Of a stretch of 64,000 nucleotides of DNA, positions 1 to 64,000 are shown in pieces. Position numbers and translations under genes: made by a program. The notes under the pieces are model-generated. The model was not told the DNA's origin. It searched no databases and worked only from the letters and a program-made list of their open reading frames with translations. This stretch comes from an uncultured Chitinophagaceae bacterium (GTDB lineage Bacteria; Bacteroidota; Bacteroidia; Chitinophagales; Chitinophagaceae). Positions within the stretch are counted from its first letter, which is position 1; every line of letters begins with the position of its first letter. The stretch lies in contig CALMYJ010000005.1 of assembly GCA_937873715.1 (NCBI GenBank), positions 310,001 to 374,000 of the forward strand, read 5' to 3'.

Positions 1-70
1 CCTGCAAAAATCACCCCCTGCACAACTTTGGTATCGGTTGTTTGCCGTGTGTATTCAATTTTAAAACGGC

Positions 71-78
71 TAACTTTG
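71..78 (+). promoter_or_regulatory. Candidate -7 promoter box TAACTTTG
   Basis: TAACTTTG fits the Bacteroidota -7 consensus TAnnTTTG. A TTTG lies at 41-44, but the 26-base spacing is longer than usual for a -33 element. Transcription from this box would begin near 83-85, which bears on the start of the first gene. Confidence 0.45.
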
Positions 79-82
79 CAGG

Positions 83-433
83 GTGCTTACTGAAAAAGAT
101 ATAGCTTTTATGCAATACTGGGAGCAGCAGCGTGGCCTCCAAAGTACTTTTATGAGTAAACTGCTTCGTGGCCTTCCCATGGCTCTTTTATTTGCATTGC
201 CGGTAATACTTTCGGTATTGGTGGTATGGATTTTTTTTCCGGACTGGTATGCAAAAATTTCAAAAAATTCTTCCGGTGCTTTTGCAACCGTTGTAGTGGC
301 GATGATGGTTATTGTGGTGTTTTATGCCTGGTTCAGGATGCATTACAAGTGGGAGATGAACGAACAGATTTATCATGAACTAAAAGCAAAACAACAGCAG
401 GAACAAACACCCGGTGTACCGGAACAACAATAA
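83..433 (+). CDS. Small two-helix membrane protein of unknown function
   Basis: I do not recognise the family. The frame opens with GTG and encodes 116 residues. Two hydrophobic segments are visible at about residues 30-52 and 66-87, followed by a charged, Gln-rich cytoplasmic-type tail ending in PGVPEQQ. Because the -7 box at 71-78 would put the transcription start on the GTG, the in-frame ATG at 110 (MQYWEQQ) is an equally likely start and would remove nine residues. The gene lies 7 bases before the FKBP lipoprotein gene and probably shares its transcript. No catalytic motif is visible. Confidence 0.7.
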   Translation: MLTEKDIAFMQYWEQQRGLQSTFMSKLLRGLPMALLFALPVILSVLVVWIFFPDWYAKISKNSSGAFATVVVAMMVIVVFYAWFRMHYKWEMNEQIYHELKAKQQQEQTPGVPEQQ

Positions 434-440
434 ATAAAAA

Positions 441-932
441 ATGACCATGATGAGAAAACTGTTTTTAATTGCTTTGCTCCCCTTTGCTTTTCTTTCCTGT
501 AAAAAAACTGCTAAATGCCCCTATACCGCACCAACAGTGGTTGCACCGGCTGCGGAGGTTACGGCCCTGGAGGATTATTTAAATACCAATGGTCTTACAG
601 CTACTCTTACAAAACATTCCAGTGGGTTGTATTATAAAATTGATGCTGCAGGCTCGGGTACAGTGCCGGGAGTGTGCTCGGTTGTAACGGTAAAATACAA
701 TGGCCGCCTAACCAGTGGTGCCAGTTTTGACTCGAACACTACTGGTGTGAGTTTTTATCTCGGTGAATTAATTAATGGCTGGAAGTATGGTATACCTTTA
801 ATTAAAAGCGGTGGAAAAATAACTTTATACCTGCCGCCATCATTAGGCTATGGCAGCACACCTGTGGGTAGTATACCTGCTAACTCTATTTTAATTTTTG
901 ATATAGAACTGGTTAATGTAAGTAATAACTGA
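441..932 (+). CDS. FKBP-type peptidyl-prolyl cis-trans isomerase, lipoprotein
   Basis: This is a predicted envelope lipoprotein that would catalyse prolyl cis-trans isomerisation during folding of exported proteins. The first 20 residues form a lipoprotein signal ending in the lipobox LSC, with Cys20 as the acylation site. Residues of about 60-160 match an FKBP domain: [42 protein letters not shown] and the terminal IFDIELV strand are all visible. At 163 residues it is a single-domain lipid-anchored FKBP, common in Bacteroidota. It sits 7 bases after the small membrane protein gene and 7 bases before the serine deaminase gene. Which client proteins it serves cannot be read from the sequence. 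Confidence 0.9.
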
Positions 933-939
933 TACGGTT

Positions 940-2367
940 GTGCCACACGAGGCTATTTCCATATTCCACATGTTTAAGATTGGCGTAGGCCCATCCAGCA
1001 GTCATACGCTTGGCCCGTGGAAAGCAGCACTCCTTTTTTTACATTCCCTCGAACAAAAAAATATGGTACAGCAGGTACAGCAAATTGAAGTATTGCTGTA
1101 CGGCTCTTTGGCTAAAACCGGCGTGGGCCACGGTACTGATATCGCCATACAATTGGGGCTTTGTGGCGAAAACCCGGAAACATTTGAAGTACACAATATA
1201 CACTCCCGTATACAGGATATACGCAGCATGAAAAAACTGCTGTTGCATGGCCGCCACGAAATTGATTTTGACCCGGCAGAGGATATCGAATTTTTAATGT
1301 CTGAATCACTGCCTTTTCATCCCAATGCCCTTACATTTTTAGTACAACTGTATAATGGCGAAACATTTGCCGAAACCTATTATTCTGTTGGTGGAGGATT
1401 TGTAATAAAAGAAGGAGAAACTCAGCAACAGGATGAATCAGTAGTATTACCCTTCCCGGTTAATACCGCCGCCGATTTATTGCACTGGTGTATGAAAACC
1501 GGCCTCTCTATCTGCGAAGTGGTGCAGGAAAATGAAAATGCCTGGCGGCCTGAATTAGAAACCCGTACAGGCATTTTAAAAATATGGCAGGTAATGAAAG
1601 AGTGTATATATGCTGGCTGCCATGCACAGGGTATGTTGCCCGGCGGGCTAAGTGTAAAGCGCCGTGCTTTTGATCTGAATAAAAAATTAACTGCACAAAA
1701 ACAGTATACCCATTACGAAAGCTGGATTAAATGCATACAGGAGGGGGGTAACGATTTTCGCTATACCATCGATTGGGTAAGTTGCTTTGCACTGGCTGTA
1801 AATGAACAAAATGCCGCTTTTGGCCGTGTAGTTACGGCGCCTACCAATGGTGCTGCCGGTGTAATACCGGCCGTATTGATGTACTATGTTGTTTTTTGCG
1901 GAGGCAATAGCGATGAAAAAATCATCCAGTTTTTGCTTACAGCAGGCGAAGTGGGCAGCATATTTAAAAAAGGCGCAACCATATCTGCCGCAATGGGTGG
2001 CTGCCAGGCCGAAATTGGTGTGAGCAGTGCTATGGCTGCAGCGGCCTTAACAGAATGCCTGGGCGGTACACAACGCCAGGCCCTGATGGCTGCTGAAATT
2101 GCGATGGAACATCACCTGGGCCTTACCTGCGACCCCGTAGCCGGGCTGGTGCAGGTGCCTTGCATTGAACGCAATACTATGGGAGCTATTAAGGCCATAA
2201 CAGCCAGCCAGCTTGCACTGCAGAGTACCCCCGACTATGCTAAAGTTAGCCTTGATGCCGTGATAAAAACCATGTGGCAAACCGCCCTTGATATGAACAG
2301 CAAGTACAAGGAAACCGCCGATGGCGGGCTGGCCATCAATATTCCCGTAAACCTAAGTGAGTGTTAG
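940..2367 (+). CDS. sdaA: L-serine ammonia-lyase, single-chain iron-sulfur type
   Basis: The enzyme deaminates L-serine to pyruvate and ammonia using an oxygen-labile [4Fe-4S] cluster in the cytoplasm. The beta-like N-terminus [18 protein letters not shown] and the alpha-like [31 protein letters not shown] and [18 protein letters not shown] blocks are present in one 475-residue chain. The Cys residues in GGCQAE, LTCDP and VPCIER are the family's cluster ligands. The GTG at 940 is preferred because it gives the conserved residues just before the SSSHT motif; ATG at 970 would cut into them. It follows the FKBP gene by 7 bases and is probably in the same operon. Confidence 0.95.
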
Positions 2368-2421
2368 GGTTACTTATACTGCTATATCAAAAAATTAAAT
2401 TGGCGCATCCCATCAACAAAA

Positions 2422-3708
2422 CTATTCAACCACCACCAGGTGATAATGCTTTTTTCCACGCTGCACCAACAGGTACCGGTTGTTGAGCAGTTGGCTGGCC
2501 GTAATGCTGGTTTCAATACCTTCTACCTTTACTTTATTGATACTAATGCCGCCGTTTTGTACCATTTTACGGGCTTCGCCCTTGCTGGGCATAATTTTAG
2601 TATCGGCCAGCAGGCTTACAATATCTGCACCGGCTTCCAGCACCGATTTGGCAATATTTACAGTAGGAACACCATCCAATACCTGCAGCAACTGGTCTTC
2701 ATTCAATTGCGCTAATATTTCGGCAGTGTCGTTGTTAAAAAGTATTTCGGAAGCTTTTACGGCAAATTCATAATCAGCCCGGCTGTGTACAAAGCAGGTT
2801 ACTTCTTCGGCCAGTTTTTTTTGCAGCTGGCGCTGGTGTTCATTACCGGTATGAGCAGCAATCAATGCATCAATTTCTGCTTTGGGTAAAAAAGTAAAAA
2901 TCTTAATGTATTTCTCTGCATCCGCATCAGCCGTATTGAGCCAGAACTGGTAAAACTGGTAGGGTGATGTTTTTGCAGGGTCTAACCATACATTGCCTTT
3001 TTCACTTTTGCCAAATTTGCCGCCATCGGCTTTTGTAATCAGGGGGCAGGTAAAAGCGAAAGCTTCGCCACCGGTTTTGCGGCGAATCAGTTCGGTGCCG
3101 GTAACGATATTGCCCCACTGATCGCTGCCGCCCATTTGCAGCCTGCATTGTTTATTCGTGTACAGCCAATAGTAGTCGTAGCCTTGTACCAACTGGTAGG
3201 TAAATTCAGTAAAACTCATGCCGCTATCGCTGTTCAGGCGTTTTTTTACACTGTCTTTCGCCATCATGTAGTTTACGGTAATATGCTTACCGGCTTCACG
3301 GATAAAATCCAGGAAGCTGATATGCTTAAACCAGTCATAGTTGTTCACCATCTCGGCAGCATTGGGTTTGCTGCTATTGAAGTCGAGGTATTTTTCTAAT
3401 TGTTTTTTTACACAGGCAAGGTTGTGGTTCAAGGTTTCTTCGCTTAAAAAATTACGTTCTTCACTTTTACCGCTGGGGTCGCCCACCATACCGGTAGCGC
3501 CGCCCACCAGGGCAAGTGGTTTGTGGCCACAGCGTTGCAGGTGGTTCAGTAAAATAATAGGAACCAGGTTGCCAATATGCAGGCTGTCGGCAGTGGGGTC
3601 GAAGCCGATATAGCCTGTGGTCATTTCTTTATTCAGTTGTTCTTCTGTGCCGGGCATTATATCCTGTATCATGCCTCTCCATTGCAATTCTTCTATCAGG
3701 TTGGTCAT
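2422..3708 (-). CDS. tyrS: Tyrosyl-tRNA synthetase
   Basis: A class I aminoacyl-tRNA synthetase that charges tRNA-Tyr. The 428-residue protein shows the HIGH-type motif as HIGN at residues 44-47, the tyrosine-binding region around QGYDYYWLY and [11 protein letters not shown], and the KMSKS-type loop as KFGKS at 231-235. The C-terminus from about residue 360 carries an S4 RNA-binding domain ([20 protein letters not shown]). Length and domain order match the bacterial TyrS of the KFGKS subgroup. The ATG at 3708 gives the usual short N-terminus. It is convergent with the serine deaminase gene and divergent from the first PorU2 gene. Confidence 0.97.
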
Positions 3709-3790
3709 GGTATGAAAGCCTGGTTTTTAATTTTGTTGAAGTGCCAGGCAGTTTTTTTGCAAATGTGCTTACAAAAATTCATAAATAAGC

Positions 3791-3798
3791 TAAGTTTG
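3791..3798 (+). promoter_or_regulatory. Candidate -7 promoter box TAAGTTTG for the first PorU2 gene
   Basis: TAAGTTTG matches TAnnTTTG in the 248-base divergent gap between tyrS and the C25 peptidase gene. It would leave a leader of about 150 bases. No TTG at the expected -33 distance was found, so the call is tentative. Confidence 0.3.
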
Positions 3799-3956
3799 TA
3801 GCACTTTCGCCTTAAAAATGTTCTGTATCCGTTGTAGGATAATTAACCGGTTTATACAGGTATCGATACTAAAATAATTTTACAGTCGTTTTAGCTTCAT
3901 CCCAAAACCCTGTTTTAAACATCCGGTACTGTTTACCAAAATTAATTTCGGCATTC

Positions 3957-6900
3957 ATGAAAAAAATATTTCTTGTTATACTTGCCGCTTTGTGTATTGG
4001 CCGGGGCATGGCACAGGTGTATAACAATGAATGGATAGATTATACTAAAACCTACTACCGCTTTAAAGTAGGTGCCAATGGGCTGTATCGTATTTCGCAA
4101 TCCATGCTTACCAGTATGGGGTTGGGAACTGTGCAGGCTCAGCACTTTCAATTGTGGAGCCAGGGCACCGAAGTGCCTTTATTTACCTCGGTACCCAGCG
4201 GTACGCTGGGTGCATCAGATTACCTTGAGTTTTACGGACAAATAAATGATGGCAGCCTCGATAAAAAACTGTTTAAGCTTGATACGCTGCAGATGAATGA
4301 TAAATGGAGCCTGTATGCCGATACGGCTATTTATTTTTTAACAGTAAATACCACATCTGCCAATAAGCGCCTGCTTAACCCCGGCAATAATGTAGCCGGT
4401 AATATACTGCCTGCCGAAGCATATTTTATGCATACCCTTAGCCGTTATTATAAAGATGCACTGAACCCGGGCTTTGGGGTCAATCTCGGCGAAATGATTT
4501 ACTCTTCCACTTACGAAACCGCTGAAGGCTGGGGCAGTAACTTACTTGCTGCCGGCCGAACGGCAATATCCAGCCATAACAACCTGCAGGTATATGCCAG
4601 TGGCCCCGCTGCCAGCCTGGTAGCTACTGTGGCCGGTGCAACCGCCGCTAACCGCACCGTTACACTGAGGCTCAATGGGAATGTAGCTACCTCCGGCGCT
4701 GTAAACAATTATACCATTGCTCATTTAAGAAATCATACCATATCACTTTCGGTATTGGCAGGCGATACAGCCAGTTTTGCTTTTTCGCATAGTGGTGTGG
4801 GTACCGATAATATTGTTATTGCCAGCTACCAGCTTAGCTATCCACGTAAGTTTAATTTTGGCAATGCCACACAGTTTTATTTTGAACTGCCGGCAGGCGC
4901 TTCAAAATACTTAGAGATCAGCAACTTTAATGCTGGTGCTGCAAGCCCCGTGCTGTACGATATAGCAAATAACAACCGGCAGGTGGCAGTTGTGGAGGGT
5001 GGTGTAATAAAATTTGTATTGCCGGCATCGGCCATTACCCGTAAGCTGGTACTGCTGAGTACTCATGCTCCACATACGTATGCGGTAAACAGTTTTACAC
5101 AACGCAATTTTATCAATTATGCACTGCCGGCCAACCAGGGCGATTACCTGGTAATATCGCACCACAATTTATTTAATGATGGTAACGGTAATGATTATGT
5201 GGAACAATACAGGCAGTACCGGGCCTCTGTGCCAGGCGGCGGATTTAATGCCAAAACCATTAATGCCGAACAACTGGTAGACCAGTTTGCCTTTGGCGTA
5301 AAGCATCACCCGGCCTCAATCCGAAACTTTGCCGCTTACAGCCTTGCTAACTTTACCGTGCAGCCTAAATATATTTTCCTGGTTGGTAAAGGGGTACATT
5401 ATGCCGACCTGCGGCGTTATGAAAAGCACATACATGTAGACCGATATGCTATGGTGCCCACTTTTGGCTGGCCTGCATCGGATAACCTGTTAACGGCTAC
5501 CAGGCTTACGCATACAGCTACTATTCCTGTGGGCAGGCTTTCGGCTATTACCGGTGCCGAAGTAGGGGTGTACCTCGAAAAAGTAAAAGAATATGAGCAG
5601 GTGCAAAGTGCAGCATCGCAGGATATAAACGGAAAACGCTGGATGAAAAATATAGCCCATATTACCGGTGGCCTTACCGATCCGGGGCTGGCAGCACTCA
5701 TCAATTATTATATGGGTACCTACCGGTCATCCGTAACTGATACACTTTTTGGGGCAGATGTTTACAGCTTTAGCAAAAATGCCGGGCTTACCGCAGCAGG
5801 CGGCAAAAGTCTTGAAAAATTGTTTGAAGAAGGGCTTTCGATGGTTACCTATTTTGGACACTCTTCGCCCAACTCTATCGAGTTTAATCTTGATAATCCC
5901 AATAGTTATAATAATGCTGGTAAATACCCGGTGATTATGATTAACGGTTGTAATAGCGGTAATCTCTTTGCTTACGATACACTGCGCCAATATACCGGCG
6001 GTGCCTTGTCAGAAAAATTTGTACTGGCTAATAAAAAGGGTAGCATTGCTTATATCGCTACTACGCATTTTGGCTTACCTACACAGTTAGATTATATCAC
6101 TACTGCTTTTTACAGGAACTTCAGCAGGGCGATGTATGGCCAGCCCTTGGGCAACCTGATGCAAACCACTATGCAACAGGTAATGACAAATTATCCTGCG
6201 GATTATATTGCCCGTACGCATGTGGAAGAAATAAACCTTCATGGCGATCCGGCTGTGCGGATGAACAATCATACAAAGCCCGACTATGTGATTACGGAGC
6301 CTATGCTCAGTTTTGCACCGGCACAAATCAGCCAGGCGGATACAAGGGTAAAAATTACAGCCCGTTTTACAAACATAGGCCGTGCCGTAAAAGACTCATT
6401 AAGCATCCGGCTGCTGCGTATGCTGCCCGACAGCCAAATCCTAACATTAGGAAACTTCAGGATAAAGGCACCGGCACTTACTGACAGTATTGTGTATACG
6501 CTAAACCTTAATCCATCGGTTGACAGTGGTACCAATCATATCATCGCCATAATAGACCCCGCTAACCTGGTAGATGAACTATCGGAAAGCAATAATACCG
6601 TTACCAAAAGTTTTACGATTGTACAAAATGAAATCAGACCAGTATGGCCTTATAATTTTTCCATAACCGACATCAATACACAGCCGCTTTACGCATCTAC
6701 TGCTTATGCCCTCAGCGAAGCAAAGGAGTACGTGATGCAATTAGATACAACCGAAAAGTTTAACTCACCTTTATTAGTAACAAAATCAGTATTGGCTTCA
6801 GGTGGTGTATTGAAATTTGAGCCGGGTATAGTGTATAAAGACAGTACGGTGTATTACTGGAGGGTGGCCACTGGCCCTGTAGATCCGTTTACGCTTTGGA

Positions 6901-8750
6901 GAAACAGTTCGTTTATGTACATTAATGGCGGGCAGGATGGCTTTGCGCAGGCACATTATGACCAGTATAAAAAGAACAGTTTTACCGGGATGAAAATTGA
7001 CAGCAATACGCACAAGTTTGCTTTTGATGATATAACCCGGCAGCTACTTATACGTACCGGCTTATATCCTTACTACAATTGGGATCAGATAAACCTTAGT
7101 ATTGACCAGGAGCAGTTTGAACAGTATGGTTGTGTATATAATTCCATACAGTTTACCGTATACAACCCCGTAACCTTACAACCCTGGAAAAATTTTCCTG
7201 TAGCTGGTAAAGGCAGCTATGGCAGTTATCCCGTTTGTAATGGCGCTGCCGATGGTTCCAGGTATATTTTTGAATTTCCTTACGATGATACGGCTTATCG
7301 CCGCAGGGCTATGGAGTTTTTTGATATTATTCCTGATGGGTATTATGTATCCATCACTAACCTCGGTTTTACCGGCAATACTACATTTATTAACAGGTGG
7401 AAAGCCGATACCGCTTCGCTGGGCAGCGGTAAATCGCTGTGGCATAAATTTCAGCAATACGGCTTAACAAAAATCGATTCGTTTTATAAAAACCTTCCTT
7501 TCCTTTTTGTATTTAAAAAAGGAGATGCAGCCAGTTTTGCCACAAGGCAATACATGGGCGAAAGCCACACATCGCAGGTGATTGGGATAGATAATGTGCC
7601 CGGCAGCAGTGTAAAAGGCAGTATGGAATCGGGATGGATGGGCCCGGTAAATTTTTGGAACAGGTTTAAATGGAAAGAAGTGTTGCAGGCCGGCTCAACC
7701 ACCACCCGGAATTTTGATATCATTGGCAGAAATACAGCCGGTAACGAAGTGCAATTAGCCAGGATACATCATTCAAAAGATACCACTATAGATTTTATCG
7801 ACGCCACCATTTACCCCTACCTAAAAGTAAGAATGAATAATGCGGATGCGGTAAATGTAAAGCCAACACAGCTTAAGCACCTGATGCTTACGGCCGATCA
7901 TATTCCTGAAGGAGCAATTTCGCCTTACCAGGTTTTTGCCGTGGCAGACACTTTAGCCCCATCGGATACCTTAAAGCTACAGGCCAGGTTTGTAAATGTG
8001 AGTAATATTTTATTCGACAGCATCCGGGTAAAGCTTACCCTTACATCTGCCGAGGGTGCCCGAAAAACATTTTGGAACAGGCCTGATGGTTCCCGCTACG
8101 ATATGCTTATTGGCGGCGACAGTGTGCTCATTCAATTTAATGTACCACTAACCGGCTTTTTTGGTATGCAAAAAATGGTGTTAGAGGTTAATCCCGATAA
8201 CGATCAGCCGGAAATGCACCATTTTAATAATTATATTTTTAAAACTATTTATGTTACCAGTCCGCCGGTATGCCCCGGCAGTACGCAGTTGTATACAGCT
8301 GGTGCTCATAAAACCGGCAACACCTACCAATGGCAGGTAAATACCGGTACCGGCTATACCCCAATAACCGAAAGCAGTTTGTATACCGGCACCACTACCG
8401 CTAACCTGCAGGTAAACGTTAACCAGGCACCCACTTCGATGTATGGCTACAGGTATACCTGCAAAATTACCAATGGTACTTTGGTAACCTACTCGCCGGA
8501 GTACCTGCTAAAATTTAGCGCCAGGTGGACGGGCGGCACCAGCACACAATGGAGTAATATAGCCAACTGGGATTGCGGCGTACTGCCCGATGCCAATACC
8601 GATGTAATTGTGCCCACAGGCTTGCCACGATACCCAATTGTTGCAGAAGGTGTAATGGCCCGGTGCAGGAGTATAAAGCTTTTACCAGGTGCCACGGCAC
8701 AGGTAGATACCGGTGGGCAGGTGGAAATTACCGGGCCACCCGGAAATTAA
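3957..8750 (+). CDS. porU2: PorU2-type C25 family peptidase, large exported protein without recognisable T9SS sorting domain
   Basis: A 1597-residue exported protein with signal peptide MKKIFLVILAALCIGRGMAQ. The gingipain-type C25 peptidase domain spans about residues 480-780 (YIFLVGKGVHYADLRR, VPTFGWPASDNL, GRLSAITGAEV) with a His-Cys dyad: His635 in YFGHSSPN and Cys665 in INGCNSGNLF. C25 proteins of this form include the T9SS sortase PorU, which removes sorting domains from cargo, and its paralogue PorU2. CARDB-like segments follow at about 785-900 and 1325-1435, each with a D(E/Q)xxExNN-like motif. The end holds an Ig-like segment and a WSNIANWDCG...TDVIVPTG motif near 1540-1570, not a YPNP sorting domain. 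Family calls follow its own motifs and the adjacent PorV2-type gene; actual sortase activity is inference. Confidence 0.85.
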   Translation: MKKIFLVILAALCIGRGMAQVYNNEWIDYTKTYYRFKVGANGLYRISQSMLTSMGLGTVQAQHFQLWSQGTEVPLFTSVPSGTLGASDYLEFYGQINDGSLDKKLFKLDTLQMNDKWSLYADTAIYFLTVNTTSANKRLLNPGNNVAGNILPAEAYFMHTLSRYYKDALNPGFGVNLGEMIYSSTYETAEGWGSNLLAAGRTAISSHNNLQVYASGPAASLVATVAGATAANRTVTLRLNGNVATSGAVNNYTIAHLRNHTISLSVLAGDTASFAFSHSGVGTDNIVIASYQLSYPRKFNFGNATQFYFELPAGASKYLEISNFNAGAASPVLYDIANNNRQVAVVEGGVIKFVLPASAITRKLVLLSTHAPHTYAVNSFTQRNFINYALPANQGDYLVISHHNLFNDGNGNDYVEQYRQYRASVPGGGFNAKTINAEQLVDQFAFGVKHHPASIRNFAAYSLANFTVQPKYIFLVGKGVHYADLRRYEKHIHVDRYAMVPTFGWPASDNLLTATRLTHTATIPVGRLSAITGAEVGVYLEKVKEYEQVQSAASQDINGKRWMKNIAHITGGLTDPGLAALINYYMGTYRSSVTDTLFGADVYSFSKNAGLTAAGGKSLEKLFEEGLSMVTYFGHSSPNSIEFNLDNPNSYNNAGKYPVIMINGCNSGNLFAYDTLRQYTGGALSEKFVLANKKGSIAYIATTHFGLPTQLDYITTAFYRNFSRAMYGQPLGNLMQTTMQQVMTNYPADYIARTHVEEINLHGDPAVRMNNHTKPDYVITEPMLSFAPAQISQADTRVKITARFTNIGRAVKDSLSIRLLRMLPDSQILTLGNFRIKAPALTDSIVYTLNLNPSVDSGTNHIIAIIDPANLVDELSESNNTVTKSFTIVQNEIRPVWPYNFSITDINTQPLYASTAYALSEAKEYVMQLDTTEKFNSPLLVTKSVLASGGVLKFEPGIVYKDSTVYYWRVATGPVDPFTLWRNSSFMYINGGQDGFAQAHYDQYKKNSFTGMKIDSNTHKFAFDDITRQLLIRTGLYPYYNWDQINLSIDQEQFEQYGCVYNSIQFTVYNPVTLQPWKNFPVAGKGSYGSYPVCNGAADGSRYIFEFPYDDTAYRRRAMEFFDIIPDGYYVSITNLGFTGNTTFINRWKADTASLGSGKSLWHKFQQYGLTKIDSFYKNLPFLFVFKKGDAASFATRQYMGESHTSQVIGIDNVPGSSVKGSMESGWMGPVNFWNRFKWKEVLQAGSTTTRNFDIIGRNTAGNEVQLARIHHSKDTTIDFIDATIYPYLKVRMNNADAVNVKPTQLKHLMLTADHIPEGAISPYQVFAVADTLAPSDTLKLQARFVNVSNILFDSIRVKLTLTSAEGARKTFWNRPDGSRYDMLIGGDSVLIQFNVPLTGFFGMQKMVLEVNPDNDQPEMHHFNNYIFKTIYVTSPPVCPGSTQLYTAGAHKTGNTYQWQVNTGTGYTPITESSLYTGTTTANLQVNVNQAPTSMYGYRYTCKITNGTLVTYSPEYLLKFSARWTGGTSTQWSNIANWDCGVLPDANTDVIVPTGLPRYPIVAEGVMARCRSIKLLPGATAQVDTGGQVEITGPPGN

Positions 8751-8769
8751 ACCTAAACAAATGATTAGT

Positions 8770-8806
8770 AAAAGGCTGTATGTAACAAAACATGCAGCCT
8801 TTTGTT
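8770..8806 (+). terminator. Rho-independent terminator after first PorU2 gene
   Basis: AAAAGGCTGTATG pairs with CATGCAGCCTTTT around the loop TAACAAAA: thirteen base pairs with one G-T wobble, running into TTTTG. It separates the first PorU2 gene from the PorV2-PorU2 pair. Confidence 0.85.
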
Positions 8807-8877
8807 ATGTCAACGGGTCTTTATCCTGTAATCGTCTGGCAATATTTAATAGTAAGCCATTTTGAGGCCATTATCCA

Positions 8878-8885
8878 TAAATTTG
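8878..8885 (+). promoter_or_regulatory. Candidate -7 promoter box TAAATTTG for PorV2 gene
   Basis: TAAATTTG fits TAnnTTTG and lies 117 bases before the PorV2 ATG, after the upstream terminator. The nearest TTTG upstream (8861) is too close to be a normal -33 element. The rest of the 252-base gap shows no gene. Confidence 0.35.
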
Positions 8886-9002
8886 CGTATCTGATGAGTA
8901 GCCCCCAGCACCTCTCTGATGCACAATTTACCAAAGAATTAATCGTTGTAGGGGATAAGTAGTTATCCGCTTACAAACCGTTCAACAAATAGTAAACAGA
9001 TT

Positions 9003-10109
9003 ATGTTTCATACCAAAATTCCTGCTGTAATCCTGGGTATTTTGCTTTTTTCGTGCCCCGGCAAAGCCCAGTTCAGGAAATATTCCAACGAATTTTTAAA
9101 CATAGGTGCAGGTGCAAGAGGCCTGGCTATGGGTGGTGCCCAGGTAGCTTCCGTGCAAGATGGTACTGCTGGCTACTGGAACCCTGCCGGCCTAACCGGT
9201 GTTAAAGACAATGCTGTGGTAAACCTGATGCATGCCGAATATTTTGCCGGTATTGGCAAATTCGATTACGGATCTGTAGCCATACCTATACAGGATAATA
9301 TGCGTACAGTTGGTTTTTCGCTACTGCGTTTTGCGGTAGATGATATTCCCAACACCCTTTTTCTTGTAGAGCCGGATGGCAGCCTCAACTATAACAATAT
9401 TCAAACTTTCTCCTCTGCCGATTATGGTTTCTTGTTCTCTTTTGCTCAATCGGTGGTGGATGATGATGACCAGCAGTTAAGTTTTGGTGTTAATGCAAAA
9501 ATTATCCATCGCAAAGTGGGCAGCTTTGCCACTGCCTGGGGCTTTGGCCTCGATGCTGGCGTGCAACTGCATACCGGCAACTGGCACCTGGGGGCTGTGG
9601 CCAGGGATATTACCACCACATTTAATGCATGGTCGTTTAAATTTACCGAAAGGGAAAAAGAGAGGCTTTACCTCACAAAAAACGATATACCCGTAAAATC
9701 AACGGAGCTTACTGCGCCAAGGTTGGTACTGGGTGCCGGGTACGATTTTAGGCTGAGCGAAGCTGTGAACCTGCTGGCCGAAGCCAACCTGAATATGACT
9801 TTTGACGGTAAGCGCAATACTTTGCTTAAATCGAATGCAGTAAGTGTAGACCCCAGCCTGGGCCTTGAAGCATCGGTGAATGATGCTTTTTTTGTAAGGG
9901 CAGGCATTACAAATTTTCAAAAAGCCTTAGCGGATGGCGATACCCTTAATCAAAAAAGGGTGTGGATATACCAGCCATCGTTAGGTGCTGGTATTAAGCT
10001 TAAAAATGTAATGCTCGATTATGCCTATACCAACCTGGCCAACCAGCAAAACCCCCTGTATACCCATGTGTTTTCGCTGCGCCTAACTTTTGGACGTAAA
10101 GAGGATTAA
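9003..10109 (+). CDS. porV2: PorV2-type outer membrane beta-barrel protein (PorV/PorQ family)
   Basis: A 368-residue predicted outer-membrane barrel of the PorV/PorQ family. It has a signal peptide (to about residue 23, ...PGKAQ) and the family N-terminus FLNIGAGARGLAMGGAQVASVQDGTAGYWNPAGLTG. Alternating amphipathic strands continue to a C-terminal HVFSLRLTFGRKED strand. In T9SS, PorV shuttles folded cargo and is paired with the PorU sortase; the PorV2 subgroup is known mainly by its neighbourhood with PorU2-type genes, as here. It is 28 bases upstream of the second PorU2 gene, so the two are likely one operon. Function as a PorU2 partner is inferred from position. Confidence 0.85.
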   Translation: MFHTKIPAVILGILLFSCPGKAQFRKYSNEFLNIGAGARGLAMGGAQVASVQDGTAGYWNPAGLTGVKDNAVVNLMHAEYFAGIGKFDYGSVAIPIQDNMRTVGFSLLRFAVDDIPNTLFLVEPDGSLNYNNIQTFSSADYGFLFSFAQSVVDDDDQQLSFGVNAKIIHRKVGSFATAWGFGLDAGVQLHTGNWHLGAVARDITTTFNAWSFKFTEREKERLYLTKNDIPVKSTELTAPRLVLGAGYDFRLSEAVNLLAEANLNMTFDGKRNTLLKSNAVSVDPSLGLEASVNDAFFVRAGITNFQKALADGDTLNQKRVWIYQPSLGAGIKLKNVMLDYAYTNLANQQNPLYTHVFSLRLTFGRKED

Positions 10110-10137
10110 ACAAAATATTGATTCAATATAACCGACA

Positions 10138-13100
10138 ATGAGAAAACTGTTAATGCCACTGTTATTACTGCTCACCATTACCGCAGGTGCCCAGCTTAAC
10201 AACAGTTGGATAGACTATAGTAAAACTTACTACAAATTCAATGTGTGGCGTAATGGCGTTTGCCGTATCAATCAGCCTGTATTGAATGCCGCCGGCCTGG
10301 GTAATATACCAGCGGAGCAGTTTCAACTATGGCGAAACGGGGAGCAGGTGCGTTTGTACACAAGCGTTAGTACAGGGTTGCTCGGGGCATCAGATTATAT
10401 TGAATTTTTAGGTAAAGCTAATGATGGCCTTCCTGATAAGGGACTATACCGGGATCCATCGCACCAGTTGTGCGATAGCTTTAGCCTTTTTTCCGACACA
10501 GCGGTATATTTTTTAACCGTAAATAATGGGCCCGGTAATTTGCGCTACAGCAACAGGCCAAATAATGTAGCCGGTAATACACTTGCGCCGGAACCCTATT
10601 TTATGCGAAGGGTAACCAATCCTTACAAAACACAATACAACAGGGGATATGCTATAGTGGTAGGAGAATATGTTTATTCTTCTTCTTACGATATGGGAGA
10701 AGGGTGGACCAGCAGCGATGCCGGCCCCTGCTGCGATTTGTTCAGGGAGTTTACCGGATTGAATGTATATACTGCAGGCCCGGCCAACAGTGTATCTATG
10801 CGTATTGCGGCTTTTGGTAATGCACTTAACCTTCGCAACTTCAGGGTAAGGTTTTTTAACAACCAGGTGCTGAACACCCCAATGAATTTTTTTGATAAGC
10901 TGGTAACCGAGGTAAATAATATCCCTTTATCCTACCTGCAAAATCCTAATACTTTGCAAGTAGGGATGAACGGCACTTCCAGCAACCCCAACGACAGGGT
11001 AGTGGTAGCTGATGTATCTATAACCTACCCGGCCACTTTTAATTTTAATGGAACCAGTAATTTTTATTTTGAATTACAGCCATCTGCCAATGGCAACTTT
11101 TTGGTGATTGATAATTTTAATATTGGTGCCGGTGTACAACCGGTGTTGTACGGCCTCAATGATGGCAGCCGCTATGTTGGCGATATATCCGAAGCAGGTA
11201 AAGTAAAGTTTGTGCTGCCTCCATCGCTCGACCCTGTAAGGCGCTTCAACCTGGTAAGCCAGGATGCATCCAATATCAACAGTATCGCTGCACTTAGTTC
11301 AAAAACATTTACCAATTATGCCCTCAGTGCTATGCAGGGCGATTATATTATCATCAGCAACCCGGTATTGTACAACGATGGTAAAGGGGTAAATTATGTT
11401 GAACAATATAGCCAGTACCGGGCATCGGGCCCAGGGGGCAGTTACAAGCCCATAATAGTACCAATTGATGAACTCACCGACCAGTTTGCATTTGGTATCC
11501 GGCGGCATCCGGCGGCCATCCGGGATTTTTTACGTTTTGCCACCAGCATGTTTGCGGTAACGCCTAAGTATGTATTTATTATTGGCAGGGGTATGACGGC
11601 ATTAGATTTCCGGCAGAACCAGGCAAATCCTGTTGCCAGTCAAATAGACCTTGTACCTACTTTTGGCTGGCCTGCTTCGGATATTTTGCTGGCCTGCGAG
11701 CCGGGCAAATTTGTGCCCATGCTGCCCATTGGCCGCATTGGTGCTGTAAATGGTACCGAAGTAAAGCAATACCTTGATAAAGTAAAAGTGTACGAACAGC
11801 GCCAGCAATCGCAGGTGCAGGTGGTGGCCGATAAAAGCTGGATGAAAAATATTGTGCATGTAGTGGCCGGTGCTGATAGTATTGAAACATCGCAGTTCCG
11901 CTTATACATGGATAATTATAAAAAAATAATTGAAGACCCCGTAAATTATGGCGGCTATGTGGAAACTTTCGAAAAATCGTCTACCTCATCAGTAGAACAG
12001 GCCAATGGTGAAAGAATTGAAAGATTGATACATGCCGGGCTTGGACTTATCTCTTACTTTGGTCACTCATCGGCCAACACACTGGCATTTAACCTTACCA
12101 GCCCCGAAATGTTTAACAACGAAGGCCGTTATACTTTCTTTAATGTAAGCGGTTGCAGTGCCGGTAACTTTTTTGCCTTTGAGCCCCAGCGCCTGCAGGG
12201 CAACCAGTCTATTTCAGAAAAATATGTACTGGCCGACAGGAAGGGTAGTATTGGTTTCCTGGCCAGTACCCATCTTGGCATCCCGCCATTTTTAAATACC
12301 TACAATATTTTCCTGTACAATAATATTTCCAGGAACATGTATGGCAATACGATAGGTAACCAGATGCGGAGTACCATTAATTCAATTGCCGGCAACAGTT
12401 CATCACTTGATTTTTACAACCGCATTCATATTGAAGAGCTCAACCTGCATGGTGATCCTGCCATACGCATTAACAGTTTCGACAAACCGGATTATGCCAT
12501 AGAAGACCAGATGGTGCGGATAAGTCCTGCGGTACTTACCGTAGCCGAAACGCATTTTACACTACAGTATAAAATACAAAACCTGGGTAAGGCCGTAAAA
12601 GATTCTTTCAGGGTGCAGGTAAAAAGAACATTGCCCGACCAAAGTATACAAACCATCTTTGATGAACTGGTGCCTGCCACCGCCTATGCCGATTCTAATA
12701 CGCTGGTGATACCTATAAACCCTGTAACCGATAAGGGCTTAAATAAAATAACCGTATCTGTGGATACGGATAACCATATTGATGAATTATCTGAAACCAA
12801 TAACAGTATTACCAAAGAGTTTTACATTTTTGATGAGGATATTAAACCCATTTACCCGTACAATTATTCAATCGTTAACCAGCAGAATATTACTTTTTCT
12901 GCTTCCACTGCCAACCCCCTTGGCGAGCAAAGGCAGTACCTGATGGAACTGGATACTACCGAATTATTTAATTCTCCATTTAAAAAGCAATATAACCTTA
13001 CGGGCACAGGCGGTATTGTACAATTTAACCCGGGCGGCCTAACTTTTACTGATAGTACAGTATACTACTGGCGCACCGCCATGACGCAGCAAAATAACCA

Positions 13101-15192
13101 GCCGCTGGTGTGGAATAATGCTTCATTTATTTACCTGGCAGGCAGCAGTACAGGATTTAATCAATCGCACTACTACCAGCATAAGCATAGCAGTTATAGT
13201 AATACGATAAAGCTCGATGATGATCGCAGTTTCCGTTACAACGAAATTAACAGGAGCCTGCAGGTAAGAACAGGTTTATGGCCTTATGCCAATTTCGACC
13301 GCATTAATGTAACCCTCGATTTTGACCAGATAGAGCAGTATGGCTGTGTGTATAATGTACTCCAGTTTTTAGTGTACGATTCAGCTACATTAAAGCCCTG
13401 GGAAAACTACAGCACAGGGCCGGGTGTAGGCAGGTTTGGCAGTGCTTACGTTTGCCCTGAACCCACCCGTAAGTTTTTTGAATTTTCTTTCCAGGACTCA
13501 GCTTCAAGGCGTAAAGCGATGGACTTTTTAGACAATATACCGGCAGGTATGTTTGTATCTATTACCAACCTGGGTACCAATAACCAGTTCAATAATGTTT
13601 TTATTAGCGACTGGATGAAAGATACGCTGACGCTTGGCCCCGGTAAATCATTGTACCATAAACTTAAGTCGATGGGCTTTGGTACTATCGACAGCTTTAC
13701 CCGAAACCTGCCCTTTGTTTACTTTTTCAGAAAGGGCAGAAGCGATTATCCGCTGCAGCAGGTTATGGGTGAAAATATGTCGGACCTGTTGACGCCCAGC
13801 TTTACGGTGCCGGTGCGGTACCAGTCTGGCACAATTGAGTCGCCATTGTTTGGCCCTGCAAAAGCCTGGACGGCATTACACTGGCGTGGTAAAAGCTACG
13901 ATACAACACCTACAGATGAAACTTATATTGAAGTGTATGGCGTTAAAGCAGATGGTTCAAAAACCCTGGTAACAACTGTATCGCCAGCTATTGATACTAC
14001 TTTAGCTTTTATCAATGCACAAACCTATCCTTATGTACAATTAAAAATGTACAATTCGGATGAAGTGCATGCCACTCCCCACCAGTTGCAGTACTGGCGT
14101 ATTAATGCCGATTACTTGCCTGAAGGAGCGGTAGCACCCAATGTATTGTTTACCATTAAAGATTCTGTAGAGCAGGGACAGCCAATCAGCGTGGCGCTGG
14201 CTTTTAAAAATATCAGCACTATTGGCTTTGATAGCATTAAGGCAAAATATATTATTACCAACAGTGGTAATGTATCTCAAACATTTGAGCTGCCGAGGCT
14301 GAAACCACTGCAACCCAACGATACGGCTACCGTAAGATTTAATATTGATACTAAGGATTATGCCGGTGTAAATACGCTCAATATTGTGGTAAACCCGGAT
14401 AACGATCAGCCGGAATTATATCTGGGCAACAACTTTTTGGTAAAAGAATTTTATGTGAATTACGATAATGTAAATCCATTGCTGGATGTAACGTTCGACG
14501 GGGTGCATATCCTTAACCGGGATATCGTATCCTCCCGGCCACATATACTCATTAAGCTTACCGACGAAAACCGCTTTGCCGCACTCACGGATACTGCTTT
14601 GTTAAAAGTAATGGTGCAGTTCCCGGATGGCAGGATGCACAATTACTTCTTTGGAGAAAACATGATTTTTAATGCGGCTAATTTAAGCAGTGGAGAAAAC
14701 GCAGCTACTATCGACTTCAGGCCAAATTTTGAAGAAGACGGGGAATACGTGCTGATTGTAACCGGCAGGGATGCACTGGGTAATAAAGCCGGAAACCTGG
14801 CTTACCGGGTTCATTTTACGGTAATTAACAAGGCAATGATTAGCAACCTGCTGAATTATCCTAATCCTTTTACTACGTCTACAGCCTTTGTGTTTACGGT
14901 AACGGGGTCGCAGGTACCGCAAAACCTGCGGATACAAATATTAACCATTACCGGTAAAGTGGTAAAAGAAATAACTAAAGCAGAACTGGGGGATATTCAT
15001 ATCGGTCGCAATATCACAGAGTATAAATGGGATGGCACCGATATGTACGGACAAAAACTGGCCAACGGCGTATACCTGTACCGGGTGCTCACCAACCTTA
15101 ATGGTAAATCGCTTGAAAAATATAAAGCCGATGGAGATAATACCGATAAGTATTTTAAAGCAGGATACGGTAAAATGTACCTGATGCGCTAA
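10138..15192 (+). CDS. porU2: PorU2-type C25 family peptidase with T9SS C-terminal sorting domain
   Basis: A 1684-residue exported protein, colinear with the protein at 3957-8750 for most of its length. Signal peptide residues are 1-19 (ending TAGAQ). The C25 domain has His643 in YFGHSSAN and Cys673 in VSGCSAGNFF, the same 30-residue spacing as its paralogue. CARDB-like segments follow (ELSETNNSITKEF; VVNPDNDQPELYLGNNF). Unlike the paralogue it ends with a type A sorting domain from about residue 1567: LLNYPNPF, then RIQILTITGKVV, YKWDGTDMYGQKLANGVYLYRV. It should therefore itself be a T9SS substrate or be surface-anchored. Probable operon with the PorV2 gene. Confidence 0.88.
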   Translation: MRKLLMPLLLLLTITAGAQLNNSWIDYSKTYYKFNVWRNGVCRINQPVLNAAGLGNIPAEQFQLWRNGEQVRLYTSVSTGLLGASDYIEFLGKANDGLPDKGLYRDPSHQLCDSFSLFSDTAVYFLTVNNGPGNLRYSNRPNNVAGNTLAPEPYFMRRVTNPYKTQYNRGYAIVVGEYVYSSSYDMGEGWTSSDAGPCCDLFREFTGLNVYTAGPANSVSMRIAAFGNALNLRNFRVRFFNNQVLNTPMNFFDKLVTEVNNIPLSYLQNPNTLQVGMNGTSSNPNDRVVVADVSITYPATFNFNGTSNFYFELQPSANGNFLVIDNFNIGAGVQPVLYGLNDGSRYVGDISEAGKVKFVLPPSLDPVRRFNLVSQDASNINSIAALSSKTFTNYALSAMQGDYIIISNPVLYNDGKGVNYVEQYSQYRASGPGGSYKPIIVPIDELTDQFAFGIRRHPAAIRDFLRFATSMFAVTPKYVFIIGRGMTALDFRQNQANPVASQIDLVPTFGWPASDILLACEPGKFVPMLPIGRIGAVNGTEVKQYLDKVKVYEQRQQSQVQVVADKSWMKNIVHVVAGADSIETSQFRLYMDNYKKIIEDPVNYGGYVETFEKSSTSSVEQANGERIERLIHAGLGLISYFGHSSANTLAFNLTSPEMFNNEGRYTFFNVSGCSAGNFFAFEPQRLQGNQSISEKYVLADRKGSIGFLASTHLGIPPFLNTYNIFLYNNISRNMYGNTIGNQMRSTINSIAGNSSSLDFYNRIHIEELNLHGDPAIRINSFDKPDYAIEDQMVRISPAVLTVAETHFTLQYKIQNLGKAVKDSFRVQVKRTLPDQSIQTIFDELVPATAYADSNTLVIPINPVTDKGLNKITVSVDTDNHIDELSETNNSITKEFYIFDEDIKPIYPYNYSIVNQQNITFSASTANPLGEQRQYLMELDTTELFNSPFKKQYNLTGTGGIVQFNPGGLTFTDSTVYYWRTAMTQQNNQPLVWNNASFIYLAGSSTGFNQSHYYQHKHSSYSNTIKLDDDRSFRYNEINRSLQVRTGLWPYANFDRINVTLDFDQIEQYGCVYNVLQFLVYDSATLKPWENYSTGPGVGRFGSAYVCPEPTRKFFEFSFQDSASRRKAMDFLDNIPAGMFVSITNLGTNNQFNNVFISDWMKDTLTLGPGKSLYHKLKSMGFGTIDSFTRNLPFVYFFRKGRSDYPLQQVMGENMSDLLTPSFTVPVRYQSGTIESPLFGPAKAWTALHWRGKSYDTTPTDETYIEVYGVKADGSKTLVTTVSPAIDTTLAFINAQTYPYVQLKMYNSDEVHATPHQLQYWRINADYLPEGAVAPNVLFTIKDSVEQGQPISVALAFKNISTIGFDSIKAKYIITNSGNVSQTFELPRLKPLQPNDTATVRFNIDTKDYAGVNTLNIVVNPDNDQPELYLGNNFLVKEFYVNYDNVNPLLDVTFDGVHILNRDIVSSRPHILIKLTDENRFAALTDTALLKVMVQFPDGRMHNYFFGENMIFNAANLSSGENAATIDFRPNFEEDGEYVLIVTGRDALGNKAGNLAYRVHFTVINKAMISNLLNYPNPFTTSTAFVFTVTGSQVPQNLRIQILTITGKVVKEITKAELGDIHIGRNITEYKWDGTDMYGQKLANGVYLYRVLTNLNGKSLEKYKADGDNTDKYFKAGYGKMYLMR

Positions 15193-15207
15193 GTTGGGGA
15201 GGCAGTA

Positions 15208-15238
15208 TTTTGCCACAAAAAATTAATGGCTATTTTTG
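15208..15238 (+). promoter_or_regulatory. Sigma-ABfr type promoter (TTTTG - 18 bases - TATTTTTG)
   Basis: TTG at 15210-15212 and TATTTTTG at 15231-15238 are separated by 18 bases, a good Bacteroidota -33/-7 pair. Its start point near 15243 falls inside the terminator hairpin of the upstream gene. Confidence 0.5.
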
Positions 15239-15277
15239 CCGCCCTGCCCTTTTAAAACGAGGAGGGCGGCATTTGTT
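15237..15277 (+). terminator. Terminator-like hairpin after second PorU2 gene
   Basis: TGCCGCCCT (15237-15245) pairs perfectly with AGGGCGGCA (15263-15271), loop 17 bases, followed by TTTGTTT. It ends the PorV2-PorU2 transcript and overlaps a promoter -7 box. Confidence 0.7.
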
Positions 15278-15335
15278 TACAACGTGATATACCCGAAACC
15301 GGCCATTTGTATTGCAGGCCATCGAAAAGCAAAAA

Positions 15336-15809
15336 ATGAAGTTTAAAACGCTTTCCATATTTATTATTTACCTGTTGATACCATTGGTGTTTATTCCGCT
15401 CACGGCCGTAAAAACAGGGAATTACTTTTTACTTTTTGGAATTGCCTTTTATTATATAGGGGTAGTAATTGCACAATACAGGCAATGGATTTTTTTTCCG
15501 GTACCCGTGTTTTTTTGCCTCTGGTATTGGTATACTTATGGTTTTGGTCTCAGGGATTATGTTACCATTTATTTTGCCTGGATGGCAGCGGGGGCTGGCT
15601 TATATAGTGCCAGCCAGTTTTACAAAAGCTATTTATACAAAGTGCTTCCTGAAGCTGAGGAAAATATTGCCTACAATGAAAAGCTTGCCGAGATGGAAAG
15701 AAGAATTGAAACCTTCAGGAAAAATCACCCCGGCGAAAAAGTAACGCAGGAGGTGATTGATAAAATAAAAACGGAAGTGTTTTTTAACAACAACAGCAAG
15801 GGAGATTAA
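15336..15809 (+). CDS. Membrane protein of unknown function with C-terminal coiled segment
   Basis: I do not recognise the family. The ATG at 15336 (MKFKTLSIF) is preferred to an in-frame TTG 24 bases upstream because the hydrophobic region starts directly after it; this gives 157 residues. Three or four membrane segments lie within the first 105 residues, very rich in aromatic residues (WYWYTYGFGLRDY). The cytoplasmic tail, about residues 110-157, is charged and probably helical (NEKLAEMERRIETFRKNHPG). It is convergent with the PBP1A gene, whose stop lies next to its own stop. A role in the envelope is possible only by context. Confidence 0.75.
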   Translation: MKFKTLSIFIIYLLIPLVFIPLTAVKTGNYFLLFGIAFYYIGVVIAQYRQWIFFPVPVFFCLWYWYTYGFGLRDYVTIYFAWMAAGAGLYSASQFYKSYLYKVLPEAEENIAYNEKLAEMERRIETFRKNHPGEKVTQEVIDKIKTEVFFNNNSKGD

Positions 15810-15810
15810 G

Positions 15811-18222
15811 TTAATAATCGGTTTTTGACTTCTCCTGTTTTTTGTTTTTATCCTCCTGTTGTTTTACAGCATTAGCAGGATTGTTGGCTGCAGGCTTATT
15901 GTCTTTCTTCTCTGAAGGTTTATCCGGGTTGTCGGTTTTAGGTTTGGCGGCACTGTCTTTTTTTACTGAAGGTTTGTTATTGCTTTCCGATTCAATTTTG
16001 TTGATGAGGTAATCATAATCGGTTTCCGGTTCATCTAAAAAGTCGGAAGCGTTGCCATTACCCATATCTCCCTTATCTACCTCATCACCCTTATTCACCA
16101 GGTTTTCAAAATTCACATCGGCATAAATGGGGTCGTTCATAAATTCGGCTGGCTCTTCAAATTTGGTAACCACGCCATAAGGCAGGGATTTATCGGCATA
16201 TACTTTTTTCATAAAAAAGCCCCATTTGGGCAGGGCCATTTCGTTACCACCCGATGTGCCGGAATAAATCCTGATAAAAGGATCATCGCAACCCACCCAG
16301 GTACCGGCAATTAATTCAGGGGTGTAACCAATAAACCAGCCATCGGTATTGCCATTGGTAGTACCTGTTTTGCCGGCTTTTTCGGCAGGTATACTGTAGT
16401 TGTTGAGCGAACGGCCGGTACCAATGTTCACCACACCCTGCATCAGCTTTACCATAGTGTAGGCATCCTGCTCGGTAATGATAAGTTTTGTCTCGGTGGC
16501 AAACTCCTGCAGCAGGTTGCCGTTTTTATCTTCAATTCTTGTAATCAGCAGCGGCTCGGTATTATAGCCTTTGTTGGGAAACATGGTATAGGACTGTAGC
16601 ATTTGCAGCATGGGAATTTCGGCAGCGCCTAAGGCAATAGAAGTGTAAGGAGGCAGCTTGGCTTCAATACCAACACTACGTGAAAACTCCAGCACCCGTT
16701 TTACACCTACCACATTGGTAAGGTATACCGAGGCGGTATTTTTAGAAAATGCCAGGCAGTTGGCCATAGTACCGCCACCCCCACGGAAAGTGCGGTATTC
16801 GTTGCCATATTTTACCGGTCCGCCCGGGATAACGGTAGATGGAGTATAACCGGCATCATGCACCCCAAGTGTGTATATCAGTGGCTTAATGGTAGAGCCT
16901 ACCTGGCGCAGGGCAGTAACATGGTCGTACTTAAACCATTTAAAATCTATACCGCCAACCCAGCATTTTACTTCGCCGGTTTTAGGATCCATCGCTACAA
17001 AAGAAGTTTGCAGCAGTTGCTTATGGTATTTGATAGAGTCAATCGGCGTCATTACGGTATCTTTCTCCCGTTTGGCATTCCAGGCAAATACTTTCATCCG
17101 CACCGGCTTTGTAAACGATTGGCGTATTTCCTCTTCATCCATTTCTTCTTCTTTCAATGCCTTCCAGCGTTCGCTCATCTTCATGGCAGCTTCTATAATA
17201 TTCTGCTTATCCTTCCACATCTTTTCGCCATTAAGCTTCATAATGTAGTTAAGCTTTTGCTGTATCACCGGCATGTGTTCAATAACTGATTCTTCGGCAT
17301 ACTGCTGCATTTTAGAGTCGATGGTGGTGTATATTTTGAGGCCATCACGATACAGGTCGTAATTTTCGCCGGTTTTGAGGTTGGTGTGGCTTTTGCACCA
17401 GGCTTTTAATTTATCGGCCAGTACTGCACGGAAATAAGGGGCAATGCCTAATGATTCGTCCGGCTTTTTGTAATTAGTGATAAGGGGTTTGGCTTTTAAT
17501 TTGACAGTTTGTTCCGGGGTAAGGTATCCGGCTTTAGCCATTTGTTCAATAACAGTATTGCGCCGGTCTATCGAGGCTTTGGGGTGCCGCACGGGATCGT
17601 AAATAAATCCTTTGAGCATGCCTACCAGTACTGCAGCTTCTTCGATATTTAATTGCGAGGGTTCTTTTTGATAATAAGTACGGGAGGCATTACGTATGCC
17701 ATAGTTGCTGCCCCAAGGTGCCCGGTTAAGGTATAAGGCAATGATTTCTTCTTTGGTAAAATTGCGTTCCAGTTTTACGGCAACTATCCATTCCTTTATT
17801 TTTTGAAATCCCCGGGTGATAAAACTGCCACGGCCCTGGCCCAGCATCATTTTGGCCAATTGCTGGGTAATAGTACTGCCGCCACCCTGCCGGCCCATCG
17901 AAATTAAAGCACGGGCAATGGCCCAGCCATCAATGCCTGAGTGTTGTTTAAAGCGTTCGTCTTCGGTGGCAATTAGTGCATTGATGATATTGGGCGATAT
18001 TTCGTGGTATTTTACTTCGCTCCTGTTTTCAGAATAGTATTTACCCATCAGTTTGCCATCAGCGGTGTATACTTCGCTGGCAAGGTCGGCCTCCGGATTT
18101 TCCAGTTCTTTAAGGGAGGGCATTTTACCAAAAAGCCCAATGCTGGCACTGGCAAATACCAGAACAATCACGCCGAGGCCGATAAAAAAAATCTTCCACA
18201 TTATCCGTACAGACTTCTTCAT
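15811..18222 (-). CDS. mrcA: Penicillin-binding protein 1A, bifunctional transglycosylase/transpeptidase
   Basis: A class A PBP that polymerises lipid II and cross-links peptidoglycan at the outer face of the inner membrane. One N-terminal membrane helix (about residues 9-31) precedes a GT51 domain with catalytic Glu in TEDERFKQHSGID and GGGSTITQQLAKMML. The transpeptidase domain shows the nucleophile motif STIK (RQVGSTIKPLIYTLG), SKN and KTGTTNG. The last 90 residues are a disordered Lys/Asp/Pro-rich tail. ATG at 18222 (MKKSVRIMW) is preferred to an upstream TTG. It is 53 bases downstream of the PorW/SprE-type gene on the same strand, so the two may be co-transcribed. Confidence 0.95.
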   Translation of the reverse strand: MKKSVRIMWKIFFIGLGVIVLVFASASIGLFGKMPSLKELENPEADLASEVYTADGKLMGKYYSENRSEVKYHEISPNIINALIATEDERFKQHSGIDGWAIARALISMGRQGGGSTITQQLAKMMLGQGRGSFITRGFQKIKEWIVAVKLERNFTKEEIIALYLNRAPWGSNYGIRNASRTYYQKEPSQLNIEEAAVLVGMLKGFIYDPVRHPKASIDRRNTVIEQMAKAGYLTPEQTVKLKAKPLITNYKKPDESLGIAPYFRAVLADKLKAWCKSHTNLKTGENYDLYRDGLKIYTTIDSKMQQYAEESVIEHMPVIQQKLNYIMKLNGEKMWKDKQNIIEAAMKMSERWKALKEEEMDEEEIRQSFTKPVRMKVFAWNAKREKDTVMTPIDSIKYHKQLLQTSFVAMDPKTGEVKCWVGGIDFKWFKYDHVTALRQVGSTIKPLIYTLGVHDAGYTPSTVIPGGPVKYGNEYRTFRGGGGTMANCLAFSKNTASVYLTNVVGVKRVLEFSRSVGIEAKLPPYTSIALGAAEIPMLQMLQSYTMFPNKGYNTEPLLITRIEDKNGNLLQEFATETKLIITEQDAYTMVKLMQGVVNIGTGRSLNNYSIPAEKAGKTGTTNGNTDGWFIGYTPELIAGTWVGCDDPFIRIYSGTSGGNEMALPKWGFFMKKVYADKSLPYGVVTKFEEPAEFMNDPIYADVNFENLVNKGDEVDKGDMGNGNASDFLDEPETDYDYLINKIESESNNKPSVKKDSAAKPKTDNPDKPSEKKDNKPAANNPANAVKQQEDKNKKQEKSKTDY

Positions 18223-18275
18223 TTTATAGTGCAATATTTAAAGTACTTACAATCAGGATGCATTTTGGTTATGGG

Positions 18276-21200
18276 TTAAAACCATCCCGGGAAATTTTGT
18301 TGTAGCAGGGTTATATAGCTGGCCACATCTTTGGTGTTGCGCAGGCGCTCCAGGTTGTCGTTGTCAATAAGTATAAAACTATACTTATTGGCGGGCAGCC
18401 ACGATACTTCATCCGGCGCTGCTTTTTTTACTTTGGTTAAAAACTGCAGGGCCTCGGCAGCATCTGCAAAAGGTGCAAATAGTACGAGGCTCAGGTCGTT
18501 GTCCAGCTTTTCCCGGTTTACGGTAATGCCTGCACCACGGTATTTATCGGAGGTATAGCGGGCAAATGCATTCCGGGATTCATTTACATAAGTGATATCT
18601 ACTTTATTGAGCAGCATCACCACCTGGTGTGGTGCGGCGGCATTAAAAACGTAGGGGCCGCTAATGGCAGGCTTGGGTGCAACCGTGGCTACCGGCACCT
18701 GTGTTTGCGCCACAATATCGGGTGTGTTGATGGCAGGTGCCAGCGCTGCAGCCCCGGTGGCAAGGGTAGCAGCGGTGCTGTCAATCAGTTTTGGTTTGGG
18801 CGAAACAATCAGGTTGGAATCATTGCGTACCAGCCTTGGCCTTTCTTCTTTTATTACAATTTCATCCTCGCTGTACCGGGTAATGTTTAAGTTGGCAAGG
18901 TATTCTTCTATTTCTTTGCGGCGGCCAAGCACATCAATCATACGTTCGGCTTTTGGCTTTAGCGCCGATTGCGGATACAGGCTGCTGATATTATTCAGCA
19001 CGGCAATGGCAGCACTGTCTTCTTTTTGTTTTACATAATACACTGCTTCTATGTACAGGAGTTGGGGTGTCCAAAAGCTGTTGCCATACAGGCTGTCTGC
19101 TTTTTTCTTTTCAGTGATTGCTGCTTCAAAATTGCCTTCAATAAACAGGTTGTATACGGCTTCGTATTGTTTGGTTACATGCTTGTTTTTTTGCCCTGGC
19201 TTTGCCGCATCAGGATTGTTGAGTAATTGGGCAGAACGGCTGCCGGCAAATTTTTGGGCAATGAGTTTTTTATAGTAATCTGCTTTTGCCTGGTTGCCGG
19301 TTTTACCGTAACAATACAGCAATCCAAAATACAATTCACCATTGTACAGCGAATCGGGAAAGCGTTGCAGGGAATTTTCGTAAGTGTAAATGGCCTGCTG
19401 GTAATCTTCCAGTTTGTTTTGATACAGCTTGGCCAGTTCAAACAAGCTTACTGCTACCAGGTTGTTGCTTTCGGTCATCCTTTCCGGTGAGATGGGCAGG
19501 TTGCTCATCAGGGCTTCAAAGCTTACATCGCCTGGTGCGGCATCGTTTGCTTTTGAGGTATTGGCTCCTTTATCATTTTGTGCGGCAGCCATATTATTAG
19601 GCGGGGCTGCCAAATCCAGGTCGGGCCCATCGGGGTTGCCGCTCATATCGGGAGTGTTGGCAAAGCTGTTATTGGCTGTGGCTATAGCGAGGGCACTTTT
19701 GCGGCGCCAGTTATCGGTATTGGTACGGGTGCCCCATTTGCGTTTAAATTCAGTAAGGCCTTTTGATTTTAAAGCACTGTTGTAAAAATACCATTCGCTG
19801 TTTTTGGTGCCGCCTCCGGCAAATAAATCAACAGGCTGGTTTTGCTGGCTGTCAAAACTAATCAGTTCTGAACCGCTGTTGTTATCTTCTTCTTTTAAGC
19901 CTCTTTCTTTACGAAGTTTTTTTGAAAGTTTTTTTACAAAGGCATCTCTTTCGGGTATGGGTAAGCTGGCAATGCGCTGCAGGCTGTCTTCCCTTTCGAT
20001 GGTATAAATTTTTTCCACGATATCGGATAGTGCATTGCGGCGTGCCTGTATTTCTTTAAGGGTGGCTCCCATCGAAGTGTCGCCCGATTGCAGGCTGTCG
20101 TAATAATTATAAGCGTCTTTATATTCTTTGCGGTTGTAGGCAATATCGCCTAACTGTACCAGTGCCCTGTTTTTATACGCCGGGTTGGTTTCGTTGGGAT
20201 ACTTCAGGCTTTTAAGAAAAAAAGCAATGGCGGCGCTGGTGTCAGGTTTTTGAAGCGCAAGGTCGCCGGCAGAGTAATAAATAAGGTCCCGGTAATTTTC
20301 AAATTTATCTTTTCGGGCCAGGTGCGTAAGGTTACTGATGCCACGGTCCAGTTCTTTTTCATTGTCGCTCCTTCTCATTTTTGCATTGTTGAGCTGGGCA
20401 TATATATCCATTAGCGCAAGCGTGGTGTGTGCTGAAGCTTTGTTGTAGTAAAGAGAGGCTTTTTCAAAATTGCCGATCCTTTCGTACAGTTGTGCCAGTA
20501 AAAATTCAGCACGGGCAAGGTCTTGTTTATTTTCGGCATTGCTCAGGGCATTTTCCATGTACACTACTGTGCTGTCAAAAATATTTTGTTTGTAAAACCA
20601 GTAAGCGGTTACATCATTCAGGTCGTCGTGCAGGCGGGGTGGCAGGTTGGGGTCGTTCTGGAGGGTGTTAATAAGGCCTGCGGCTTCACCCATTTCGCCT
20701 TGTTCGGTTAAGGTAAGTGCCAGCCATACCAGGGCATCGTTTCGGCTGGGAGGTTTGGACACTATTTTTTGAACAAAATTTCGCTTTTCTTTATTAGCAA
20801 TGCTGATGCTGTTGCCGGCGGCATCGTCCCGGGTGCCTACAATGCGGCTGTCGTCTTCATCTTTTTTTCGGGGAAAGAGGTTGTAGTTGATAAACTGGAA
20901 GGTGGCCGCCGCCGAGTCGAACTCCTTTTTTAAAAAATACGCTTTACCCATCAGCAGGTACATATTATCAATCCAGTCGTTGCGGAGGTCGTGCAATAGT
21001 ATGCCTGCAGTGGCTTTGTAAATTACTGAATCCAGTTCGGTGGTTTGTGCGGCCGTATTTGCCAGGGAGTAGGGGAAGTATGGCAGCAGTGTTGAATAAT
21101 CGTCGGCCTGTGCGGCTTTGGCTCTTTCCAGTACCCCGTTTATTTTGTTATTGGCATTATAAAAGTAGTTGTAGTGTGTATACGTATTTTGAAAAAAGCG

Positions 21201-21383
21201 TCGCACTTTGGTGAATTTTTTTTCGGCCATTTTTTCAGAGCCGAGCTTACGCTCTTCAAACTGTTCGGGCTTTTTTTCTTTGCCCAGCAGGTCGATTGTC
21301 CAGGCGGGCTGTGCGGTAGCAATTTGAGGCAGGGCTAACAGTACAGTCATCAGCAGGGGCAGTAAAAAAATCCTGTTCTTCAT
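18276..21383 (-). CDS. porW: PorW/SprE-type TPR protein of the type IX secretion system
   Basis: A 1035-residue exported TPR protein. Its N-terminal block (FFQNTYTHYNYFYNANNKINGVLERAK...YSTLLPYFPYS) and the following DSVIYKATAGILLHDLRNDWIDNMYLLMGKAYF match my recollection of PorW/SprE proteins, needed for T9SS function and, in flavobacteria, gliding. Several TPR-like repeats run to about residue 460, and again at about 620-800. A conserved C-terminal domain starts near VFNAAAPHQVVMLLNKVD. The signal peptide MKNRIFLLPLLMTVLLALPQIATAQ has no lipobox Cys, unlike the lipoprotein form of the family. ATG at 21383 is chosen over an upstream TTG. Probable operon with the PBP1A gene. Confidence 0.85.
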   Translation of the reverse strand: MKNRIFLLPLLMTVLLALPQIATAQPAWTIDLLGKEKKPEQFEERKLGSEKMAEKKFTKVRRFFQNTYTHYNYFYNANNKINGVLERAKAAQADDYSTLLPYFPYSLANTAAQTTELDSVIYKATAGILLHDLRNDWIDNMYLLMGKAYFLKKEFDSAAATFQFINYNLFPRKKDEDDSRIVGTRDDAAGNSISIANKEKRNFVQKIVSKPPSRNDALVWLALTLTEQGEMGEAAGLINTLQNDPNLPPRLHDDLNDVTAYWFYKQNIFDSTVVYMENALSNAENKQDLARAEFLLAQLYERIGNFEKASLYYNKASAHTTLALMDIYAQLNNAKMRRSDNEKELDRGISNLTHLARKDKFENYRDLIYYSAGDLALQKPDTSAAIAFFLKSLKYPNETNPAYKNRALVQLGDIAYNRKEYKDAYNYYDSLQSGDTSMGATLKEIQARRNALSDIVEKIYTIEREDSLQRIASLPIPERDAFVKKLSKKLRKERGLKEEDNNSGSELISFDSQQNQPVDLFAGGGTKNSEWYFYNSALKSKGLTEFKRKWGTRTNTDNWRRKSALAIATANNSFANTPDMSGNPDGPDLDLAAPPNNMAAAQNDKGANTSKANDAAPGDVSFEALMSNLPISPERMTESNNLVAVSLFELAKLYQNKLEDYQQAIYTYENSLQRFPDSLYNGELYFGLLYCYGKTGNQAKADYYKKLIAQKFAGSRSAQLLNNPDAAKPGQKNKHVTKQYEAVYNLFIEGNFEAAITEKKKADSLYGNSFWTPQLLYIEAVYYVKQKEDSAAIAVLNNISSLYPQSALKPKAERMIDVLGRRKEIEEYLANLNITRYSEDEIVIKEERPRLVRNDSNLIVSPKPKLIDSTAATLATGAAALAPAINTPDIVAQTQVPVATVAPKPAISGPYVFNAAAPHQVVMLLNKVDITYVNESRNAFARYTSDKYRGAGITVNREKLDNDLSLVLFAPFADAAEALQFLTKVKKAAPDEVSWLPANKYSFILIDNDNLERLRNTKDVASYITLLQQNFPGWF

Positions 21384-21484
21384 GTGTATTTGGGGTTCCA
21401 AAATGCGGCTAAATATCGGATTATTTTGCCAAAAAGCAGGTATAATGCAGGTGGTTTATTAATTTTAACACCGAATAAAAAACT

Positions 21485-21883
21485 ATGCCCAAATCGGACG
21501 ACAACAGTACACTCAGGCGCCTGCAAAACCGTTACCGGCTTGTAGTGATGAATGAGGATACGTATGAAGAAGTGGTTAAGTTCAGGCTAAGCAGGCTGAG
21601 TGTGTATATAGTGCTGAGCAGTGTGTTTGTATTGCTTACTTTTCTTACGGTGGCGCTTATCATTTTTACACCCATCAAATACTATTTGCCGGGTGTGGGT
21701 TATGGCGATGCCAGGCAGGTAAAAGAATTTAAAAGCCTTAAAATGCGTACCGATTCGATGGAAACTGCCTTAAAATTCCGGCAGCAATACCTGGATGATT
21801 TGCAAAAAGTGCTGCAGGGTAAACTGCCAGCGCTGGATACTACCAAGCTTACACTGCCTGATGTGGAAAAATACGAGGAGTAA
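21485..21883 (+). CDS. Single-pass membrane protein resembling the N-terminus of M23 peptidases, without peptidase domain
   Basis: A 132-residue protein with a cytoplasmic head (RLQNRYRLVVMNEDTYEEVVKFRLSRLSVY), one membrane helix at about residues 40-63, the segment FTPIKYYLPGVGYGD, then a periplasmic helical stretch (QVKEFKSLKMRTDSMETAL). From memory this layout is the N-terminal region of Bacteroidota M23 metallopeptidases, but the chain stops before any HxH or other zinc motif. It precedes the bactofilin gene by 61 bases. Bactofilins commonly neighbour M23 peptidases whose membrane segment contacts the filament, so a peptidase-free bactofilin partner is a reasonable inference. Confidence 0.75.
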   Translation: MPKSDDNSTLRRLQNRYRLVVMNEDTYEEVVKFRLSRLSVYIVLSSVFVLLTFLTVALIIFTPIKYYLPGVGYGDARQVKEFKSLKMRTDSMETALKFRQQYLDDLQKVLQGKLPALDTTKLTLPDVEKYEE

Positions 21884-21944
21884 TTATTGTACTTTCCTGT
21901 AATTATGACCATCTTGCCGCATTGTACATCCTAAATTCATATCT

Positions 21945-22346
21945 ATGTTCAACAACAGTAAGCCCAAAGTTGCCGATACACCGGTAGGCAGTACCACAAT
22001 TATTGGTGCAGGCACGGTTATAAGGGGTAATGTTAGCAGCGATGGTGATATACGCATTGATGGCACTTTAATTGGCAACCTTGATGCTAAAGCCAAAGTG
22101 CTGGTAGGTGCCGATGGCGTGGTAGAGGGTGATATTAAAGGGCTTGATGCAGATATACTTGGTAAAGTAACGGGGCAGCTAAAAATAAACGAACTGCTGC
22201 AATTAAGAGGCCGCAGCAATGTATCCGGCGAAATATTTGCCGGTAAACTTGAGGTAGAACCCACTGCAACTTTTAATGGCAACTGCCACATGGGGGCCAA
22301 TGTGGTAGAGCTAAACAGTGAAATGGGCAACGTGGTCAATAAATAA
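21945..22346 (+). CDS. Bactofilin (polymer-forming cytoskeletal protein)
   Basis: Bactofilins polymerise into nucleotide-free filaments on the inner membrane and recruit cell-wall enzymes. The 133-residue protein has a short flexible N-terminus and then the beta-helical DUF583 core: IGAGTVIRGNVSSDGDIRIDGTLIGNL, VLVGADGVVEGDIKG, ADILGKVTGQL, LQLRGRSNVSGEIFAGKLEVEPTATFNG. Repeats of about 17-18 residues with Gly turns are evident. Length is normal. It lies between the peptidase-less M23-like membrane protein and an AtpI-like membrane protein, all on the plus strand. Confidence 0.95.
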   Translation: MFNNSKPKVADTPVGSTTIIGAGTVIRGNVSSDGDIRIDGTLIGNLDAKAKVLVGADGVVEGDIKGLDADILGKVTGQLKINELLQLRGRSNVSGEIFAGKLEVEPTATFNGNCHMGANVVELNSEMGNVVNK

Positions 22347-22359
22347 TTTTACAGTTTTA

Positions 22360-22755
22360 ATGACAAATCGCTTCAGGCTGATAAGGCCGATTATCATCGT
22401 TTTTTTGCTGGTGAATATTCTTTTGATGCAGGTTAAAACCCCACTGGCAAAACTGGATATTAACTATGCCGTGCTGCTATGGGCCAATCTCTTGTTCTTC
22501 CTGGTGAATATTGCCGTTTTTATGTTTCAAAAAAAAGCAGCAGCACACAACAATCCCAATGTATTTGTACGTAGTGTAATGGGAGGCATGATGCTTAAAA
22601 TGTTTGTATGCGTAATTGCAGTAATGCTGTATGCCCTGGTGTGGAAGGCTTATTTTACCAAAATAACCGTTTTTGCTGCTATGCTGCTTTATCTTATTTA
22701 CCTCGCCGCAGAAGTGGCAGCCGCTTACAAAATGAATAAAGAGCACAATGGCTAA
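22360..22755 (+). CDS. Four-helix membrane protein, AtpI-like
   Basis: The ATG at 22360 (MTNRFRLIRPI) starts 13 bases after the bactofilin stop and gives 131 residues; a longer frame overlapping bactofilin is not credible. Four hydrophobic helices are visible at about residues 8-27, 37-56, 72-94 and 98-120. The layout resembles the small AtpI-like proteins often placed between bactofilin and F0 ATP synthase genes in Bacteroidota, though no ATP synthase gene follows here. The assignment is weak and rests on topology and neighbourhood. It overlaps the SprT-like gene by 8 bases, which suggests translational coupling. Confidence 0.7.
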   Translation: MTNRFRLIRPIIIVFLLVNILLMQVKTPLAKLDINYAVLLWANLLFFLVNIAVFMFQKKAAAHNNPNVFVRSVMGGMMLKMFVCVIAVMLYALVWKAYFTKITVFAAMLLYLIYLAAEVAAAYKMNKEHNG

Positions 22756-23368
22756 GCAGGAAGCGCCGCTGCACCAACTTAAATCCTATTTACCCGAAGG
22801 GAGTTTTGAGGCTGTGCTGCACTACCTGCAGCACTATAAAGTACAGCTTACTATTACCCGTGAACGCCGTTCCGTATTAGGCGATTACCGCAATGCTTAT
22901 GCCGGACACAATCATCGTATTAGTGTTAACGGCAATCTCAATCCTTATGCATTTTTAATTACACTCCTGCACGAACTGGCCCACTTATTTACTTACGAAC
23001 GCTATGGGCACCGGGTGCAGGCGCATGGCCCGGAGTGGAAAAATGAGTACAGTAAAATTTTAGCCCAGTTTTTACTCAAAAAAATTTTTCCGGCAGACAT
23101 TCATACCACCTTGCTGCAAACCCTGCAAAACCCGGCTGCAAGCAGTTGTGCCGATACGGCTTTGCTAAGAGTGCTGCACCGCTACGATGATAAGCAGGAA
23201 GGCATAAAGCTTATAGAAAACCTGCCCGAAGGCGCTTTGTTTAAAATTAAAGATGGAAGGGTGTTTAAAAAAATGGAACGCCTGCGCAAGCGCTACCGAT
23301 GCATTGAAGTGGCCACCGGTAAGCTGTATCTGTTTAGCCCTGTGTACGAAATTGAATCTATTGGTTAA
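22748..23368 (+). CDS. SprT-like zinc-dependent domain protein
   Basis: A 206-residue cytoplasmic protein with the SprT-like signature: the zinc motif HELAH (LLHELAHLFTYERYGHRVQAHGPEWKNE), where the two His and the later His in QAHGPEW would bind zinc and Glu is catalytic. SprT-like domains occur in metalloproteases such as Spartan; in bacteria the substrates are mostly unknown. The C-terminal 60 residues (LPEGALFKIKDGRVFKKMERLRKRYRCIEVATGKLYLFSPVYEIE) form a small beta-rich domain with basic residues. It overlaps the upstream membrane protein gene by 8 bases. Confidence 0.88.
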   Translation: MAKQEAPLHQLKSYLPEGSFEAVLHYLQHYKVQLTITRERRSVLGDYRNAYAGHNHRISVNGNLNPYAFLITLLHELAHLFTYERYGHRVQAHGPEWKNEYSKILAQFLLKKIFPADIHTTLLQTLQNPAASSCADTALLRVLHRYDDKQEGIKLIENLPEGALFKIKDGRVFKKMERLRKRYRCIEVATGKLYLFSPVYEIESIG

Positions 23369-23448
23369 ACGGTTAAAAAAAATAAGCCTTGCTATTGTAC
23401 AGATACTTTTAATATCTCCTACATTTACGCCTCTTATAATTAATTGAA

Positions 23449-24000
23449 TTGGAACAGGTACGGAAATATAGTGAGGAAGAACTGGTGCTGCTGCTACAGC
23501 AGAAAGACCAGGCTGCTTTCTCGTACCTGTACGATAATTATGCGGCTGCACTCAACGGGGTGATTTTCAGGCTTACCGAAGATTACAGCCTGGCCGAGGA
23601 TATCTTGCAGGAGGCTTTTGTAAAAATCTGGAATAACTTTGCCAGCTACGACAAAACTAAAGGCCGTTTATTTACCTGGATGCTTAACCTCACCAAAAAT
23701 CTTACTATTGATACATTACGGAGCAAGGGCTATAAAAAACAGGCAAAAATCTCTGGAGACGAAAACATCGTATCTAATGTGCAGGACAGCACTACCGGCG
23801 TAGATAAATTTGATACGGTGGGTTTGCGTAAGCAACTGTCAGGCCTGAAACCCGAACAACGTACCATCATAGAAATGGCTTATTTCGCCGGATATACACA
23901 GGACGAAATATCCAAAACACTCGATATACCCCTGGGCACCGTTAAAACACGGATGCGGACAGCTATTTTAGAATTACGAAAACATTTACAATACACTTAG
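23449..24000 (+). CDS. ECF-type RNA polymerase sigma factor
   Basis: A 183-residue sigma-70 family protein. Region 2 is at about residues 20-95 (AAFSYLYDNYAAALNGVIFRL, AEDILQEAFVKIWNNF, GRLFTWMLNLTKNLTIDTLRS) and region 4 at about 125-180 (LKPEQRTIIEMAYFAGYTQDEISKTLDIPLGTVKTRMRTAI). TTG at 23449 is the only start that keeps region 2 intact; no early ATG exists. A TTG (23395) and TACATTTA (23420) upstream may form its promoter. Its TAG stop overlaps the GTG start of the anti-sigma gene by one base, a classic translationally coupled sigma/anti-sigma pair. Confidence 0.93.
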   Translation: MEQVRKYSEEELVLLLQQKDQAAFSYLYDNYAAALNGVIFRLTEDYSLAEDILQEAFVKIWNNFASYDKTKGRLFTWMLNLTKNLTIDTLRSKGYKKQAKISGDENIVSNVQDSTTGVDKFDTVGLRKQLSGLKPEQRTIIEMAYFAGYTQDEISKTLDIPLGTVKTRMRTAILELRKHLQYT

Positions 24001-24797
24001 TGGACGCAAAAGACATCATATCATCAGGGCTGCTTGAGCTGTATGCTGCGGGACTCACTTCTGCCGAAGAGAGCCTGCAGGTGCAACAGTATGTGCAGCT
24101 TTACCCCGAAGTGGCAGCCGAACTGGCCGCCATTGAGGCTGGTGTTGAGGCTTTTGCCACCGCAATGCCGGTAACTCCTGCGCCGGAAGTGAAGGAAAAA
24201 ATATTTGCCCGTATTAATGAAACGGCCAAGCCTGTACCCATTACTGCCGGTAATGATATTGCCCCGGTAGTAACCATATCATCGAGGTGGAAAAGTGCAG
24301 CAGCCGCAGCCATCCTTTTGCTGGTGGGCAGTGCGGCAGTTAATATTTACCTGTACAATCGCAATAATAACATGCAGGCACAATTGCAGCAGGTACAAAA
24401 TACTGTGGCCAGCCTGCAGGAGAAAAACAAAGAAATGGATACTTACCTGGAAGCGGTACGTAACCGTTACAGCACCCCCGTATCACTTTCGGGCCTAAGC
24501 CCCGAAGCTGCAGATGCTACCGCCAAAGTATACTGGATAAAAAATACTGGTGATGTGTATGTAGATGCCTCCAGCCTGCCAGCAGCACCTGCCGGTAAGC
24601 AATATGAACTTTGGGCCATTGTAGATGGCAAACCTGTAAATGCCGGTATAATCGTACAAACACCTTCTGGTAAAACCTACCAGATTCAAAAAATGAAGGC
24701 CTTTGGTAATGCCCAGGCTTTTGCCATATCGCTTGAAAAAGAAAGTGCCACACCTGCAGATACGCCTACCGAAGTTTATGCGCTGGGCAAAATGTAA
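24000..24797 (+). CDS. RskA-type membrane anti-sigma factor
   Basis: A 265-residue single-pass membrane protein that would hold the preceding sigma factor inactive. The N-terminal cytoplasmic part (ISSGLLELYAAGLTSAEESLQVQQYVQLYPEV) resembles anti-sigma domains without zinc ligands. One membrane helix lies at about residues 98-116, then a coiled segment (MQAQLQQVQNTVASLQEKNKEMD), then the RskA C-terminal domain (YVDASSLPAAPAGKQYELWAIVDGKPVNAGI). GTG at 24000 overlaps the sigma stop codon. The fasciclin gene follows after a terminator and may be a regulon member; that is inference from position. Confidence 0.9.
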   Translation: MDAKDIISSGLLELYAAGLTSAEESLQVQQYVQLYPEVAAELAAIEAGVEAFATAMPVTPAPEVKEKIFARINETAKPVPITAGNDIAPVVTISSRWKSAAAAAILLLVGSAAVNIYLYNRNNNMQAQLQQVQNTVASLQEKNKEMDTYLEAVRNRYSTPVSLSGLSPEAADATAKVYWIKNTGDVYVDASSLPAAPAGKQYELWAIVDGKPVNAGIIVQTPSGKTYQIQKMKAFGNAQAFAISLEKESATPADTPTEVYALGKM

Positions 24798-24819
24798 TCG
24801 CATACCAAAAAAGTGTTTT

Positions 24820-24849
24820 GATGTCGGCTAATGCAGCCGACATTTTTAT
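24820..24849 (+). terminator. Terminator of the sigma/anti-sigma operon
   Basis: ATGTCGGCT (24821-24829) pairs with AGCCGACAT (24835-24843) around a five-base loop, followed by TTTTATTT. Nine perfect pairs. Confidence 0.88.
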
Positions 24850-24951
24850 TTCAATGAAAAAACAGTTTTGTGATTAAAAACCGCTTGTAAAATGTTTTCG
24901 TAACTGATGATGAAAGAACTGGTTTATTACTCAAACAAAAAATGATTCCCA

Positions 24952-25506
24952 ATGAAAAAATTAAAGATGCTGCTGTTAGCAGCCAGTGTGTTTGTATCTG
25001 TTGCAGTGCAGGCACAAAAAGAAAAAACAGTAGAAGTTGGAGGTGCTGCCATGTATCCCTCCAAAGACATTGTATCTAATGCGGTAAATAGTAAAGACCA
25101 TACCACCCTGGTGGCAGCCGTAAAAGCTGCAGGGCTGGTAGAAACCCTCCAGACTGCCGGGCCTTTTACGGTATTGGCCCCCACTAATGCCGCTTTTGAT
25201 TTACTGCCAAAGGGTACAGTATCTTCCCTGCTGCAGCCGGAGAACAAAACTATGCTAACCACAATCCTTACCTATCATGTAGTGCCGGGAGCATACAGCA
25301 TTGCTGATATTGAAGGCCTCATCAAAAAAGGAAATGGTAAAGCCATGCTAAAAACTGTTTCAGGCGATAAGCTGTGGTTTTATCACGATGGCAAAAAAAT
25401 TGCAGTAAAGGATGAAAAGGGTGGAGTGGCTTATATTACCATTAAAGATGTATATCAAAGTAACGGGGTAATACATGTAATTGATCATGTATTGATACCG
25501 GCATAA
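24952..25506 (+). CDS. Secreted fasciclin-domain protein
   Basis: A 184-residue exported protein with signal peptide (MKKLKMLLLAASVFVSVAVQAQ) and one fasciclin (FAS1) domain from about residue 38: DHTTLVAAVKAAGLVETLQTAGPFTVLAPTNAAFDLLP is the H1 region and GVIHVIDHVLIP the closing H2 region, with TYHVVPG between. FAS1 domains mediate adhesion in the envelope or matrix. It is bracketed by two strong terminators, so it is monocistronic. Placement after a sigma/anti-sigma pair recurs in Bacteroidota and suggests control by that sigma factor, which is not shown here. Confidence 0.93.
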   Translation: MKKLKMLLLAASVFVSVAVQAQKEKTVEVGGAAMYPSKDIVSNAVNSKDHTTLVAAVKAAGLVETLQTAGPFTVLAPTNAAFDLLPKGTVSSLLQPENKTMLTTILTYHVVPGAYSIADIEGLIKKGNGKAMLKTVSGDKLWFYHDGKKIAVKDEKGGVAYITIKDVYQSNGVIHVIDHVLIPA

Positions 25507-25540
25507 AATAAGTGACCAGGTATTTGAGGTATGTAAGGGT

Positions 25541-25572
25541 AATGGCGCCGGCTAAGCCGGCGCCATTTTTTA
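25541..25572 (+). terminator. Strong palindromic terminator after fasciclin gene
   Basis: AATGGCGCCGGCT and AGCCGGCGCCATT form a 13-pair GC-rich hairpin around a minimal loop (25541-25567) and run into TTTTTT. It lies between convergent genes, but the T tract favours plus-strand termination. Confidence 0.93.
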
Positions 25573-25590
25573 CCCAACCTGTAAAGTTTT

Positions 25591-26127
25591 TTATTTAGTC
25601 ATGGCCGCATTGATGAGTGTACGATCGAGGTATTGAATACAGCGGTCTATTTTGCCGGCATCGGTAAAGTGCATATCTGTATGTATCCATTGGGTCATTT
25701 TTTTGCCGGTGGGTTTATATTTAGCATCTACCTTATACCAGCACAGTAACCAGTTACCAGCCTGTTCAACACTCTGCGGCTGGTTAACTTTTACCGGTAA
25801 AAAAATGGCATTGCTGAAGCTAATACTGTCGATGGTTTCTGTTCTTCTCTTTTTCCAGTAATCGGTAATCGCAGCTTTGCCGGCAAGGCTGTCGCCATTG
25901 TTCCATATATATACCGCATTGTCTGCAAAGTCGGCAGTCCATCCATCCACATCCCCTCTTGATAAAGCATCAACACCCTTCTTCCCAACTTCGGCGTATT
26001 TATAATCGCCAATTTCGGCAGCAGCACTGTTAGTTGCTGCTGTAGTTGCGGTTGTTTCGGCTGGTTGTTCATTGGCACAGCCAATAAAAAAGCAGGCGCA
26101 TGCAGCCCATAAAAGCATTTTTTTCAT
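25591..26127 (-). CDS. NTF2-like (SnoaL-type) lipoprotein
   Basis: A 178-residue predicted lipoprotein: signal MKKMLLWAACACFFIGC with lipobox IGC (Cys17), then a Thr/Ala-rich linker to about residue 38. The remainder matches the NTF2/SnoaL-like cone fold: VGKKGVDALSRGDVDGWTADFADNAVYIWNNGDSLAGKAAITDYW, and the terminal HTDMHFTDAGKIDRCIQYLDRTLI strand pair. Such exported NTF2-like proteins are common in Bacteroidota and have no assigned substrate. It is monocistronic, converging on the fasciclin gene. The 272 bases upstream hold no gene or clear promoter that I could see. Confidence 0.85.
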   Translation of the reverse strand: MKKMLLWAACACFFIGCANEQPAETTATTAATNSAAAEIGDYKYAEVGKKGVDALSRGDVDGWTADFADNAVYIWNNGDSLAGKAAITDYWKKRRTETIDSISFSNAIFLPVKVNQPQSVEQAGNWLLCWYKVDAKYKPTGKKMTQWIHTDMHFTDAGKIDRCIQYLDRTLINAAMTK

Positions 26128-26399
26128 AAATGATTTTTTTTAAGGTTTAAAAAGAAAGGGTGCTGGTAAATAAAGATTGCAGGGGGTGCGAAAGGAATAT
26201 CAATGTAGCATGTTTATCGCTCATTTGCAAGTGGAATTTTGCCTGACCTTATCGAAAAGCATTGTGGAGGTTAAACAGTTGCTGGCATGGCCGTTATTCA
26301 GGTTATCCGTTCATGTTATAGCAATCAAATAATATTATCATTATATAAAGCAGATTGACGATAGCATAAAGACATTAGGAGTGCCTGTAAAATTCTGCT

Positions 26400-27443
26400 T
26401 TACAATGTGATTACCTTTTTAGCTCGGCTGCTGTTTTGTGCAGCTTCAATAATGCTCATTACACGAATGCCATCAAGAGCTGTTACCGGCATAGCTATAT
26501 TTTGAGTGATGGCCTGCTGCACGGCATCGTAGTAATCGTAATAATTGCCTTGCAGCGTGGGTATTGTTTGCCGTATAATTTTTCCATCTATTTCTGTATG
26601 CAGTAATCCGCTTTCTGTTTCGGGTTCGGTACCCCAGTTGGCAGTACAGGGTAGTTTTCCTGCCTGCAGTTGCGTTTCCTGCACATCGGCACGGCTTTTA
26701 ATAAAACTGCCCCTGGTGCCATGCAGTATAAATCCGGCGGAAGGCTCTCTCATTAACAGGCCGGCCCTTAACCGTACCCTGAGTGAAGGATAAAAAAGTT
26801 GAATATCGAACCAGTCATCTACCTGCGATTGCGGTCTTGTGGTGCGTATATCTGCAAAAACAGCCTGGGGCAGGCCAAAGAGGCAAAGTGCTTGGTCTAT
26901 AACATGAGGTCCCAGATCGTTGAGGGTGCCTGCACCGGGTTGTGGTATTTCTTTGTGCAGCTTGGGACTAAGCTCAGCTTTATACCGGTCAAAATGTATT
27001 TCAGCATCAATAATATCACCCAGCAAATGTTGTTGCTTTACCTGCAACACTGTTTTAAAATCGCTGTCCCAGCGCCGGTTTTGAAACACACTTATTTTGC
27101 GGCCCAGTTTTTCGGCTAAGGCATGCAGTTCCTTTGCTTCTGCTACAGTGGTGGTAAATGCTTTTTCAACAATTACATCTTTACCGGCTGCCAAAGCCTG
27201 CTTTGCATAACCGTAGTGTGTGCAGGTAGGCGTATTCACCACTACCAGTTGTACAGCATCATCAGCCAATACAGCTTCCAGCGAGGGATACGATGTGGTG
27301 CCCGGGTATACTTTTTTTATAGATTGGGTACTACGCTCCCAGGAACCTGTTAAGTGAAAGCCCGGGTGCAAATGAATAAATGGTGCATGAAACACCCTGC
27401 CCGACATGCCGAAGGAAAGCAGCGCTGTGTGAATCATTTGCAT
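26400..27443 (-). CDS. Gfo/Idh/MocA family NAD(P)-dependent oxidoreductase, YdgJ/IolW-like
   Basis: A 347-residue cytoplasmic dehydrogenase. The Rossmann start is LLSFGMSGRVFHAPFI, the residues seen in the YdgJ/IolW scyllo-inositol dehydrogenase branch. The dinucleotide-binding core continues with VVNTPTCTHYGYAKQALAAGKDVIVEKAF and the catalytic region with LNDLGPHVIDQALCLFG. The usual EKP motif is EKA here, an unusual change since that Lys-Pro is generally conserved; Lys itself is kept. NRRWDSDF and FDRYKAEL also match YdgJ. The substrate is probably a polyol or sugar, not determinable here. It follows the glycosyltransferase gene by 40 bases on the same strand. Confidence 0.9.
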   Translation of the reverse strand: MQMIHTALLSFGMSGRVFHAPFIHLHPGFHLTGSWERSTQSIKKVYPGTTSYPSLEAVLADDAVQLVVVNTPTCTHYGYAKQALAAGKDVIVEKAFTTTVAEAKELHALAEKLGRKISVFQNRRWDSDFKTVLQVKQQHLLGDIIDAEIHFDRYKAELSPKLHKEIPQPGAGTLNDLGPHVIDQALCLFGLPQAVFADIRTTRPQSQVDDWFDIQLFYPSLRVRLRAGLLMREPSAGFILHGTRGSFIKSRADVQETQLQAGKLPCTANWGTEPETESGLLHTEIDGKIIRQTIPTLQGNYYDYYDAVQQAITQNIAMPVTALDGIRVMSIIEAAQNSSRAKKVITL

Positions 27444-27483
27444 GGTATAAAGAGAAAAACATTTTTGGAGCAGTGTAGTGTTA

Positions 27484-28719
27484 CTACTCCGATACTATGG
27501 TTGCTGTTGCCGGTACCCGGTTATGCATTTTTTGCTCAAAAAAACTGAGGTATAATTTTTTCATATCGCCAACAAGCCTTTGCCGTGAGTAAAGCCGGGT
27601 TACATAGTCATGGCCTTTGTAGCCCATCTGTTCTCTCAGGGAGGCATCTTCAATAAGTTCAAACACATAATTGGCAAAAGTTTGCACATCGCCGGGTTGT
27701 GTAATATAGCCTGTTTCGCCATGTATTACGGCATCTTCCACGCCGCCCACATTAGTGCATACCACCGGCCTTGAAGCCGCCTGTGCTTCAATTAGCGATA
27801 CTGGTGTACCCTCGTTGTGAGAAGTAAGTAATACAATATCTAACCCGGCCAATGCCTGGTCTATTTCAGTTTCCCAGGAGGTTACCACCACATCTGTTTG
27901 TTGCTGGGGATGCGTAATAAAATAAGAGTAGCTGAGCCCTAATTCACCGGCTTTCTTTTCCACCATTTGCCTTGATTCGCCATCACCGATAATTGCAAAC
28001 CGTACAACTATGTTGGCCCTCTCTTTAATAATGGCTGCCACTTCCAAAAACATGTCGTGGTTTTTAATGGGCACTATCCTGCCAATGATACCGATAAGCA
28101 GTTCGTTTTTGCCAAACCCGTATTTGTTCCTGAAAATTTTACGCTTAATTTCCTGGTCTACCGAAAATTTATCGAGATTAAAACCCAATGGTATGGTAAA
28201 TACTTTGTGGGCCGGGGCAATTTTGTATACTTCGGAGAGCTCTGTTTTTTGAGAGTCGCTAATAGCGATTATTGCATCTGTTTTGCGTGCCAAAAATCTT
28301 TCGACCCTTACAATGATACCCGAAATAAATTTATTAAAATAAGAGTGAAACACATGGCCATGAAAAGTGTGTACCACCAGCTTTACCCCCTCTGCCCTGG
28401 CAGCCAGCCTGCCGATAGCTCCTGCTTTGGAGGCATGGGTATGCACAATATCGGGTTTATACTGCCTGATGATTTTACGGATTCGGAAGTACGCAATAAT
28501 ATCATTAAATGGCAGGATGCTGCGCCGCATTTCGGGTATTTCTACCGGGGTGAGGCCAAGCCGTTCTGCGATATAAGTGGCATCTTTTTCAAACCGGTCT
28601 TTTTTACCCACCAGCAGTTTGGTTTCAAACTCAGGCGATAAAAATGCCGACAGTAATGTTACATTATGGGATGGTCCGCCTACAATTAGCCTGTTATGAA
28701 TTCGGAGAATTTTATACAT
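27484..28719 (-). CDS. Glycosyltransferase family 4 protein
   Basis: A 411-residue GT-B fold glycosyltransferase. The N-terminal half contains the glycine loop VGGPSHNVTLLSAFL and DIVHTHASKAGAIGRLAA; the C-terminal half has the donor-binding GRIVPIKNHDMFLEVAAII, the VVLLTSHNEGTPVSLIEAQAA E-x7-E element and NVGGVEDAVIHGETGYIT. Members transfer a nucleotide-activated sugar to lipid-linked or surface glycans at the cytoplasmic face of the membrane; the acceptor is unknown. It probably shares a transcript with the oxidoreductase downstream (40-base gap). No other polysaccharide genes are adjacent. Confidence 0.93.
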   Translation of the reverse strand: MYKILRIHNRLIVGGPSHNVTLLSAFLSPEFETKLLVGKKDRFEKDATYIAERLGLTPVEIPEMRRSILPFNDIIAYFRIRKIIRQYKPDIVHTHASKAGAIGRLAARAEGVKLVVHTFHGHVFHSYFNKFISGIIVRVERFLARKTDAIIAISDSQKTELSEVYKIAPAHKVFTIPLGFNLDKFSVDQEIKRKIFRNKYGFGKNELLIGIIGRIVPIKNHDMFLEVAAIIKERANIVVRFAIIGDGESRQMVEKKAGELGLSYSYFITHPQQQTDVVVTSWETEIDQALAGLDIVLLTSHNEGTPVSLIEAQAASRPVVCTNVGGVEDAVIHGETGYITQPGDVQTFANYVFELIEDASLREQMGYKGHDYVTRLYSRQRLVGDMKKLYLSFFEQKMHNRVPATATIVSE

Positions 28720-28897
28720 GCTTTGATTGGTATCGTAATTATGGGTAAAGTGCTGTTCTATTGCAGGTATAGTATTGATGTGGGCAATTTATTGCTTTTA
28801 TTTTAAATGCGGCTCAAAAAATTAGCGCTAACTACCCACATACCTGCTTTTAGTGAGGATAGCAGTATATCCCTTTGGCATAAAGCCAAAAAATTGC

Positions 28898-29542
28898 TTA
28901 GTGTAAGGAGAGCGCTGCAATCTGGTGCGATTCGTATATCTGTATGCCTTTTTGATTTAAATGCACCGTATCTGCCATGGCTTTAGCCACCTTACCGGCT
29001 GCTATCGGCTTATATTTTTTTGGGATAAAAATGCCCAGCAATTGCACCAGCAGCAGCATGAAGGCCTCACCCGGCCTGAATTCATTTCGGTGACCCTTGA
29101 GGATTGATGGCCTGAAAATATAACAACCCTCAAAACCAATCCTGCTGATGGCTTCTTCAATTTCGCCCTTGGTGCGCTGGTAAAAAAATGAAGATTTTTT
29201 ATTGGCCCCCATTGAGGATACCAGGGCAAAATTTTTTGCGCCGTTTTTGTAAGCGGCATGTGCTATTTGCAGTACATATTCATAATCTACCTTGTAAAAT
29301 GCGGCTTTGCTGCCAGCTTTGCGTATAGTAGTGCCCAGGCAGCAGTACACATCATCGGCCTTTATCATTTGCTCGCCGGGGTTATCAAAGTCATACACAA
29401 CCTGTTCTAATTTTTGATGTACTGTATCTAATGGTGTACGTACCAGCAGCACTACTTTGGCGTAGCGTTTGTCGCCAAGCAGTAAGTAAGTGAGTTGCTT
29501 GCCTGTGAGGCCTGTAGCCCCGATGATTAATGCCGTCTTCAT
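28898..29542 (-). CDS. Atypical SDR NAD(P)-binding oxidoreductase (HTATIP2-like)
   Basis: A 214-residue Rossmann-fold protein with GATGLTGKQL at residues 8-17, DDVYCCLGTTIRKAGSKAAF, and VSSMGANKKSSFFYQRTKGEIEEAI, where the Y-x3-K pair (YQRTK) is kept. FRPSILKGHR is typical of the NAD(P)H-binding group near mammalian HTATIP2/CC3. Substrate unknown. It is divergent from holA, with its start 145 bases from the holA start, and the 178-base gap downstream contains a weak hairpin only. Confidence 0.88.
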   Translation of the reverse strand: MKTALIIGATGLTGKQLTYLLLGDKRYAKVVLLVRTPLDTVHQKLEQVVYDFDNPGEQMIKADDVYCCLGTTIRKAGSKAAFYKVDYEYVLQIAHAAYKNGAKNFALVSSMGANKKSSFFYQRTKGEIEEAISRIGFEGCYIFRPSILKGHRNEFRPGEAFMLLLVQLLGIFIPKKYKPIAAGKVAKAMADTVHLNQKGIQIYESHQIAALSLH

Positions 29543-29666
29543 GCTGTTTTATCAGTGGTAAGCAGTTCTCTGTTACAACAATCCGGCAATTGTAGTGGTT
29601 TGGATTTGTGGCCGAATATAGCAGTTCTGTATAAACTTTCCGTTTTATTATTAAAAAGGGGGCCTT

Positions 29667-29674
29667 TATTTTTG
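29667..29674 (+). promoter_or_regulatory. -7 promoter box TATTTTTG for holA
   Basis: TATTTTTG matches TAnnTTTG. A transcription start at about 29680 leaves only some seven bases before the ATG at 29687, which supports that start over the longer frame upstream. Confidence 0.5.
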
Positions 29675-29686
29675 ACGTATAAAACT

Positions 29687-30691
29687 ATGAGTGCTGAAAT
29701 AATTATAGGCAACTGGAAAAAAAAACTGTTCAAACCGCTATACTGGCTGGAAGGTGAGGAAGGTTATTATATTGATAAAGTGATGAACTATGCGGAGCAC
29801 AACCTGCTGCCTACAGAGGAGGCCAGCTTTAACCTTACTGTTTTTTATGGTAAGGATGCCAACTGGGGCGATGTGTTGAATGCCTGTATGCGTTATCCAA
29901 TGTTTGCCGAAAGGCAGGTGGTGTTGCTTAAAGAAGCACAGCACATGAGGGATAAAGACCTCGAAAACCTGGAAAACTATTTTCAAAAACCACTTCCCAC
30001 CACCATTTTTGTGGCCAGCTATAAAGAGAAAAAGTTAGATAAAAGAAAAGCTATGTACAAAGCGCTTACCAAAAATGGCGAAGTGCTTACCACCGAAAAA
30101 ATTAGTGATTACAAACTGGCCGCATGGGTAAAAGATTACCTGCAAACACAGCAGGTGCTGATGAAAGATAAAGCAGTGGCACTCCTCACAGAGCATATTG
30201 GAGCCGACCTGAGCCGCATAGTAAATGAAATAGAAAAAATAACGGTTAACCTCGGCAGCCGAAAAGAAATTACGGAAGATGATATTGAAAAGTATGTGGG
30301 TGTAAGTAAAGAGTACAATGTATTTGAACTGCAGGATGCCATTGGTAAAAAAAATATGGCTAAGGCCTTTCGCATCATACAGTATTTTGAATATAACCCC
30401 AAAGCGGCTCCCATACAACTGGTATTGCCTTCGCTGTATGGTTATTTTAGTAAGCTGTATGCCGCCTGTGGCATGGCCGACAGGGGTGAAGCTGCTTTGC
30501 GTCCGCTGTTTTACAACAACCCTTATGCTGCAAAAGAGGCAGCGGCTGCTTTAAAATTATATGGCTATGAAGGGGTGGAAAAAACCCTGCTGCTGCTGCA
30601 TGAGTATAACCTTAAAAGTATTGGTATCAACAATGCCAGCACCGATGGCGCCGGCTTATTGAAAGAAATGGTGGTGAAAATAATACGGTAA
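29687..30691 (+). CDS. holA: DNA polymerase III subunit delta
   Basis: The delta subunit of the clamp loader opens the beta sliding clamp at replication forks. The 334-residue protein shows the family pattern: PLYWLEGEEGYYIDKVMNYAEH (degenerate P-loop region), YPMFAERQVVLLKEA, TTIFVASYKEKKLDKRKAMYKAL, LTEHIGADLSRIVNEIEKI and VFELQDAIGKKNMAKAFRII. ATG at 29687 is chosen because the 44 residues upstream lack homology-like features and the -7 box at 29667-29674 lies inside them. It converges on ribF with a 30-base gap and no visible terminator. Confidence 0.92.
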   Translation: MSAEIIIGNWKKKLFKPLYWLEGEEGYYIDKVMNYAEHNLLPTEEASFNLTVFYGKDANWGDVLNACMRYPMFAERQVVLLKEAQHMRDKDLENLENYFQKPLPTTIFVASYKEKKLDKRKAMYKALTKNGEVLTTEKISDYKLAAWVKDYLQTQQVLMKDKAVALLTEHIGADLSRIVNEIEKITVNLGSRKEITEDDIEKYVGVSKEYNVFELQDAIGKKNMAKAFRIIQYFEYNPKAAPIQLVLPSLYGYFSKLYAACGMADRGEAALRPLFYNNPYAAKEAAAALKLYGYEGVEKTLLLLHEYNLKSIGINNASTDGAGLLKEMVVKIIR

Positions 30692-30721
30692 AGCAGCAGC
30701 AGCAGTTATAGTACAGTGTTA

Positions 30722-31642
30722 TTACAACGCATCAGTTTTATCCTTTGCCAGTTGTGCTTTTAGCGCATCTAATCCGCTGAATTTTTGTTCGTCCCTGAGC
30801 CTTCTTTTTAAATAAACGGTAAGCTGCTGTCCGTAAATATCCTTATCAAAATCAAAAATATTTACCTCAATTGCTCTTTTTGTTCCATCAACAGTAGGCC
30901 TGGTGCCAATGTTCATCATTCCCCTTAAGGTAGGTTGTGCCCCATTAATAAGCACATCCACAGCATAAACGCCATTGCCGGGCACCAGTTTGCTGTTATC
31001 TTCAATATGCAGGTTGGCCGTAGGATAGCCAATGGTACGGCCAAGCTTATTGCCCTGCACCACCGTGCCACTAAAAAAGTAAGGGTAGCCTAAAAATATA
31101 TTGGCAGTATCCACATCGTTTTTAAGCAAGGCTTCCCTGATACGGGTTGAGCTGATGGTAACTTCCTGCAGCATATACTCGGGTATTTCTTTTACCCGGT
31201 AGTTAAAAGCCTGTGCTTTGGCTTCAAGCAGTTCGTAATTGCCACTGCGGTTTTTGCCAAAATGATGGTCGTGCCCGATAATGATGGTATGCGGTTGAAA
31301 TTTTTTTACCAGAAAATCAGCGATATAATTTTCTGCAGGCTGGTTGGCAAAATCTTCAGTAAAGGGTACTATTACCAAATGATGGATGCCATATTTTTCG
31401 AGCAGTTGTATTTTTTCCGAAAGGGTATTGAGTAAATACACTGGCCCCGGCCTGCTGCTGATTACCTGGCGGGGATGCGGATAAAAAGTAATAATCACGG
31501 TTTCGCCCCCGATAGCTGCAGCTTCTGCCTGCATCAGGTTAATGATTTGCTGGTGGCCACAGTGTACACCATCGAAAGTGCCAATAGTAACCACAGCGTT
31601 TTTAAAAAGAGGCAGCCTGTTGATATCCCGGTGAACGTTCAT
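30722..31642 (-). CDS. ribF: Bifunctional riboflavin kinase/FAD synthetase
   Basis: RibF phosphorylates riboflavin to FMN and adenylates FMN to FAD. The 306-residue chain has the adenylyltransferase domain first (VVTIGTFDGVHCGHQQII, VIITFYPHPRQV, TIIIGHDHHFGKNRSGNYELL, ISSTRIREAL) and then the kinase domain (FFSGTVVQGNKLGRTIGYPTANL, GMMNIGTRPTVDGTKRAIEVNIFDF, DEQKFSGLDALKAQLAKD). All hallmark residues, including GxxGRxxGxPTAN, are present. No FMN riboswitch is visible upstream; a -7 box lies at 31654-31661. Confidence 0.96.
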   Translation of the reverse strand: MNVHRDINRLPLFKNAVVTIGTFDGVHCGHQQIINLMQAEAAAIGGETVIITFYPHPRQVISSRPGPVYLLNTLSEKIQLLEKYGIHHLVIVPFTEDFANQPAENYIADFLVKKFQPHTIIIGHDHHFGKNRSGNYELLEAKAQAFNYRVKEIPEYMLQEVTISSTRIREALLKNDVDTANIFLGYPYFFSGTVVQGNKLGRTIGYPTANLHIEDNSKLVPGNGVYAVDVLINGAQPTLRGMMNIGTRPTVDGTKRAIEVNIFDFDKDIYGQQLTVYLKRRLRDEQKFSGLDALKAQLAKDKTDAL

Positions 31643-31653
31643 AAAAAGTGGTG

Positions 31654-31661
31654 CAAAACTA
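31654..31661 (-). promoter_or_regulatory. -7 promoter box TAGTTTTG for ribF
   Basis: The minus strand reads TAGTTTTG, fitting TAnnTTTG, 12 bases before the ribF ATG. No -33 element was recognised. Confidence 0.45.
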
Positions 31662-31698
31662 AATGATAATTTTTAATGGTTTATTGGTGCCTGAAGGA

Positions 31699-31706
31699 TA
31701 GTTTTG
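31699..31706 (+). promoter_or_regulatory. -7 promoter box TAGTTTTG for purM
   Basis: TAGTTTTG lies 17 bases before the ATG at 31724 and within a longer possible reading frame, so it argues for 31724 as the true start. It is divergent from the ribF box about 40 bases away. Confidence 0.45.
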
Positions 31707-31723
31707 CCGCACAATTTTTACCT

Positions 31724-32917
31724 ATGAGTTTGTACAGCCAGCGAGGCGTATCTGCCCAGAAAGAAGAAGTACACCAGGCCGTAAAAAACCTTGATGCCGG
31801 ATTATTTCCTTATGCTTTTTGCAAAATATATCCTGATTACCTCGGCGGTGATGCCAACTGGATAAATGTAATGCATGCCGATGGCGCCGGTACCAAAAGC
31901 ATACTGGCTTACCTGTACTGGAAAGAAACCGGCGATATCAGCGTATGGCGGGGCATTGCACAGGATGCTGTGGTAATGAACCTCGATGATTTACTGTGTG
32001 TGGGTATTTATGATAACATGGTTTTTAATTCTACCATCGACAGGAACAAACATTTAATTCCGGGCGCTGTGCTGGAGCAAATCATTGGCGGTACACAGGC
32101 TTTGTTTGATGCATTGAAAACCCACGGTGTGCACATTCATTACCTGGGCGGCGAAACGGCCGATGTTGGCGATGTAGTGCGTACGGTGGCCGTAAATGGT
32201 ACACTAACCTGCCGCTGGCCCAAAAATAAAATCATCAGCAACGAAAAAATACAGGCCGGTGATGTAATTGTAGGCTTTGCCAGCTATGGGCAATCCAGTT
32301 ACGAAACTACTTACAACAGTGGTATTGGCAGCAATGGCCTCACCAGTGCCCGGCATGATGCCCTCAGTAAGTTTTATGCTGAAAATTTTAAAGAAAGTTA
32401 CGATAACAACCTGCCCGACGAAGTGGTGTATATTGGTAAAAACAAACTCAGCGATCCAGTATCCAGCATCCAGTCCCCAGCATCCAGCAACCAGCATCCA
32501 GCCAACACCATCGGTCAACTCCTGCTTTCACCCACCCGAACGTATGCACCTGTACTAAAGCAACTGCTCGAAAATCATTTTGATAAAATTCACGGCCTTA
32601 TTCATTGCAGCGGCGGCGGACAAACCAAGTGTATGAAATACCTGCCCGGTACTTTTAAGGTAATCAAAGACAATTTATTTACCCCTCCGCCAGTATTTGA
32701 CATTATACAGCAAAACAGCGGCAGCAGCCTGCGTGAAATGTACGAAGTATTCAACATGGGCTGCCGGCTTGAAGTATATTGCAACGAAGCCGATGCGGCC
32801 ATAATGATTGAGGCGGCAAAAACTTTTAATATCGATGCACAGGTAATTGGCAGGGTAGAGGCTTCGGATAAAAAGACATTGCTGATACAAACGCCTCACG
32901 AGCAAATACTGTATTAA
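31724..32917 (+). CDS. purM: Phosphoribosylformylglycinamidine cyclo-ligase (AIR synthase)
   Basis: PurM converts FGAM to AIR with ATP in purine synthesis. From ATG 31724 (MSLYSQRGVSAQKEE) the protein has 397 residues. It shows the N-terminal ATP/substrate region (VMHADGAGTKSILAYLYWKETGD, DDLLCVGIYDNMVFNSTIDRN, YLGGETADVGDVVRTVAVNGTLTCR) and the C-terminal SPTRTYAPVLKQLLENHFDKIHGLIHCSGGGQTKCMKYLPG. Between the halves, about residues 245-260, a Ser/Pro/Gln-rich linker is encoded by seven tandem DNA heptamers. The frame is kept across them, so the gene looks functional. Confidence 0.93.
   Translation: MSLYSQRGVSAQKEEVHQAVKNLDAGLFPYAFCKIYPDYLGGDANWINVMHADGAGTKSILAYLYWKETGDISVWRGIAQDAVVMNLDDLLCVGIYDNMVFNSTIDRNKHLIPGAVLEQIIGGTQALFDALKTHGVHIHYLGGETADVGDVVRTVAVNGTLTCRWPKNKIISNEKIQAGDVIVGFASYGQSSYETTYNSGIGSNGLTSARHDALSKFYAENFKESYDNNLPDEVVYIGKNKLSDPVSSIQSPASSNQHPANTIGQLLLSPTRTYAPVLKQLLENHFDKIHGLIHCSGGGQTKCMKYLPGTFKVIKDNLFTPPPVFDIIQQNSGSSLREMYEVFNMGCRLEVYCNEADAAIMIEAAKTFNIDAQVIGRVEASDKKTLLIQTPHEQILY
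32454..32502 (+). repeat. Seven tandem heptamers (ATCCAGC-type) inside purM
   Basis: Units in order are atccagt, atccagc, atccagt, ccccagc, atccagc, aaccagc and atccagc, exactly 49 bases. Three units make seven codons, giving the peptide repeats SSIQSPA and SSNQHPA. Seven is not a multiple of three, so gain or loss of one unit would shift the purM frame. Confidence 0.92.
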
Positions 32918-32943
32918 AAAACCTCATCATTGCCGATGAGGTT
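32914..32943 (-). terminator. Terminator of the M56-amidase gene, possibly bidirectional
   Basis: AACCTCATC (32920-32928) pairs with GATGAGGTT (32935-32943), loop ATTGCC. On the minus strand it is followed by TTTTTT, so it best terminates the M56-amidase transcript. It also follows the purM stop by two bases. Confidence 0.82.
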
Positions 32944-32971
32944 TACACGGTTATTTTGATTTACGCATCCA

Positions 32972-34441
32972 TCACTGTAATGCAGCCGCATATTTTTCTA
33001 TCGCCTGCAGAATATTAAGCGCAACAGTTTCTTTCCCTTTTTCTGATGTTAGAAATTCAAGATCTTTACTGTTACTGAGATAACCGGCTTCAATAAGTAC
33101 AGCCGGGCAATTGGCCGCCTGTAATACCCATATACCCATTTTTCTTTGCTGAGGGTTAGGCAGTACCTGAAGGGGATAATTCAAACTGAATTCATTAATC
33201 ATCGAAGAAGCAAGCGGCCTGCTTTTTTCTGCATTGTCAAACTCATTCCTTGCAATAAAAATACCAGCGCCTGAAGCGTTTTTATTGTCTGGCTCTGCAT
33301 CAAGATGTACCGATACAAAAACGTCGGGGCGTAGGTTGTTGGCAAAATCGGCTTTCTCTTTCGGGCTCATATATACATCACTGCTTCTAACGGGTATAAT
33401 TTTTATCAATCCGGCTTTATTGAGTGCAATTGTTTTTTGCACAATACTGAGGCAGATATCTTTTTCAAGATGTTTGCCATCGCTGCTTGCAGCGCCATAA
33501 TCCTTGCCACCGTGCCCGGCATCCAGCACTACAGTTATGGCTTTGCCGGGGTTGGCAATTTTTATTTTTTTGGGTTGAACCGAAAAGGCTGTTGCCAGCA
33601 GCAATGCTGCAGGGAGTATAAGCAGCCTTGCTGCTATACCTGTTGTTTTGTGTTTACTAATCATGGCTATTCTTCTTTTTATTGATGACGTAAAAAATGG
33701 ATGGATGAGTGCCGGAGCCTGTACCGGAAAAATTACCTGCAACAGCATTGCGGCCAGCGCATTTTTATCACCCTGGGCTACCGCTTCCCTGTCGGCAATA
33801 AATTCGTGAATCTGTCCCAACTCTTTTCGAATCATCCAGTACACCGGATTGCACCAGTAAAAGATGAGCAGCACCTGTATAAAAATTTTATCAGCGCTGT
33901 GCCAGCCCTTTATGTGCGCCAGTTCATGTTTTAAAATATTGCTGCCTTCCGGGCTGTGAATGTTTATAGCGGGGTGCCAGAAAATACATCCTAAAAAGGA
34001 GAAAGGGGCTGCTTTTGACTGGCATTCGATTATTGTGGTATTGCTAATTTTATATGCAGTGCCTGCATGGTACATCCTGTATAATTTTAACAGGGCGTAC
34101 ACAAAACGCAGTAAAAGCCATACACTTACTGTTGCATAAATAAAAGCTACTACAGCCGCTGCCGTTAGTATCGGCCTTGTGCCGGCGGCCTGCATATCTT
34201 CGGTAAATGCGCTATCGTTGCTTACTGCCATCAGCAGTGTAGGAATATTGCCCGGCTGTGCCGCTTCGTGTATGATATAATCAATTTGAACTAAAGGCGC
34301 CAATGCCGATAGTAATACTGCAGCGAGCAGGTACCAACGGTTAAATTGGTGGTGTGTTTTATTGCGTAGTACAAAAAAATAACCGGCATACAACAATGCT
34401 GAGCAGGCGGTTACTTTAAGCAGGTAATATGCTATAGCCAT
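32972..34441 (-). CDS. BlaR1-type M56 membrane metalloprotease fused to N-acetylmuramoyl-L-alanine amidase
   Basis: A 489-residue fusion. The N-terminal half has membrane helices near residues 4-24, 36-55 and 92-118, the M56 zinc motif HELAH at 172-176 with a third-ligand region HEFIAD at 212-217, and a fourth helix at about 268-288. Residues 300-489 form an Amidase_3 domain with all expected residues: His310 in LDAGHGG, Glu326 in HLEKD, His379 in SVHLDA and catalytic Glu451 in LIEAGYLSN. BlaR1 normally has a penicillin-binding sensor at this place. Here a periplasmic peptidoglycan amidase replaces it. It lies 33 bases after a BlaI-type repressor gene, which the protease would be expected to inactivate; that is inference from the BlaR1/BlaI paradigm. 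Confidence 0.9.
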   Translation of the reverse strand: MAIAYYLLKVTACSALLYAGYFFVLRNKTHHQFNRWYLLAAVLLSALAPLVQIDYIIHEAAQPGNIPTLLMAVSNDSAFTEDMQAAGTRPILTAAAVVAFIYATVSVWLLLRFVYALLKLYRMYHAGTAYKISNTTIIECQSKAAPFSFLGCIFWHPAINIHSPEGSNILKHELAHIKGWHSADKIFIQVLLIFYWCNPVYWMIRKELGQIHEFIADREAVAQGDKNALAAMLLQVIFPVQAPALIHPFFTSSIKRRIAMISKHKTTGIAARLLILPAALLLATAFSVQPKKIKIANPGKAITVVLDAGHGGKDYGAASSDGKHLEKDICLSIVQKTIALNKAGLIKIIPVRSSDVYMSPKEKADFANNLRPDVFVSVHLDAEPDNKNASGAGIFIARNEFDNAEKSRPLASSMINEFSLNYPLQVLPNPQQRKMGIWVLQAANCPAVLIEAGYLSNSKDLEFLTSEKGKETVALNILQAIEKYAAALQ

Positions 34442-34474
34442 AACGTTGGTTTAGTGCAGGTGATAAATAAATGT

Positions 34475-34837
34475 TCAACCTTTCTTTTTTAATTGTTTCA
34501 GCAATAGTTCCAGCTCTTCTACCGACAGGTTGTTTTCTTTAACCATAAATGAAACCGCATTGCTGAAGCTGCCTTCAAAATATCCTTTTACCAGAGTTTT
34601 TATGCTGTTTTTTGTATAAGCATCTTTTGATACAAGTGGATAGTACTGGTGCATCCGCCCAAATACATGTATACCTACAAATTCTTTTTCTACCAATATT
34701 TTTAAGATAGTGGCCACCGTATTGCTGTGTGGCCTGGGTGCAGGCAGGGCATCGGTAATCTCTTTTAAAAATGCTTTATCCAGCTTCCAGATTACCTGCA
34801 TTATTTGCTCTTCTGCTTTTGTAAGTTGCTTAGCCAT
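34475..34837 (-). CDS. blaI: BlaI/MecI/CopY family transcriptional repressor
   Basis: A 120-residue winged-helix repressor (from ATG 34837, MAKQLTKAEEQIMQVIWKLDKAFLKEITDALP). The recognition helix region is PHSNTVATILKILVEKEFV and the wing HVFGRMHQYYPLVS; the C-terminal helices for dimerisation follow. BlaI dimers bind palindromes and are cut by BlaR1-type proteases. Two matching 16-base palindromes lie 22 bases upstream of its ATG, indicating autorepression of the blaI/M56-amidase operon. A TTG upstream at 34858 is rejected as start because it would sit beside the operator. Confidence 0.94.
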   Translation of the reverse strand: MAKQLTKAEEQIMQVIWKLDKAFLKEITDALPAPRPHSNTVATILKILVEKEFVGIHVFGRMHQYYPLVSKDAYTKNSIKTLVKGYFEGSFSNAVSFMVKENNLSVEELELLLKQLKKKG

Positions 34838-34858
34838 CTGATTTATATTATACTGCAA

Positions 34859-34874
34859 AACTAATAAATTAGTT
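34859..34874. promoter_or_regulatory. BlaI-type operator 1, palindrome AACTAATAAATTAGTT
   Basis: AACTAAT and ATTAGTT half-sites form a near-perfect inverted repeat. Its centre is 20 bases from that of operator 2, about two DNA turns. It lies just downstream of the predicted transcription start of the repressor gene. Confidence 0.85.
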
Positions 34875-34878
34875 TTAT

Positions 34879-34894
34879 AACTAAAAAATTAGTT
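34879..34894. promoter_or_regulatory. BlaI-type operator 2, palindrome AACTAAAAAATTAGTT
   Basis: Second copy of the AACTAA...TTAGTT inverted repeat. It abuts the -7 box on the minus strand and should cover the transcription start, as expected for a repressor site. Confidence 0.85.
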
Positions 34895-34896
34895 TA

Positions 34897-34904
34897 CAAA
34901 TTTA
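34897..34904 (-). promoter_or_regulatory. -7 promoter box TAAATTTG for the blaI operon
   Basis: The minus strand reads TAAATTTG directly upstream of operator 2. Transcription would start near 34890, inside that operator. Confidence 0.6.
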
Positions 34905-34948
34905 ACAGGCCAGGTATAAAATAATTTTCGCCGGGCTTACCAATCTGT

Positions 34949-34956
34949 TAAATTTG
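34949..34956 (+). promoter_or_regulatory. -7 promoter box TAAATTTG for ftsE
   Basis: TAAATTTG on the plus strand, 63 bases before the ftsE ATG and about 45 bases from the divergent blaI box. No clear -33 TTG. Confidence 0.45.
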
Positions 34957-35018
34957 CTTCCAATTAAAAATGGTGTAACTGGCAGCAGGGAACTTTTCAT
35001 TTAATCAATTGAAACGAT

Positions 35019-35705
35019 ATGGCACAATCAATAGTAGAACTTCGTCATGTTAATATATATCAAAGCAATGCCCTCATTTTAAGTGATGTAAACATCTCTA
35101 TCGATAAAGGCGAATTTGTGTACCTGGTGGGTAAAACCGGTACCGGCAAAAGCAGCCTTTTAAAAACTTTATATGGCGACCTGGAATTAAAAGAAGGCGA
35201 AGGCTGGGTGGTAAATTATAACCTGCGTGAATTAGACTGGAAGCAGGTGCCCTTCCTGCGGCGTAGCATCGGCGTGGTATTCCAGGATTTTCAGTTGCTT
35301 ACAGACAGGAATGTAAATGAAAACCTCAAGTTTGTACTAAAAGCCACCGGCTGGAAAGATGAAAAGCTGATGGATGAAAAAATAGCCGATGTACTCGAAA
35401 AAGTGGGCCTTAAAACTAAAGGCCACAAAATGCCTTTTGAACTAAGTGGTGGCGAGCAGCAGCGTGTGGATATTGCCCGGTCACTGCTCAATTCGCCCAA
35501 ACTGATACTTGCTGATGAACCTACCGGCAACCTCGATCCCGAAACCAGCGATGAAATCATGCAACTGCTTTTTAATATCTGCAGGGATTACAGTACTTCT
35601 ATCGTTATGGCCACACACGATTATATTGTTGTGAATAAATTTCCGGCACGTACTATCAAAACCGAAGCTGGCAAAGTGTGGGATAATGCCAGCATCAATA
35701 CATAA
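35019..35705 (+). CDS. ftsE: Cell division ATP-binding protein FtsE
   Basis: FtsE is the ATPase of the FtsEX complex that activates septal peptidoglycan hydrolysis. The 228-residue ABC domain has Walker [13 protein letters not shown] (residues 37-48), a Q-loop in FQDFQLL, signature [16 protein letters not shown], Walker [13 protein letters not shown] and switch His in [18 protein letters not shown] and [20 protein letters not shown] match the FtsE branch rather than other exporters. The ftsX gene is not adjacent in this window, so the complex is split. It sits divergently from the BlaI/M56-amidase pair, also concerned with the wall. Confidence 0.92.
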
Positions 35706-35722
35706 GCGTTTATACAATACTG

Positions 35723-36781
35723 TTACTCGTTGTTGGTTTTACGGCTGTTGCTGTACCTTCTCCATTTTTCAATAACGGCGGCCATATCTTCAGGCAGTGC
35801 TGTTTCAAAAAAAAACTGCTGCCCGGATACCGGGTGTACAAAGCCTAACTCTTTAGCATGCAGCGCCTGCCGCCGGCATAGTTCAAAACAATTGTCAACA
35901 AACTGTTTGTATTTGGTAAACACAGTACCTTTTACAATAGTATCCCCGCCATAAAAATCATCATTAAAAAGCGGATGACCGATGTATTGCATGTGTACCC
36001 TTATCTGGTGGGTGCGGCCGGTTTCGAGCCGGCATTCCACAAGGGTTACATAATTAAACCGCTCTAATACTTTATAATGTGTAATGGCTTCTTTGCCATA
36101 ATCGCCTTCCGGGTAAGTGGTAAATAATTTGCGAAAGCGCTGGTGCCTGCCCACATGGCCGGTAATGGTACCTGCTTCATTTTCAACATCGCCCCATACA
36201 AGTGCAATGTAACGGCGGTGTACGCTGTGGTTGTAAAACTGTTTGGCAAGGTGCGACATGGCCGTACTCGTTTTTGCCAGCACCAGCAGGCCGCTGGTAT
36301 TTTTATCAATACGATGCACCATGCCAAAGCGGGGCAGCAGGTCTTCATCCAGTTCGGGATGTTGCTGCTGCAGGTGCCAGGCTATACCATTAATTAAGGT
36401 GCCGCTATAGTTGCCGCTGCCCGGGTGTACCACCATGCCGGCAGGTTTGTTTACTACAATAATATCGTCATCTTCATACACAATATCCAGCGCCATTTCC
36501 TCGGGGATGATATCACTGATTTCGGGATTGCGGCTTTCATACACCACCAGCTTATCGCCGGGCTTTACTTTATAGTTGGGCCGTACCGGCTTATCATTTA
36601 CATACACCATTTCGTTGAGTATGGCCTGTTGTATTTTATTACGGGTAGCACCTTCAATACGGCTCATTAAAAATTTATCAATCCGAAGAGGTTCCTGGCC
36701 GCCATCAATTTCAAGGGAAAGCCGTTCGTACAAATGTTCGCCTTCGGCTACTTCATCGAATTCATTGTTATCATCAGGCAT
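35723..36781 (-). CDS. rluD: RluD-type 23S rRNA pseudouridine synthase
   Basis: A 352-residue RluA-family enzyme that isomerises specific uridines in large-subunit rRNA. It begins with an S4 domain (LRIDKFLMSRIEGATRNKIQQAI, VNDKPVRPNYKVKPGDKL) and continues with the catalytic core: IVVNKPAGMVVHPG, MVHRIDKNTSGLLVLAKT with the catalytic Asp in HRIDKNTSG, and LETGRTHQIRVHMQYIGHPLFND. Domain order and length match RluD (helix 69 uridines), although RluC-type specificity cannot be excluded. Divergent from lipB. Confidence 0.93.
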   Translation of the reverse strand: MPDDNNEFDEVAEGEHLYERLSLEIDGGQEPLRIDKFLMSRIEGATRNKIQQAILNEMVYVNDKPVRPNYKVKPGDKLVVYESRNPEISDIIPEEMALDIVYEDDDIIVVNKPAGMVVHPGSGNYSGTLINGIAWHLQQQHPELDEDLLPRFGMVHRIDKNTSGLLVLAKTSTAMSHLAKQFYNHSVHRRYIALVWGDVENEAGTITGHVGRHQRFRKLFTTYPEGDYGKEAITHYKVLERFNYVTLVECRLETGRTHQIRVHMQYIGHPLFNDDFYGGDTIVKGTVFTKYKQFVDNCFELCRRQALHAKELGFVHPVSGQQFFFETALPEDMAAVIEKWRRYSNSRKTNNE

Positions 36782-36823
36782 AGCAGTGGTTTATTGTGTA
36801 AGGGTAGTTGCAGTTACTGGTGT

Positions 36824-36831
36824 TATATTTG
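36824..36831 (+). promoter_or_regulatory. -7 promoter box TATATTTG for lipB
   Basis: TATATTTG matches TAnnTTTG, 19 bases before the TTG start of lipB. TTG triplets upstream are at unsuitable distances. Confidence 0.45.
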
Positions 36832-36849
36832 CAAAATAAATGATTTGGA

Positions 36850-37566
36850 TTGTATAAACAGGAAGTAATATTTAAAGACCTTGGGCATATACCCTATAAG
36901 CAGGCATGGGATTACCAGGAGCAGTTGCTGCAGCAGGCTGTACAGTCAAAAATACAGCAGGCAAAGGGGATGGAAACCATATTGCAGCCGCATCATTTAT
37001 TGTTGTGCGAACACCCGCCGGTATATACTTTGGGCAAAAGCGGTCATCTTGAAAATATCCTCATCAGCGAAGCCGATATGGCAGCGCAGGGTATTGAGTT
37101 TTTTAAAACCAACCGGGGAGGGGATATTACTTTTCACGGGCCGGAGCAGGTGGTGGGTTACCCTATTTTAGACCTGGAAAAATTTTATACTGATATTGGC
37201 CGTTACCTGCGTGAACTGGAAGAAGTGATTATACTCACTATGGGCGAATATGGCCTAAAGGGGGAACGCAGCAGCGGCGAAACGGGTGTGTGGATAGACC
37301 CCGGCGTTAAGGGTAGCGAAAGAAAAATCTGTGCTATGGGGGTGCGCTGCAGTCGCTGGGTTACTATGCATGGTTTTGCTTTAAATGTAAATACCAACCT
37401 GGGTTATTTCGATAATATTATTCCCTGCGGTATTGCCAATAAAAGGGTAACCTCACTGCAGCAGGAGCTTGGCTGTAATGTGGATATTGTAGAGGTGAAA
37501 GAAAAAATATGCCGCAATTTTGAGCAGGTATTTAATACCCGGTTGTTATACGGGTACATGACTTAA
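36850..37566 (+). CDS. lipB: Octanoyl-[acyl carrier protein]:protein N-octanoyltransferase
   Basis: LipB moves the octanoyl group from ACP to lipoyl domains, the first step of lipoate assembly. In the 238-residue protein the motifs LLLCEHPPVYTLGKSG, NRGGDITFHGPEQVVGYPILDL, TGVWIDPGVKGSERKICAMGVRCSRWVTMHGFALNV and IIPCGIANKRVTSL are all present, with the thioester Cys in IPCGI and the Lys in KICAMG. TTG at 36850 is chosen because the ATG ten bases before is out of frame and MYKQEVIFKDLG matches the family N-terminus. Its stop overlaps the stop of the convergent FN3-like gene by 4 bases. Confidence 0.95.
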   Translation: MYKQEVIFKDLGHIPYKQAWDYQEQLLQQAVQSKIQQAKGMETILQPHHLLLCEHPPVYTLGKSGHLENILISEADMAAQGIEFFKTNRGGDITFHGPEQVVGYPILDLEKFYTDIGRYLRELEEVIILTMGEYGLKGERSSGETGVWIDPGVKGSERKICAMGVRCSRWVTMHGFALNVNTNLGYFDNIIPCGIANKRVTSLQQELGCNVDIVEVKEKICRNFEQVFNTRLLYGYMT

Positions 37567-38240
37567 TGCTTGTTTGCTTTCTCTTCCCGGGGTATAAAAA
37601 ACTTGTGTTTTTCTTCAGTTTCTCCATTAAGGAATAATTCAAAATGATACCACCCGGAGCGAACAAAATTTACTTTTTCGAGAATCAGGTAAGGTTCGGT
37701 AATTTGTTTTAACTCAAAGAGGGCATTGCCGTTATCGTCAAAAAATTTAACGGCGTATTTTTTACTGGCAGCATCAGGCAGGTTAATCACCACATGATTG
37801 TCTTTGCCGGTATAAATATGTTTGCTGGCAACAAAACCCTTAGGTGCCGGGGGCAATATTTTTTCTGGCTCATCATACTTAGCGGGCAGGGTGCTCAGGG
37901 TATCTTTAACCGGCTTTTTCGATTTTGAAAAAATATAATTTCCCCCCTCAAAGGCAACAAAAACCCTGTAATACATTTTTTCGCCGCCGGGCCTGTTGTC
38001 AACAAAACCATTTTCACGGTTCATCGGTTCCAGTACTGTACCAATAGTGGTAAAGTTGCGCAAGCTGTCTGTTGAGCGCTGAATATTGATATTGCTAATA
38101 TAGGCACCATAATTATTTTTCCAGCTTACAATTATTTTGCCACTGATGTTTTTTACGGCAATGGCCGGTAGGGTATCCTGTGCTTTAAGGTTGATGCCAA
38201 TTGTTAAAAGTACGAGTGTTGTTAAAAAGATTTTCTGCAT
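37563..38240 (-). CDS. Exported fibronectin type III-like protein of unknown function
   Basis: No precise family recognised. From ATG 38240 (MQKIFLTTLVLLTIGINLKAQ) the protein has 225 residues with a signal peptide ending LKAQ. Residues of about 25-105 look like an FN3-type beta sandwich (KIIVSWKNNYGAYISNINIQRSTDSLRNFTTIG...GEKMYYRVFVAFEGGNYIFS). The C-terminal part (YTGKDNHVVINLPDAASKKYAVKFFDDNGNALFELKQI...LEKVNFVRSGWYHFELF) resembles a sorting-like beta domain that places features 'gained through' element strands, though no YPNP motif is present. A TTG/ATG start 18 bases upstream is possible. Confidence 0.75.
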   Translation of the reverse strand: MQKIFLTTLVLLTIGINLKAQDTLPAIAVKNISGKIIVSWKNNYGAYISNINIQRSTDSLRNFTTIGTVLEPMNRENGFVDNRPGGEKMYYRVFVAFEGGNYIFSKSKKPVKDTLSTLPAKYDEPEKILPPAPKGFVASKHIYTGKDNHVVINLPDAASKKYAVKFFDDNGNALFELKQITEPYLILEKVNFVRSGWYHFELFLNGETEEKHKFFIPREEKANKH

Positions 38241-38288
38241 AATTTTCTGCAAAGCCATAGCGGCAAATATACAGCCTGGGTGATTGAA

Positions 38289-39272
38289 TTAAAAAGTTAA
38301 ACTACCCGGCGCCAGCGAAAGGTTTCCCTGCAGGCCACCGGTATGTATTGCAATAATATTACTACCGGGTGTAAAAAAATCATTTTCTATCAGCTTAAAT
38401 ACAGCATACATCAGTTTGCCTGTATACACAAAGTCGGTGGGAAGTTTGTATGCGTTGTACAGTTGGTTCATAAATTGTAACAATTGCCCGTTGTACTTAG
38501 CATAGCCGCCAAAATGATAATCACCGGCAATATGTAATTGTTGCAGCAGGCTTTTGTTGTTGGTTAGGTGTATAATTCTTTTCTCAATATCTGTTATTCC
38601 TTTCAGCACGGGTACTGCAATTACCTGCTGTTTTGCGGCGCCCATTAGTATGCCGGCAATAGTAGTGGCAGTACCGCAGGCGCAGCATATATGGGTGTAT
38701 TTTTCATTTATATACGAAGTGATTTTTTCGGCACCTGCGGCGCCGGTGCTGCTGTAGCCGCCCTCGGGAATTATGATGGCATTGTTATACGCCCGGTGGA
38801 TAGCGGCTATTGCTTCTTCATCATTTTGTTGTGTATACGCTTCCCGGCTGATAAATTTTAAATCCATACCCATTTGATGGCAGTACTGCAGGGTATGCGA
38901 TAAAGTGCCGGGGCGTTGGCCCCTTACAATACCCGTAGTGGGTATACCCAGGTTATGGCAGGTGTAGGCAGTAGCGGCAAGATGGTTAGAGTAGGCGCCA
39001 CCGTAAGTAATTACCTGGCTGCCGGGATTAATTTTTGCTTCGTTGATGTAGTAGTGCAGTTTAAATAATTTGTTGCCAGATACTACCGGATGTATTTCAT
39101 CCAGGCGAAGTACATGCAGTTCCACAGCTTTGTTAATCGTTAAAGCCGATTCGATTTTTTGAATAAAAACTTGTTGAAGATTGGGGAGCAATTTTTTCGC
39201 TAATAAGCCGTTTAGTGTATTTTCGTTGTACAATAATCGTAATAAATCTGCAAACCAAATATTAATATGCAA
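38289..39272 (-). CDS. PLP-dependent ACC deaminase/D-cysteine desulfhydrase family protein
   Basis: A 327-residue fold type II PLP enzyme. The cofactor Lys is in VVSGNKLFKLHYY, followed by the substrate loop TYGGAYSNHLAATAYTCHNLG, and the phosphate-binding region is CACGTATTIAGILMG. These are hallmarks of the 1-aminocyclopropane-1-carboxylate deaminase/D-cysteine desulfhydrase group; the true substrate in Bacteroidota members is usually untested. The start is uncertain: the ATG at 39272 overlaps by 6 bases the start of the divergent nucleotidyltransferase gene, and a non-ATG start some 60-90 bases downstream would still keep the fold. Confidence 0.87.
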   Translation of the reverse strand: MHINIWFADLLRLLYNENTLNGLLAKKLLPNLQQVFIQKIESALTINKAVELHVLRLDEIHPVVSGNKLFKLHYYINEAKINPGSQVITYGGAYSNHLAATAYTCHNLGIPTTGIVRGQRPGTLSHTLQYCHQMGMDLKFISREAYTQQNDEEAIAAIHRAYNNAIIIPEGGYSSTGAAGAEKITSYINEKYTHICCACGTATTIAGILMGAAKQQVIAVPVLKGITDIEKRIIHLTNNKSLLQQLHIAGDYHFGGYAKYNGQLLQFMNQLYNAYKLPTDFVYTGKLMYAVFKLIENDFFTPGSNIIAIHTGGLQGNLSLAPGSLTF

Positions 39273-40169
39273 CCTACACTTGTTGTTTTAGCTGCCGGCA
39301 TGGCAAGCCGCTATGGTAGTATGAAACAAACCCAGGGCTTTGGTCCTTCAGGCGAAACCATCATGGAATATTCTATTTACGATGCCATCCAGGCTGGTTT
39401 TGGTAAAGTGGTTTTTTTAATCCGGCAGGAATTTGAAACCATGTTCCGGGAAAATTTTGGTAATAAGTTAAGTGGTAAAATACAGGTGGAATATGCATTC
39501 CAGGAATTAAATAAGTTTACCGGAAGCCATACCGTGCCGGAAGAGCGTAAAAAACCCTGGGGCACAGCCCATGCAGTGCTTTGTTGTAAAGGCGTGGTTA
39601 ACGAACCTTTTGCTGTAATTAATGCGGATGATTTTTATGGCCGTGATGGTTTCATAAAAGCGTATAATTTTTTAACACAACAGGCTGCAGCGGATACCTA
39701 TGCCATAATTGGTTACCAGCTTAAAAAAACATTAAGCGCCAACGGTAGTGTAAGCCGTGGGGTATGTAATGTAGATAGCAATGGCAACCTGGTGGATATA
39801 AATGAACGTACCAAGATTTTCAGGAACGAGCAGGGGGTTATTACATACGAAGACGAATCGGGCTTACATGAAGTGAGTGAAGACTCCAGTGTGAGTATGA
39901 ACTTTTTTGGCTTTGCTCCTAACTTTATTGAGCACTGCGAAAACTATTTTGGCGAATTCCTGGATAAAGAAATTGGCAATATCAAAAGTGAATTTTTTAT
40001 ACCCCTGGTGGTAGATAAATTAGTGCAATCAGCTAAAGCCACGGTAAAAGTTATTCCTACAAGTGCCCAATGGTTTGGCGTTACGTATAAAGAAGATGCA
40101 CCGGAAGTACAGGCCAGCATTGATAAGCTGATTGCCAGTGGTGAGTACCCTGCATCGTTGTGGGGGTAA
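39267..40169 (+). CDS. Sugar-phosphate nucleotidyltransferase-like protein
   Basis: A 300-residue protein with an NTP-transferase fold: LVVLAAGMASRYGSMKQTQGFGPSGETIMEYSIYDA is the nucleotide-binding loop and KPWGTAHAVLCCKGVVNEPFAVINADDFYG carries the metal-binding aspartates (NADDFYG). SVSMNFFGFAPNFIEH corresponds to the sugar side. The KQTQGFGPSGET loop differs from classical RmlA/GalU. Reported relatives in Bacteroidota are annotated only as nucleotidyltransferases. Substrate unknown. Its ATG lies within the first codons of the divergent PLP-enzyme frame. Confidence 0.85.
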   Translation: MQPTLVVLAAGMASRYGSMKQTQGFGPSGETIMEYSIYDAIQAGFGKVVFLIRQEFETMFRENFGNKLSGKIQVEYAFQELNKFTGSHTVPEERKKPWGTAHAVLCCKGVVNEPFAVINADDFYGRDGFIKAYNFLTQQAAADTYAIIGYQLKKTLSANGSVSRGVCNVDSNGNLVDINERTKIFRNEQGVITYEDESGLHEVSEDSSVSMNFFGFAPNFIEHCENYFGEFLDKEIGNIKSEFFIPLVVDKLVQSAKATVKVIPTSAQWFGVTYKEDAPEVQASIDKLIASGEYPASLWG

Positions 40170-40191
40170 GGATATCTATAGTACTATATAT

Positions 40192-40230
40192 AATTAAAAA
40201 CGGCGCCTGGTTAAAGCGCCGTTTTTAATT
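40192..40230. terminator. Bidirectional terminator, 15-pair stem
   Basis: AATTAAAAACGGCGC (40192-40206) pairs perfectly with GCGCCGTTTTTAATT (40216-40230) around a nine-base loop. A5 and T5 tracts on the two sides let it act on both convergent transcripts. Confidence 0.95.
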
Positions 40231-40268
40231 GAACCATATTTTTTAAATATGATACTGCAGTTATGAGT

Positions 40269-41381
40269 TTATTGACCGCTGCTGCCTACTATCATAAACA
40301 CATAATCTTCCATTTTCTTTACCTGCTGCACCCTATCCATACCTTTAAGGCTGTTGCCTGCTGGTATTTTAATATTTTGTTTAGTGGAATCTTTTTTTAC
40401 TTCATCCAGCAGCTTGAAAATGTTTTTTGATTTGGCAGCATATACCACACCATCCGATTTGGCATCTTTGGCAGTAATGATGCCGATGATTTCACCATTT
40501 TGGCTGATTACCGGCCCGCCGCTATTACCGGGATTGGCAGATACGGTAAGCTGGTAAGCAGTAGAGTCGCCGTCGTTGCCCGATTTAGCACTCACATAAC
40601 CTTCACCGTAAACAATTTCATTGCGAGGAAAACCTAATGTAAAAAATTGTTCGCCCAGGTCGGAATTAGTTTTTCGTACACTATAGGGCAGGTTGGTAAT
40701 TGTTTTGTAACTGGTATCGGTAATTTTAAGAATAGCCAGGTCTACCGTGGCATCTGTAAAAAGAACAGCGGCGCTATAATAATCACCCTTATTGCTTTTT
40801 ACATAAATGTTTTTCATTTTGCTGATAACATGAGCATTGGTTACAAGGTAACCCTTGCCATCAATTAAAAAGCCGGTACCGGTAAAGTCTGCTTTAGGTT
40901 CAATTTTAACGGGAGCAGCAGGTACATGATGGCTTGTTGATTTGCTTTTGAGCGTAGATACTTCCCTGTTAGTTTTATTGATTTCTTTAACCAGGTATTT
41001 ATAACTGTCGCTGTATTTAGTTGTAAATGTAAGGGTAAGCCCAAGGGTAAGCAGGGAGATGAAACCGGCAATAGAAGCTGCAACAGCCATATTACGTTTA
41101 TACTTATTCCACAGGAATACTACTTTGGCTTTACCTTTTAGCTTAGGTTCGTGTATTACGCCTTCGGCCATTAATTTGGCTTCAGTTTCATGGAGCAGGT
41201 GTTTAAAATTACGGGCAGCACCATATTTTTCGAGTCCCTGCAAAAAATAGCTATGCTCAACCACCAGTTGGTCAACTTCAGGGTTGGTTTTGCGGAGTTC
41301 TTCAAAAAACGAACGTTCCTGGGGCGACATTTCGCCGCTCATATACCTTTCAATAGCTTCCAGCATTACAATTTCATCCAT
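40269..41381 (-). CDS. Anti-sigma-like membrane protein fused to trypsin-like serine protease
   Basis: A 370-residue single-pass protein. The cytoplasmic part, residues 1-95 (MLEAIERYMSGEMSPQERSFFEELRKTNPEV), resembles anti-sigma N-termini without zinc ligands. One membrane helix is at about 98-120, then a short coiled linker, then a periplasmic S1C/trypsin-like protease domain from about 163: His184 in VTNAHVI, Asp214 in TVDLAIL and Ser287 in ANPGNSGGPV make a complete triad. No PDZ domain follows. It lies 5 bases downstream of an ECF sigma gene, so it is probably its regulator, with the protease domain on the sensing side. That coupling is inferred. Confidence 0.88.
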   Translation of the reverse strand: MDEIVMLEAIERYMSGEMSPQERSFFEELRKTNPEVDQLVVEHSYFLQGLEKYGAARNFKHLLHETEAKLMAEGVIHEPKLKGKAKVVFLWNKYKRNMAVAASIAGFISLLTLGLTLTFTTKYSDSYKYLVKEINKTNREVSTLKSKSTSHHVPAAPVKIEPKADFTGTGFLIDGKGYLVTNAHVISKMKNIYVKSNKGDYYSAAVLFTDATVDLAILKITDTSYKTITNLPYSVRKTNSDLGEQFFTLGFPRNEIVYGEGYVSAKSGNDGDSTAYQLTVSANPGNSGGPVISQNGEIIGIITAKDAKSDGVVYAAKSKNIFKLLDEVKKDSTKQNIKIPAGNSLKGMDRVQQVKKMEDYVFMIVGSSGQ

Positions 41382-41386
41382 AACCC

Positions 41387-41950
41387 TCAGGTGTTTTTAT
41401 ATTGTGCAAAAAACAGTTTCTTCAAGCGCACCAGGCATTTATATTTCTGAGTTTTAGCATTATCGGCATTGGTGTATCCAAACTCCCCTGCGATATCCAT
41501 CATGCTTTTCTTTTGCAAATAATACGCATCAAGCAGGCTTTTACAGGGTTCGCCAATTTTGCCTAAGGCCTGTTCCATCAGCAAAAACTCGGTGTTCTTT
41601 TTTTCATGCTCTTCCAGTTCTTCCTCTACCGGTACAATATCTTCCATACTTTCTACCTGTGTGGTAAAGCGGTTGAGCTGTTGTAGCCTTTTTAGCCATA
41701 AACGCCTGCATACCGAGTATACATAGGTTTTTATCTGGCAGCTTAGCGAAAAGGAAGGGTCTTTCGACTTTTCGTACAGCACCACCATAGCTTCCTGGAA
41801 AATATCCCTGGCTTCATCTACCGAGCCATTATTATTAAGTATAAACGACTGAATAATATTGTAATTATCCCGGTAAATAGCTTCTACAGCCTCTTTGTCG
41901 CTTTGTGCCAGTCCTTTCAGCAATAATTGATCTTTCTCAGAAATACTCAC
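41387..41950 (-). CDS. ECF-type RNA polymerase sigma factor
   Basis: A 187-residue sigma-70 family protein. Region 2 spans about residues 18-95 (AVEAIYRDNYNIIQSFILNNNGSVDEARDIFQEAMVVLYEKSKD, IKTYVYSVCRRLWLKRL). Region 4 is at about 130-185 (EPCKSLLDAYYLQKKSMMDIAGEFGYTNADNAKTQKYKCLVRLKKL). The wording of region 4 matches the Bacteroidota subgroup of compact sigma factors rather than the one at 23449. It is the first gene of a two-gene operon with the anti-sigma/protease fusion. ATG at 41950 follows a 133-base divergent gap to the small lipoprotein gene. Confidence 0.92.
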   Translation of the reverse strand: MSISEKDQLLLKGLAQSDKEAVEAIYRDNYNIIQSFILNNNGSVDEARDIFQEAMVVLYEKSKDPSFSLSCQIKTYVYSVCRRLWLKRLQQLNRFTTQVESMEDIVPVEEELEEHEKKNTEFLLMEQALGKIGEPCKSLLDAYYLQKKSMMDIAGEFGYTNADNAKTQKYKCLVRLKKLFFAQYKNT

Positions 41951-42083
41951 CAGTCGTTATTTAATACGTTAAAACCTCATTTTGTAACCCAAAACAACGA
42001 AAAAAATATTTTTAAAAAAAGTTGGGTTACCTTTTTTGCAGTGCTGTATTAATAGTCAAAATCACAAATAAAAACTCAAAACA

Positions 42084-42266
42084 ATGAAAAAAGTACTTTT
42101 CGTTTTCGCTATCGCTGCCGCTTTCGCAGCTTGCTCTTCTTCTGAAACTCCTGCTACTGAAGAAACTCCGGTAGTTGATACAGTTGTTGCTCCTGCTGCT
42201 GATACAACTGCTCCTGCTGCTGCTGATACAACTGCCCCAGCTGCTGCTGATACTACAGCTAAATAA
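42084..42266 (+). CDS. Small Ala/Thr/Pro-rich repeat lipoprotein
   Basis: A 60-residue lipoprotein: MKKVLFVFAIAAAFAAC with lipobox AAC (Cys17), then a mature part of only 44 residues. The end is made of tandem units of about eight residues, ADTTAPAA repeated, written in the DNA as about 24-base repeats at 42197-42255. Alanine is almost always GCT, a bias unlike the neighbours and typical of strongly expressed genes. No enzymatic domain. An envelope spacer or structural lipoprotein is plausible but unproven. Divergent from the sigma operon, of which it could be a target. Confidence 0.85.
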   Translation: MKKVLFVFAIAAAFAACSSSETPATEETPVVDTVVAPAADTTAPAAADTTAPAAADTTAK

Positions 42267-42355
42267 GTAATCAAATCATACAACCGGCTATTACGCTTGC
42301 AATTTTCTGCCGGTTCTATATAAAGATTTTTCATATGGCAAGCAATCGTTAAAGT

Positions 42356-42384
42356 CGCCCCTGTTCACAGGGGCGTCTCTATTT
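42356..42384 (+). terminator. Terminator of the small lipoprotein gene
   Basis: CGCCCCTG (42356-42363) and CAGGGGCG (42368-42375) pair around the tetraloop TTCA; TCTCTATTT follows. It isolates the lipoprotein gene from the pheA leader. The bases from here to 42468 are AT-rich and hold nothing else that I recognise. Confidence 0.78.
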
Positions 42385-42468
42385 AATGTTATATAGGTGT
42401 ATGTATGGCTTTTGAGGCATAACTTTAAAAAATTGTCAATAAAATTGAAGATTAATTGAAAAAATTTA

Positions 42469-42499
42469 TTGGCTGTTCCGCTAATCTTTACTACTTTCG
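42469..42499 (+). promoter_or_regulatory. Promoter of the aromatic amino acid operon (TTG - 20 - TACTTTCG)
   Basis: TTG at 42469-42471 and TACTTTCG at 42492-42499 are separated by 20 bases, matching the Bacteroidota -33/-7 layout with the TAnnTTCG variant. A start near 42504-42506 falls only a few bases before the leader-peptide ATG at 42508. Confidence 0.6.
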
Positions 42500-42507
42500 A
42501 GCCCGAA

Positions 42508-42585
42508 ATGAAAAGCACAGTAACATACACCCGATTTTATTTTGGTTACTATTTTTTTAGTACCACGCCGGGTGTCTTTTGTTAA
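42508..42585 (+). CDS. pheL: Phe/Tyr-rich leader peptide of the pheA attenuator
   Basis: ATG to TAA encodes 25 residues. Residues 10-17 read FYFGYYFF; in total five are Phe (10, 12, 16, 17, 24) and four Tyr (7, 11, 14, 15), 36 percent aromatic. It lies directly before a terminator that precedes pheA, the first gene of an operon making Phe and Tyr. In ribosome-mediated attenuation, stalling at scarce-amino-acid codons in such a peptide prevents termination. Codons 20-22 (ACG CCG GGT) contain the GCCGGG segment that can form the antiterminator. A 5' leader of only a few bases suggests near-leaderless translation. The symbol is by analogy with E. coli pheL; it is not a homologue by descent as far as can be seen. 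Confidence 0.85.
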   Translation: MKSTVTYTRFYFGYYFFSTTPGVFC

Positions 42586-42631
42586 GCGGTATACAACAAT
42601 ATTAACGACTTACATACAAAGGATTCCCGGC
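42567..42631 (+). promoter_or_regulatory. Antiterminator pairing of the pheA attenuator
   Basis: GCCGGG at 42567-42572, inside codons 20-22 of the leader peptide, can pair with CCCGGC at 42626-42631, the 5' arm of the terminator. It duplicates the GCCGGG of the terminator's 3' arm, so the two structures exclude each other. A ribosome stalled at Tyr/Phe codons 10-15 would leave 42567 free; one at the stop codon would cover it. Confidence 0.7.
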
Positions 42632-42652
42632 TAATCGGCCGGGATTTTTTTT
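42625..42652 (+). terminator. Attenuator terminator in front of pheA
   Basis: TCCCGGC (42625-42631) pairs with GCCGGGA (42638-42644) around loop TAATCG, followed by eight T (42645-42652). It ends six bases before the pheA ATG at 42659, where an ordinary terminator for the distant lipoprotein gene, already served by its own hairpin, makes no sense. Confidence 0.85.
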
Positions 42653-42658
42653 GCATAT

Positions 42659-43489
42659 ATGGCAACACAGGTATCCATACAGGGTTTTGAGGGCAGCTTT
42701 CACCAGGAAGCCGCCAGGCATTTTTTTGGAAAAGATGTAGCAGTTGTTTGCTGCTCCACTTTCAGGGAAGTGGTAAAAATTGCTTCTAATAAAAAAGAAA
42801 GTGATGGCGGTGTGATGGCCATTGAAAATTCCATTGCCGGCAGCATTTTACCCAACTATAATTTGCTGCAAAAAAGCAACCTGGTGATAGTGGGCGAAGT
42901 ATACCTGCAAATCAGGCAAAACCTGCTGGTAAATCCCGGGGTGCAGCTTCAAGATATACGGGAAGTACACTCTCACCACATGGCTATCCAGCAATGCCTC
43001 GATTATCTTGATAAATACAACTGGCGGCTGGTGGAAACTGAAGATACAGCCCTTAGTGCCAAACATATTCATAAGCACCACAGCAAACATATTGCTGCTA
43101 TTGCCAGCAGGCTGGCAGCCGAAATATACCAGTTGGAAGTGCTGGCGCCCAACATACATACTTTAAAAAATAACTATACCCGGTTTTTAATTTTACAAAG
43201 AGCAGATGCAGCGCAGGAGGTTAGCGGTGCTAATAAAGCCACGGTAAACTTTAATACCGATCACTCCCGTGGAAGCCTTGCCAAAGTATTAACCGGAATT
43301 GCAGATGCAGGCATTAATTTAAGCAAGCTGCAAAGCATGCCCATACCCGGCAGTGATTTTAAATATTCCTTTCATGCCGATTTGGAATTTGATTCCAAAG
43401 AGCAGCTTGATGCAGCGCTGAAAGATGTAAAAAATAAAACAGAAGCATTAAAGTTGTTGGGCGTATATAAAAACGGGAAGATTAAATAA
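42659..43489 (+). CDS. pheA: Prephenate dehydratase
   Basis: PheA decarboxylates and dehydrates prephenate to phenylpyruvate, the committed step to Phe. The 276-residue protein has the dehydratase domain at residues 1-180 (VSIQGFEGSFHQEAARHFFG, GVMAIENSIAGSILPNYNLL, REVHSHHMAIQQC, DTALSAK, and the catalytic motif NNYTRF with TRF at 174-176) and a C-terminal ACT domain at about 190-270 (GSLAKVLTGIADAGINLSKLQSMPIPG), the Phe-sensing part. No chorismate mutase domain is fused; that activity is on the DAHP synthase further down. First gene after the attenuator. Confidence 0.96.
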   Translation: MATQVSIQGFEGSFHQEAARHFFGKDVAVVCCSTFREVVKIASNKKESDGGVMAIENSIAGSILPNYNLLQKSNLVIVGEVYLQIRQNLLVNPGVQLQDIREVHSHHMAIQQCLDYLDKYNWRLVETEDTALSAKHIHKHHSKHIAAIASRLAAEIYQLEVLAPNIHTLKNNYTRFLILQRADAAQEVSGANKATVNFNTDHSRGSLAKVLTGIADAGINLSKLQSMPIPGSDFKYSFHADLEFDSKEQLDAALKDVKNKTEALKLLGVYKNGKIK

Positions 43490-43585
43490 AATCGATTACA
43501 GGGATTTAAGCAGGTTGCACGGCTTGTAAAAATGGTATTGAAAAAAAATAAGCAGCCGGTACAATGAGTGTAATGAAAAAGAAAC

Positions 43586-44779
43586 ATGGAAACAGCAAAA
43601 AGATTAGAAGGCATTGGTGAATACTACTTCTCTCAAAAACTTAGAGAGATTGATGCGATGAATAAAGCCGGAAAGCAGGTGATTAACCTGGGCATTGGCA
43701 GTCCAGATTTACCACCACACCCGGATGTAATTAAAACATTGCATGAAGAAGCGATGAAGCCCAACCAGCATGCCTACCAAAGCTATAAGGGCAGCCCGGT
43801 GTTGAGAAATGCCATTGCCCACTGGTATAAAAAATGGTATGCCGTTGAACTGAACCCGGATACGGAAATATTGCCCCTTATTGGCAGTAAGGAAGGGATT
43901 ATGCATATCTGCATGACGTATCTTGAAGAAGACACAGCAGTACTGGTGCCCAACCCGGGGTACCCTACTTATGCCAGTGCTTTGAAAATTTCAGGCGCAG
44001 CACCGTTATACTACGATCTTAAAAAAGAAAATAATTACTATCCCGATTTTACCCAAATGGAAAGCTTAGTAGAGCAGGGAACAAAAAATTATACAAAAGG
44101 GGTAAAGCTGCTTTTTGTGAATTATCCCCAAATGCCAACAGGTCAGTTGCCAACAAAAGCCATGTTTGAGCAGTTGGTAGCCTTTGCAAAAAGGCATAAC
44201 ATTTTACTGGTACATGATAATCCTTATAGTTTCATTTTGAATGATAGCCCTATGAGTTTGCTGAGTGTAGCTGGGGCAAAAGAAGTGGCGGTTGAATTAA
44301 ATTCATTGAGCAAATCGCACAATATGGCCGGCTGGAGAGTGGGTATGCTGGTGGGTGCCAAAGATAAGATTGATGAAGTGCTACGCTTTAAAAGTAATAT
44401 GGACAGCGGCATGTTTTTACCCCTGCAGTTTGCGGCGGCAAAAGCCCTTGAGCTTGGGCAGCCCTGGCATGATGAAGTAAATAAAGTGTACCGGGCAAGA
44501 AGGGAAAAAGTATTTGAACTTTTAAGCTTGCTGGATTGTACGTTCGATACTACACAGGCTGGCATGTTTGTATGGGCAGCCATACCCTCAAAGTACAAGG
44601 ATGGGTTTGAACTGAGCGATAAAGTATTGCATGAAGCGAATGTGTTCATCACACCGGGTGGCATATTTGGCAGTGCCGGCAACGCTTTTGTACGGGTAAG
44701 CCTGTGCAGCCCGGAACAGCAATTTGAAGCGGCAATTAAAAGGATTAAAGAATCTGTAGTGAATAAGCAGCATGTTTAA
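43586..44779 (+). CDS. Class I/II aminotransferase, probable aromatic/aspartate aminotransferase
   Basis: A 397-residue fold type I PLP enzyme likely to transaminate phenylpyruvate and hydroxyphenylpyruvate (or prephenate) in this operon. Visible features: VINLGIGSPDLPPHPDVI, YKGSPVLRNAIAHWY, VPNPGYPTYASAL, HDNPYS and the PLP Lys in ELNSLSKSHNMAGWRVGMLVG, plus FVRVSLC near the end. The usual NPTG motif reads NYPQMPTG, with Met in place of the Asn that normally contacts PLP. Its last codons overlap the tyrA start by 8 bases, so the two are coupled. Position between pheA and tyrA argues for an aromatic substrate; LL-DAP or aspartate aminotransferase remain possible. Confidence 0.88.
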   Translation: METAKRLEGIGEYYFSQKLREIDAMNKAGKQVINLGIGSPDLPPHPDVIKTLHEEAMKPNQHAYQSYKGSPVLRNAIAHWYKKWYAVELNPDTEILPLIGSKEGIMHICMTYLEEDTAVLVPNPGYPTYASALKISGAAPLYYDLKKENNYYPDFTQMESLVEQGTKNYTKGVKLLFVNYPQMPTGQLPTKAMFEQLVAFAKRHNILLVHDNPYSFILNDSPMSLLSVAGAKEVAVELNSLSKSHNMAGWRVGMLVGAKDKIDEVLRFKSNMDSGMFLPLQFAAAKALELGQPWHDEVNKVYRARREKVFELLSLLDCTFDTTQAGMFVWAAIPSKYKDGFELSDKVLHEANVFITPGGIFGSAGNAFVRVSLCSPEQQFEAAIKRIKESVVNKQHV

Positions 44780-45620
44780 TACAGTTACTATAGTAGGCGT
44801 AGGTTTAATAGGCGGTTCATTTGCACTGGCGCTTAAAGAAAAAGGTTTTGCAAAAAAAATAATAGGTGTTGGCCGGGCTCAGGCCAGCGTTGATAAGGCA
44901 AAAGCGCTTGGACTGATAGATGCCTCCATGCCTTTGGAAGAAGCGGTTGCACAAAGTGATTTGATTTATATCTCTATACCGGTAGATGCCACACTGCCTG
45001 TAATGCAGCGGGTGATGGATATGGTAAACGAAAAGCAAATTGTAGTGGATGCAGGTTCAACTAAATTTGCATTGTGCAATATGCTGAAGGAGCATCCCAT
45101 GCGTAGCCGTTTTGTAGCTACACACCCAATGTGGGGTACCGAGCACAGCGGGCCTGAAGCGGCAGTACGTGGCGCTTTTGCAGGCCGTGCCTGTGTGATT
45201 TGTGAAAAAGAAAAAAGTGATGCGGTTGCTGTGGAAAAAATAGAAGCCCTATATAAAGCCCTTGGCATGCATATGGTGTATATGGGAGCAGAAAGCCATG
45301 ATATACATGCGGCTTATGTAAGTCATATATCACATATCACATCTTTTGCTTTGGCCAATACAGTGCTCGAAAAAGAAAGAGAAGAAGATGCCATTTTTGA
45401 ATTAGCCGGTGGTGGTTTTGAAAGTACGGTGCGTTTGGCAAAAAGTAACCCGGCTATGTGGGCACCCATATTTATGCAAAACAGGGAAAATGTACTGGAT
45501 GTATTGAACGAACATATCAGCCAGTTAAGAAAATTTAAAGCCAGCCTGGAAAAAGAGAACTGGGAATATTTAACTGAGCTAATGGAAAATGCCAATAAAA
45601 TTAGAAAGATTTTAAAGTAA
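44772..45620 (+). CDS. tyrA: Prephenate dehydrogenase
   Basis: TyrA oxidatively decarboxylates prephenate to 4-hydroxyphenylpyruvate with NAD(P). The 282-residue protein begins with the nucleotide fold TVTIVGVGLIGGSFALALKEKG, then YISIPVDATLPVM, VVDAGSTKFALC, FVATHPMWGTEHSGPEAA and SHDIHAAYVSHISHITSFALANTV with the catalytic His region (THPM and HISH), and FELAGGGFESTVRLAKSNPAMW. No ACT or chorismate mutase domain is attached. It overlaps the aminotransferase gene by 8 bases. The next 363 bases contain only a gene remnant before the DAHP synthase gene. Confidence 0.96.
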   Translation: MFNTVTIVGVGLIGGSFALALKEKGFAKKIIGVGRAQASVDKAKALGLIDASMPLEEAVAQSDLIYISIPVDATLPVMQRVMDMVNEKQIVVDAGSTKFALCNMLKEHPMRSRFVATHPMWGTEHSGPEAAVRGAFAGRACVICEKEKSDAVAVEKIEALYKALGMHMVYMGAESHDIHAAYVSHISHITSFALANTVLEKEREEDAIFELAGGGFESTVRLAKSNPAMWAPIFMQNRENVLDVLNEHISQLRKFKASLEKENWEYLTELMENANKIRKILK

Positions 45621-45653
45621 GGGATTAGGGGTTTGCAGTAAAAAAGTTGTTCT

Positions 45654-45866
45654 ATGATATTGAGGGAGGCAAGCGTAGAAGCTATTGGGCAAATACAGGT
45701 GGTATGTAATGCAGTAAAGGAAAATACATGGAGTAATCCTTCTTTGGTGAGTGATAAAGATGTGTAAGAATATTTAATGTATAAGATGCAGGGCTGAAAA
45801 GAACTGGGGATGCAAGACACAGGAGAAATAAAATTTGAAATGAAAAGAACAGAACAGTATGGCTGA
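45654..45866 (+). pseudogene. Decayed GNAT acetyltransferase with internal deletion
   Basis: In the frame of ATG 45654 the first 37 codons read like a GNAT N-terminus (MILREASVEAIGQIQVVCNA, then VKENTWSNPSLVSDKDV), followed by TAA at 45765. In the same frame, after another stop (TGA, 45795), KELGMQDTGEIKFEMKRTEQ resembles the C-terminal end of the same family (GxxxTGEIKFEM). The acetyl-CoA binding middle of about 80-100 codons is missing. The remnant is purine-rich relative to the flanks and lies between tyrA and the DAHP synthase gene. The family match is from memory of GNAT sequences and needs a search. Confidence 0.6.
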
Positions 45867-45983
45867 ATAGAAAATATACGCACAAGTGAGTGACACAACG
45901 ATGTTCAGCTATGACTCAACGGTTCGTAACAAAAAATAATACAATCAAAACATACATTATTTAAGGCAAACAAAACGATTATC

Positions 45984-47072
45984 ATGCAAACACAATTAAC
46001 CAATATGAAAGAAGTGATGCAGGAAAAATGGAATAAACGTCCATTAGTCATCAGCGGCCCATGCAGCGCCGAAACAGAAGCACAAGTGCTCGAAACAGCC
46101 GCAAGGCTGGCTAAAACAGGTAAGGTAGATGTACTGCGTGCCGGTATATGGAAGCCCCGTACCAAGCCGGGATTATTTGAAGGTATCGGCACAAAGGGTT
46201 TGCCCTGGCTGCTGCAGGCCAAGAAACTAACGGGACTGCCTACCACTGTAGAAGTAGCTACGGCAAAGCATGTGGAAGATGCTTTACAATTTGATGTAGA
46301 TATGCTTTGGATTGGCGCCCGTACCACCGTTAACCCTTTTAGTGTACAGGAAGTGGCCGATGCCCTGCGTGGCGTGGATATTCCCGTGCTCATTAAAAAT
46401 CCCATCAATGCCGATTTGGAACTGTGGACAGGTGGTATTGAAAGGGTGCAAAAAGCAGGCATCAAACAGGTAGGTATGATACACCGTGGTTTTTCTAACT
46501 ACGGCAATACCGAATACCGCAATGCACCTATGTGGCACCTGCCTATAGAAATGAAACGCAGGTTCCCCGATATGAAACTCATTTGCGATCCATCCCATAT
46601 TTGCGGCAACAGGCACATGCTGCAGGCGGTGGCGCAAAAAAGTATCGACCTCGATTTTGACGGCATCATGGTAGAAAGCCATATCGACCCTGATAATGCT
46701 TGGAGCGATGCCAAGCAACAAATTACCCCTGAAGTATTAGCCGAAATGATCGACGCTATCAAATGGCGTAATGAAAATACCGACCAGCAGGAATTTTTAA
46801 ATGCACTGGCCAAACTGCGTGAGCAAATCAATCATATAGATGATGAACTGATTACCCTGCTGGGCCAGCGTATGAAGATTGCAGATAAAATTGGTGAATA
46901 CAAAAGAGATAATAATATCACCATCCTGCAAACCAACCGCTGGAACGAAATCCTGGACAAAGCCTACAACAGGGGCGATAAAGTGGGACTGAGCCGTGAA
47001 TTTGTTACCAAGTATTTCGATGCTGTGCATCTTGAAAGTATTAATCATCAAAACAAAGTGATGAACAGTTAA
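45984..47072 (+). CDS. Bifunctional DAHP synthase/chorismate mutase
   Basis: A 362-residue fusion that performs the first shikimate-pathway step (PEP plus erythrose 4-phosphate to DAHP) and the branch step chorismate to prephenate. The type I-beta DAHP synthase domain covers about residues 1-260: VISGPCSAETEAQVLETA, LRAGIWKPRTKPGLFEGIG, WIGARTTVNPFSVQEVADAL, IKNPINADLELW, CDPSHICGNRHM, DGIMVESHIDP. The chorismate mutase (type II, AroQ) helix bundle covers about 268-355 (LREQINHIDDELITLLGQRMKIADKIGEYKRDNNI). It supplies prephenate for pheA and tyrA upstream. No promoter box was recognised before it. Confidence 0.96.
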   Translation: MQTQLTNMKEVMQEKWNKRPLVISGPCSAETEAQVLETAARLAKTGKVDVLRAGIWKPRTKPGLFEGIGTKGLPWLLQAKKLTGLPTTVEVATAKHVEDALQFDVDMLWIGARTTVNPFSVQEVADALRGVDIPVLIKNPINADLELWTGGIERVQKAGIKQVGMIHRGFSNYGNTEYRNAPMWHLPIEMKRRFPDMKLICDPSHICGNRHMLQAVAQKSIDLDFDGIMVESHIDPDNAWSDAKQQITPEVLAEMIDAIKWRNENTDQQEFLNALAKLREQINHIDDELITLLGQRMKIADKIGEYKRDNNITILQTNRWNEILDKAYNRGDKVGLSREFVTKYFDAVHLESINHQNKVMNS

Positions 47073-47132
47073 TTGCCTTTACAAGGGCTTATGAAAACTC
47101 TTATTTTTTAAACCGTAATTTTTAATTGTACA

Positions 47133-48188
47133 GTGGCTTTACAACAAGTTGACTATACCATATCGGGCAAAACAGTATCGTATTATTTCGATGCTGGTTT
47201 TGCATACCTCGAAAATATTGTATCAAAGGAAAAAACTATACTCGTTACCGATGAACATTTGTATGCCGCACAGGCTTCAAAATTTGAAGGCTGGCGCACC
47301 ATTATAATAAAAGCAGGAGAGGAGTATAAGCAGCAGGCTGCTGTAGATGATATCATCCGCCAGCTGATTGAACTGGAAGCCGACCGAAATACATTTATCG
47401 TTGGCGTTGGTGGAGGGGTGGTTACCGATATTACCGGCTATACCGCCAGTGTGTATATGCGTGGGTTAAAATTTGGTTTTGTGCCTACTACAGTACTGGC
47501 AATGGTAGATGCAGCTATTGGTGGCAAAAATGGCGTGGATGTGGGCGTGTACAAAAATCTTGTAGGCGTAATTAAGCAGCCGTCATTTTTATTATTCGAT
47601 TATTCATTATTGCAATCGCTGCCACAGGCACAGTGGATAAATGGTTTTGCAGAAGTGATTAAGCATGCCTGTATCAGGGATGCAAACTTGTTTGCATTAC
47701 TGGAGCAACATTGCCTTGATGATTTTCAGCAGGATACTGCTTTGATGGCCCAACTGATTGAAAAAAATGTACACATCAAAACCAGTCTTGTGGCTGCAGA
47801 TGAATTGGAGCAAAACGAAAGAAGGCTGCTCAACTTCGGGCACACCCTGGGCCACGCTATTGAAAATATTTACCAGTTGCCGCATGGCCATGCTGTAAGT
47901 ATTGGTATGATGGCTGCCTGTGCCTTTTCTGAAGCAATTACCGGGTTTGCCGCTGCCGATACACTGCGTATTGAACAGTTAATTGAAAAATATCAACTGC
48001 CCACTTCTATCCAGTTTGACAGGGATAAAGTATGGAGCCTTTTGAAATTAGACAAGAAAAGAATGAGCAGCGACATGAATTTTATTTTGCTCAAAAGTAT
48101 TGGAGAAGGCATAGTACACAAAATGCCTTTAACGCAATTACAACATTTAATTACCGAACGTGTTGCCGCTACTATGGCAAAAGCCTGA
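47133..48188 (+). CDS. aroB: 3-Dehydroquinate synthase
   Basis: AroB cyclises DAHP to 3-dehydroquinate with NAD and a divalent metal. In the 351-residue protein, FIVGVGGGVVTDITGYTASVYMRGLKFGFVPTTVLAMVDAAIGGKNGVDV is the NAD-binding and substrate region, and metal ligands lie in NGFAEVIKHACI (Glu), NFGHTLGHAIEN (His) and LPHGHAVSIGM (His). GTG at 47133 gives the usual short N-terminal strand. It starts 60 bases after the DAHP synthase gene and ends 5 bases before aroA. Confidence 0.96.
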   Translation: MALQQVDYTISGKTVSYYFDAGFAYLENIVSKEKTILVTDEHLYAAQASKFEGWRTIIIKAGEEYKQQAAVDDIIRQLIELEADRNTFIVGVGGGVVTDITGYTASVYMRGLKFGFVPTTVLAMVDAAIGGKNGVDVGVYKNLVGVIKQPSFLLFDYSLLQSLPQAQWINGFAEVIKHACIRDANLFALLEQHCLDDFQQDTALMAQLIEKNVHIKTSLVAADELEQNERRLLNFGHTLGHAIENIYQLPHGHAVSIGMMAACAFSEAITGFAAADTLRIEQLIEKYQLPTSIQFDRDKVWSLLKLDKKRMSSDMNFILLKSIGEGIVHKMPLTQLQHLITERVAATMAKA

Positions 48189-48193
48189 AAAAT

Positions 48194-49489
48194 ATGATTG
48201 TTACCGTAAAACCTTCCTCGCTATCCGGCAATATCAATGCCCCCACTTCTAAAAGCTCTATGCAGCGTGCCTGCGCAGCAGCATTGTTGCACCAGGGACT
48301 AACGGTTATCCATAACCCCGGCCGCAGTAATGATGATAATGCCGCCCTGAGTGTTATACAAAACCTGGGTGCCGTTGTTACTGATCATGGTGGCAGTATC
48401 GATATTATCAGTAACGGCATACAGGCTGTAGGCAATGCCATGAACTGTGGCGAAAGCGGCCTCGGTATCAGGATGTTTACACCACTTGCGGCTTTAAGTG
48501 CCAATGCTATTCGCATTGATGGCACAGGCAGCCTTGTTACAAGGCCAATGGATTTTTTTGATGACATACTGCCGCAGTTAGGCGTATCCATTCAATCTAA
48601 CCAGGGTAAGCTGCCCCTGCAGATACAGGGACCGCTGCAACCAAAAGATATTACTATTGACGGCTCTTTAAGTTCACAGTTTTTAACCGGGTTGCTTTTT
48701 GCTTTTGGCAAAGCGGCTACTGCGCCGGTAACCATTACCGTTAGTAACCTTAAAAGTAAACCTTATATTGACCTTACCCTGCAGGTAATGCAGCATTTTG
48801 GGTATAAAGTAGAGAACAAAAATTTTGAATCATTTGTGGTGTATCCTGCAGCAGCAGCGGCCGGCACCATAACATACACCGTGGAGGGCGACTGGAGTGG
48901 TGGCGCATTTTTGTTAGTGGCAGGCGCCATTGCCGGCAGCATCACCGTTGCAGGATTAGATGTATTTTCAACCCAGGCCGATAAAGCTATTTTGAAAGCT
49001 TTGATGGATAGCGGCTGCGCCATATCTATTGAAGAAAAACAAATTCATATCGGGCCACCGGCCACTGGCAGCAGCGGGTTAAAAGCCTTTCATTTTAATG
49101 CAACGGATTGCCCTGATTTATTTCCGCCCTTAGTGGCGCTGGCTGCTTATTGCAGCGGTACCACTGTTATTGAAGGGGTAAATCGCCTGGCCCATAAAGA
49201 AAGCAACCGTGGGCTAACCCTGCAGGAAGAGTTTGCAAAAATGGGTGTTACGGTAAAATTGCAGGATGACCTTATGCTGGTGGAAGGCGGCAATGGCCTG
49301 CATGCGGCAACTGTTCATTCTCATCACGACCACCGCATAGCAATGGCCTGTGCCGTAGCAGCATTATGTGCCGATGGCGAAACGGTGATTGAAGAAGCGC
49401 AGGCAGTAAATAAATCGTATCCTGAGTTTTATAATCACATACAGCAATTAGGTGCAACTGTTACATCAGTAAAGGAGGCATTAAAATAA
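48194..49489 (+). CDS. aroA: 3-Phosphoshikimate 1-carboxyvinyltransferase (EPSP synthase)
   Basis: AroA joins shikimate 3-phosphate and PEP to EPSP. From ATG 48194 (MIVTVKPSSLSGNINAPTSKSSMQRACAAAL) the enzyme has 431 residues. Conserved elements include the KSSMQRA substrate loop, NCGESGLGIRMFTPLAAL, SQFLTGLLFA, RLAHKESNRGLTLQEEF and HHDHRIAMACAVAAL. A possible 54-residue extension upstream would overlap aroB and is rejected. GESGLGIR replaces the common GNSGTxxR, as in several Bacteroidota enzymes. It lies between aroB and aroC in the operon. Confidence 0.95.
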   Translation: MIVTVKPSSLSGNINAPTSKSSMQRACAAALLHQGLTVIHNPGRSNDDNAALSVIQNLGAVVTDHGGSIDIISNGIQAVGNAMNCGESGLGIRMFTPLAALSANAIRIDGTGSLVTRPMDFFDDILPQLGVSIQSNQGKLPLQIQGPLQPKDITIDGSLSSQFLTGLLFAFGKAATAPVTITVSNLKSKPYIDLTLQVMQHFGYKVENKNFESFVVYPAAAAAGTITYTVEGDWSGGAFLLVAGAIAGSITVAGLDVFSTQADKAILKALMDSGCAISIEEKQIHIGPPATGSSGLKAFHFNATDCPDLFPPLVALAAYCSGTTVIEGVNRLAHKESNRGLTLQEEFAKMGVTVKLQDDLMLVEGGNGLHAATVHSHHDHRIAMACAVAALCADGETVIEEAQAVNKSYPEFYNHIQQLGATVTSVKEALK

Positions 49490-49506
49490 AAATAACAGCA
49501 CGGTTT

Positions 49507-50499
49507 ATGAACAGTTTTGGAAGAATTTTAAGGGTGTCCATTTTTGGTGAATCACACGGGCATTGCGTAGGAATAAATATCGACGGCTGCCCGGCGGGCC
49601 TGCCACTTAGTGTTGAAGATTTTACAACCGATATCGAAAGAAGAAAAGCTGGGGCTAAAGGCACCACACCAAGAAAAGAAGATGATATTCCCCGTATCAT
49701 GAACGGGGTGTTTAATGGTAAAACCACCGGTGCACCCATTACTATATTGTTCGATAATAATAATACCCGTAGCACCGATTACGAAAAACAAAGAGCGGTG
49801 CCCAGGCCCGGTCATGCCGATTTTGTAGCTACAAAAAAATTTGGCGGCTTTGAAGATTTCAGGGGAGGCGGGCATTTTAGCGGCAGGCTCACGGTGTGTT
49901 TGGTAGCGGCCGGGGTGGTGGCCAAAAAATTACTGAACCAGGTTAAAGTAAACGCCAGCATACTCGAAATTGGCGGTGAAAAAGATATTGAAGCCGGGTT
50001 ACAAAAAGCTATTGATCATAAAGACACTATTGGCGGTATTGTAGAATGCAGGGCAACCGGCTTACCCATCGGTATTGGTGAGCCTTTTTTCGATTCGGTG
50101 GAATCGGTGCTGAGCCATGCCGTATTTGCCATACCTGCTGTAAAAGGAATTGAGTTTGGCAGCGGCTTTGCAGCAGCTACCATGTTTGGCAGCGAGCACA
50201 ACGACTGGATTGAGGATATGAGTGGCACCACCCGTACCAATCACAGCGGCGGCGTTGTAGGCGGTATCAGTAATGGTAATGAGCTGGTGTTTCGTATTGC
50301 CATTAAGCCAACCTCATCTACACCTAAAGAGCAGCAAACACTTAATGTAGAAACAGGGGCGGTAGAAGCTTTTTCGGTAAAGGGCCGTCATGACCTTTGT
50401 ATTGCTTTAAGGGTGCCGGTGGTGCTGGAAGCGGTTACTGCATTTGTGCTGGCCGATTTGCTGCTGCTGGAACAGCGTATAGCCCGTGTGGTTAGTTGA
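49507..50499 (+). CDS. aroC: Chorismate synthase
   Basis: AroC eliminates phosphate from EPSP to give chorismate, using reduced FMN. The 330-residue protein contains the signature ESHGHCVGINIDGCPAGL, RRKAGAKGTTPRKEDD, AVPRPGHADFVATKKFGGFEDFRGGGHFSGRLT and NHSGGVVGGISNGNELVFRIAIKPTSS. It is some 20-30 residues shorter than the enterobacterial enzyme, as usual for this group. It is 17 bases after aroA and probably the last gene of the operon. Confidence 0.95.
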   Translation: MNSFGRILRVSIFGESHGHCVGINIDGCPAGLPLSVEDFTTDIERRKAGAKGTTPRKEDDIPRIMNGVFNGKTTGAPITILFDNNNTRSTDYEKQRAVPRPGHADFVATKKFGGFEDFRGGGHFSGRLTVCLVAAGVVAKKLLNQVKVNASILEIGGEKDIEAGLQKAIDHKDTIGGIVECRATGLPIGIGEPFFDSVESVLSHAVFAIPAVKGIEFGSGFAAATMFGSEHNDWIEDMSGTTRTNHSGGVVGGISNGNELVFRIAIKPTSSTPKEQQTLNVETGAVEAFSVKGRHDLCIALRVPVVLEAVTAFVLADLLLLEQRIARVVS

Positions 50500-50799
50500 T
50501 ATTGCACATTCATTTTAATGAACAACTTCATAGTTACAAGCAAGGACTGCTTTTCAGCTTTTTATTGTTTACCCAGCAATGGGAATTCCAGCTTATTATT
50601 TATTTGGAAACACTAAGGATAGCTGAGTGCTCTAACAGGTATATAGTCGCCTGTGCCACGAACCAAGGCGGAGGTATTTAGTGCAGGTGGTTTTTGAACG
50701 CAACGTCCCGTGCCGGAGACGTTGCTGGGAAGGAAACAGCTTTTTAATTCAAAGAATCTTGCGCCATAGGGAGGAACTACCTACAACTTCTAAAATCAT
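50500..50799. other. Gene-free stretch with a strong hairpin; possible dispersed-repeat remnant
   Basis: I see no gene. GCAACGTC (50700-50707) pairs with GACGTTGC (50718-50725), with an inner CCG/CGG stem in the loop, an eleven-pair hairpin with one bulged A. Only a distant TTTTT (50741-50745) follows, so it is a poor terminator. A second palindromic cluster, CGCC...GGCG, lies at about 50648-50671. The style resembles REP-type or other dispersed palindromes. Confidence 0.5.
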
Positions 50800-51402
50800 T
50801 CAATACAAACTGCTGAAATATTTTGCTTTTGTTGTCGGCCATTCGTCTTTAATAAAACTGAAATACACAGCATCTCTTATGGTGCCATCTTCATTTATGG
50901 AATGACGGCGTAATATGCCTTCCTTTACAGCGCCAATATGCTGCATAGCTTTTTGCGAACGGATATTGAGTGTGCTGGTTTTAAGTTCAATACGGTTTAA
51001 GTGCAGGGTTTCAAAACCATAGCACAGCAGTAAAAATTTGCATTGCCTGTTAAACCCTGTGGCATGCAGTTGTTGTGCCAGCCAGGTCCACCCAATTTCC
51101 AGCCTTTTATTGGCCAGGTCGATATTGCCATAGCGGGTGCTGCCCACATAGGCACCTGTAGCTTTATCTGTATACACAAAAGGATACGATTTGAAGGTAT
51201 CCCTCTCCGTGAGTGCTGTATTGATATACCGCCTGAAATGGTTTTTATTTTGTACCACCGAACTGGAAAATAGCCACAGGTTGGGGTTTTGTGCAATGAG
51301 CCACAGCGGCTCAAAATGTTTTTCTTCAAGCGGTTCAATACGTACCCTGTCGTTTTCAAGTATGATATTACTGCTGAAAAAAGCAGGAGGCTGCGTACTC
51401 AT
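50800..51402 (-). CDS. GNAT family N-acetyltransferase (RimJ/RimL-like)
   Basis: A 200-residue acetyltransferase of the RimJ/RimL group: the N-terminal strand is VRIEPLEEKHFEPLWLIAQNPNLWLF, the core YVGSTRYGNIDLANKRLEIGWTWLAQQLHATGFNRQCKFLLL carries the acetyl-CoA binding region, and LNRIELKTSTLNIRSQKAMQHIGAVKEGILRRH is the typical C-terminal block. The substrate amine is unknown. Its start overlaps the end of the NUDIX gene by 4 bases, so they are likely translated from one mRNA. Confidence 0.92.
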   Translation of the reverse strand: MSTQPPAFFSSNIILENDRVRIEPLEEKHFEPLWLIAQNPNLWLFSSSVVQNKNHFRRYINTALTERDTFKSYPFVYTDKATGAYVGSTRYGNIDLANKRLEIGWTWLAQQLHATGFNRQCKFLLLCYGFETLHLNRIELKTSTLNIRSQKAMQHIGAVKEGILRRHSINEDGTIRDAVYFSFIKDEWPTTKAKYFSSLY

Positions 51403-51860
51403 AATAACTGTTTTACAATTGATGCGGCAATTTTATCTAAAGGGAGTGTTACCGAATCGGCTGAAAAATCGTTCCAGTCAATAAAGCGGAAGCTTTCTAT
51501 CTGCTGTATTTTATCGTACAGGCCTAACTGTGCTTCAGTATAGTGAAAGGGCTGTTGTTGAATAGGGGCCGTTATAGGCTCAAGGGCATGGGCAAAATAA
51601 TAAATGGAAACTATTTGGTGTGCCGGGTTAAAAGCGCTTTGCTGGTAAATATCTGTGGTGTAAATATGGTTGCCCACTTCCACTTTTAGGTTCATTTCTT
51701 CCACAAATTCCCTTTTTAAACAATCTCTTGTGCCTTCGCCGATTTCCATGCCGCCGCCCGGAAATTTGGTGAAATAATTGCCACGTATATATTCATCGCT
51801 AACCAGCACCTGTTGTTTATCGTTCACTAATATGCCGTACACCCGTATTGTAAAATTCAT
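51399..51860 (-). CDS. NUDIX hydrolase
   Basis: A 153-residue cytoplasmic pyrophosphohydrolase. The Nudix box is at about residues 34-58: FPGGGMEIGEGTRDCLKREFVEEMNLKV matches G-x5-E-x7-R-E-x2-E-E with the metal-binding glutamates intact. The remaining strands (YFTKF, HQIVSIYYFAHAL, FRFIDWNDF) fit the fold. The substrate cannot be deduced. It overlaps the downstream acetyltransferase gene by 4 bases; a shared role in modifying a small molecule is possible. Confidence 0.92.
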   Translation of the reverse strand: MNFTIRVYGILVNDKQQVLVSDEYIRGNYFTKFPGGGMEIGEGTRDCLKREFVEEMNLKVEVGNHIYTTDIYQQSAFNPAHQIVSIYYFAHALEPITAPIQQQPFHYTEAQLGLYDKIQQIESFRFIDWNDFSADSVTLPLDKIAASIVKQLL

Positions 51861-51907
51861 TGTGTTGCTGTGTTATAAAACTGCGTTGATTGTAAATTTT
51901 TGTTGCA

Positions 51908-52846
51908 TCAAAACCATTTTTTCTTAAGAAAATAAGCACTGATTAAAATGGAAATACCTAAAGAAATAATGAGAGGTACATAAAAGGAGTGTGGCCAGTT
52001 TTGCCCCGGTATAGGCACATTCATGCCATATACACTGGCAACGAGCGCCGGAAAAGACAGGATAATGGTGATGGATGTAAGCCGTTTTAACACATTATTC
52101 AGGTTGTTGCTGATAATGCTGGCAAAAGCATCCAGCGAACTGCTGAGTATATTGGCATAAGTGTTGGCCATTTCAAGGGCCTGGCTGGTTTCTACCACCA
52201 GGTCGTCCAGGAATTCTTTTTCGTCTTCATTCAACTGTAAAAAGTTGGTGCGTTGTATTTTCATCATCAGCAGTTCGTTGCTGCGCAGGGCTGTTACAAA
52301 ATATACCAGGCTTTTTTGTATACGTACCAATTCCAGCAGTTCGGCATTGCGGTTAGAGTCGTACAGTTTTTGTTCCAGCAGGTTTCGCCGCTGGTTAATC
52401 TCTTTCAAAAACTCCTGGAAGTTGGTGGTTACCTTTTCAAATATTTTAAGCACCATCATACTTTTTTTATCGGGGCTGCGGTTTTGAAACGTGTTGAGGA
52501 ATTTTTTGATGGCTTCGTTTTCGAAAGAGTTTACCGTTACAATCTGGTTGTGGGTAAGTATAATACAGATGGGTATGGTGATGTAATAGGCATCGCTTTC
52601 GTTGAAGGAATTGTTTTCGGTGGGTGTTTTAATTACAATGAGTTTTACATTGTTTTCGGTTTCAAAGCGGCTGCGTTCATCAATATCAAGGGAGTCGGTT
52701 AAAAAGTCGATAGGAATGTCGAGTGTTTCACTTAGTTCATTAAATTCTTCCTGCTTTAAGGGTGGCAGCACATTAACCCAGGCACCATCTTCGGGCCTGT
52801 CGATGGCTACGGTTTTTTGATCAACAATTTTGAAGTACTGAATCAT
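51908..52846 (-). CDS. corA: CorA family magnesium/divalent cation channel
   Basis: A 312-residue CorA-type channel subunit. The long N-terminal cytoplasmic funnel domain is followed by the helix ending in the pore motif YGMN (SVYGMNVPIPGQNWPHSF), and two C-terminal membrane helices at about residues 252-272 and 285-305, ending in a Lys-rich tail (YFLKKKWF). These features define the Mg2+ (or Co2+/Ni2+) channel working as a pentamer in the inner membrane. The gene is flanked by the NUDIX gene (47 bases) and dapF (63 bases) on the same strand; no regulatory element was recognised. Confidence 0.94.
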   Translation of the reverse strand: MIQYFKIVDQKTVAIDRPEDGAWVNVLPPLKQEEFNELSETLDIPIDFLTDSLDIDERSRFETENNVKLIVIKTPTENNSFNESDAYYITIPICIILTHNQIVTVNSFENEAIKKFLNTFQNRSPDKKSMMVLKIFEKVTTNFQEFLKEINQRRNLLEQKLYDSNRNAELLELVRIQKSLVYFVTALRSNELLMMKIQRTNFLQLNEDEKEFLDDLVVETSQALEMANTYANILSSSLDAFASIISNNLNNVLKRLTSITIILSFPALVASVYGMNVPIPGQNWPHSFYVPLIISLGISILISAYFLKKKWF

Positions 52847-52909
52847 GGGCTGGTTTTTATTGCTGTAGTGGTGCTGTAATGCCGTACCAGTGCTGACTGT
52901 GTGCTGAGG

Positions 52910-53698
52910 TTATGCCTGCAGTTCAATTTCTCCCTGGAATACAAATTCGGCTGGGCCGCAGAGCCAGATATTTTTAAACTGTTTTTCTCCCACTTTATCA
53001 AATTCTACACTTAGCCTGCCGCCCCTGGTTTTTACATTTACTGTATTAAAACCATTATCGTTGTGCGCCGATAGTAGTGCGGCTGCCGTAACGCCGGTGC
53101 CGCAACTAAGGGTTTCATCTTCTACGCCACGTTCGTAAGTACGCATGTAAATGCTGTCTTCATCTATCGTTTCTACAAAGTTTACATTAATGCCTTCTTT
53201 TTTAAAAGGCTCACTATAGCGTATATCCCTTGCCGTGGCCAGCACATCAATTTCTTGTACATTATCAGCAAATTTTACAAAATGCGGCGAGCCGGTATTA
53301 AGGATGGCATGTGAGGCATGAAGGTCTACGGTATCTACATCTTTCATTTTTAAACTTACAGTACCATCGGTTTCAATTTCAGCTTCATGTTCGCCATCAA
53401 TTGCAATAAACCTGTAGCTGGCCCTGTGTATCCCCCTGTGGTAAGCAAATTTTACCAGGCACCTGCCGCCATTACCGCACATACTGCTTACATAGCCATC
53501 GGCATTATAATATTCCATGGCAAAATCGTAGCCTTGTTTTTTTGATAAATACATGAGCCCATCGGCACCAATACCAAAATGCCGGTCGCACAAAAATTTT
53601 ATTTGCTTTGTACTTAACCGGGGTGCCTCCTGGTTGTAATTGTCTAATATGATAAAATCATTGCCTGTGCCCTGGTATTTAAAAAATGTTATTTTCAT
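52910..53698 (-). CDS. dapF: Diaminopimelate epimerase
   Basis: DapF converts LL- to meso-diaminopimelate for lysine and peptidoglycan synthesis. In the 262-residue protein the two catalytic cysteines are Cys74 in SSMCGNGGRC and Cys199 in ETLSCGTGVTAAAL. KYQGTGNDFIILDN at the start and HFGIGADGLM also match the family. The protein is slightly shorter than the E. coli enzyme. Meso-DAP is the cross-linking residue expected for this phylum's wall. Confidence 0.96.
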   Translation of the reverse strand: MKITFFKYQGTGNDFIILDNYNQEAPRLSTKQIKFLCDRHFGIGADGLMYLSKKQGYDFAMEYYNADGYVSSMCGNGGRCLVKFAYHRGIHRASYRFIAIDGEHEAEIETDGTVSLKMKDVDTVDLHASHAILNTGSPHFVKFADNVQEIDVLATARDIRYSEPFKKEGINVNFVETIDEDSIYMRTYERGVEDETLSCGTGVTAAALLSAHNDNGFNTVNVKTRGGRLSVEFDKVGEKQFKNIWLCGPAEFVFQGEIELQA

Positions 53699-53827
53699 TT
53701 TTGCATTACTGGTAAAAATTGGGTGAAAGTTGCTCTACGGCAGGCGATTTGCCCGGGATGCATCTTTTATTTTAATAAGTTTTTGCTGCCGAATTTCGCA
53801 TTAATAATTTGTAATAAAAAATTCCCT

Positions 53828-53835
53828 TATTTTTG
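53828..53835 (+). promoter_or_regulatory. -7 promoter box TATTTTTG for tRNA-Cys
   Basis: TATTTTTG fits TAnnTTTG; a TTTG at 53808-53811 is 16 bases upstream, somewhat close for a -33 element. It lies 65 bases before the tRNA. Confidence 0.4.
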
Positions 53836-53899
53836 CCCCCTCCAAAATATACTTAACCTTTTACCGTTAGTATATCGTTAATTTGGAGATTAATAAAGT

Positions 53900-53970
53900 G
53901 GTCCTGTGGCCGAGTGGCTAGGCAGAGCTCTGCAAAAGCTCGTACAGCAGTTCGAGTCTGCTCGGGACCT
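53900..53970 (+). tRNA. tRNA-Cys (GCA)
   Basis: A 71-base cloverleaf: acceptor GGTCCTG (53900-53906) pairs with CGGGACC (53963-53969); the D stem is GCC/GGC; the anticodon stem GAGCT/AGCTC encloses loop CTGCAAA with anticodon GCA at 53932-53934; the T stem AGCAG/CTGCT encloses TTCGAGT. The discriminator base is T at 53970, the identity base of tRNA-Cys. CCA is not encoded. Confidence 0.96.
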
Positions 53971-53978
53971 CACTCACC

Positions 53979-54014
53979 AAGTCCCTCCCTGCACAGGGAG
54001 GGACTTTTAATTTT
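53979..54014 (+). terminator. Terminator of tRNA-Cys
   Basis: AAGTCCCTCCCT (53979-53990) pairs with AGGGAGGGACTT (53995-54006) around GCAC, then TTAATTTT. Twelve perfect pairs immediately after the tRNA. Confidence 0.92.
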
Positions 54015-54015
54015 G
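54008..54015 (+). promoter_or_regulatory. -7 box TAATTTTG overlapping the tRNA terminator tail
   Basis: TAATTTTG fits TAnnTTTG but lies only three bases before the ATG at 54019, so transcription would start at or next to the start codon, a possible leaderless mRNA. It shares bases with the terminator T tract. Confidence 0.35.
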
Positions 54016-54018
54016 CAA

Positions 54019-54426
54019 ATGGTTAAGCTATTACATTACACCGGGCTTGCAGCCTGCATTGTATTGATTGTATCCTGTTTTATGCCCTGGGCATATTATG
54101 CCGATATTGAGCAGGAATTTACCGGCTTTTACTCTTACCAAAATCAATATGGCAAGCCCGGAAAATTTCTTGTATTCATTGCTGTGCTGGTGTTTGTATT
54201 TATGCTGTTGCATAAGGTATGGGCAAGGCGTACAAATCTTTTTTTAGCTGCTTTGGCTGTGGGTTATGCCATAAAATCGTTTGTGCTGTTTACCTCATGT
54301 TATAATGCTTATTGTCCACAGAAAAAAGCAGGCATTTATATGATGCTTATCGCTACACTATGGATGATGCTGGCCGCAGTGTTTCCGCATTTAAAACTGG
54401 ATAATAAAACAAAAACTTCTACTTAA
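54019..54426 (+). CDS. Four-helix membrane protein of unknown function
   Basis: I do not recognise the family. ATG 54019 ([20 protein letters not shown]) gives 135 residues; a longer frame upstream runs through tRNA-Cys and is rejected. Hydrophobic helices are at about residues 4-23, 55-71, 77-97 and 106-123. Between the first two is a periplasmic-type loop [25 protein letters not shown]. Two Cys ([11 protein letters not shown]) lie between helices 3 and 4. Its stop overlaps that of glnS by 4 bases tail to tail. Confidence 0.78.
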
Positions 54427-56078
54427 TTTTTTCCTGCTGTTTTTTGCCAGTTGTCTTTTAAGGTAGCCGTTCGGTTAAAGATGAGTGTATCGGCAGTGCA
54501 GGCTTTATCTACGCAAAAATATCCTTTGCGGATAAACTGGTAAGCCTTACCGGGTACAGTATTTTTCAGCGAAGGCTCGGTATAGCATTGGATAACCGTA
54601 AGCGAACCCGGGTTAATATAGTCTTTAAAATCTCCCTCTTCAGAAGAAGGGTCTTCTACTTTAAACAGGCGGTCGTACAGGTTTACCTGTGCCTGTAAGG
54701 CATGCAGGGCGCTTACCCAGTGAATGGTGCCTTTGGCAGTAAGGGTGCTGTTACCGCCGCTTTTGCTTTCAGGAAAATAAGTGCAGTGTATTTCGGTAAT
54801 GTTGCCGCTGGCATCTTTTTTAAAATCGGTGCATTGTACAATGTAAGCACTTTTGAGCCTAACCATTGCGCCTGGTGCCAGCCTAAACCATTTTTTCATG
54901 GGTATTTCCATAAAGTCTTCACGCTCTATCCACAACTCCCGGCTAAAGGGTACAGTGCGGCTGCCAAAGGTTTCGTCCGGGCCGTTTTCGCTAACCAGCT
55001 CTTCAGTTTGATTTTCGGGATAATTGGTAATAATGAGTTTTACGGGGTCGAGTACGGCCATTACCCTAATGGCGGTTTTGTTAAGGTCTTCCCTTACACA
55101 AAATTCAAGCAGGCTGTAATCGATAAGGTTTTCCCGTTTGGCTACTCCTATGCGTTCGCAAAAATTACGGATGCTTTCGGGTGTAAAGCCCCTGCGGCGC
55201 ATACCGCTGATGGTAGGCATACGGGGGTCGTCCCATCCGCTTACATGTCCTTCCTCCACCAACTGCAATAATTTGCGTTTACTCATTACCGTGTAGGTCA
55301 TGTTTAATCTTGCAAACTCATATTGTTTGGAAGGGAATATTTCCAGTTGTTCTATCAGCCATTCGTACAACTCACGGTGTGGTACAAACTCAAGTGTGCA
55401 GATGCTATGGGTGATTTGCTCAATGCTATCGCTTTGGCCGTGGGCAAAATCGTACATGGGGTATATCCGCCATGCAGCGCCGGTACGGTGGTGGTGGGCA
55501 TTTTTAATGCGGTAGAGGAGGGGGTCTCTCATGTGCATATTGGGCGATGCCATATCAATTTTTGCCCTTAATACTTTAGCACCATCCTCATATTTGCCTT
55601 CTTTCATTTCCTGGAAAAGGCGGAGGTTTTCTTCAATGCTTCTATTCCTGTAAGGGCTGTGTGTGCCGGGCTGTGTAGGAGTGCCTTTTTGCCGTGCAAT
55701 TTCTTCGGCAGTAGAATCGTCTACATAAGCCAGGCCTTTTTGTATCAGTTTTACGGCAAAGGCATACAGTTCATCAAAATAATCGCTGGCATAAAATTCA
55801 TTGGCCCATTCAAAGCCCAGCCATTTTACATCTTCCTTAATGCTGTCCACATATTCTGTTTCTTCTTTGGCGGGGTTGGTGTCATCAAAGCGCAGGTTGG
55901 TGTTGCCGCCGTATTTTATAGCAAGGCCAAAGTTGAGACAAATGCTTTTAGCATGGCCAATATGCAGGTAACCATTGGGTTCGGGTGGAAAACGGGTGAG
56001 GATGCTGTTGTACTTTCCTGTTTTTAAATCTTCTTCAATAATTTCTTCAATAAAATTCAGGCTTCTTTCTTCAGGCAT
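54423..56078 (-). CDS. glnS: Glutaminyl-tRNA synthetase
   Basis: GlnS charges tRNA-Gln directly. The 551-residue class I synthetase has the HIGH region in [53 protein letters not shown], and the KMSKS loop as [27 protein letters not shown]. The C-terminal beta-barrel anticodon-binding region follows ([28 protein letters not shown]). The [13 protein letters not shown] stretch and overall length separate it from GluRS. A -7 box lies 21 bases upstream. Confidence 0.97.
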
Positions 56079-56098
56079 TATGTATCATGGTTTGTATG

Positions 56099-56106
56099 CA
56101 AACTTA
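56099..56106 (-). promoter_or_regulatory. -7 promoter box TAAGTTTG for glnS
   Basis: The minus strand reads TAAGTTTG, a full match to TAnnTTTG, 21 bases before the glnS ATG. Confidence 0.5.
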
Positions 56107-56223
56107 CTAAAACTGCTTTTTTAATTTTTTTTAAATTTTTTGGCTGATTGGCTGCAAAAAGCAGAACAGCATTTGGTGAAACCTGGTATTAGCGGATAGT
56201 AATACAAGCGTTGATTGTTGTTT

Positions 56224-56232
56224 GGGGGGGGG
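56224..56232 (+). repeat. G9 homopolymer tract
   Basis: Nine consecutive G in an AT-rich gene-poor region, upstream of glnS and downstream of the small membrane protein gene (both on the minus strand). It is the longest G run noticed in the window. Confidence 0.9.
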
Positions 56233-56310
56233 TAACATTTTACAAAATCTTTTATGATGCACCTTATTTTTCCTCTTAAATGGCTTTACGCTTGCGTTGA
56301 TTATAAGTAA

Positions 56311-56472
56311 TCAATTAATCCATAAATAATAAACTGCTGTCCAAATTGCGATAAAAGCAAGTCCGATATACAGGTTATTTAAATTTTTTTTCAAGTCTTT
56401 TTTTATTATAAGCCTGTACATAATCCAAATTATAAATACTATCAAAAATCCAATAGGCATTAAAACTCTCAT
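56311..56472 (-). CDS. Small two-helix membrane protein, 53 residues
   Basis: On the minus strand ATG (56472) to TGA (56311) encodes MRVLMPIGFLIVFIIWIMYR, then LIIKKDLKKNLNNLYIGLAF, then a second hydrophobic helix ending in YYLWIN. Two membrane segments are separated by a basic loop IIKKDLKKNLNN. Such composition is unlikely for chance translation of AT-rich DNA and similar short membrane proteins occur in Bacteroidota, but I know no function. The region 56079-56835 is otherwise empty apart from the G9 tract; 56473-56835 shows nothing I can identify. Confidence 0.6.
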   Translation of the reverse strand: MRVLMPIGFLIVFIIWIMYRLIIKKDLKKNLNNLYIGLAFIAIWTAVYYLWIN

Positions 56473-56835
56473 ATAAATTGTAGTTTAACTAATACAAAAA
56501 ACTTTTGCTGAAAAGAGCTTGTTCCTTCCACTGAAGGGGATGTTAAAAATAGAAATAATTTATTTGTTTTTGGGCATTAATAATTTGTCTTGGAAATAGT
56601 AAACCCTTGCGAAAAATTATGTGTTTTGCTGTCCTCCAAAAAGCAGGATACCCATAAAAAGAAATGTACTTTACTACTTTTTATTTAGTAATTGTAAAAT
56701 ACATTTCAGCGATATCAGACGAGGTATAGAAAAGGGGAGTAAGGGCGTGGAAAAAATGTAATTCAATGTAAAAGGATTTTTTAGCTGGCGTAAAAGCGGC
56801 TGTGTGGTTTTATGCACTATTTGTTAACCATTTCT

Positions 56836-57678
56836 TTAAACAAGCTTAATGCCTGTTTTTTCAAAGCTGATCTTTTTTTGTTTAAAGAGATTGCCGGTAG
56901 CCATCTTGAATGTTTTTTTACTCATGCCGAAAAAATCATAAATGGCTTCGGGATCACTTTTATCGTGGTAGGGGAGATAGCCGTTATTTTCCTGCAGCAG
57001 TCTCAGTATTTTACCTGTTTCATCTTCTACCCGGTTGTAGCCCGGGCGGCCCGCCACCACATCAATTTTGTAATGGCCGTTTTCATCAACCGGGTATATT
57101 TTTTTTATAAACCCCTGGAACCTGTCGCCGGTGCGGATGTTGCGGTATATTTCATTAAAATGCAGTACGCCGGTGTGCTGATTATTGATGATGCAAGTAT
57201 AGCCAATATCGGTACGGCGGTAAACGGTAAGTTGCACTATATCTTTTTCGGCAACGGTTAATGCCGTGTTGTCTAAAAAAGGTTCAATTTTTTCAGTTGC
57301 GGTTAATCTGCCTGTTTGTTCATCGATGTACAGCTTTACAAGGTATTCACCACCAAGCCTCATGCCGCTAAGCTGTTTGCTTTTGGGTACAAATAAATCT
57401 TTCATGAGGCCATTGTCCAAAAAAGCGCCTTGCTCTGTTATGTTCACTGCTTTTAACTGCACTATATCGCCGGCTATACCGTAGGGTTGTTGGGTGGTGG
57501 CAATCAGCCTTTCTTCGCCATCGTGGTACACAAATACTTTTATACTGTCCCCTTCTTTTAAACCAGGTGGTACAAAGCGGCGGGGCAGCAGCAAGCCCTT
57601 ATCGCCATCATCCAGGAAAACGCCAAAAGCAGCATTACGCAGTACCGTTAATTCGTTGTATTCGCCAACTTTTATCAT
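56836..57678 (-). CDS. cvfB: CvfB-type S1 RNA-binding protein
   Basis: A 280-residue protein with tandem S1-like domains and a C-terminal winged helix, as in CvfB/YitL. The N-terminus is MIKVGEYNELTVLRNAAFGVFLDDG; S1-type signatures follow (VNITEQGAFLDNGLMKDLFVPKSKQ; RTDIGYTCIINNQHTGVLHFNEIYRNI). The end, LPYHDKSDPEAIYDFFGMSKKTFKMATGNLFKQKKISFEKTGIKLV, is the diagnostic winged-helix. CvfB binds RNA and affects virulence gene expression in Staphylococcus; its role in Bacteroidota is unknown. It is 30 bases upstream of nothing recognised and 31 bases from the ftsY stop, on the same strand. Confidence 0.93.
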   Translation of the reverse strand: MIKVGEYNELTVLRNAAFGVFLDDGDKGLLLPRRFVPPGLKEGDSIKVFVYHDGEERLIATTQQPYGIAGDIVQLKAVNITEQGAFLDNGLMKDLFVPKSKQLSGMRLGGEYLVKLYIDEQTGRLTATEKIEPFLDNTALTVAEKDIVQLTVYRRTDIGYTCIINNQHTGVLHFNEIYRNIRTGDRFQGFIKKIYPVDENGHYKIDVVAGRPGYNRVEDETGKILRLLQENNGYLPYHDKSDPEAIYDFFGMSKKTFKMATGNLFKQKKISFEKTGIKLV

Positions 57679-57708
57679 TTGCTGAATTTTTTGTGGATGC
57701 AGATTGAT

Positions 57709-58686
57709 TTACTGGTATAATTTTTCGGCACTAAACAAGCCTTCTACAAAATCTTTTTTATCAAACACCAGCAGGTCGGTAGCTTTTTCGCCAACGCCTA
57801 TAAATTTTACCGGTATTTTAAACTGGTAGGCAATCGCCAGCACCACGCCGCCTTTGGCAGTGCCATCCAGCTTTGTAATGGTAAGGGCCGTTACATCGGT
57901 AGCGGCAGTAAAATGTTTGGCCTGCTCCAGTGCATTTTGGCCGGTACTGCCATCCAGCACCAGCATTACTTCGTGGGGGGCATCGGGTATTACTTTTTGT
58001 ATTACTCTTTTTATTTTGCTAAGCTCTTCCATCAGGTGGGCTTTGTTGTGCAGCCTGCCTGCGGTATCAATGATGATGACATCGGCATTGCGAGCCACGC
58101 CACTTTGTACAGTATCAAAAGCAACAGAGGCAGGGTCGCTGCCCATTTCTTTTTTTACAATAGGTACACCGGTACGTTCGCTCCAGATGCTAAGCTGGTC
58201 TACCGCCGCTGCCCTAAACGTATCTGCCGCCCCCAGCAGCACCGATTTGCCTGCCAGCGCAAAATTGTGTGCCAGTTTGCCAATAGTAGTGGTTTTGCCT
58301 ACACCATTTACACCTACCACTAATATGATATGTGGTTTATGACCTGCCGGCAATTCATAATTGATGTAGCTGGTATCCTGCGGTGCCTCTACCAGCATGT
58401 TTTGTATTTCTTCTTTTAATATGCCATTTAGTTCGGAGGTGTTCAGGTATTTGTCTTTTGCCACTCTTTGCTCAATGCGTTCAATAATGGCTACGGTGGT
58501 TTCAATACCCACATCAGCGCTTACCAGTGCTTCTTCCAGGTTGTCGAGCACTTCGGCATCTACCGTGCTTTTGCCGGCAATGGCTTTGGTTATTTTACTG
58601 AAAAAACCTTCTCTTGTTTTTTGCAGCCCCTGTTCCAGGCTTTCTTTTTGTTCTTTCTTTCCAAATAGCTTGTCAAAAAATCCCAT
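57709..58686 (-). CDS. ftsY: Signal recognition particle receptor FtsY
   Basis: FtsY receives SRP-ribosome complexes at the inner membrane. The 325-residue SRP GTPase has a short N-terminal acidic/basic region (MGFFDKLFGKKEQKESLEQG), an N helical domain, then the G domain: VVGVNGVGKTTTIGKLAHNFA (G1), LGAADTFRAAAVDQL, IIDTAGRLHNKAHLMEEL (G3), TKLDGTAKGGVVLAIA (G4) and KFIGVGEKATDLLVFD at the end. The long acidic A domain of enterobacteria is absent, as usual in this phylum. It follows the rpmB-rpmG-DUF4295 genes. Confidence 0.97.
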   Translation of the reverse strand: MGFFDKLFGKKEQKESLEQGLQKTREGFFSKITKAIAGKSTVDAEVLDNLEEALVSADVGIETTVAIIERIEQRVAKDKYLNTSELNGILKEEIQNMLVEAPQDTSYINYELPAGHKPHIILVVGVNGVGKTTTIGKLAHNFALAGKSVLLGAADTFRAAAVDQLSIWSERTGVPIVKKEMGSDPASVAFDTVQSGVARNADVIIIDTAGRLHNKAHLMEELSKIKRVIQKVIPDAPHEVMLVLDGSTGQNALEQAKHFTAATDVTALTITKLDGTAKGGVVLAIAYQFKIPVKFIGVGEKATDLLVFDKKDFVEGLFSAEKLYQ

Positions 58687-58702
58687 AGCGGATAAATGTA
58701 TT

Positions 58703-58739
58703 AAAATAAAAAATGCCGTCCCGAAGTTAACCAGGACAG
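58703..58739 (-). terminator. Terminator between DUF4295 gene and ftsY
   Basis: On the minus strand CTGTCCTG (58739-58732) pairs with CGGGACGG (58723-58716), two G-T wobbles, loop of eight, then CATTTTTTATTTT. It may lower transcription into ftsY. Confidence 0.72.
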
Positions 58740-58766
58740 CTTAAATATATTCATTCCATTGCCAGC

Positions 58767-58937
58767 TTACTGTGCTAAGAATTCTTTCACTTTGTCTTTG
58801 TGAACGATGGCTTCTTTAAAAGTGTAAGCGCCTGTTTTAGGACTGCGTACAGCTTTAATTACTTTGCTCCAGTTTTTAGCTTCAGCGGCTGCTTTTTGGT
58901 CTTTGGTTTTTATCGCTGTTTTTGCTGCTTTTGCCAT
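58767..58937 (-). CDS. DUF4295 family small basic protein
   Basis: From ATG 58937 (MAKAAKTAIKTKDQKAAAEAKNW) this is a 56-residue Lys/Ala-rich protein ending HKDKVKEFLAQ. Its place directly after L33 and L28 genes and before ftsY is the usual one for DUF4295 in Bacteroidota, suggesting a ribosome-associated role, which is unproven. An in-frame ATG 30 bases upstream is less likely because the region resembles an intergenic spacer. Confidence 0.9.
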   Translation of the reverse strand: MAKAAKTAIKTKDQKAAAEAKNWSKVIKAVRSPKTGAYTFKEAIVHKDKVKEFLAQ

Positions 58938-59021
58938 AACGTAAATTTGAAAATTTGAATAGTGCAAATTTGAAAACCGGGCCTTGTATCAGGTTGATTC
59001 CGGGTTTGCATTTTTGCTTAA

Positions 59022-59204
59022 TTATTTTATCTCTTTGTGCACCGTTACCTTTTTCAGGATGGGGTTGAATTTTTTCAATTCCAGCCTTTCAGGGGTGTTT
59101 TTTTTGTTTTTGGTAGAGATGTAACGGCTTGTACCCGGCTGACCGCTGGTTTTGTGTTCCGTACACTCCAGGATTACCTGAACCCTGTTTCCTTTCTTTG
59201 CCAT
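59022..59204 (-). CDS. rpmG: 50S ribosomal protein L33
   Basis: A 60-residue ribosomal protein with [45 protein letters not shown]. Only one Cys (ECTEHK) remains of the CxxC motifs of the zinc-binding form, so it is the zinc-independent type. It lies between rpmB and the DUF4295 gene. Confidence 0.95.
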
Positions 59205-59253
59205 TGTTGTATGATTAAATAGTTTGTATAATGGTTTTACAAAAAAGCGGTAC

Positions 59254-59490
59254 TTAAATTTTGGTACCAGCCAGCCTTAATTGCTTTACTACCGAAGCCA
59301 GACCATTTTTGTTAATGGTGCGGATAGCTTCTGAAGATACTTTAAGGGTAATCCAACGGTCTTCTTCTGCAAAGAAATAACGCTTGGTTTGCAGGTTAGG
59401 TAAAAACCTGCGTTTAGTTTTAATATTTGAATGGGATACCTTGTTACCTGTAATTGGCTTTTTACCCGTAACCTGACATACTCTTGCCAT
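59254..59490 (-). CDS. rpmB: 50S ribosomal protein L28
   Basis: A 78-residue L28: [61 protein letters not shown]. Only one Cys is present, so no zinc site. First gene of the rpmB-rpmG-DUF4295 cluster, with a -7 box just upstream. Confidence 0.96.
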
Positions 59491-59510
59491 AATGCATTTT
59501 TTTTGGACGG

Positions 59511-59518
59511 CGAAGGTA
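59511..59518 (-). promoter_or_regulatory. -7 promoter box TACCTTCG for rpmB
   Basis: The minus strand reads TACCTTCG, the TAnnTTCG variant, 21 bases before the rpmB ATG. The same variant precedes the pheA leader peptide. Confidence 0.45.
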
Positions 59519-59588
59519 GGTAAACATTTTTGATTTTTGGGTAAGCATGCCTTACTTTTTTTAATATTTACCCACTCCGGTGGATAAA

Positions 59589-60479
59589 TTAACCTGCACC
59601 TGCCTTTCTGTACCTGTTTTTAAGCCATACACGGCTTGTTTGCAAAGCCACGGATAGTAATATTAGTGCCACGCCGAGGTAAAAATGCCGGTTGAAATCC
59701 TTGTTTTCTTTAAAAATAACAAAAGCCAGTAGGATACCGTATACCGGCTCAAGGTTGTAAGCCAGGTTGGCTGTAAAGGGGGAAATATGTCGCAGTGCAT
59801 TTAACTGCAGGTAAAAACAATACACAGTGCATACCAGTGCCAGTACCAGCAACCACCACCAGTCCGTAAGGGTGGGCAGCAGTTGTGTTGGCGGAAAAAA
59901 CCGGTGATAGATGGGGATGAGTATGGTTAAAAGCAACAAGCCACCGGCCATTTCGTACAATGTAAGCGTGCCGGCATTGTGCCTGCTTACTAATTGCTTA
60001 TTAAAAATGGGGAATAGCGAACTGCCAATGGCTGATACTATGCCAAAGAGAATGCCGGTTTTGTACTGTGGGTGAAAATCGAATATAATATATATACCGG
60101 CAATGGCTAGCGCCCCCAGCACTACTTCCTGCCATTGCAATGCTTTGCGGCTGATAAGCGGATCGAAAAAAGCAGTAAAGAACCCTGAGCCGGAAATACA
60201 AACCACCGCAATGGAAATATTGCCATACTTCAAGCTGCCGTAAAATGCCACCCAGTGTATGGCGATAACACCACCTACTGCCAGCAGGCGCAGCGTTTCG
60301 GTAGCCGGCAATTGTTGGATGCCTTTTCGGTATTGTTGTATTAGTAGTAATGTCACCACCGCTATCAGCATCCTGTACCATACCAGCAAGCCCTCACTAA
60401 GGCCAATAAGTTTGCCTAATATGGCCGTAAAACCAGCCAGGAATACGGCAGTATGTAGTTGCAGGAAGGCTTTTTTCAT
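59589..60479 (-). CDS. EamA/DMT family transporter
   Basis: A 296-residue inner-membrane protein with about ten hydrophobic helices arranged as two EamA repeats. The first begins with [36 protein letters not shown] and the second near [37 protein letters not shown]; the typical [22 protein letters not shown] near the end is present. Members export or import metabolites such as amino acids or nucleotides; the substrate is unknown. It follows the amino acid permease gene on the same strand, separated by that gene's terminator. Confidence 0.92.
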
Positions 60480-60514
60480 TTGCGAGGCAAAGATATTCGG
60501 TTAAGGCTGTTGAA

Positions 60515-60543
60515 TAAAAAAGGGCTGGTATTTATCCAGCCCT
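60515..60543 (-). terminator. Terminator of the amino acid permease gene
   Basis: AGGGCTGG and CCAGCCCT (60521-60528, 60536-60543) pair around TATTTAT; on the minus strand TTTTTTATTC follows. Eight perfect pairs just after the permease stop. Confidence 0.9.
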
Positions 60544-60562
60544 GAAAATGTTAAGTGATGTT

Positions 60563-62038
60563 TTATTTTTTGGGGTTTCTTAGTTTACTGTTTCGGGCAC
60601 TGTAGCCAAAGTAAATAATAAAACCAAGTGCCAGCCAGCCAAACAGTCGCAGCCAGTTCGTCCAGCCCAGGCCCATCATCATCAGCAGGCAGGCCGCCAC
60701 ACCCAGCAATGGTATAAATGGTACCAGCGGTGTTTTAAACTGCCTGGGCAAATCGGGGTCGGTTTTTCTTAAAATGATAACACCGATGCATACCAGGCAA
60801 AAGGCAAACAAAGTGCCGATGCTCGTCATATCACCTACAATATCCCCGGGTACAAAAGCGGCAAAAAGCCCTACTAATAATAAGATGATTAAGTTGGCTT
60901 TATAGGGGGTTTTATATTTTGGATGCAGATCTCCAAAAATTTTTGGCAGCAGCCCGTCTTTGCTCATAGAGTAAAATACCCTCGACTGGCCAAGCAGCAT
61001 TACCAGGATGACGGAAGAAAATCCAGCCAAAATTGCAACGGTTACCAATTTGCCCAGCCATTCATATCCATGCATATATTTATTTATAGCGTAAGCAACA
61101 GAGGCTTCTTTACCGGTAGTTCTAAAATCTTCTGTAGTGGCAACACCGGTAAGCACATGGGCAAACAGGATATATAAAATGGTACACACAACCAGTGAGC
61201 CCAAAATGCCGATAGGCATATCTCTTTTAGGATTTTTGGCTTCCTGGGCGGCAGTACTTACTGCATCAAACCCAATAAAGGCAAAAAACACCACACCCGC
61301 TGCACCTACAATACCCCAAAAGCCGCCAAAGTTGTGGCTGATACCCTGGTGATCTACATAAGTGCCGGCAGGCGGTATGTAGGTGTCGTGATTAACAGGG
61401 TTAATAAAGCCCCAACCGATGATGATGATTAAAATTACAATTGCAACTTTGGTGATAACGATGAGCGAATTAACCAATGCCGATTCCTGCGTGCCTTTTA
61501 TCAGCAATAAACTTAGTGCGGTAACAATAGCAAGGGCCGGAATATTGATGATACCATGTACTCCATCAATATTGTGTTCAAAAGGAGAGTGGCACCACTC
61601 ATAAGGGATAGCTTTCCAGTGCAAAACGTTTACAAGTAAATTATTCAGGTATTCACTCCAGGCTATACCTACTGTAGCAGCACCTACGGCATACTCCAGT
61701 ACAAGATCCCATCCAATTATCCAGGCAATAAATTCGCCCATAGTAGCATAACTGTAAGTGTAGGCACTGCCTGCAATAGGAATGGAGGAGGAAAGCTCGG
61801 CATAACAAAGGCCTGCCAGTGCACAGCCAATAGCGGCTAATATAAAGCCGAAAGTAACAGAGGGGCCGGCGTTTTGTGCAGCAGCAGCAGCAGTACGTAC
61901 AAAAAGGCCAGCGCCAATAATAGCGCCAATGCCTAATGCTACCAGCGAACCGGCGGTGAGGGGACGTTTGAGTCCTTTTTCTGAGTCAGATGCTTCGGCC
62001 ATCAGCAGCCTTAAAGGCTTTTTTACAAATAAACTCAT
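60563..62038 (-). CDS. APC superfamily amino acid permease (cationic amino acid transporter-like)
   Basis: A 491-residue inner-membrane transporter with about twelve to fourteen helices. The APC signature is at the first helix: LVALGIGAIIGAGLFVRTAAAAAQNAGPS (the GAIIGAGLF unwound segment), followed by YAELSSSIPIAGSAYTYSYATMGEFIAWIIGWDLVLEYAVG and FFAFIGFDAVSTAAQEAKNPKRDMPIGILGSL, typical of the CAT/YfnA branch. Likely substrates are amino acids; specificity is not shown. It is divergent from the dicarboxylate symporter gene with a 174-base gap that holds no clear box. Confidence 0.94.
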   Translation of the reverse strand: MSLFVKKPLRLLMAEASDSEKGLKRPLTAGSLVALGIGAIIGAGLFVRTAAAAAQNAGPSVTFGFILAAIGCALAGLCYAELSSSIPIAGSAYTYSYATMGEFIAWIIGWDLVLEYAVGAATVGIAWSEYLNNLLVNVLHWKAIPYEWCHSPFEHNIDGVHGIINIPALAIVTALSLLLIKGTQESALVNSLIVITKVAIVILIIIIGWGFINPVNHDTYIPPAGTYVDHQGISHNFGGFWGIVGAAGVVFFAFIGFDAVSTAAQEAKNPKRDMPIGILGSLVVCTILYILFAHVLTGVATTEDFRTTGKEASVAYAINKYMHGYEWLGKLVTVAILAGFSSVILVMLLGQSRVFYSMSKDGLLPKIFGDLHPKYKTPYKANLIILLLVGLFAAFVPGDIVGDMTSIGTLFAFCLVCIGVIILRKTDPDLPRQFKTPLVPFIPLLGVAACLLMMMGLGWTNWLRLFGWLALGFIIYFGYSARNSKLRNPKK

Positions 62039-62212
62039 AAGTGTAGTAGTTTTTGTTGGTAATAAGTTCCTTGTATTTTAAAGCAAATAAAAAGCAATAT
62101 ACAGCAATCACTTATTGCCGCCGCTTTTTTGGGGCGATTGGTAAAGGGGTTTGTTTAAATACTATATTGCGAAACAATTTTTTACCTGCCCCTCTACGCA
62201 GGGTAAACCATT

Positions 62213-63799
62213 ATGGCAACTACTCCAAAAAAATCTAACCGGCTCACACTATATATAGGGATAGCATTGATTGCCGGTATTATCGCAGGATTTATTTTCA
62301 ATAAAACTTACGTTGGTACCGAAAACCAACAGATAGCCAATGCCGAGCAGCAGGTGCTTCAACTGCAGCAGCAGCTTAAAAACTTTGAGTTGGTAAAAGA
62401 CAGTGCAGCGTACAATAATTACATATCGGGTCAAAAAACCTTGCAGGAGCAGATACAGCAGGCCGAGCAGGATATTTTAAATACAGCCAACAGTACAGCG
62501 CTTTACCAGCGGTTTCTATTACTCTCCGATTCGTTAAAAGCATCTGCCAGTAAAGCGTTCAGCGATACTGCATCTGCCGGTTATAAAGCCCTGCAGCAGC
62601 AAATCAGTTACATACAGGAAAAAAAATACGCTGTTATTAAAGCGAGGGATAAAAAGCTGGAATGGTTCAGCATACTGGCAGATATATTTTTACGCCTAAT
62701 AAAAATGATAGTGGCGCCGCTGGTATTTACCACGCTGGTGGTAGGCGTTGCCAAATTGGGCGATATAAAATCCGTAGGCCGTATTGGGGGCAAAACCCTG
62801 CTGTGGTTTATGAGTGCCTCGCTGGTAAGTTTACTGCTGGGCATGTTGCTGGTAAATATTTTTGAACCCGGCCGCAGCATGAACCTTGTACTGCCCGACA
62901 GCCATACCCAAACGGGTATCGATAAAGCGGCGCTTACTGTAAAAGATTTCTTTTACCATGTTTTTCCGGCAAGCGTGGTAGAGGCTATGGCCAAAAACGA
63001 GATACTGCAAATAGTGGTGTTCTCCCTGTTTTTTGGTGTAGCGGCTGCCGCCCTGGGTGATGTTGCAAAGCCTGTAGTGAAGGCGCTGGATGCTATGGCA
63101 CATATCATTTTAAAAGTAACCGGCTACGTGATGAACTTTGCACCACTGGCTGTATTTGGTGCTATGACGGCCATCATTGCCAAGCAGGGTATTGGTATTT
63201 TAAAAACATATTCCATCTTTATTGGCGAATTTTATTTTAGTATGCTGCTGCTTTGGGTAATCCTCATCCTTGCAGGCAGCCTGTTTATCAAAAAACGGGT
63301 GATTGATTTAATTAAAAGAATGAGGGAGCCTATACTGCTTGCTTTTAGTACGGCCAGCAGCGAAGCGGCTTTTCCTAAAACGATGGTAGAACTGGAACGC
63401 TTTGGCTGTAAAGATAAAATTGTAAGTTTTGTGCTGCCGCTGGGCTATTCGTTCAACCTGGATGGCAGCATGCTGTACATGACTTTTGCTTCGTTGTTTA
63501 TAGCGCAGAGTTATGGTATGTATATTCCTTTTCCCACGCAAATAACCATGCTGCTGGTGCTGATGCTTACCAGCAAAGGCATTGCCGGTGTACCACGGGC
63601 ATCGCTGGTGGTAATTGCCGGTACCCTGGCCACCTTCAATATTCCCGAGGCAGGGATAGCCCTGCTGCTGGGTATTGATCCGCTGCTGGATATGGGCCGC
63701 AGCGCTACCAATGTGGTGGGTAATAGTATTGCTACTGCAGTGGTGAGTAAGTGGGAAGGGGCATTAGGTGAAGCTACGGAGATGGAGGGGGTGGGATAG
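62213..63799 (+). CDS. DAACS-family dicarboxylate/amino acid:cation symporter with periplasmic coiled-coil insertion
   Basis: A 528-residue symporter of the DctA/GltP family. The core shows KMIVAPLVFTTLVVGVAKLGD, FAPLAVFGAMTAIIAKQG, the hairpin AFSTASSEAAFPKTM, LPLGYSFNLDGSMLYM (NxD-type motif) and GIAGVPRASLVVIAGTL, with LLLGIDPLLDMGRSATNVVGN before the end. Between helix 1 (residues 10-28) and helix 2 (about 150) lies a stretch of roughly 115 residues, Gln- and Ala-rich and probably coiled coil (NAEQQVLQLQQQLKNFELV, QIQQAEQDILNTA), about 100 residues longer than in typical family members. A short imperfect hairpin lies at 62181-62207, just before the ATG. Confidence 0.93.
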   Translation: MATTPKKSNRLTLYIGIALIAGIIAGFIFNKTYVGTENQQIANAEQQVLQLQQQLKNFELVKDSAAYNNYISGQKTLQEQIQQAEQDILNTANSTALYQRFLLLSDSLKASASKAFSDTASAGYKALQQQISYIQEKKYAVIKARDKKLEWFSILADIFLRLIKMIVAPLVFTTLVVGVAKLGDIKSVGRIGGKTLLWFMSASLVSLLLGMLLVNIFEPGRSMNLVLPDSHTQTGIDKAALTVKDFFYHVFPASVVEAMAKNEILQIVVFSLFFGVAAAALGDVAKPVVKALDAMAHIILKVTGYVMNFAPLAVFGAMTAIIAKQGIGILKTYSIFIGEFYFSMLLLWVILILAGSLFIKKRVIDLIKRMREPILLAFSTASSEAAFPKTMVELERFGCKDKIVSFVLPLGYSFNLDGSMLYMTFASLFIAQSYGMYIPFPTQITMLLVLMLTSKGIAGVPRASLVVIAGTLATFNIPEAGIALLLGIDPLLDMGRSATNVVGNSIATAVVSKWEGALGEATEMEGVG

Positions 63800-63846
63800 G
63801 GGGTAAGTTAAGAATGAAGCGTTAAAAGTCAAGAGTGAAAAGATTT

Positions 63847-63948
63847 ATGTGTGGTATTATCGGCGTATCTGCGGCTCAAATTTTAAAAGTAGTAGACATT
63901 AAAAAAAAATGTGTTGAAAAAAGAAGGTTTTTAAGGAAGCAAATTTGA
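63847..63948 (+). pseudogene. Short frame starting MCGIIGV, possible amidotransferase fragment
   Basis: ATG TGT begins a 33-codon frame reading MCGIIGVSAAQILKVVDIKK and then a basic tail ending in TGA. MCGIxG with Cys2 is the hallmark start of class II glutamine amidotransferases (GlmS, PurF, AsnB), but the following residues do not continue the family. It could be a truncated remnant or coincidence. The rest of 63800-64000 shows nothing else I can identify. Confidence 0.25.
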
Positions 63949-64000
63949 TTTTTATCAGCTTACCTGCGGCCAAAGCCGAAAAGCAAAGGGCTGGCAAGAA

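Follow-up and report, generated by a model that had tools for sequence, protein, structure and literature searches.

The window, a stretch of 64,000 nucleotides from an uncultured Chitinophagaceae bacterium, carries on its forward strand a seven-gene operon whose content covers the Phe, Tyr and shared pathway. Its first gene is pheA, encoding prephenate dehydratase (42659-43489), and behind it, in the same orientation, lie genes for a PLP-dependent aminotransferase (43586-44779), prephenate dehydrogenase (tyrA, 44772-45620), a DAHP synthase fused to chorismate mutase (45984-47072), 3-dehydroquinate synthase (aroB, 47133-48188), EPSP synthase (aroA, 48194-49489, its start inferred from the protein match) and chorismate synthase (aroC, 49507-50499). 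Among 35 same-genus genomes 19 have no pheA match (e.g. G004, G009, G011, G012 and G026), several of them being 99-100% complete; these absences suggest that members of the genus have often lost Phe synthesis.

On the other side of the region studied here, a small lipoprotein-like ORF with Ala/Thr repeats (42084-42266, forward strand) is followed by a terminator-like hairpin (42356-42375). Farther upstream, on the reverse strand, an ECF-type sigma factor gene (41387-41950) adjoins a gene (40269-41381) whose product carries an HtrA-like serine protease domain besides a probable membrane segment and a short N-terminal stretch. The pair (40269-41950) resembles a sigma/anti-sigma arrangement fused to a protease, the anti-sigma role being a guess.

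Just ahead of pheA, and on the same strand as all the elements described below, is a leader ORF (MKSTVTYTRFYFGYYFFSTTPGVFC) of 25 codons plus TAA (42508-42585), which is conserved in relatives. It contains five Phe and four Tyr codons, an enrichment for the end products of the operon such as an attenuator calls for, and its codons 10-17 form the sensor run FYFGYYFF. An intrinsic terminator (42625-42652) stands between this ORF and the first structural gene, again as in an attenuator. Its stem (42625-42632/42637-42644) reads TCCCGGC(T)/(G)GCCGGGA, with core strands TCCCGGC (42625-42631) and GCCGGGA (42638-42644) and the loop AATC, and the eight T that follow (42645-42652) end 6 nt before the pheA ATG (42659).

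Two further pairings compete with this terminator. Segment 3 (42609-42631), made of an extension, CTTACATACAAAGGAT, and the core CCCGGC (42626-42631), can pair with segment 4 to form the terminator (3:4) or with segment 2 to form an antiterminator (2:3). Segment 2 (42567-42586) lies inside the ORF; it begins with GCCGGGTGT (42567-42575), whose core GCCGGG (42567-42572) falls in leader codons 20-22, and its extension CTTTTGTTAAG (42576-42586) makes the antiterminator longer. The whole antiterminator comes to ~21 bp, CUUUUGUUAAG 3′ of the core also pairing with CUUACAUACAAAGGAU 5′ of the terminator. Segment 1, ACACCCG (42527-42533), pairs with CGGGTGT, the part of segment 2 reaching up to 42575, to give a 1:2 hairpin across the sensor codons that is present and stable in the window, as an attenuator requires, and would free the terminator. 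When the pieces were folded separately, the energies were -17.2 kcal/mol for 1:2, -26.5 for 2:3 and -17.5 for 3:4; the minimum free energy of 42469-42658 has z = -3.1, and 0/200 shuffles were as low.

The original prediction, which called this a complete attenuator, had described the 25-codon frame with its codon counts and sensor run, and a re-check of the sequence agrees; its coordinates for the TCCCGGC/GCCGGGA hairpin and eight T, six bases ahead of the pheA ATG, are also right. The alternative pairing that it proposed, GCCGGG with CCCGGC, is present and covaries (see below), but those 6 bp are only the core of the longer antiterminator. All the elements it named are there; what it overlooked is the 1:2 hairpin and the promoter.

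That promoter is predicted to be of the Bacteroidota sigma-A type (42469-42499), with TTG at 42469-42471, 20 bp, and TACTTTCG at 42492-42499. A search for an E. coli-type sigma-70 promoter gave none positioned to transcribe the leader, and the Bacteroidota-type box was found instead. Transcription is predicted to start at ~42504, leaving a 5′ UTR of ~4 nt ahead of the leader ATG. The arrangement recurs: a TAnnTT(T/C)G box ends 0-16 nt from the leader ATG, nearly always 4-10, in 89/97 leaders, while the adjoining 17-nt bin holds such a box in one leader only, and TTG lies 16-23 nt 5′ of the box in 77/87 leaders (15% background). In leaders of family f25 the box was not seen at the same distance from the ATG. 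According to a transcriptome report on Flavobacterium psychrophilum (PMC9723704), the box there occupies -12 to -5; combined with the box distances, this places the predicted start of most leader transcripts 0-6 nt 5′ of the ATG. Such a near-leaderless start would be unusual within the phylum: in F. johnsoniae the leader exceeds 10 nt in 87% of transcripts (PMC6847099), and leaderless mRNAs make up 5.5% in F. psychrophilum (PMC9723704).

We conclude that this is very probably a classical ribosome-mediated transcription attenuator of the pheA-aminotransferase-tyrA-aro operon, which would sense charged tRNA-Phe and tRNA-Tyr. To judge from the promoter position, transcription would begin a few bases 5′ of the leader ATG and the ribosome would load at a near-leaderless 5′ end. 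With ample Phe and Tyr, it would pass the F/Y codons and cover segment 2, or finish and let 1:2 form; either way the 3:4 terminator would fold and transcription would end at 42645-42652. With Phe or Tyr short, the ribosome would stall at codons 10-16, masking segment 1 and leaving segment 2 free to pair over ~21 bp with the emerging segment 3, so that segment 4 would stay single and polymerase would continue into pheA. Leader translation, stalling, termination and the amino acid response are all inferred here from sequence.

The placement of the sensor codons fits this stall-or-finish logic in a folding model that lets equilibrium stand for co-transcriptional kinetics and has the ribosome cover an assumed 15 nt 3′ of its P site. 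With the A site at codons 4-16 the antiterminator has a probability of 0.66-0.99, and from codon 17 on the terminator has 0.98, close to the original estimate that the geometry is right for codons 10-15 and marginal for 16-17. Modelled without a ribosome, 1:2 reaches 0.78 and the terminator 0.83. At equilibrium 1:2 is less stable than the free antiterminator, and 2:3 would win until segment 4 has been transcribed; an untranslated leader would therefore terminate only if 1:2 formed first.

Conservation of the module was measured with a simple test: an ATG frame with at least 6/9 residues F, Y or W, then a terminator. It was found in 95/98 pheA upstream regions, 96 of these 98 regions coming from Chitinophagaceae loci, and in 0/980 dinucleotide shuffles of the same regions and 0/563 tiles of the window, which rules out a chance T-rich ORF. 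Tiles of other loci gave 6/1652, and all six are true leaders at short loci, where the match begins early in the contig. A terminator lies 3′ of the leader in 97/98, with a T run after the hairpin likewise in 97/98. The leader is present at every same-genus pheA locus examined and, across 80 named genome records that include Niastella, Terrimonas, Flavihumibacter and Ferruginibacter, at 78/79 loci with enough upstream DNA. Among other families of the order, the module occurs at 40/41 loci of f19, 9/9 of f20, 3/7 of f13 and 0/3 of the others. In the rest of the class, f23 and f25 have the module, which was not found in f24 and f28; it was not seen at the examined loci from outside the class.

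The pairings were evaluated in an alignment of 90 distinct leaders. The terminator 3:4 helix is 96.4% paired, with 9/12 pairs changed on both sides and a covariation score of 0.235 versus 0.146 shuffled. The antiterminator is 88.4% paired, also with 9/12 pairs changed on both sides, and scores 0.127 versus 0.079 shuffled (0/500) and at most 0.052 when slid; the shuffle controls leave sequence relatedness in, while the slid controls keep phylogeny and stay low. At one antiterminator pair of the alignment, 106:136, G-C is found in 43 sequences and A-U in 29, and whole segments change in concert (leader/arm GCCAGGA/TCCTGGC in L066, GGCGGGA/TCCCGCC in L094 and CGAGAC/GTCTCG in L017). In the first set, each leader pairs better with its own arm than with swapped arms (-14.4 versus -13.3, 0/5000), and the same holds for 66 modules of diverged families (own arm -11.26 versus -8.03 kcal/mol for arms of other loci, 0/10000 permutations). 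Covariation thus backs the mutually exclusive antiterminator on which attenuation depends. Support for the 1:2 helix is moderate, making it the weakest-supported part: its covariation score is 0.240 versus 0.198 shuffled, and its double-change pair counts and pair types are not above shuffles. The original prediction had staked itself on conservation of the leader frame and of the alternative pairing in relatives, and both were found conserved, the pairing with covariation.

The sensor run holds both Phe and Tyr in 98/98 leaders checked, in line with the earlier suggestion that the leader senses the end products of both pheA and tyrA; a leader has on average 5.4 F and 3.7 Y. Where leaders share an aromatic codon, its second base changes (mostly F to Y) as often as its third base (0.234 versus 0.240). 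With F and Y swapping at the rate of silent changes, it is not the precise peptide that is conserved, and the interchange fits selection for either aromatic codon and not for peptide sequence.

This bears on a rival in which free Phe or Tyr binds and arrests the nascent leader peptide in the exit tunnel, much as Trp does with TnaC, and the RNA switch follows. Within the family the peptide can be recognised; it is short and hydrophobic, with repeated tails (such as PGMLLL and PGVFC). Yet the exchange of F and Y at the silent rate argues against peptide recognition, and outside the family the peptides are unrecognisable save for the F/Y run, sharing little beyond it (e.g. MIKGYFYGYYFFRS and MINRHFYFYFSFYFYPIR); the repeated tails are explained by the RNA, the KAY and MLLL codons making the 1:2 helix and UGUUGA the antiterminator. 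We regard nascent-peptide sensing as improbable. We give equally little credence to control that is mainly translational, in which the hairpin would hide the pheA start and the antiterminator expose it. In the window only 6 nt separate the T run from the pheA ATG, as such control would need, but the T run after the hairpin in 97/98 leaders speaks for termination, and many loci have ~50-150 nt between the hairpin and the beginning of the pheA match, too much for the hairpin to hide the start. Less probable still is a terminator hairpin that serves chiefly to keep upstream transcription out of pheA, with the F/Y frame arising incidentally from a T-rich stretch. The leader is indeed T-rich, and the terminator-like hairpin at 42356-42375 does sit 3′ of the upstream gene; as stated, however, this idea is refuted by composition-preserving shuffles, none of which reproduces the aromatic frame plus terminator (0/980, against 95/98 real regions), by the covariation of segment 2 with the terminator arm, and by a predicted promoter placed between the upstream terminator and the leader.

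Known RNA families do not account for the element. Against Rfam RF01859 (Phe_leader) the window scores 21 bits, with a gathering cut-off of 55, and a scan of 18 loci gave no family at its gathering cut-off. A T-box riboswitch had no match in 42300-42800 up to E = 5, nor at the gathering cut-off in the 18 loci, and for other riboswitches there was no Rfam match in the window region or those loci.

We searched the same genome for other leaders, taking the hisG, trpE, ilvD and homoserine dehydrogenase regions one at a time. A His leader (MKQITHIHHHHFLTNG; L209, G000:C13) and a Trp leader (MQQQIANTKNWWWQSV; L217, G000:C11), each with a terminator, lie 5′ of hisG and trpE, respectively, and have counterparts in relatives. 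Pairing is clear for the His leader (mean -10.1) and weak between Trp segments 2 and 3 (mean -7.6 versus -6.9 kcal/mol for cross-operon pairs), and the trp attenuator is therefore less certain than those of phe and his. A branched-chain leader was not found in the 10 kb upstream of the genome's own ilvD; in two relatives (L252 and L253), Ile/Val-rich leaders (MLKGKLQNDIFKIAVIIIAVVVIIIPGTHGVGNFI and MNNKQLSVILSIIISVVNIY) lie 5′ of ilvD, each then followed by a terminator-like hairpin. No Thr leader was found in one 1.5-kb stretch near the larger homoserine dehydrogenase gene, whose start is approximate.

The window itself has a single module, while 14/41 loci of family f19 have two leader-terminator modules in series 5′ of pheA (L171, L157, L162, L288, L290, L155, L293, L294 and L295 among them). 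By inspection, most of these tandem loci have a TTTG-type box just 5′ of the first module and not of the second, which suggests that one transcript passes two attenuators. In L157, L162, L167, L171, L288 and L290 the best partner of each leader is its own terminator; L155, L286, L289 and L293 are among several loci where this pairing test does not separate the modules.

Leader-peptide attenuation is a textbook mechanism, and the original prediction had likened the architecture to the pheL/hisL type. E. coli pheL, taken through the same analysis steps, gives the same anatomy: pheL-pheA shares with our locus a short ORF with a run of cognate codons, alternative pairing of the 3′ part of the leader, and the same target activity, and the distance from leader stop to terminator is 46 nt there and 39 here. 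The differences are equally clear. E. coli pheL senses Phe only and precedes pheA alone, with tyrA on the other strand, whereas here Phe and Tyr codons precede seven genes; unlike in E. coli, segment 2 lies inside the ORF and the predicted start is near-leaderless; and pheL scores 132 bits with RF01859, against 21 here.

The original prediction knew of no characterised example in Bacteroidota, and this holds in the open-access literature, although older comparative work by Lyubetsky and colleagues (cited in PMC4833913) may include the phylum. The accessible part of the 2021 F. psychrophilum transcriptome report (PMC9723704) suggests leader-peptide attenuation before amino acid operons and notes an uncharacterised 5′ element before pheA, conserved in Flavobacteriaceae and without an Rfam match; the anatomy, covariation and Phe/Tyr sensing of that element are not described in that part. 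In B. thetaiotaomicron, sORFs have been likened to leader peptides (PMC7366714). Leader ORFs whose first codon lies at the very 5′ end of the transcript or 1 nt away are found in S. meliloti trpL (PMC7298713) and C. glutamicum ilvL (PMC11857589), which belong to other phyla and concern other amino acids, whereas the near-leaderless start here is predicted from promoter position only. Tandem attenuators, with two leader ORFs in series before one operon, occur in Salmonella mgtCBR (PMC3641672); there mgtM and mgtP differ in their signals (ATP and proline), whereas both members of the f19 pairs are F/Y leaders before a biosynthetic operon.

The locus would add dual Phe/Tyr sensing, and together with the tandem loci it offers a set of naturally occurring single and double attenuators for comparison. 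We hold more tentatively, as a possibility somewhat short of even, that leader-peptide attenuation is a widespread layer of regulation in Bacteroidia (Phe/Tyr, His, Trp and branched-chain), working near-leaderless and without Shine-Dalgarno, with a dual run of interchangeable F/Y codons and, in one family, two same-signal attenuators whose action in series steepens the response.

Attenuation requires tight coupling of ribosome and RNA polymerase, classically helped by a Shine-Dalgarno start. Because Bacteroidota ribosomes show no Shine-Dalgarno pairing (PMC9976891), finding a conserved, covarying attenuator argues, on comparative grounds, that such coupling also operates in these bacteria. The predicted near-leaderless start suggests how coupling may be achieved there, and the attenuator offers a reporter for it. 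Our results also suggest a function for the unexplained conserved pheA element of Flavobacteriaceae. By comparative evidence, an E. coli-style device is conserved across many Bacteroidota.
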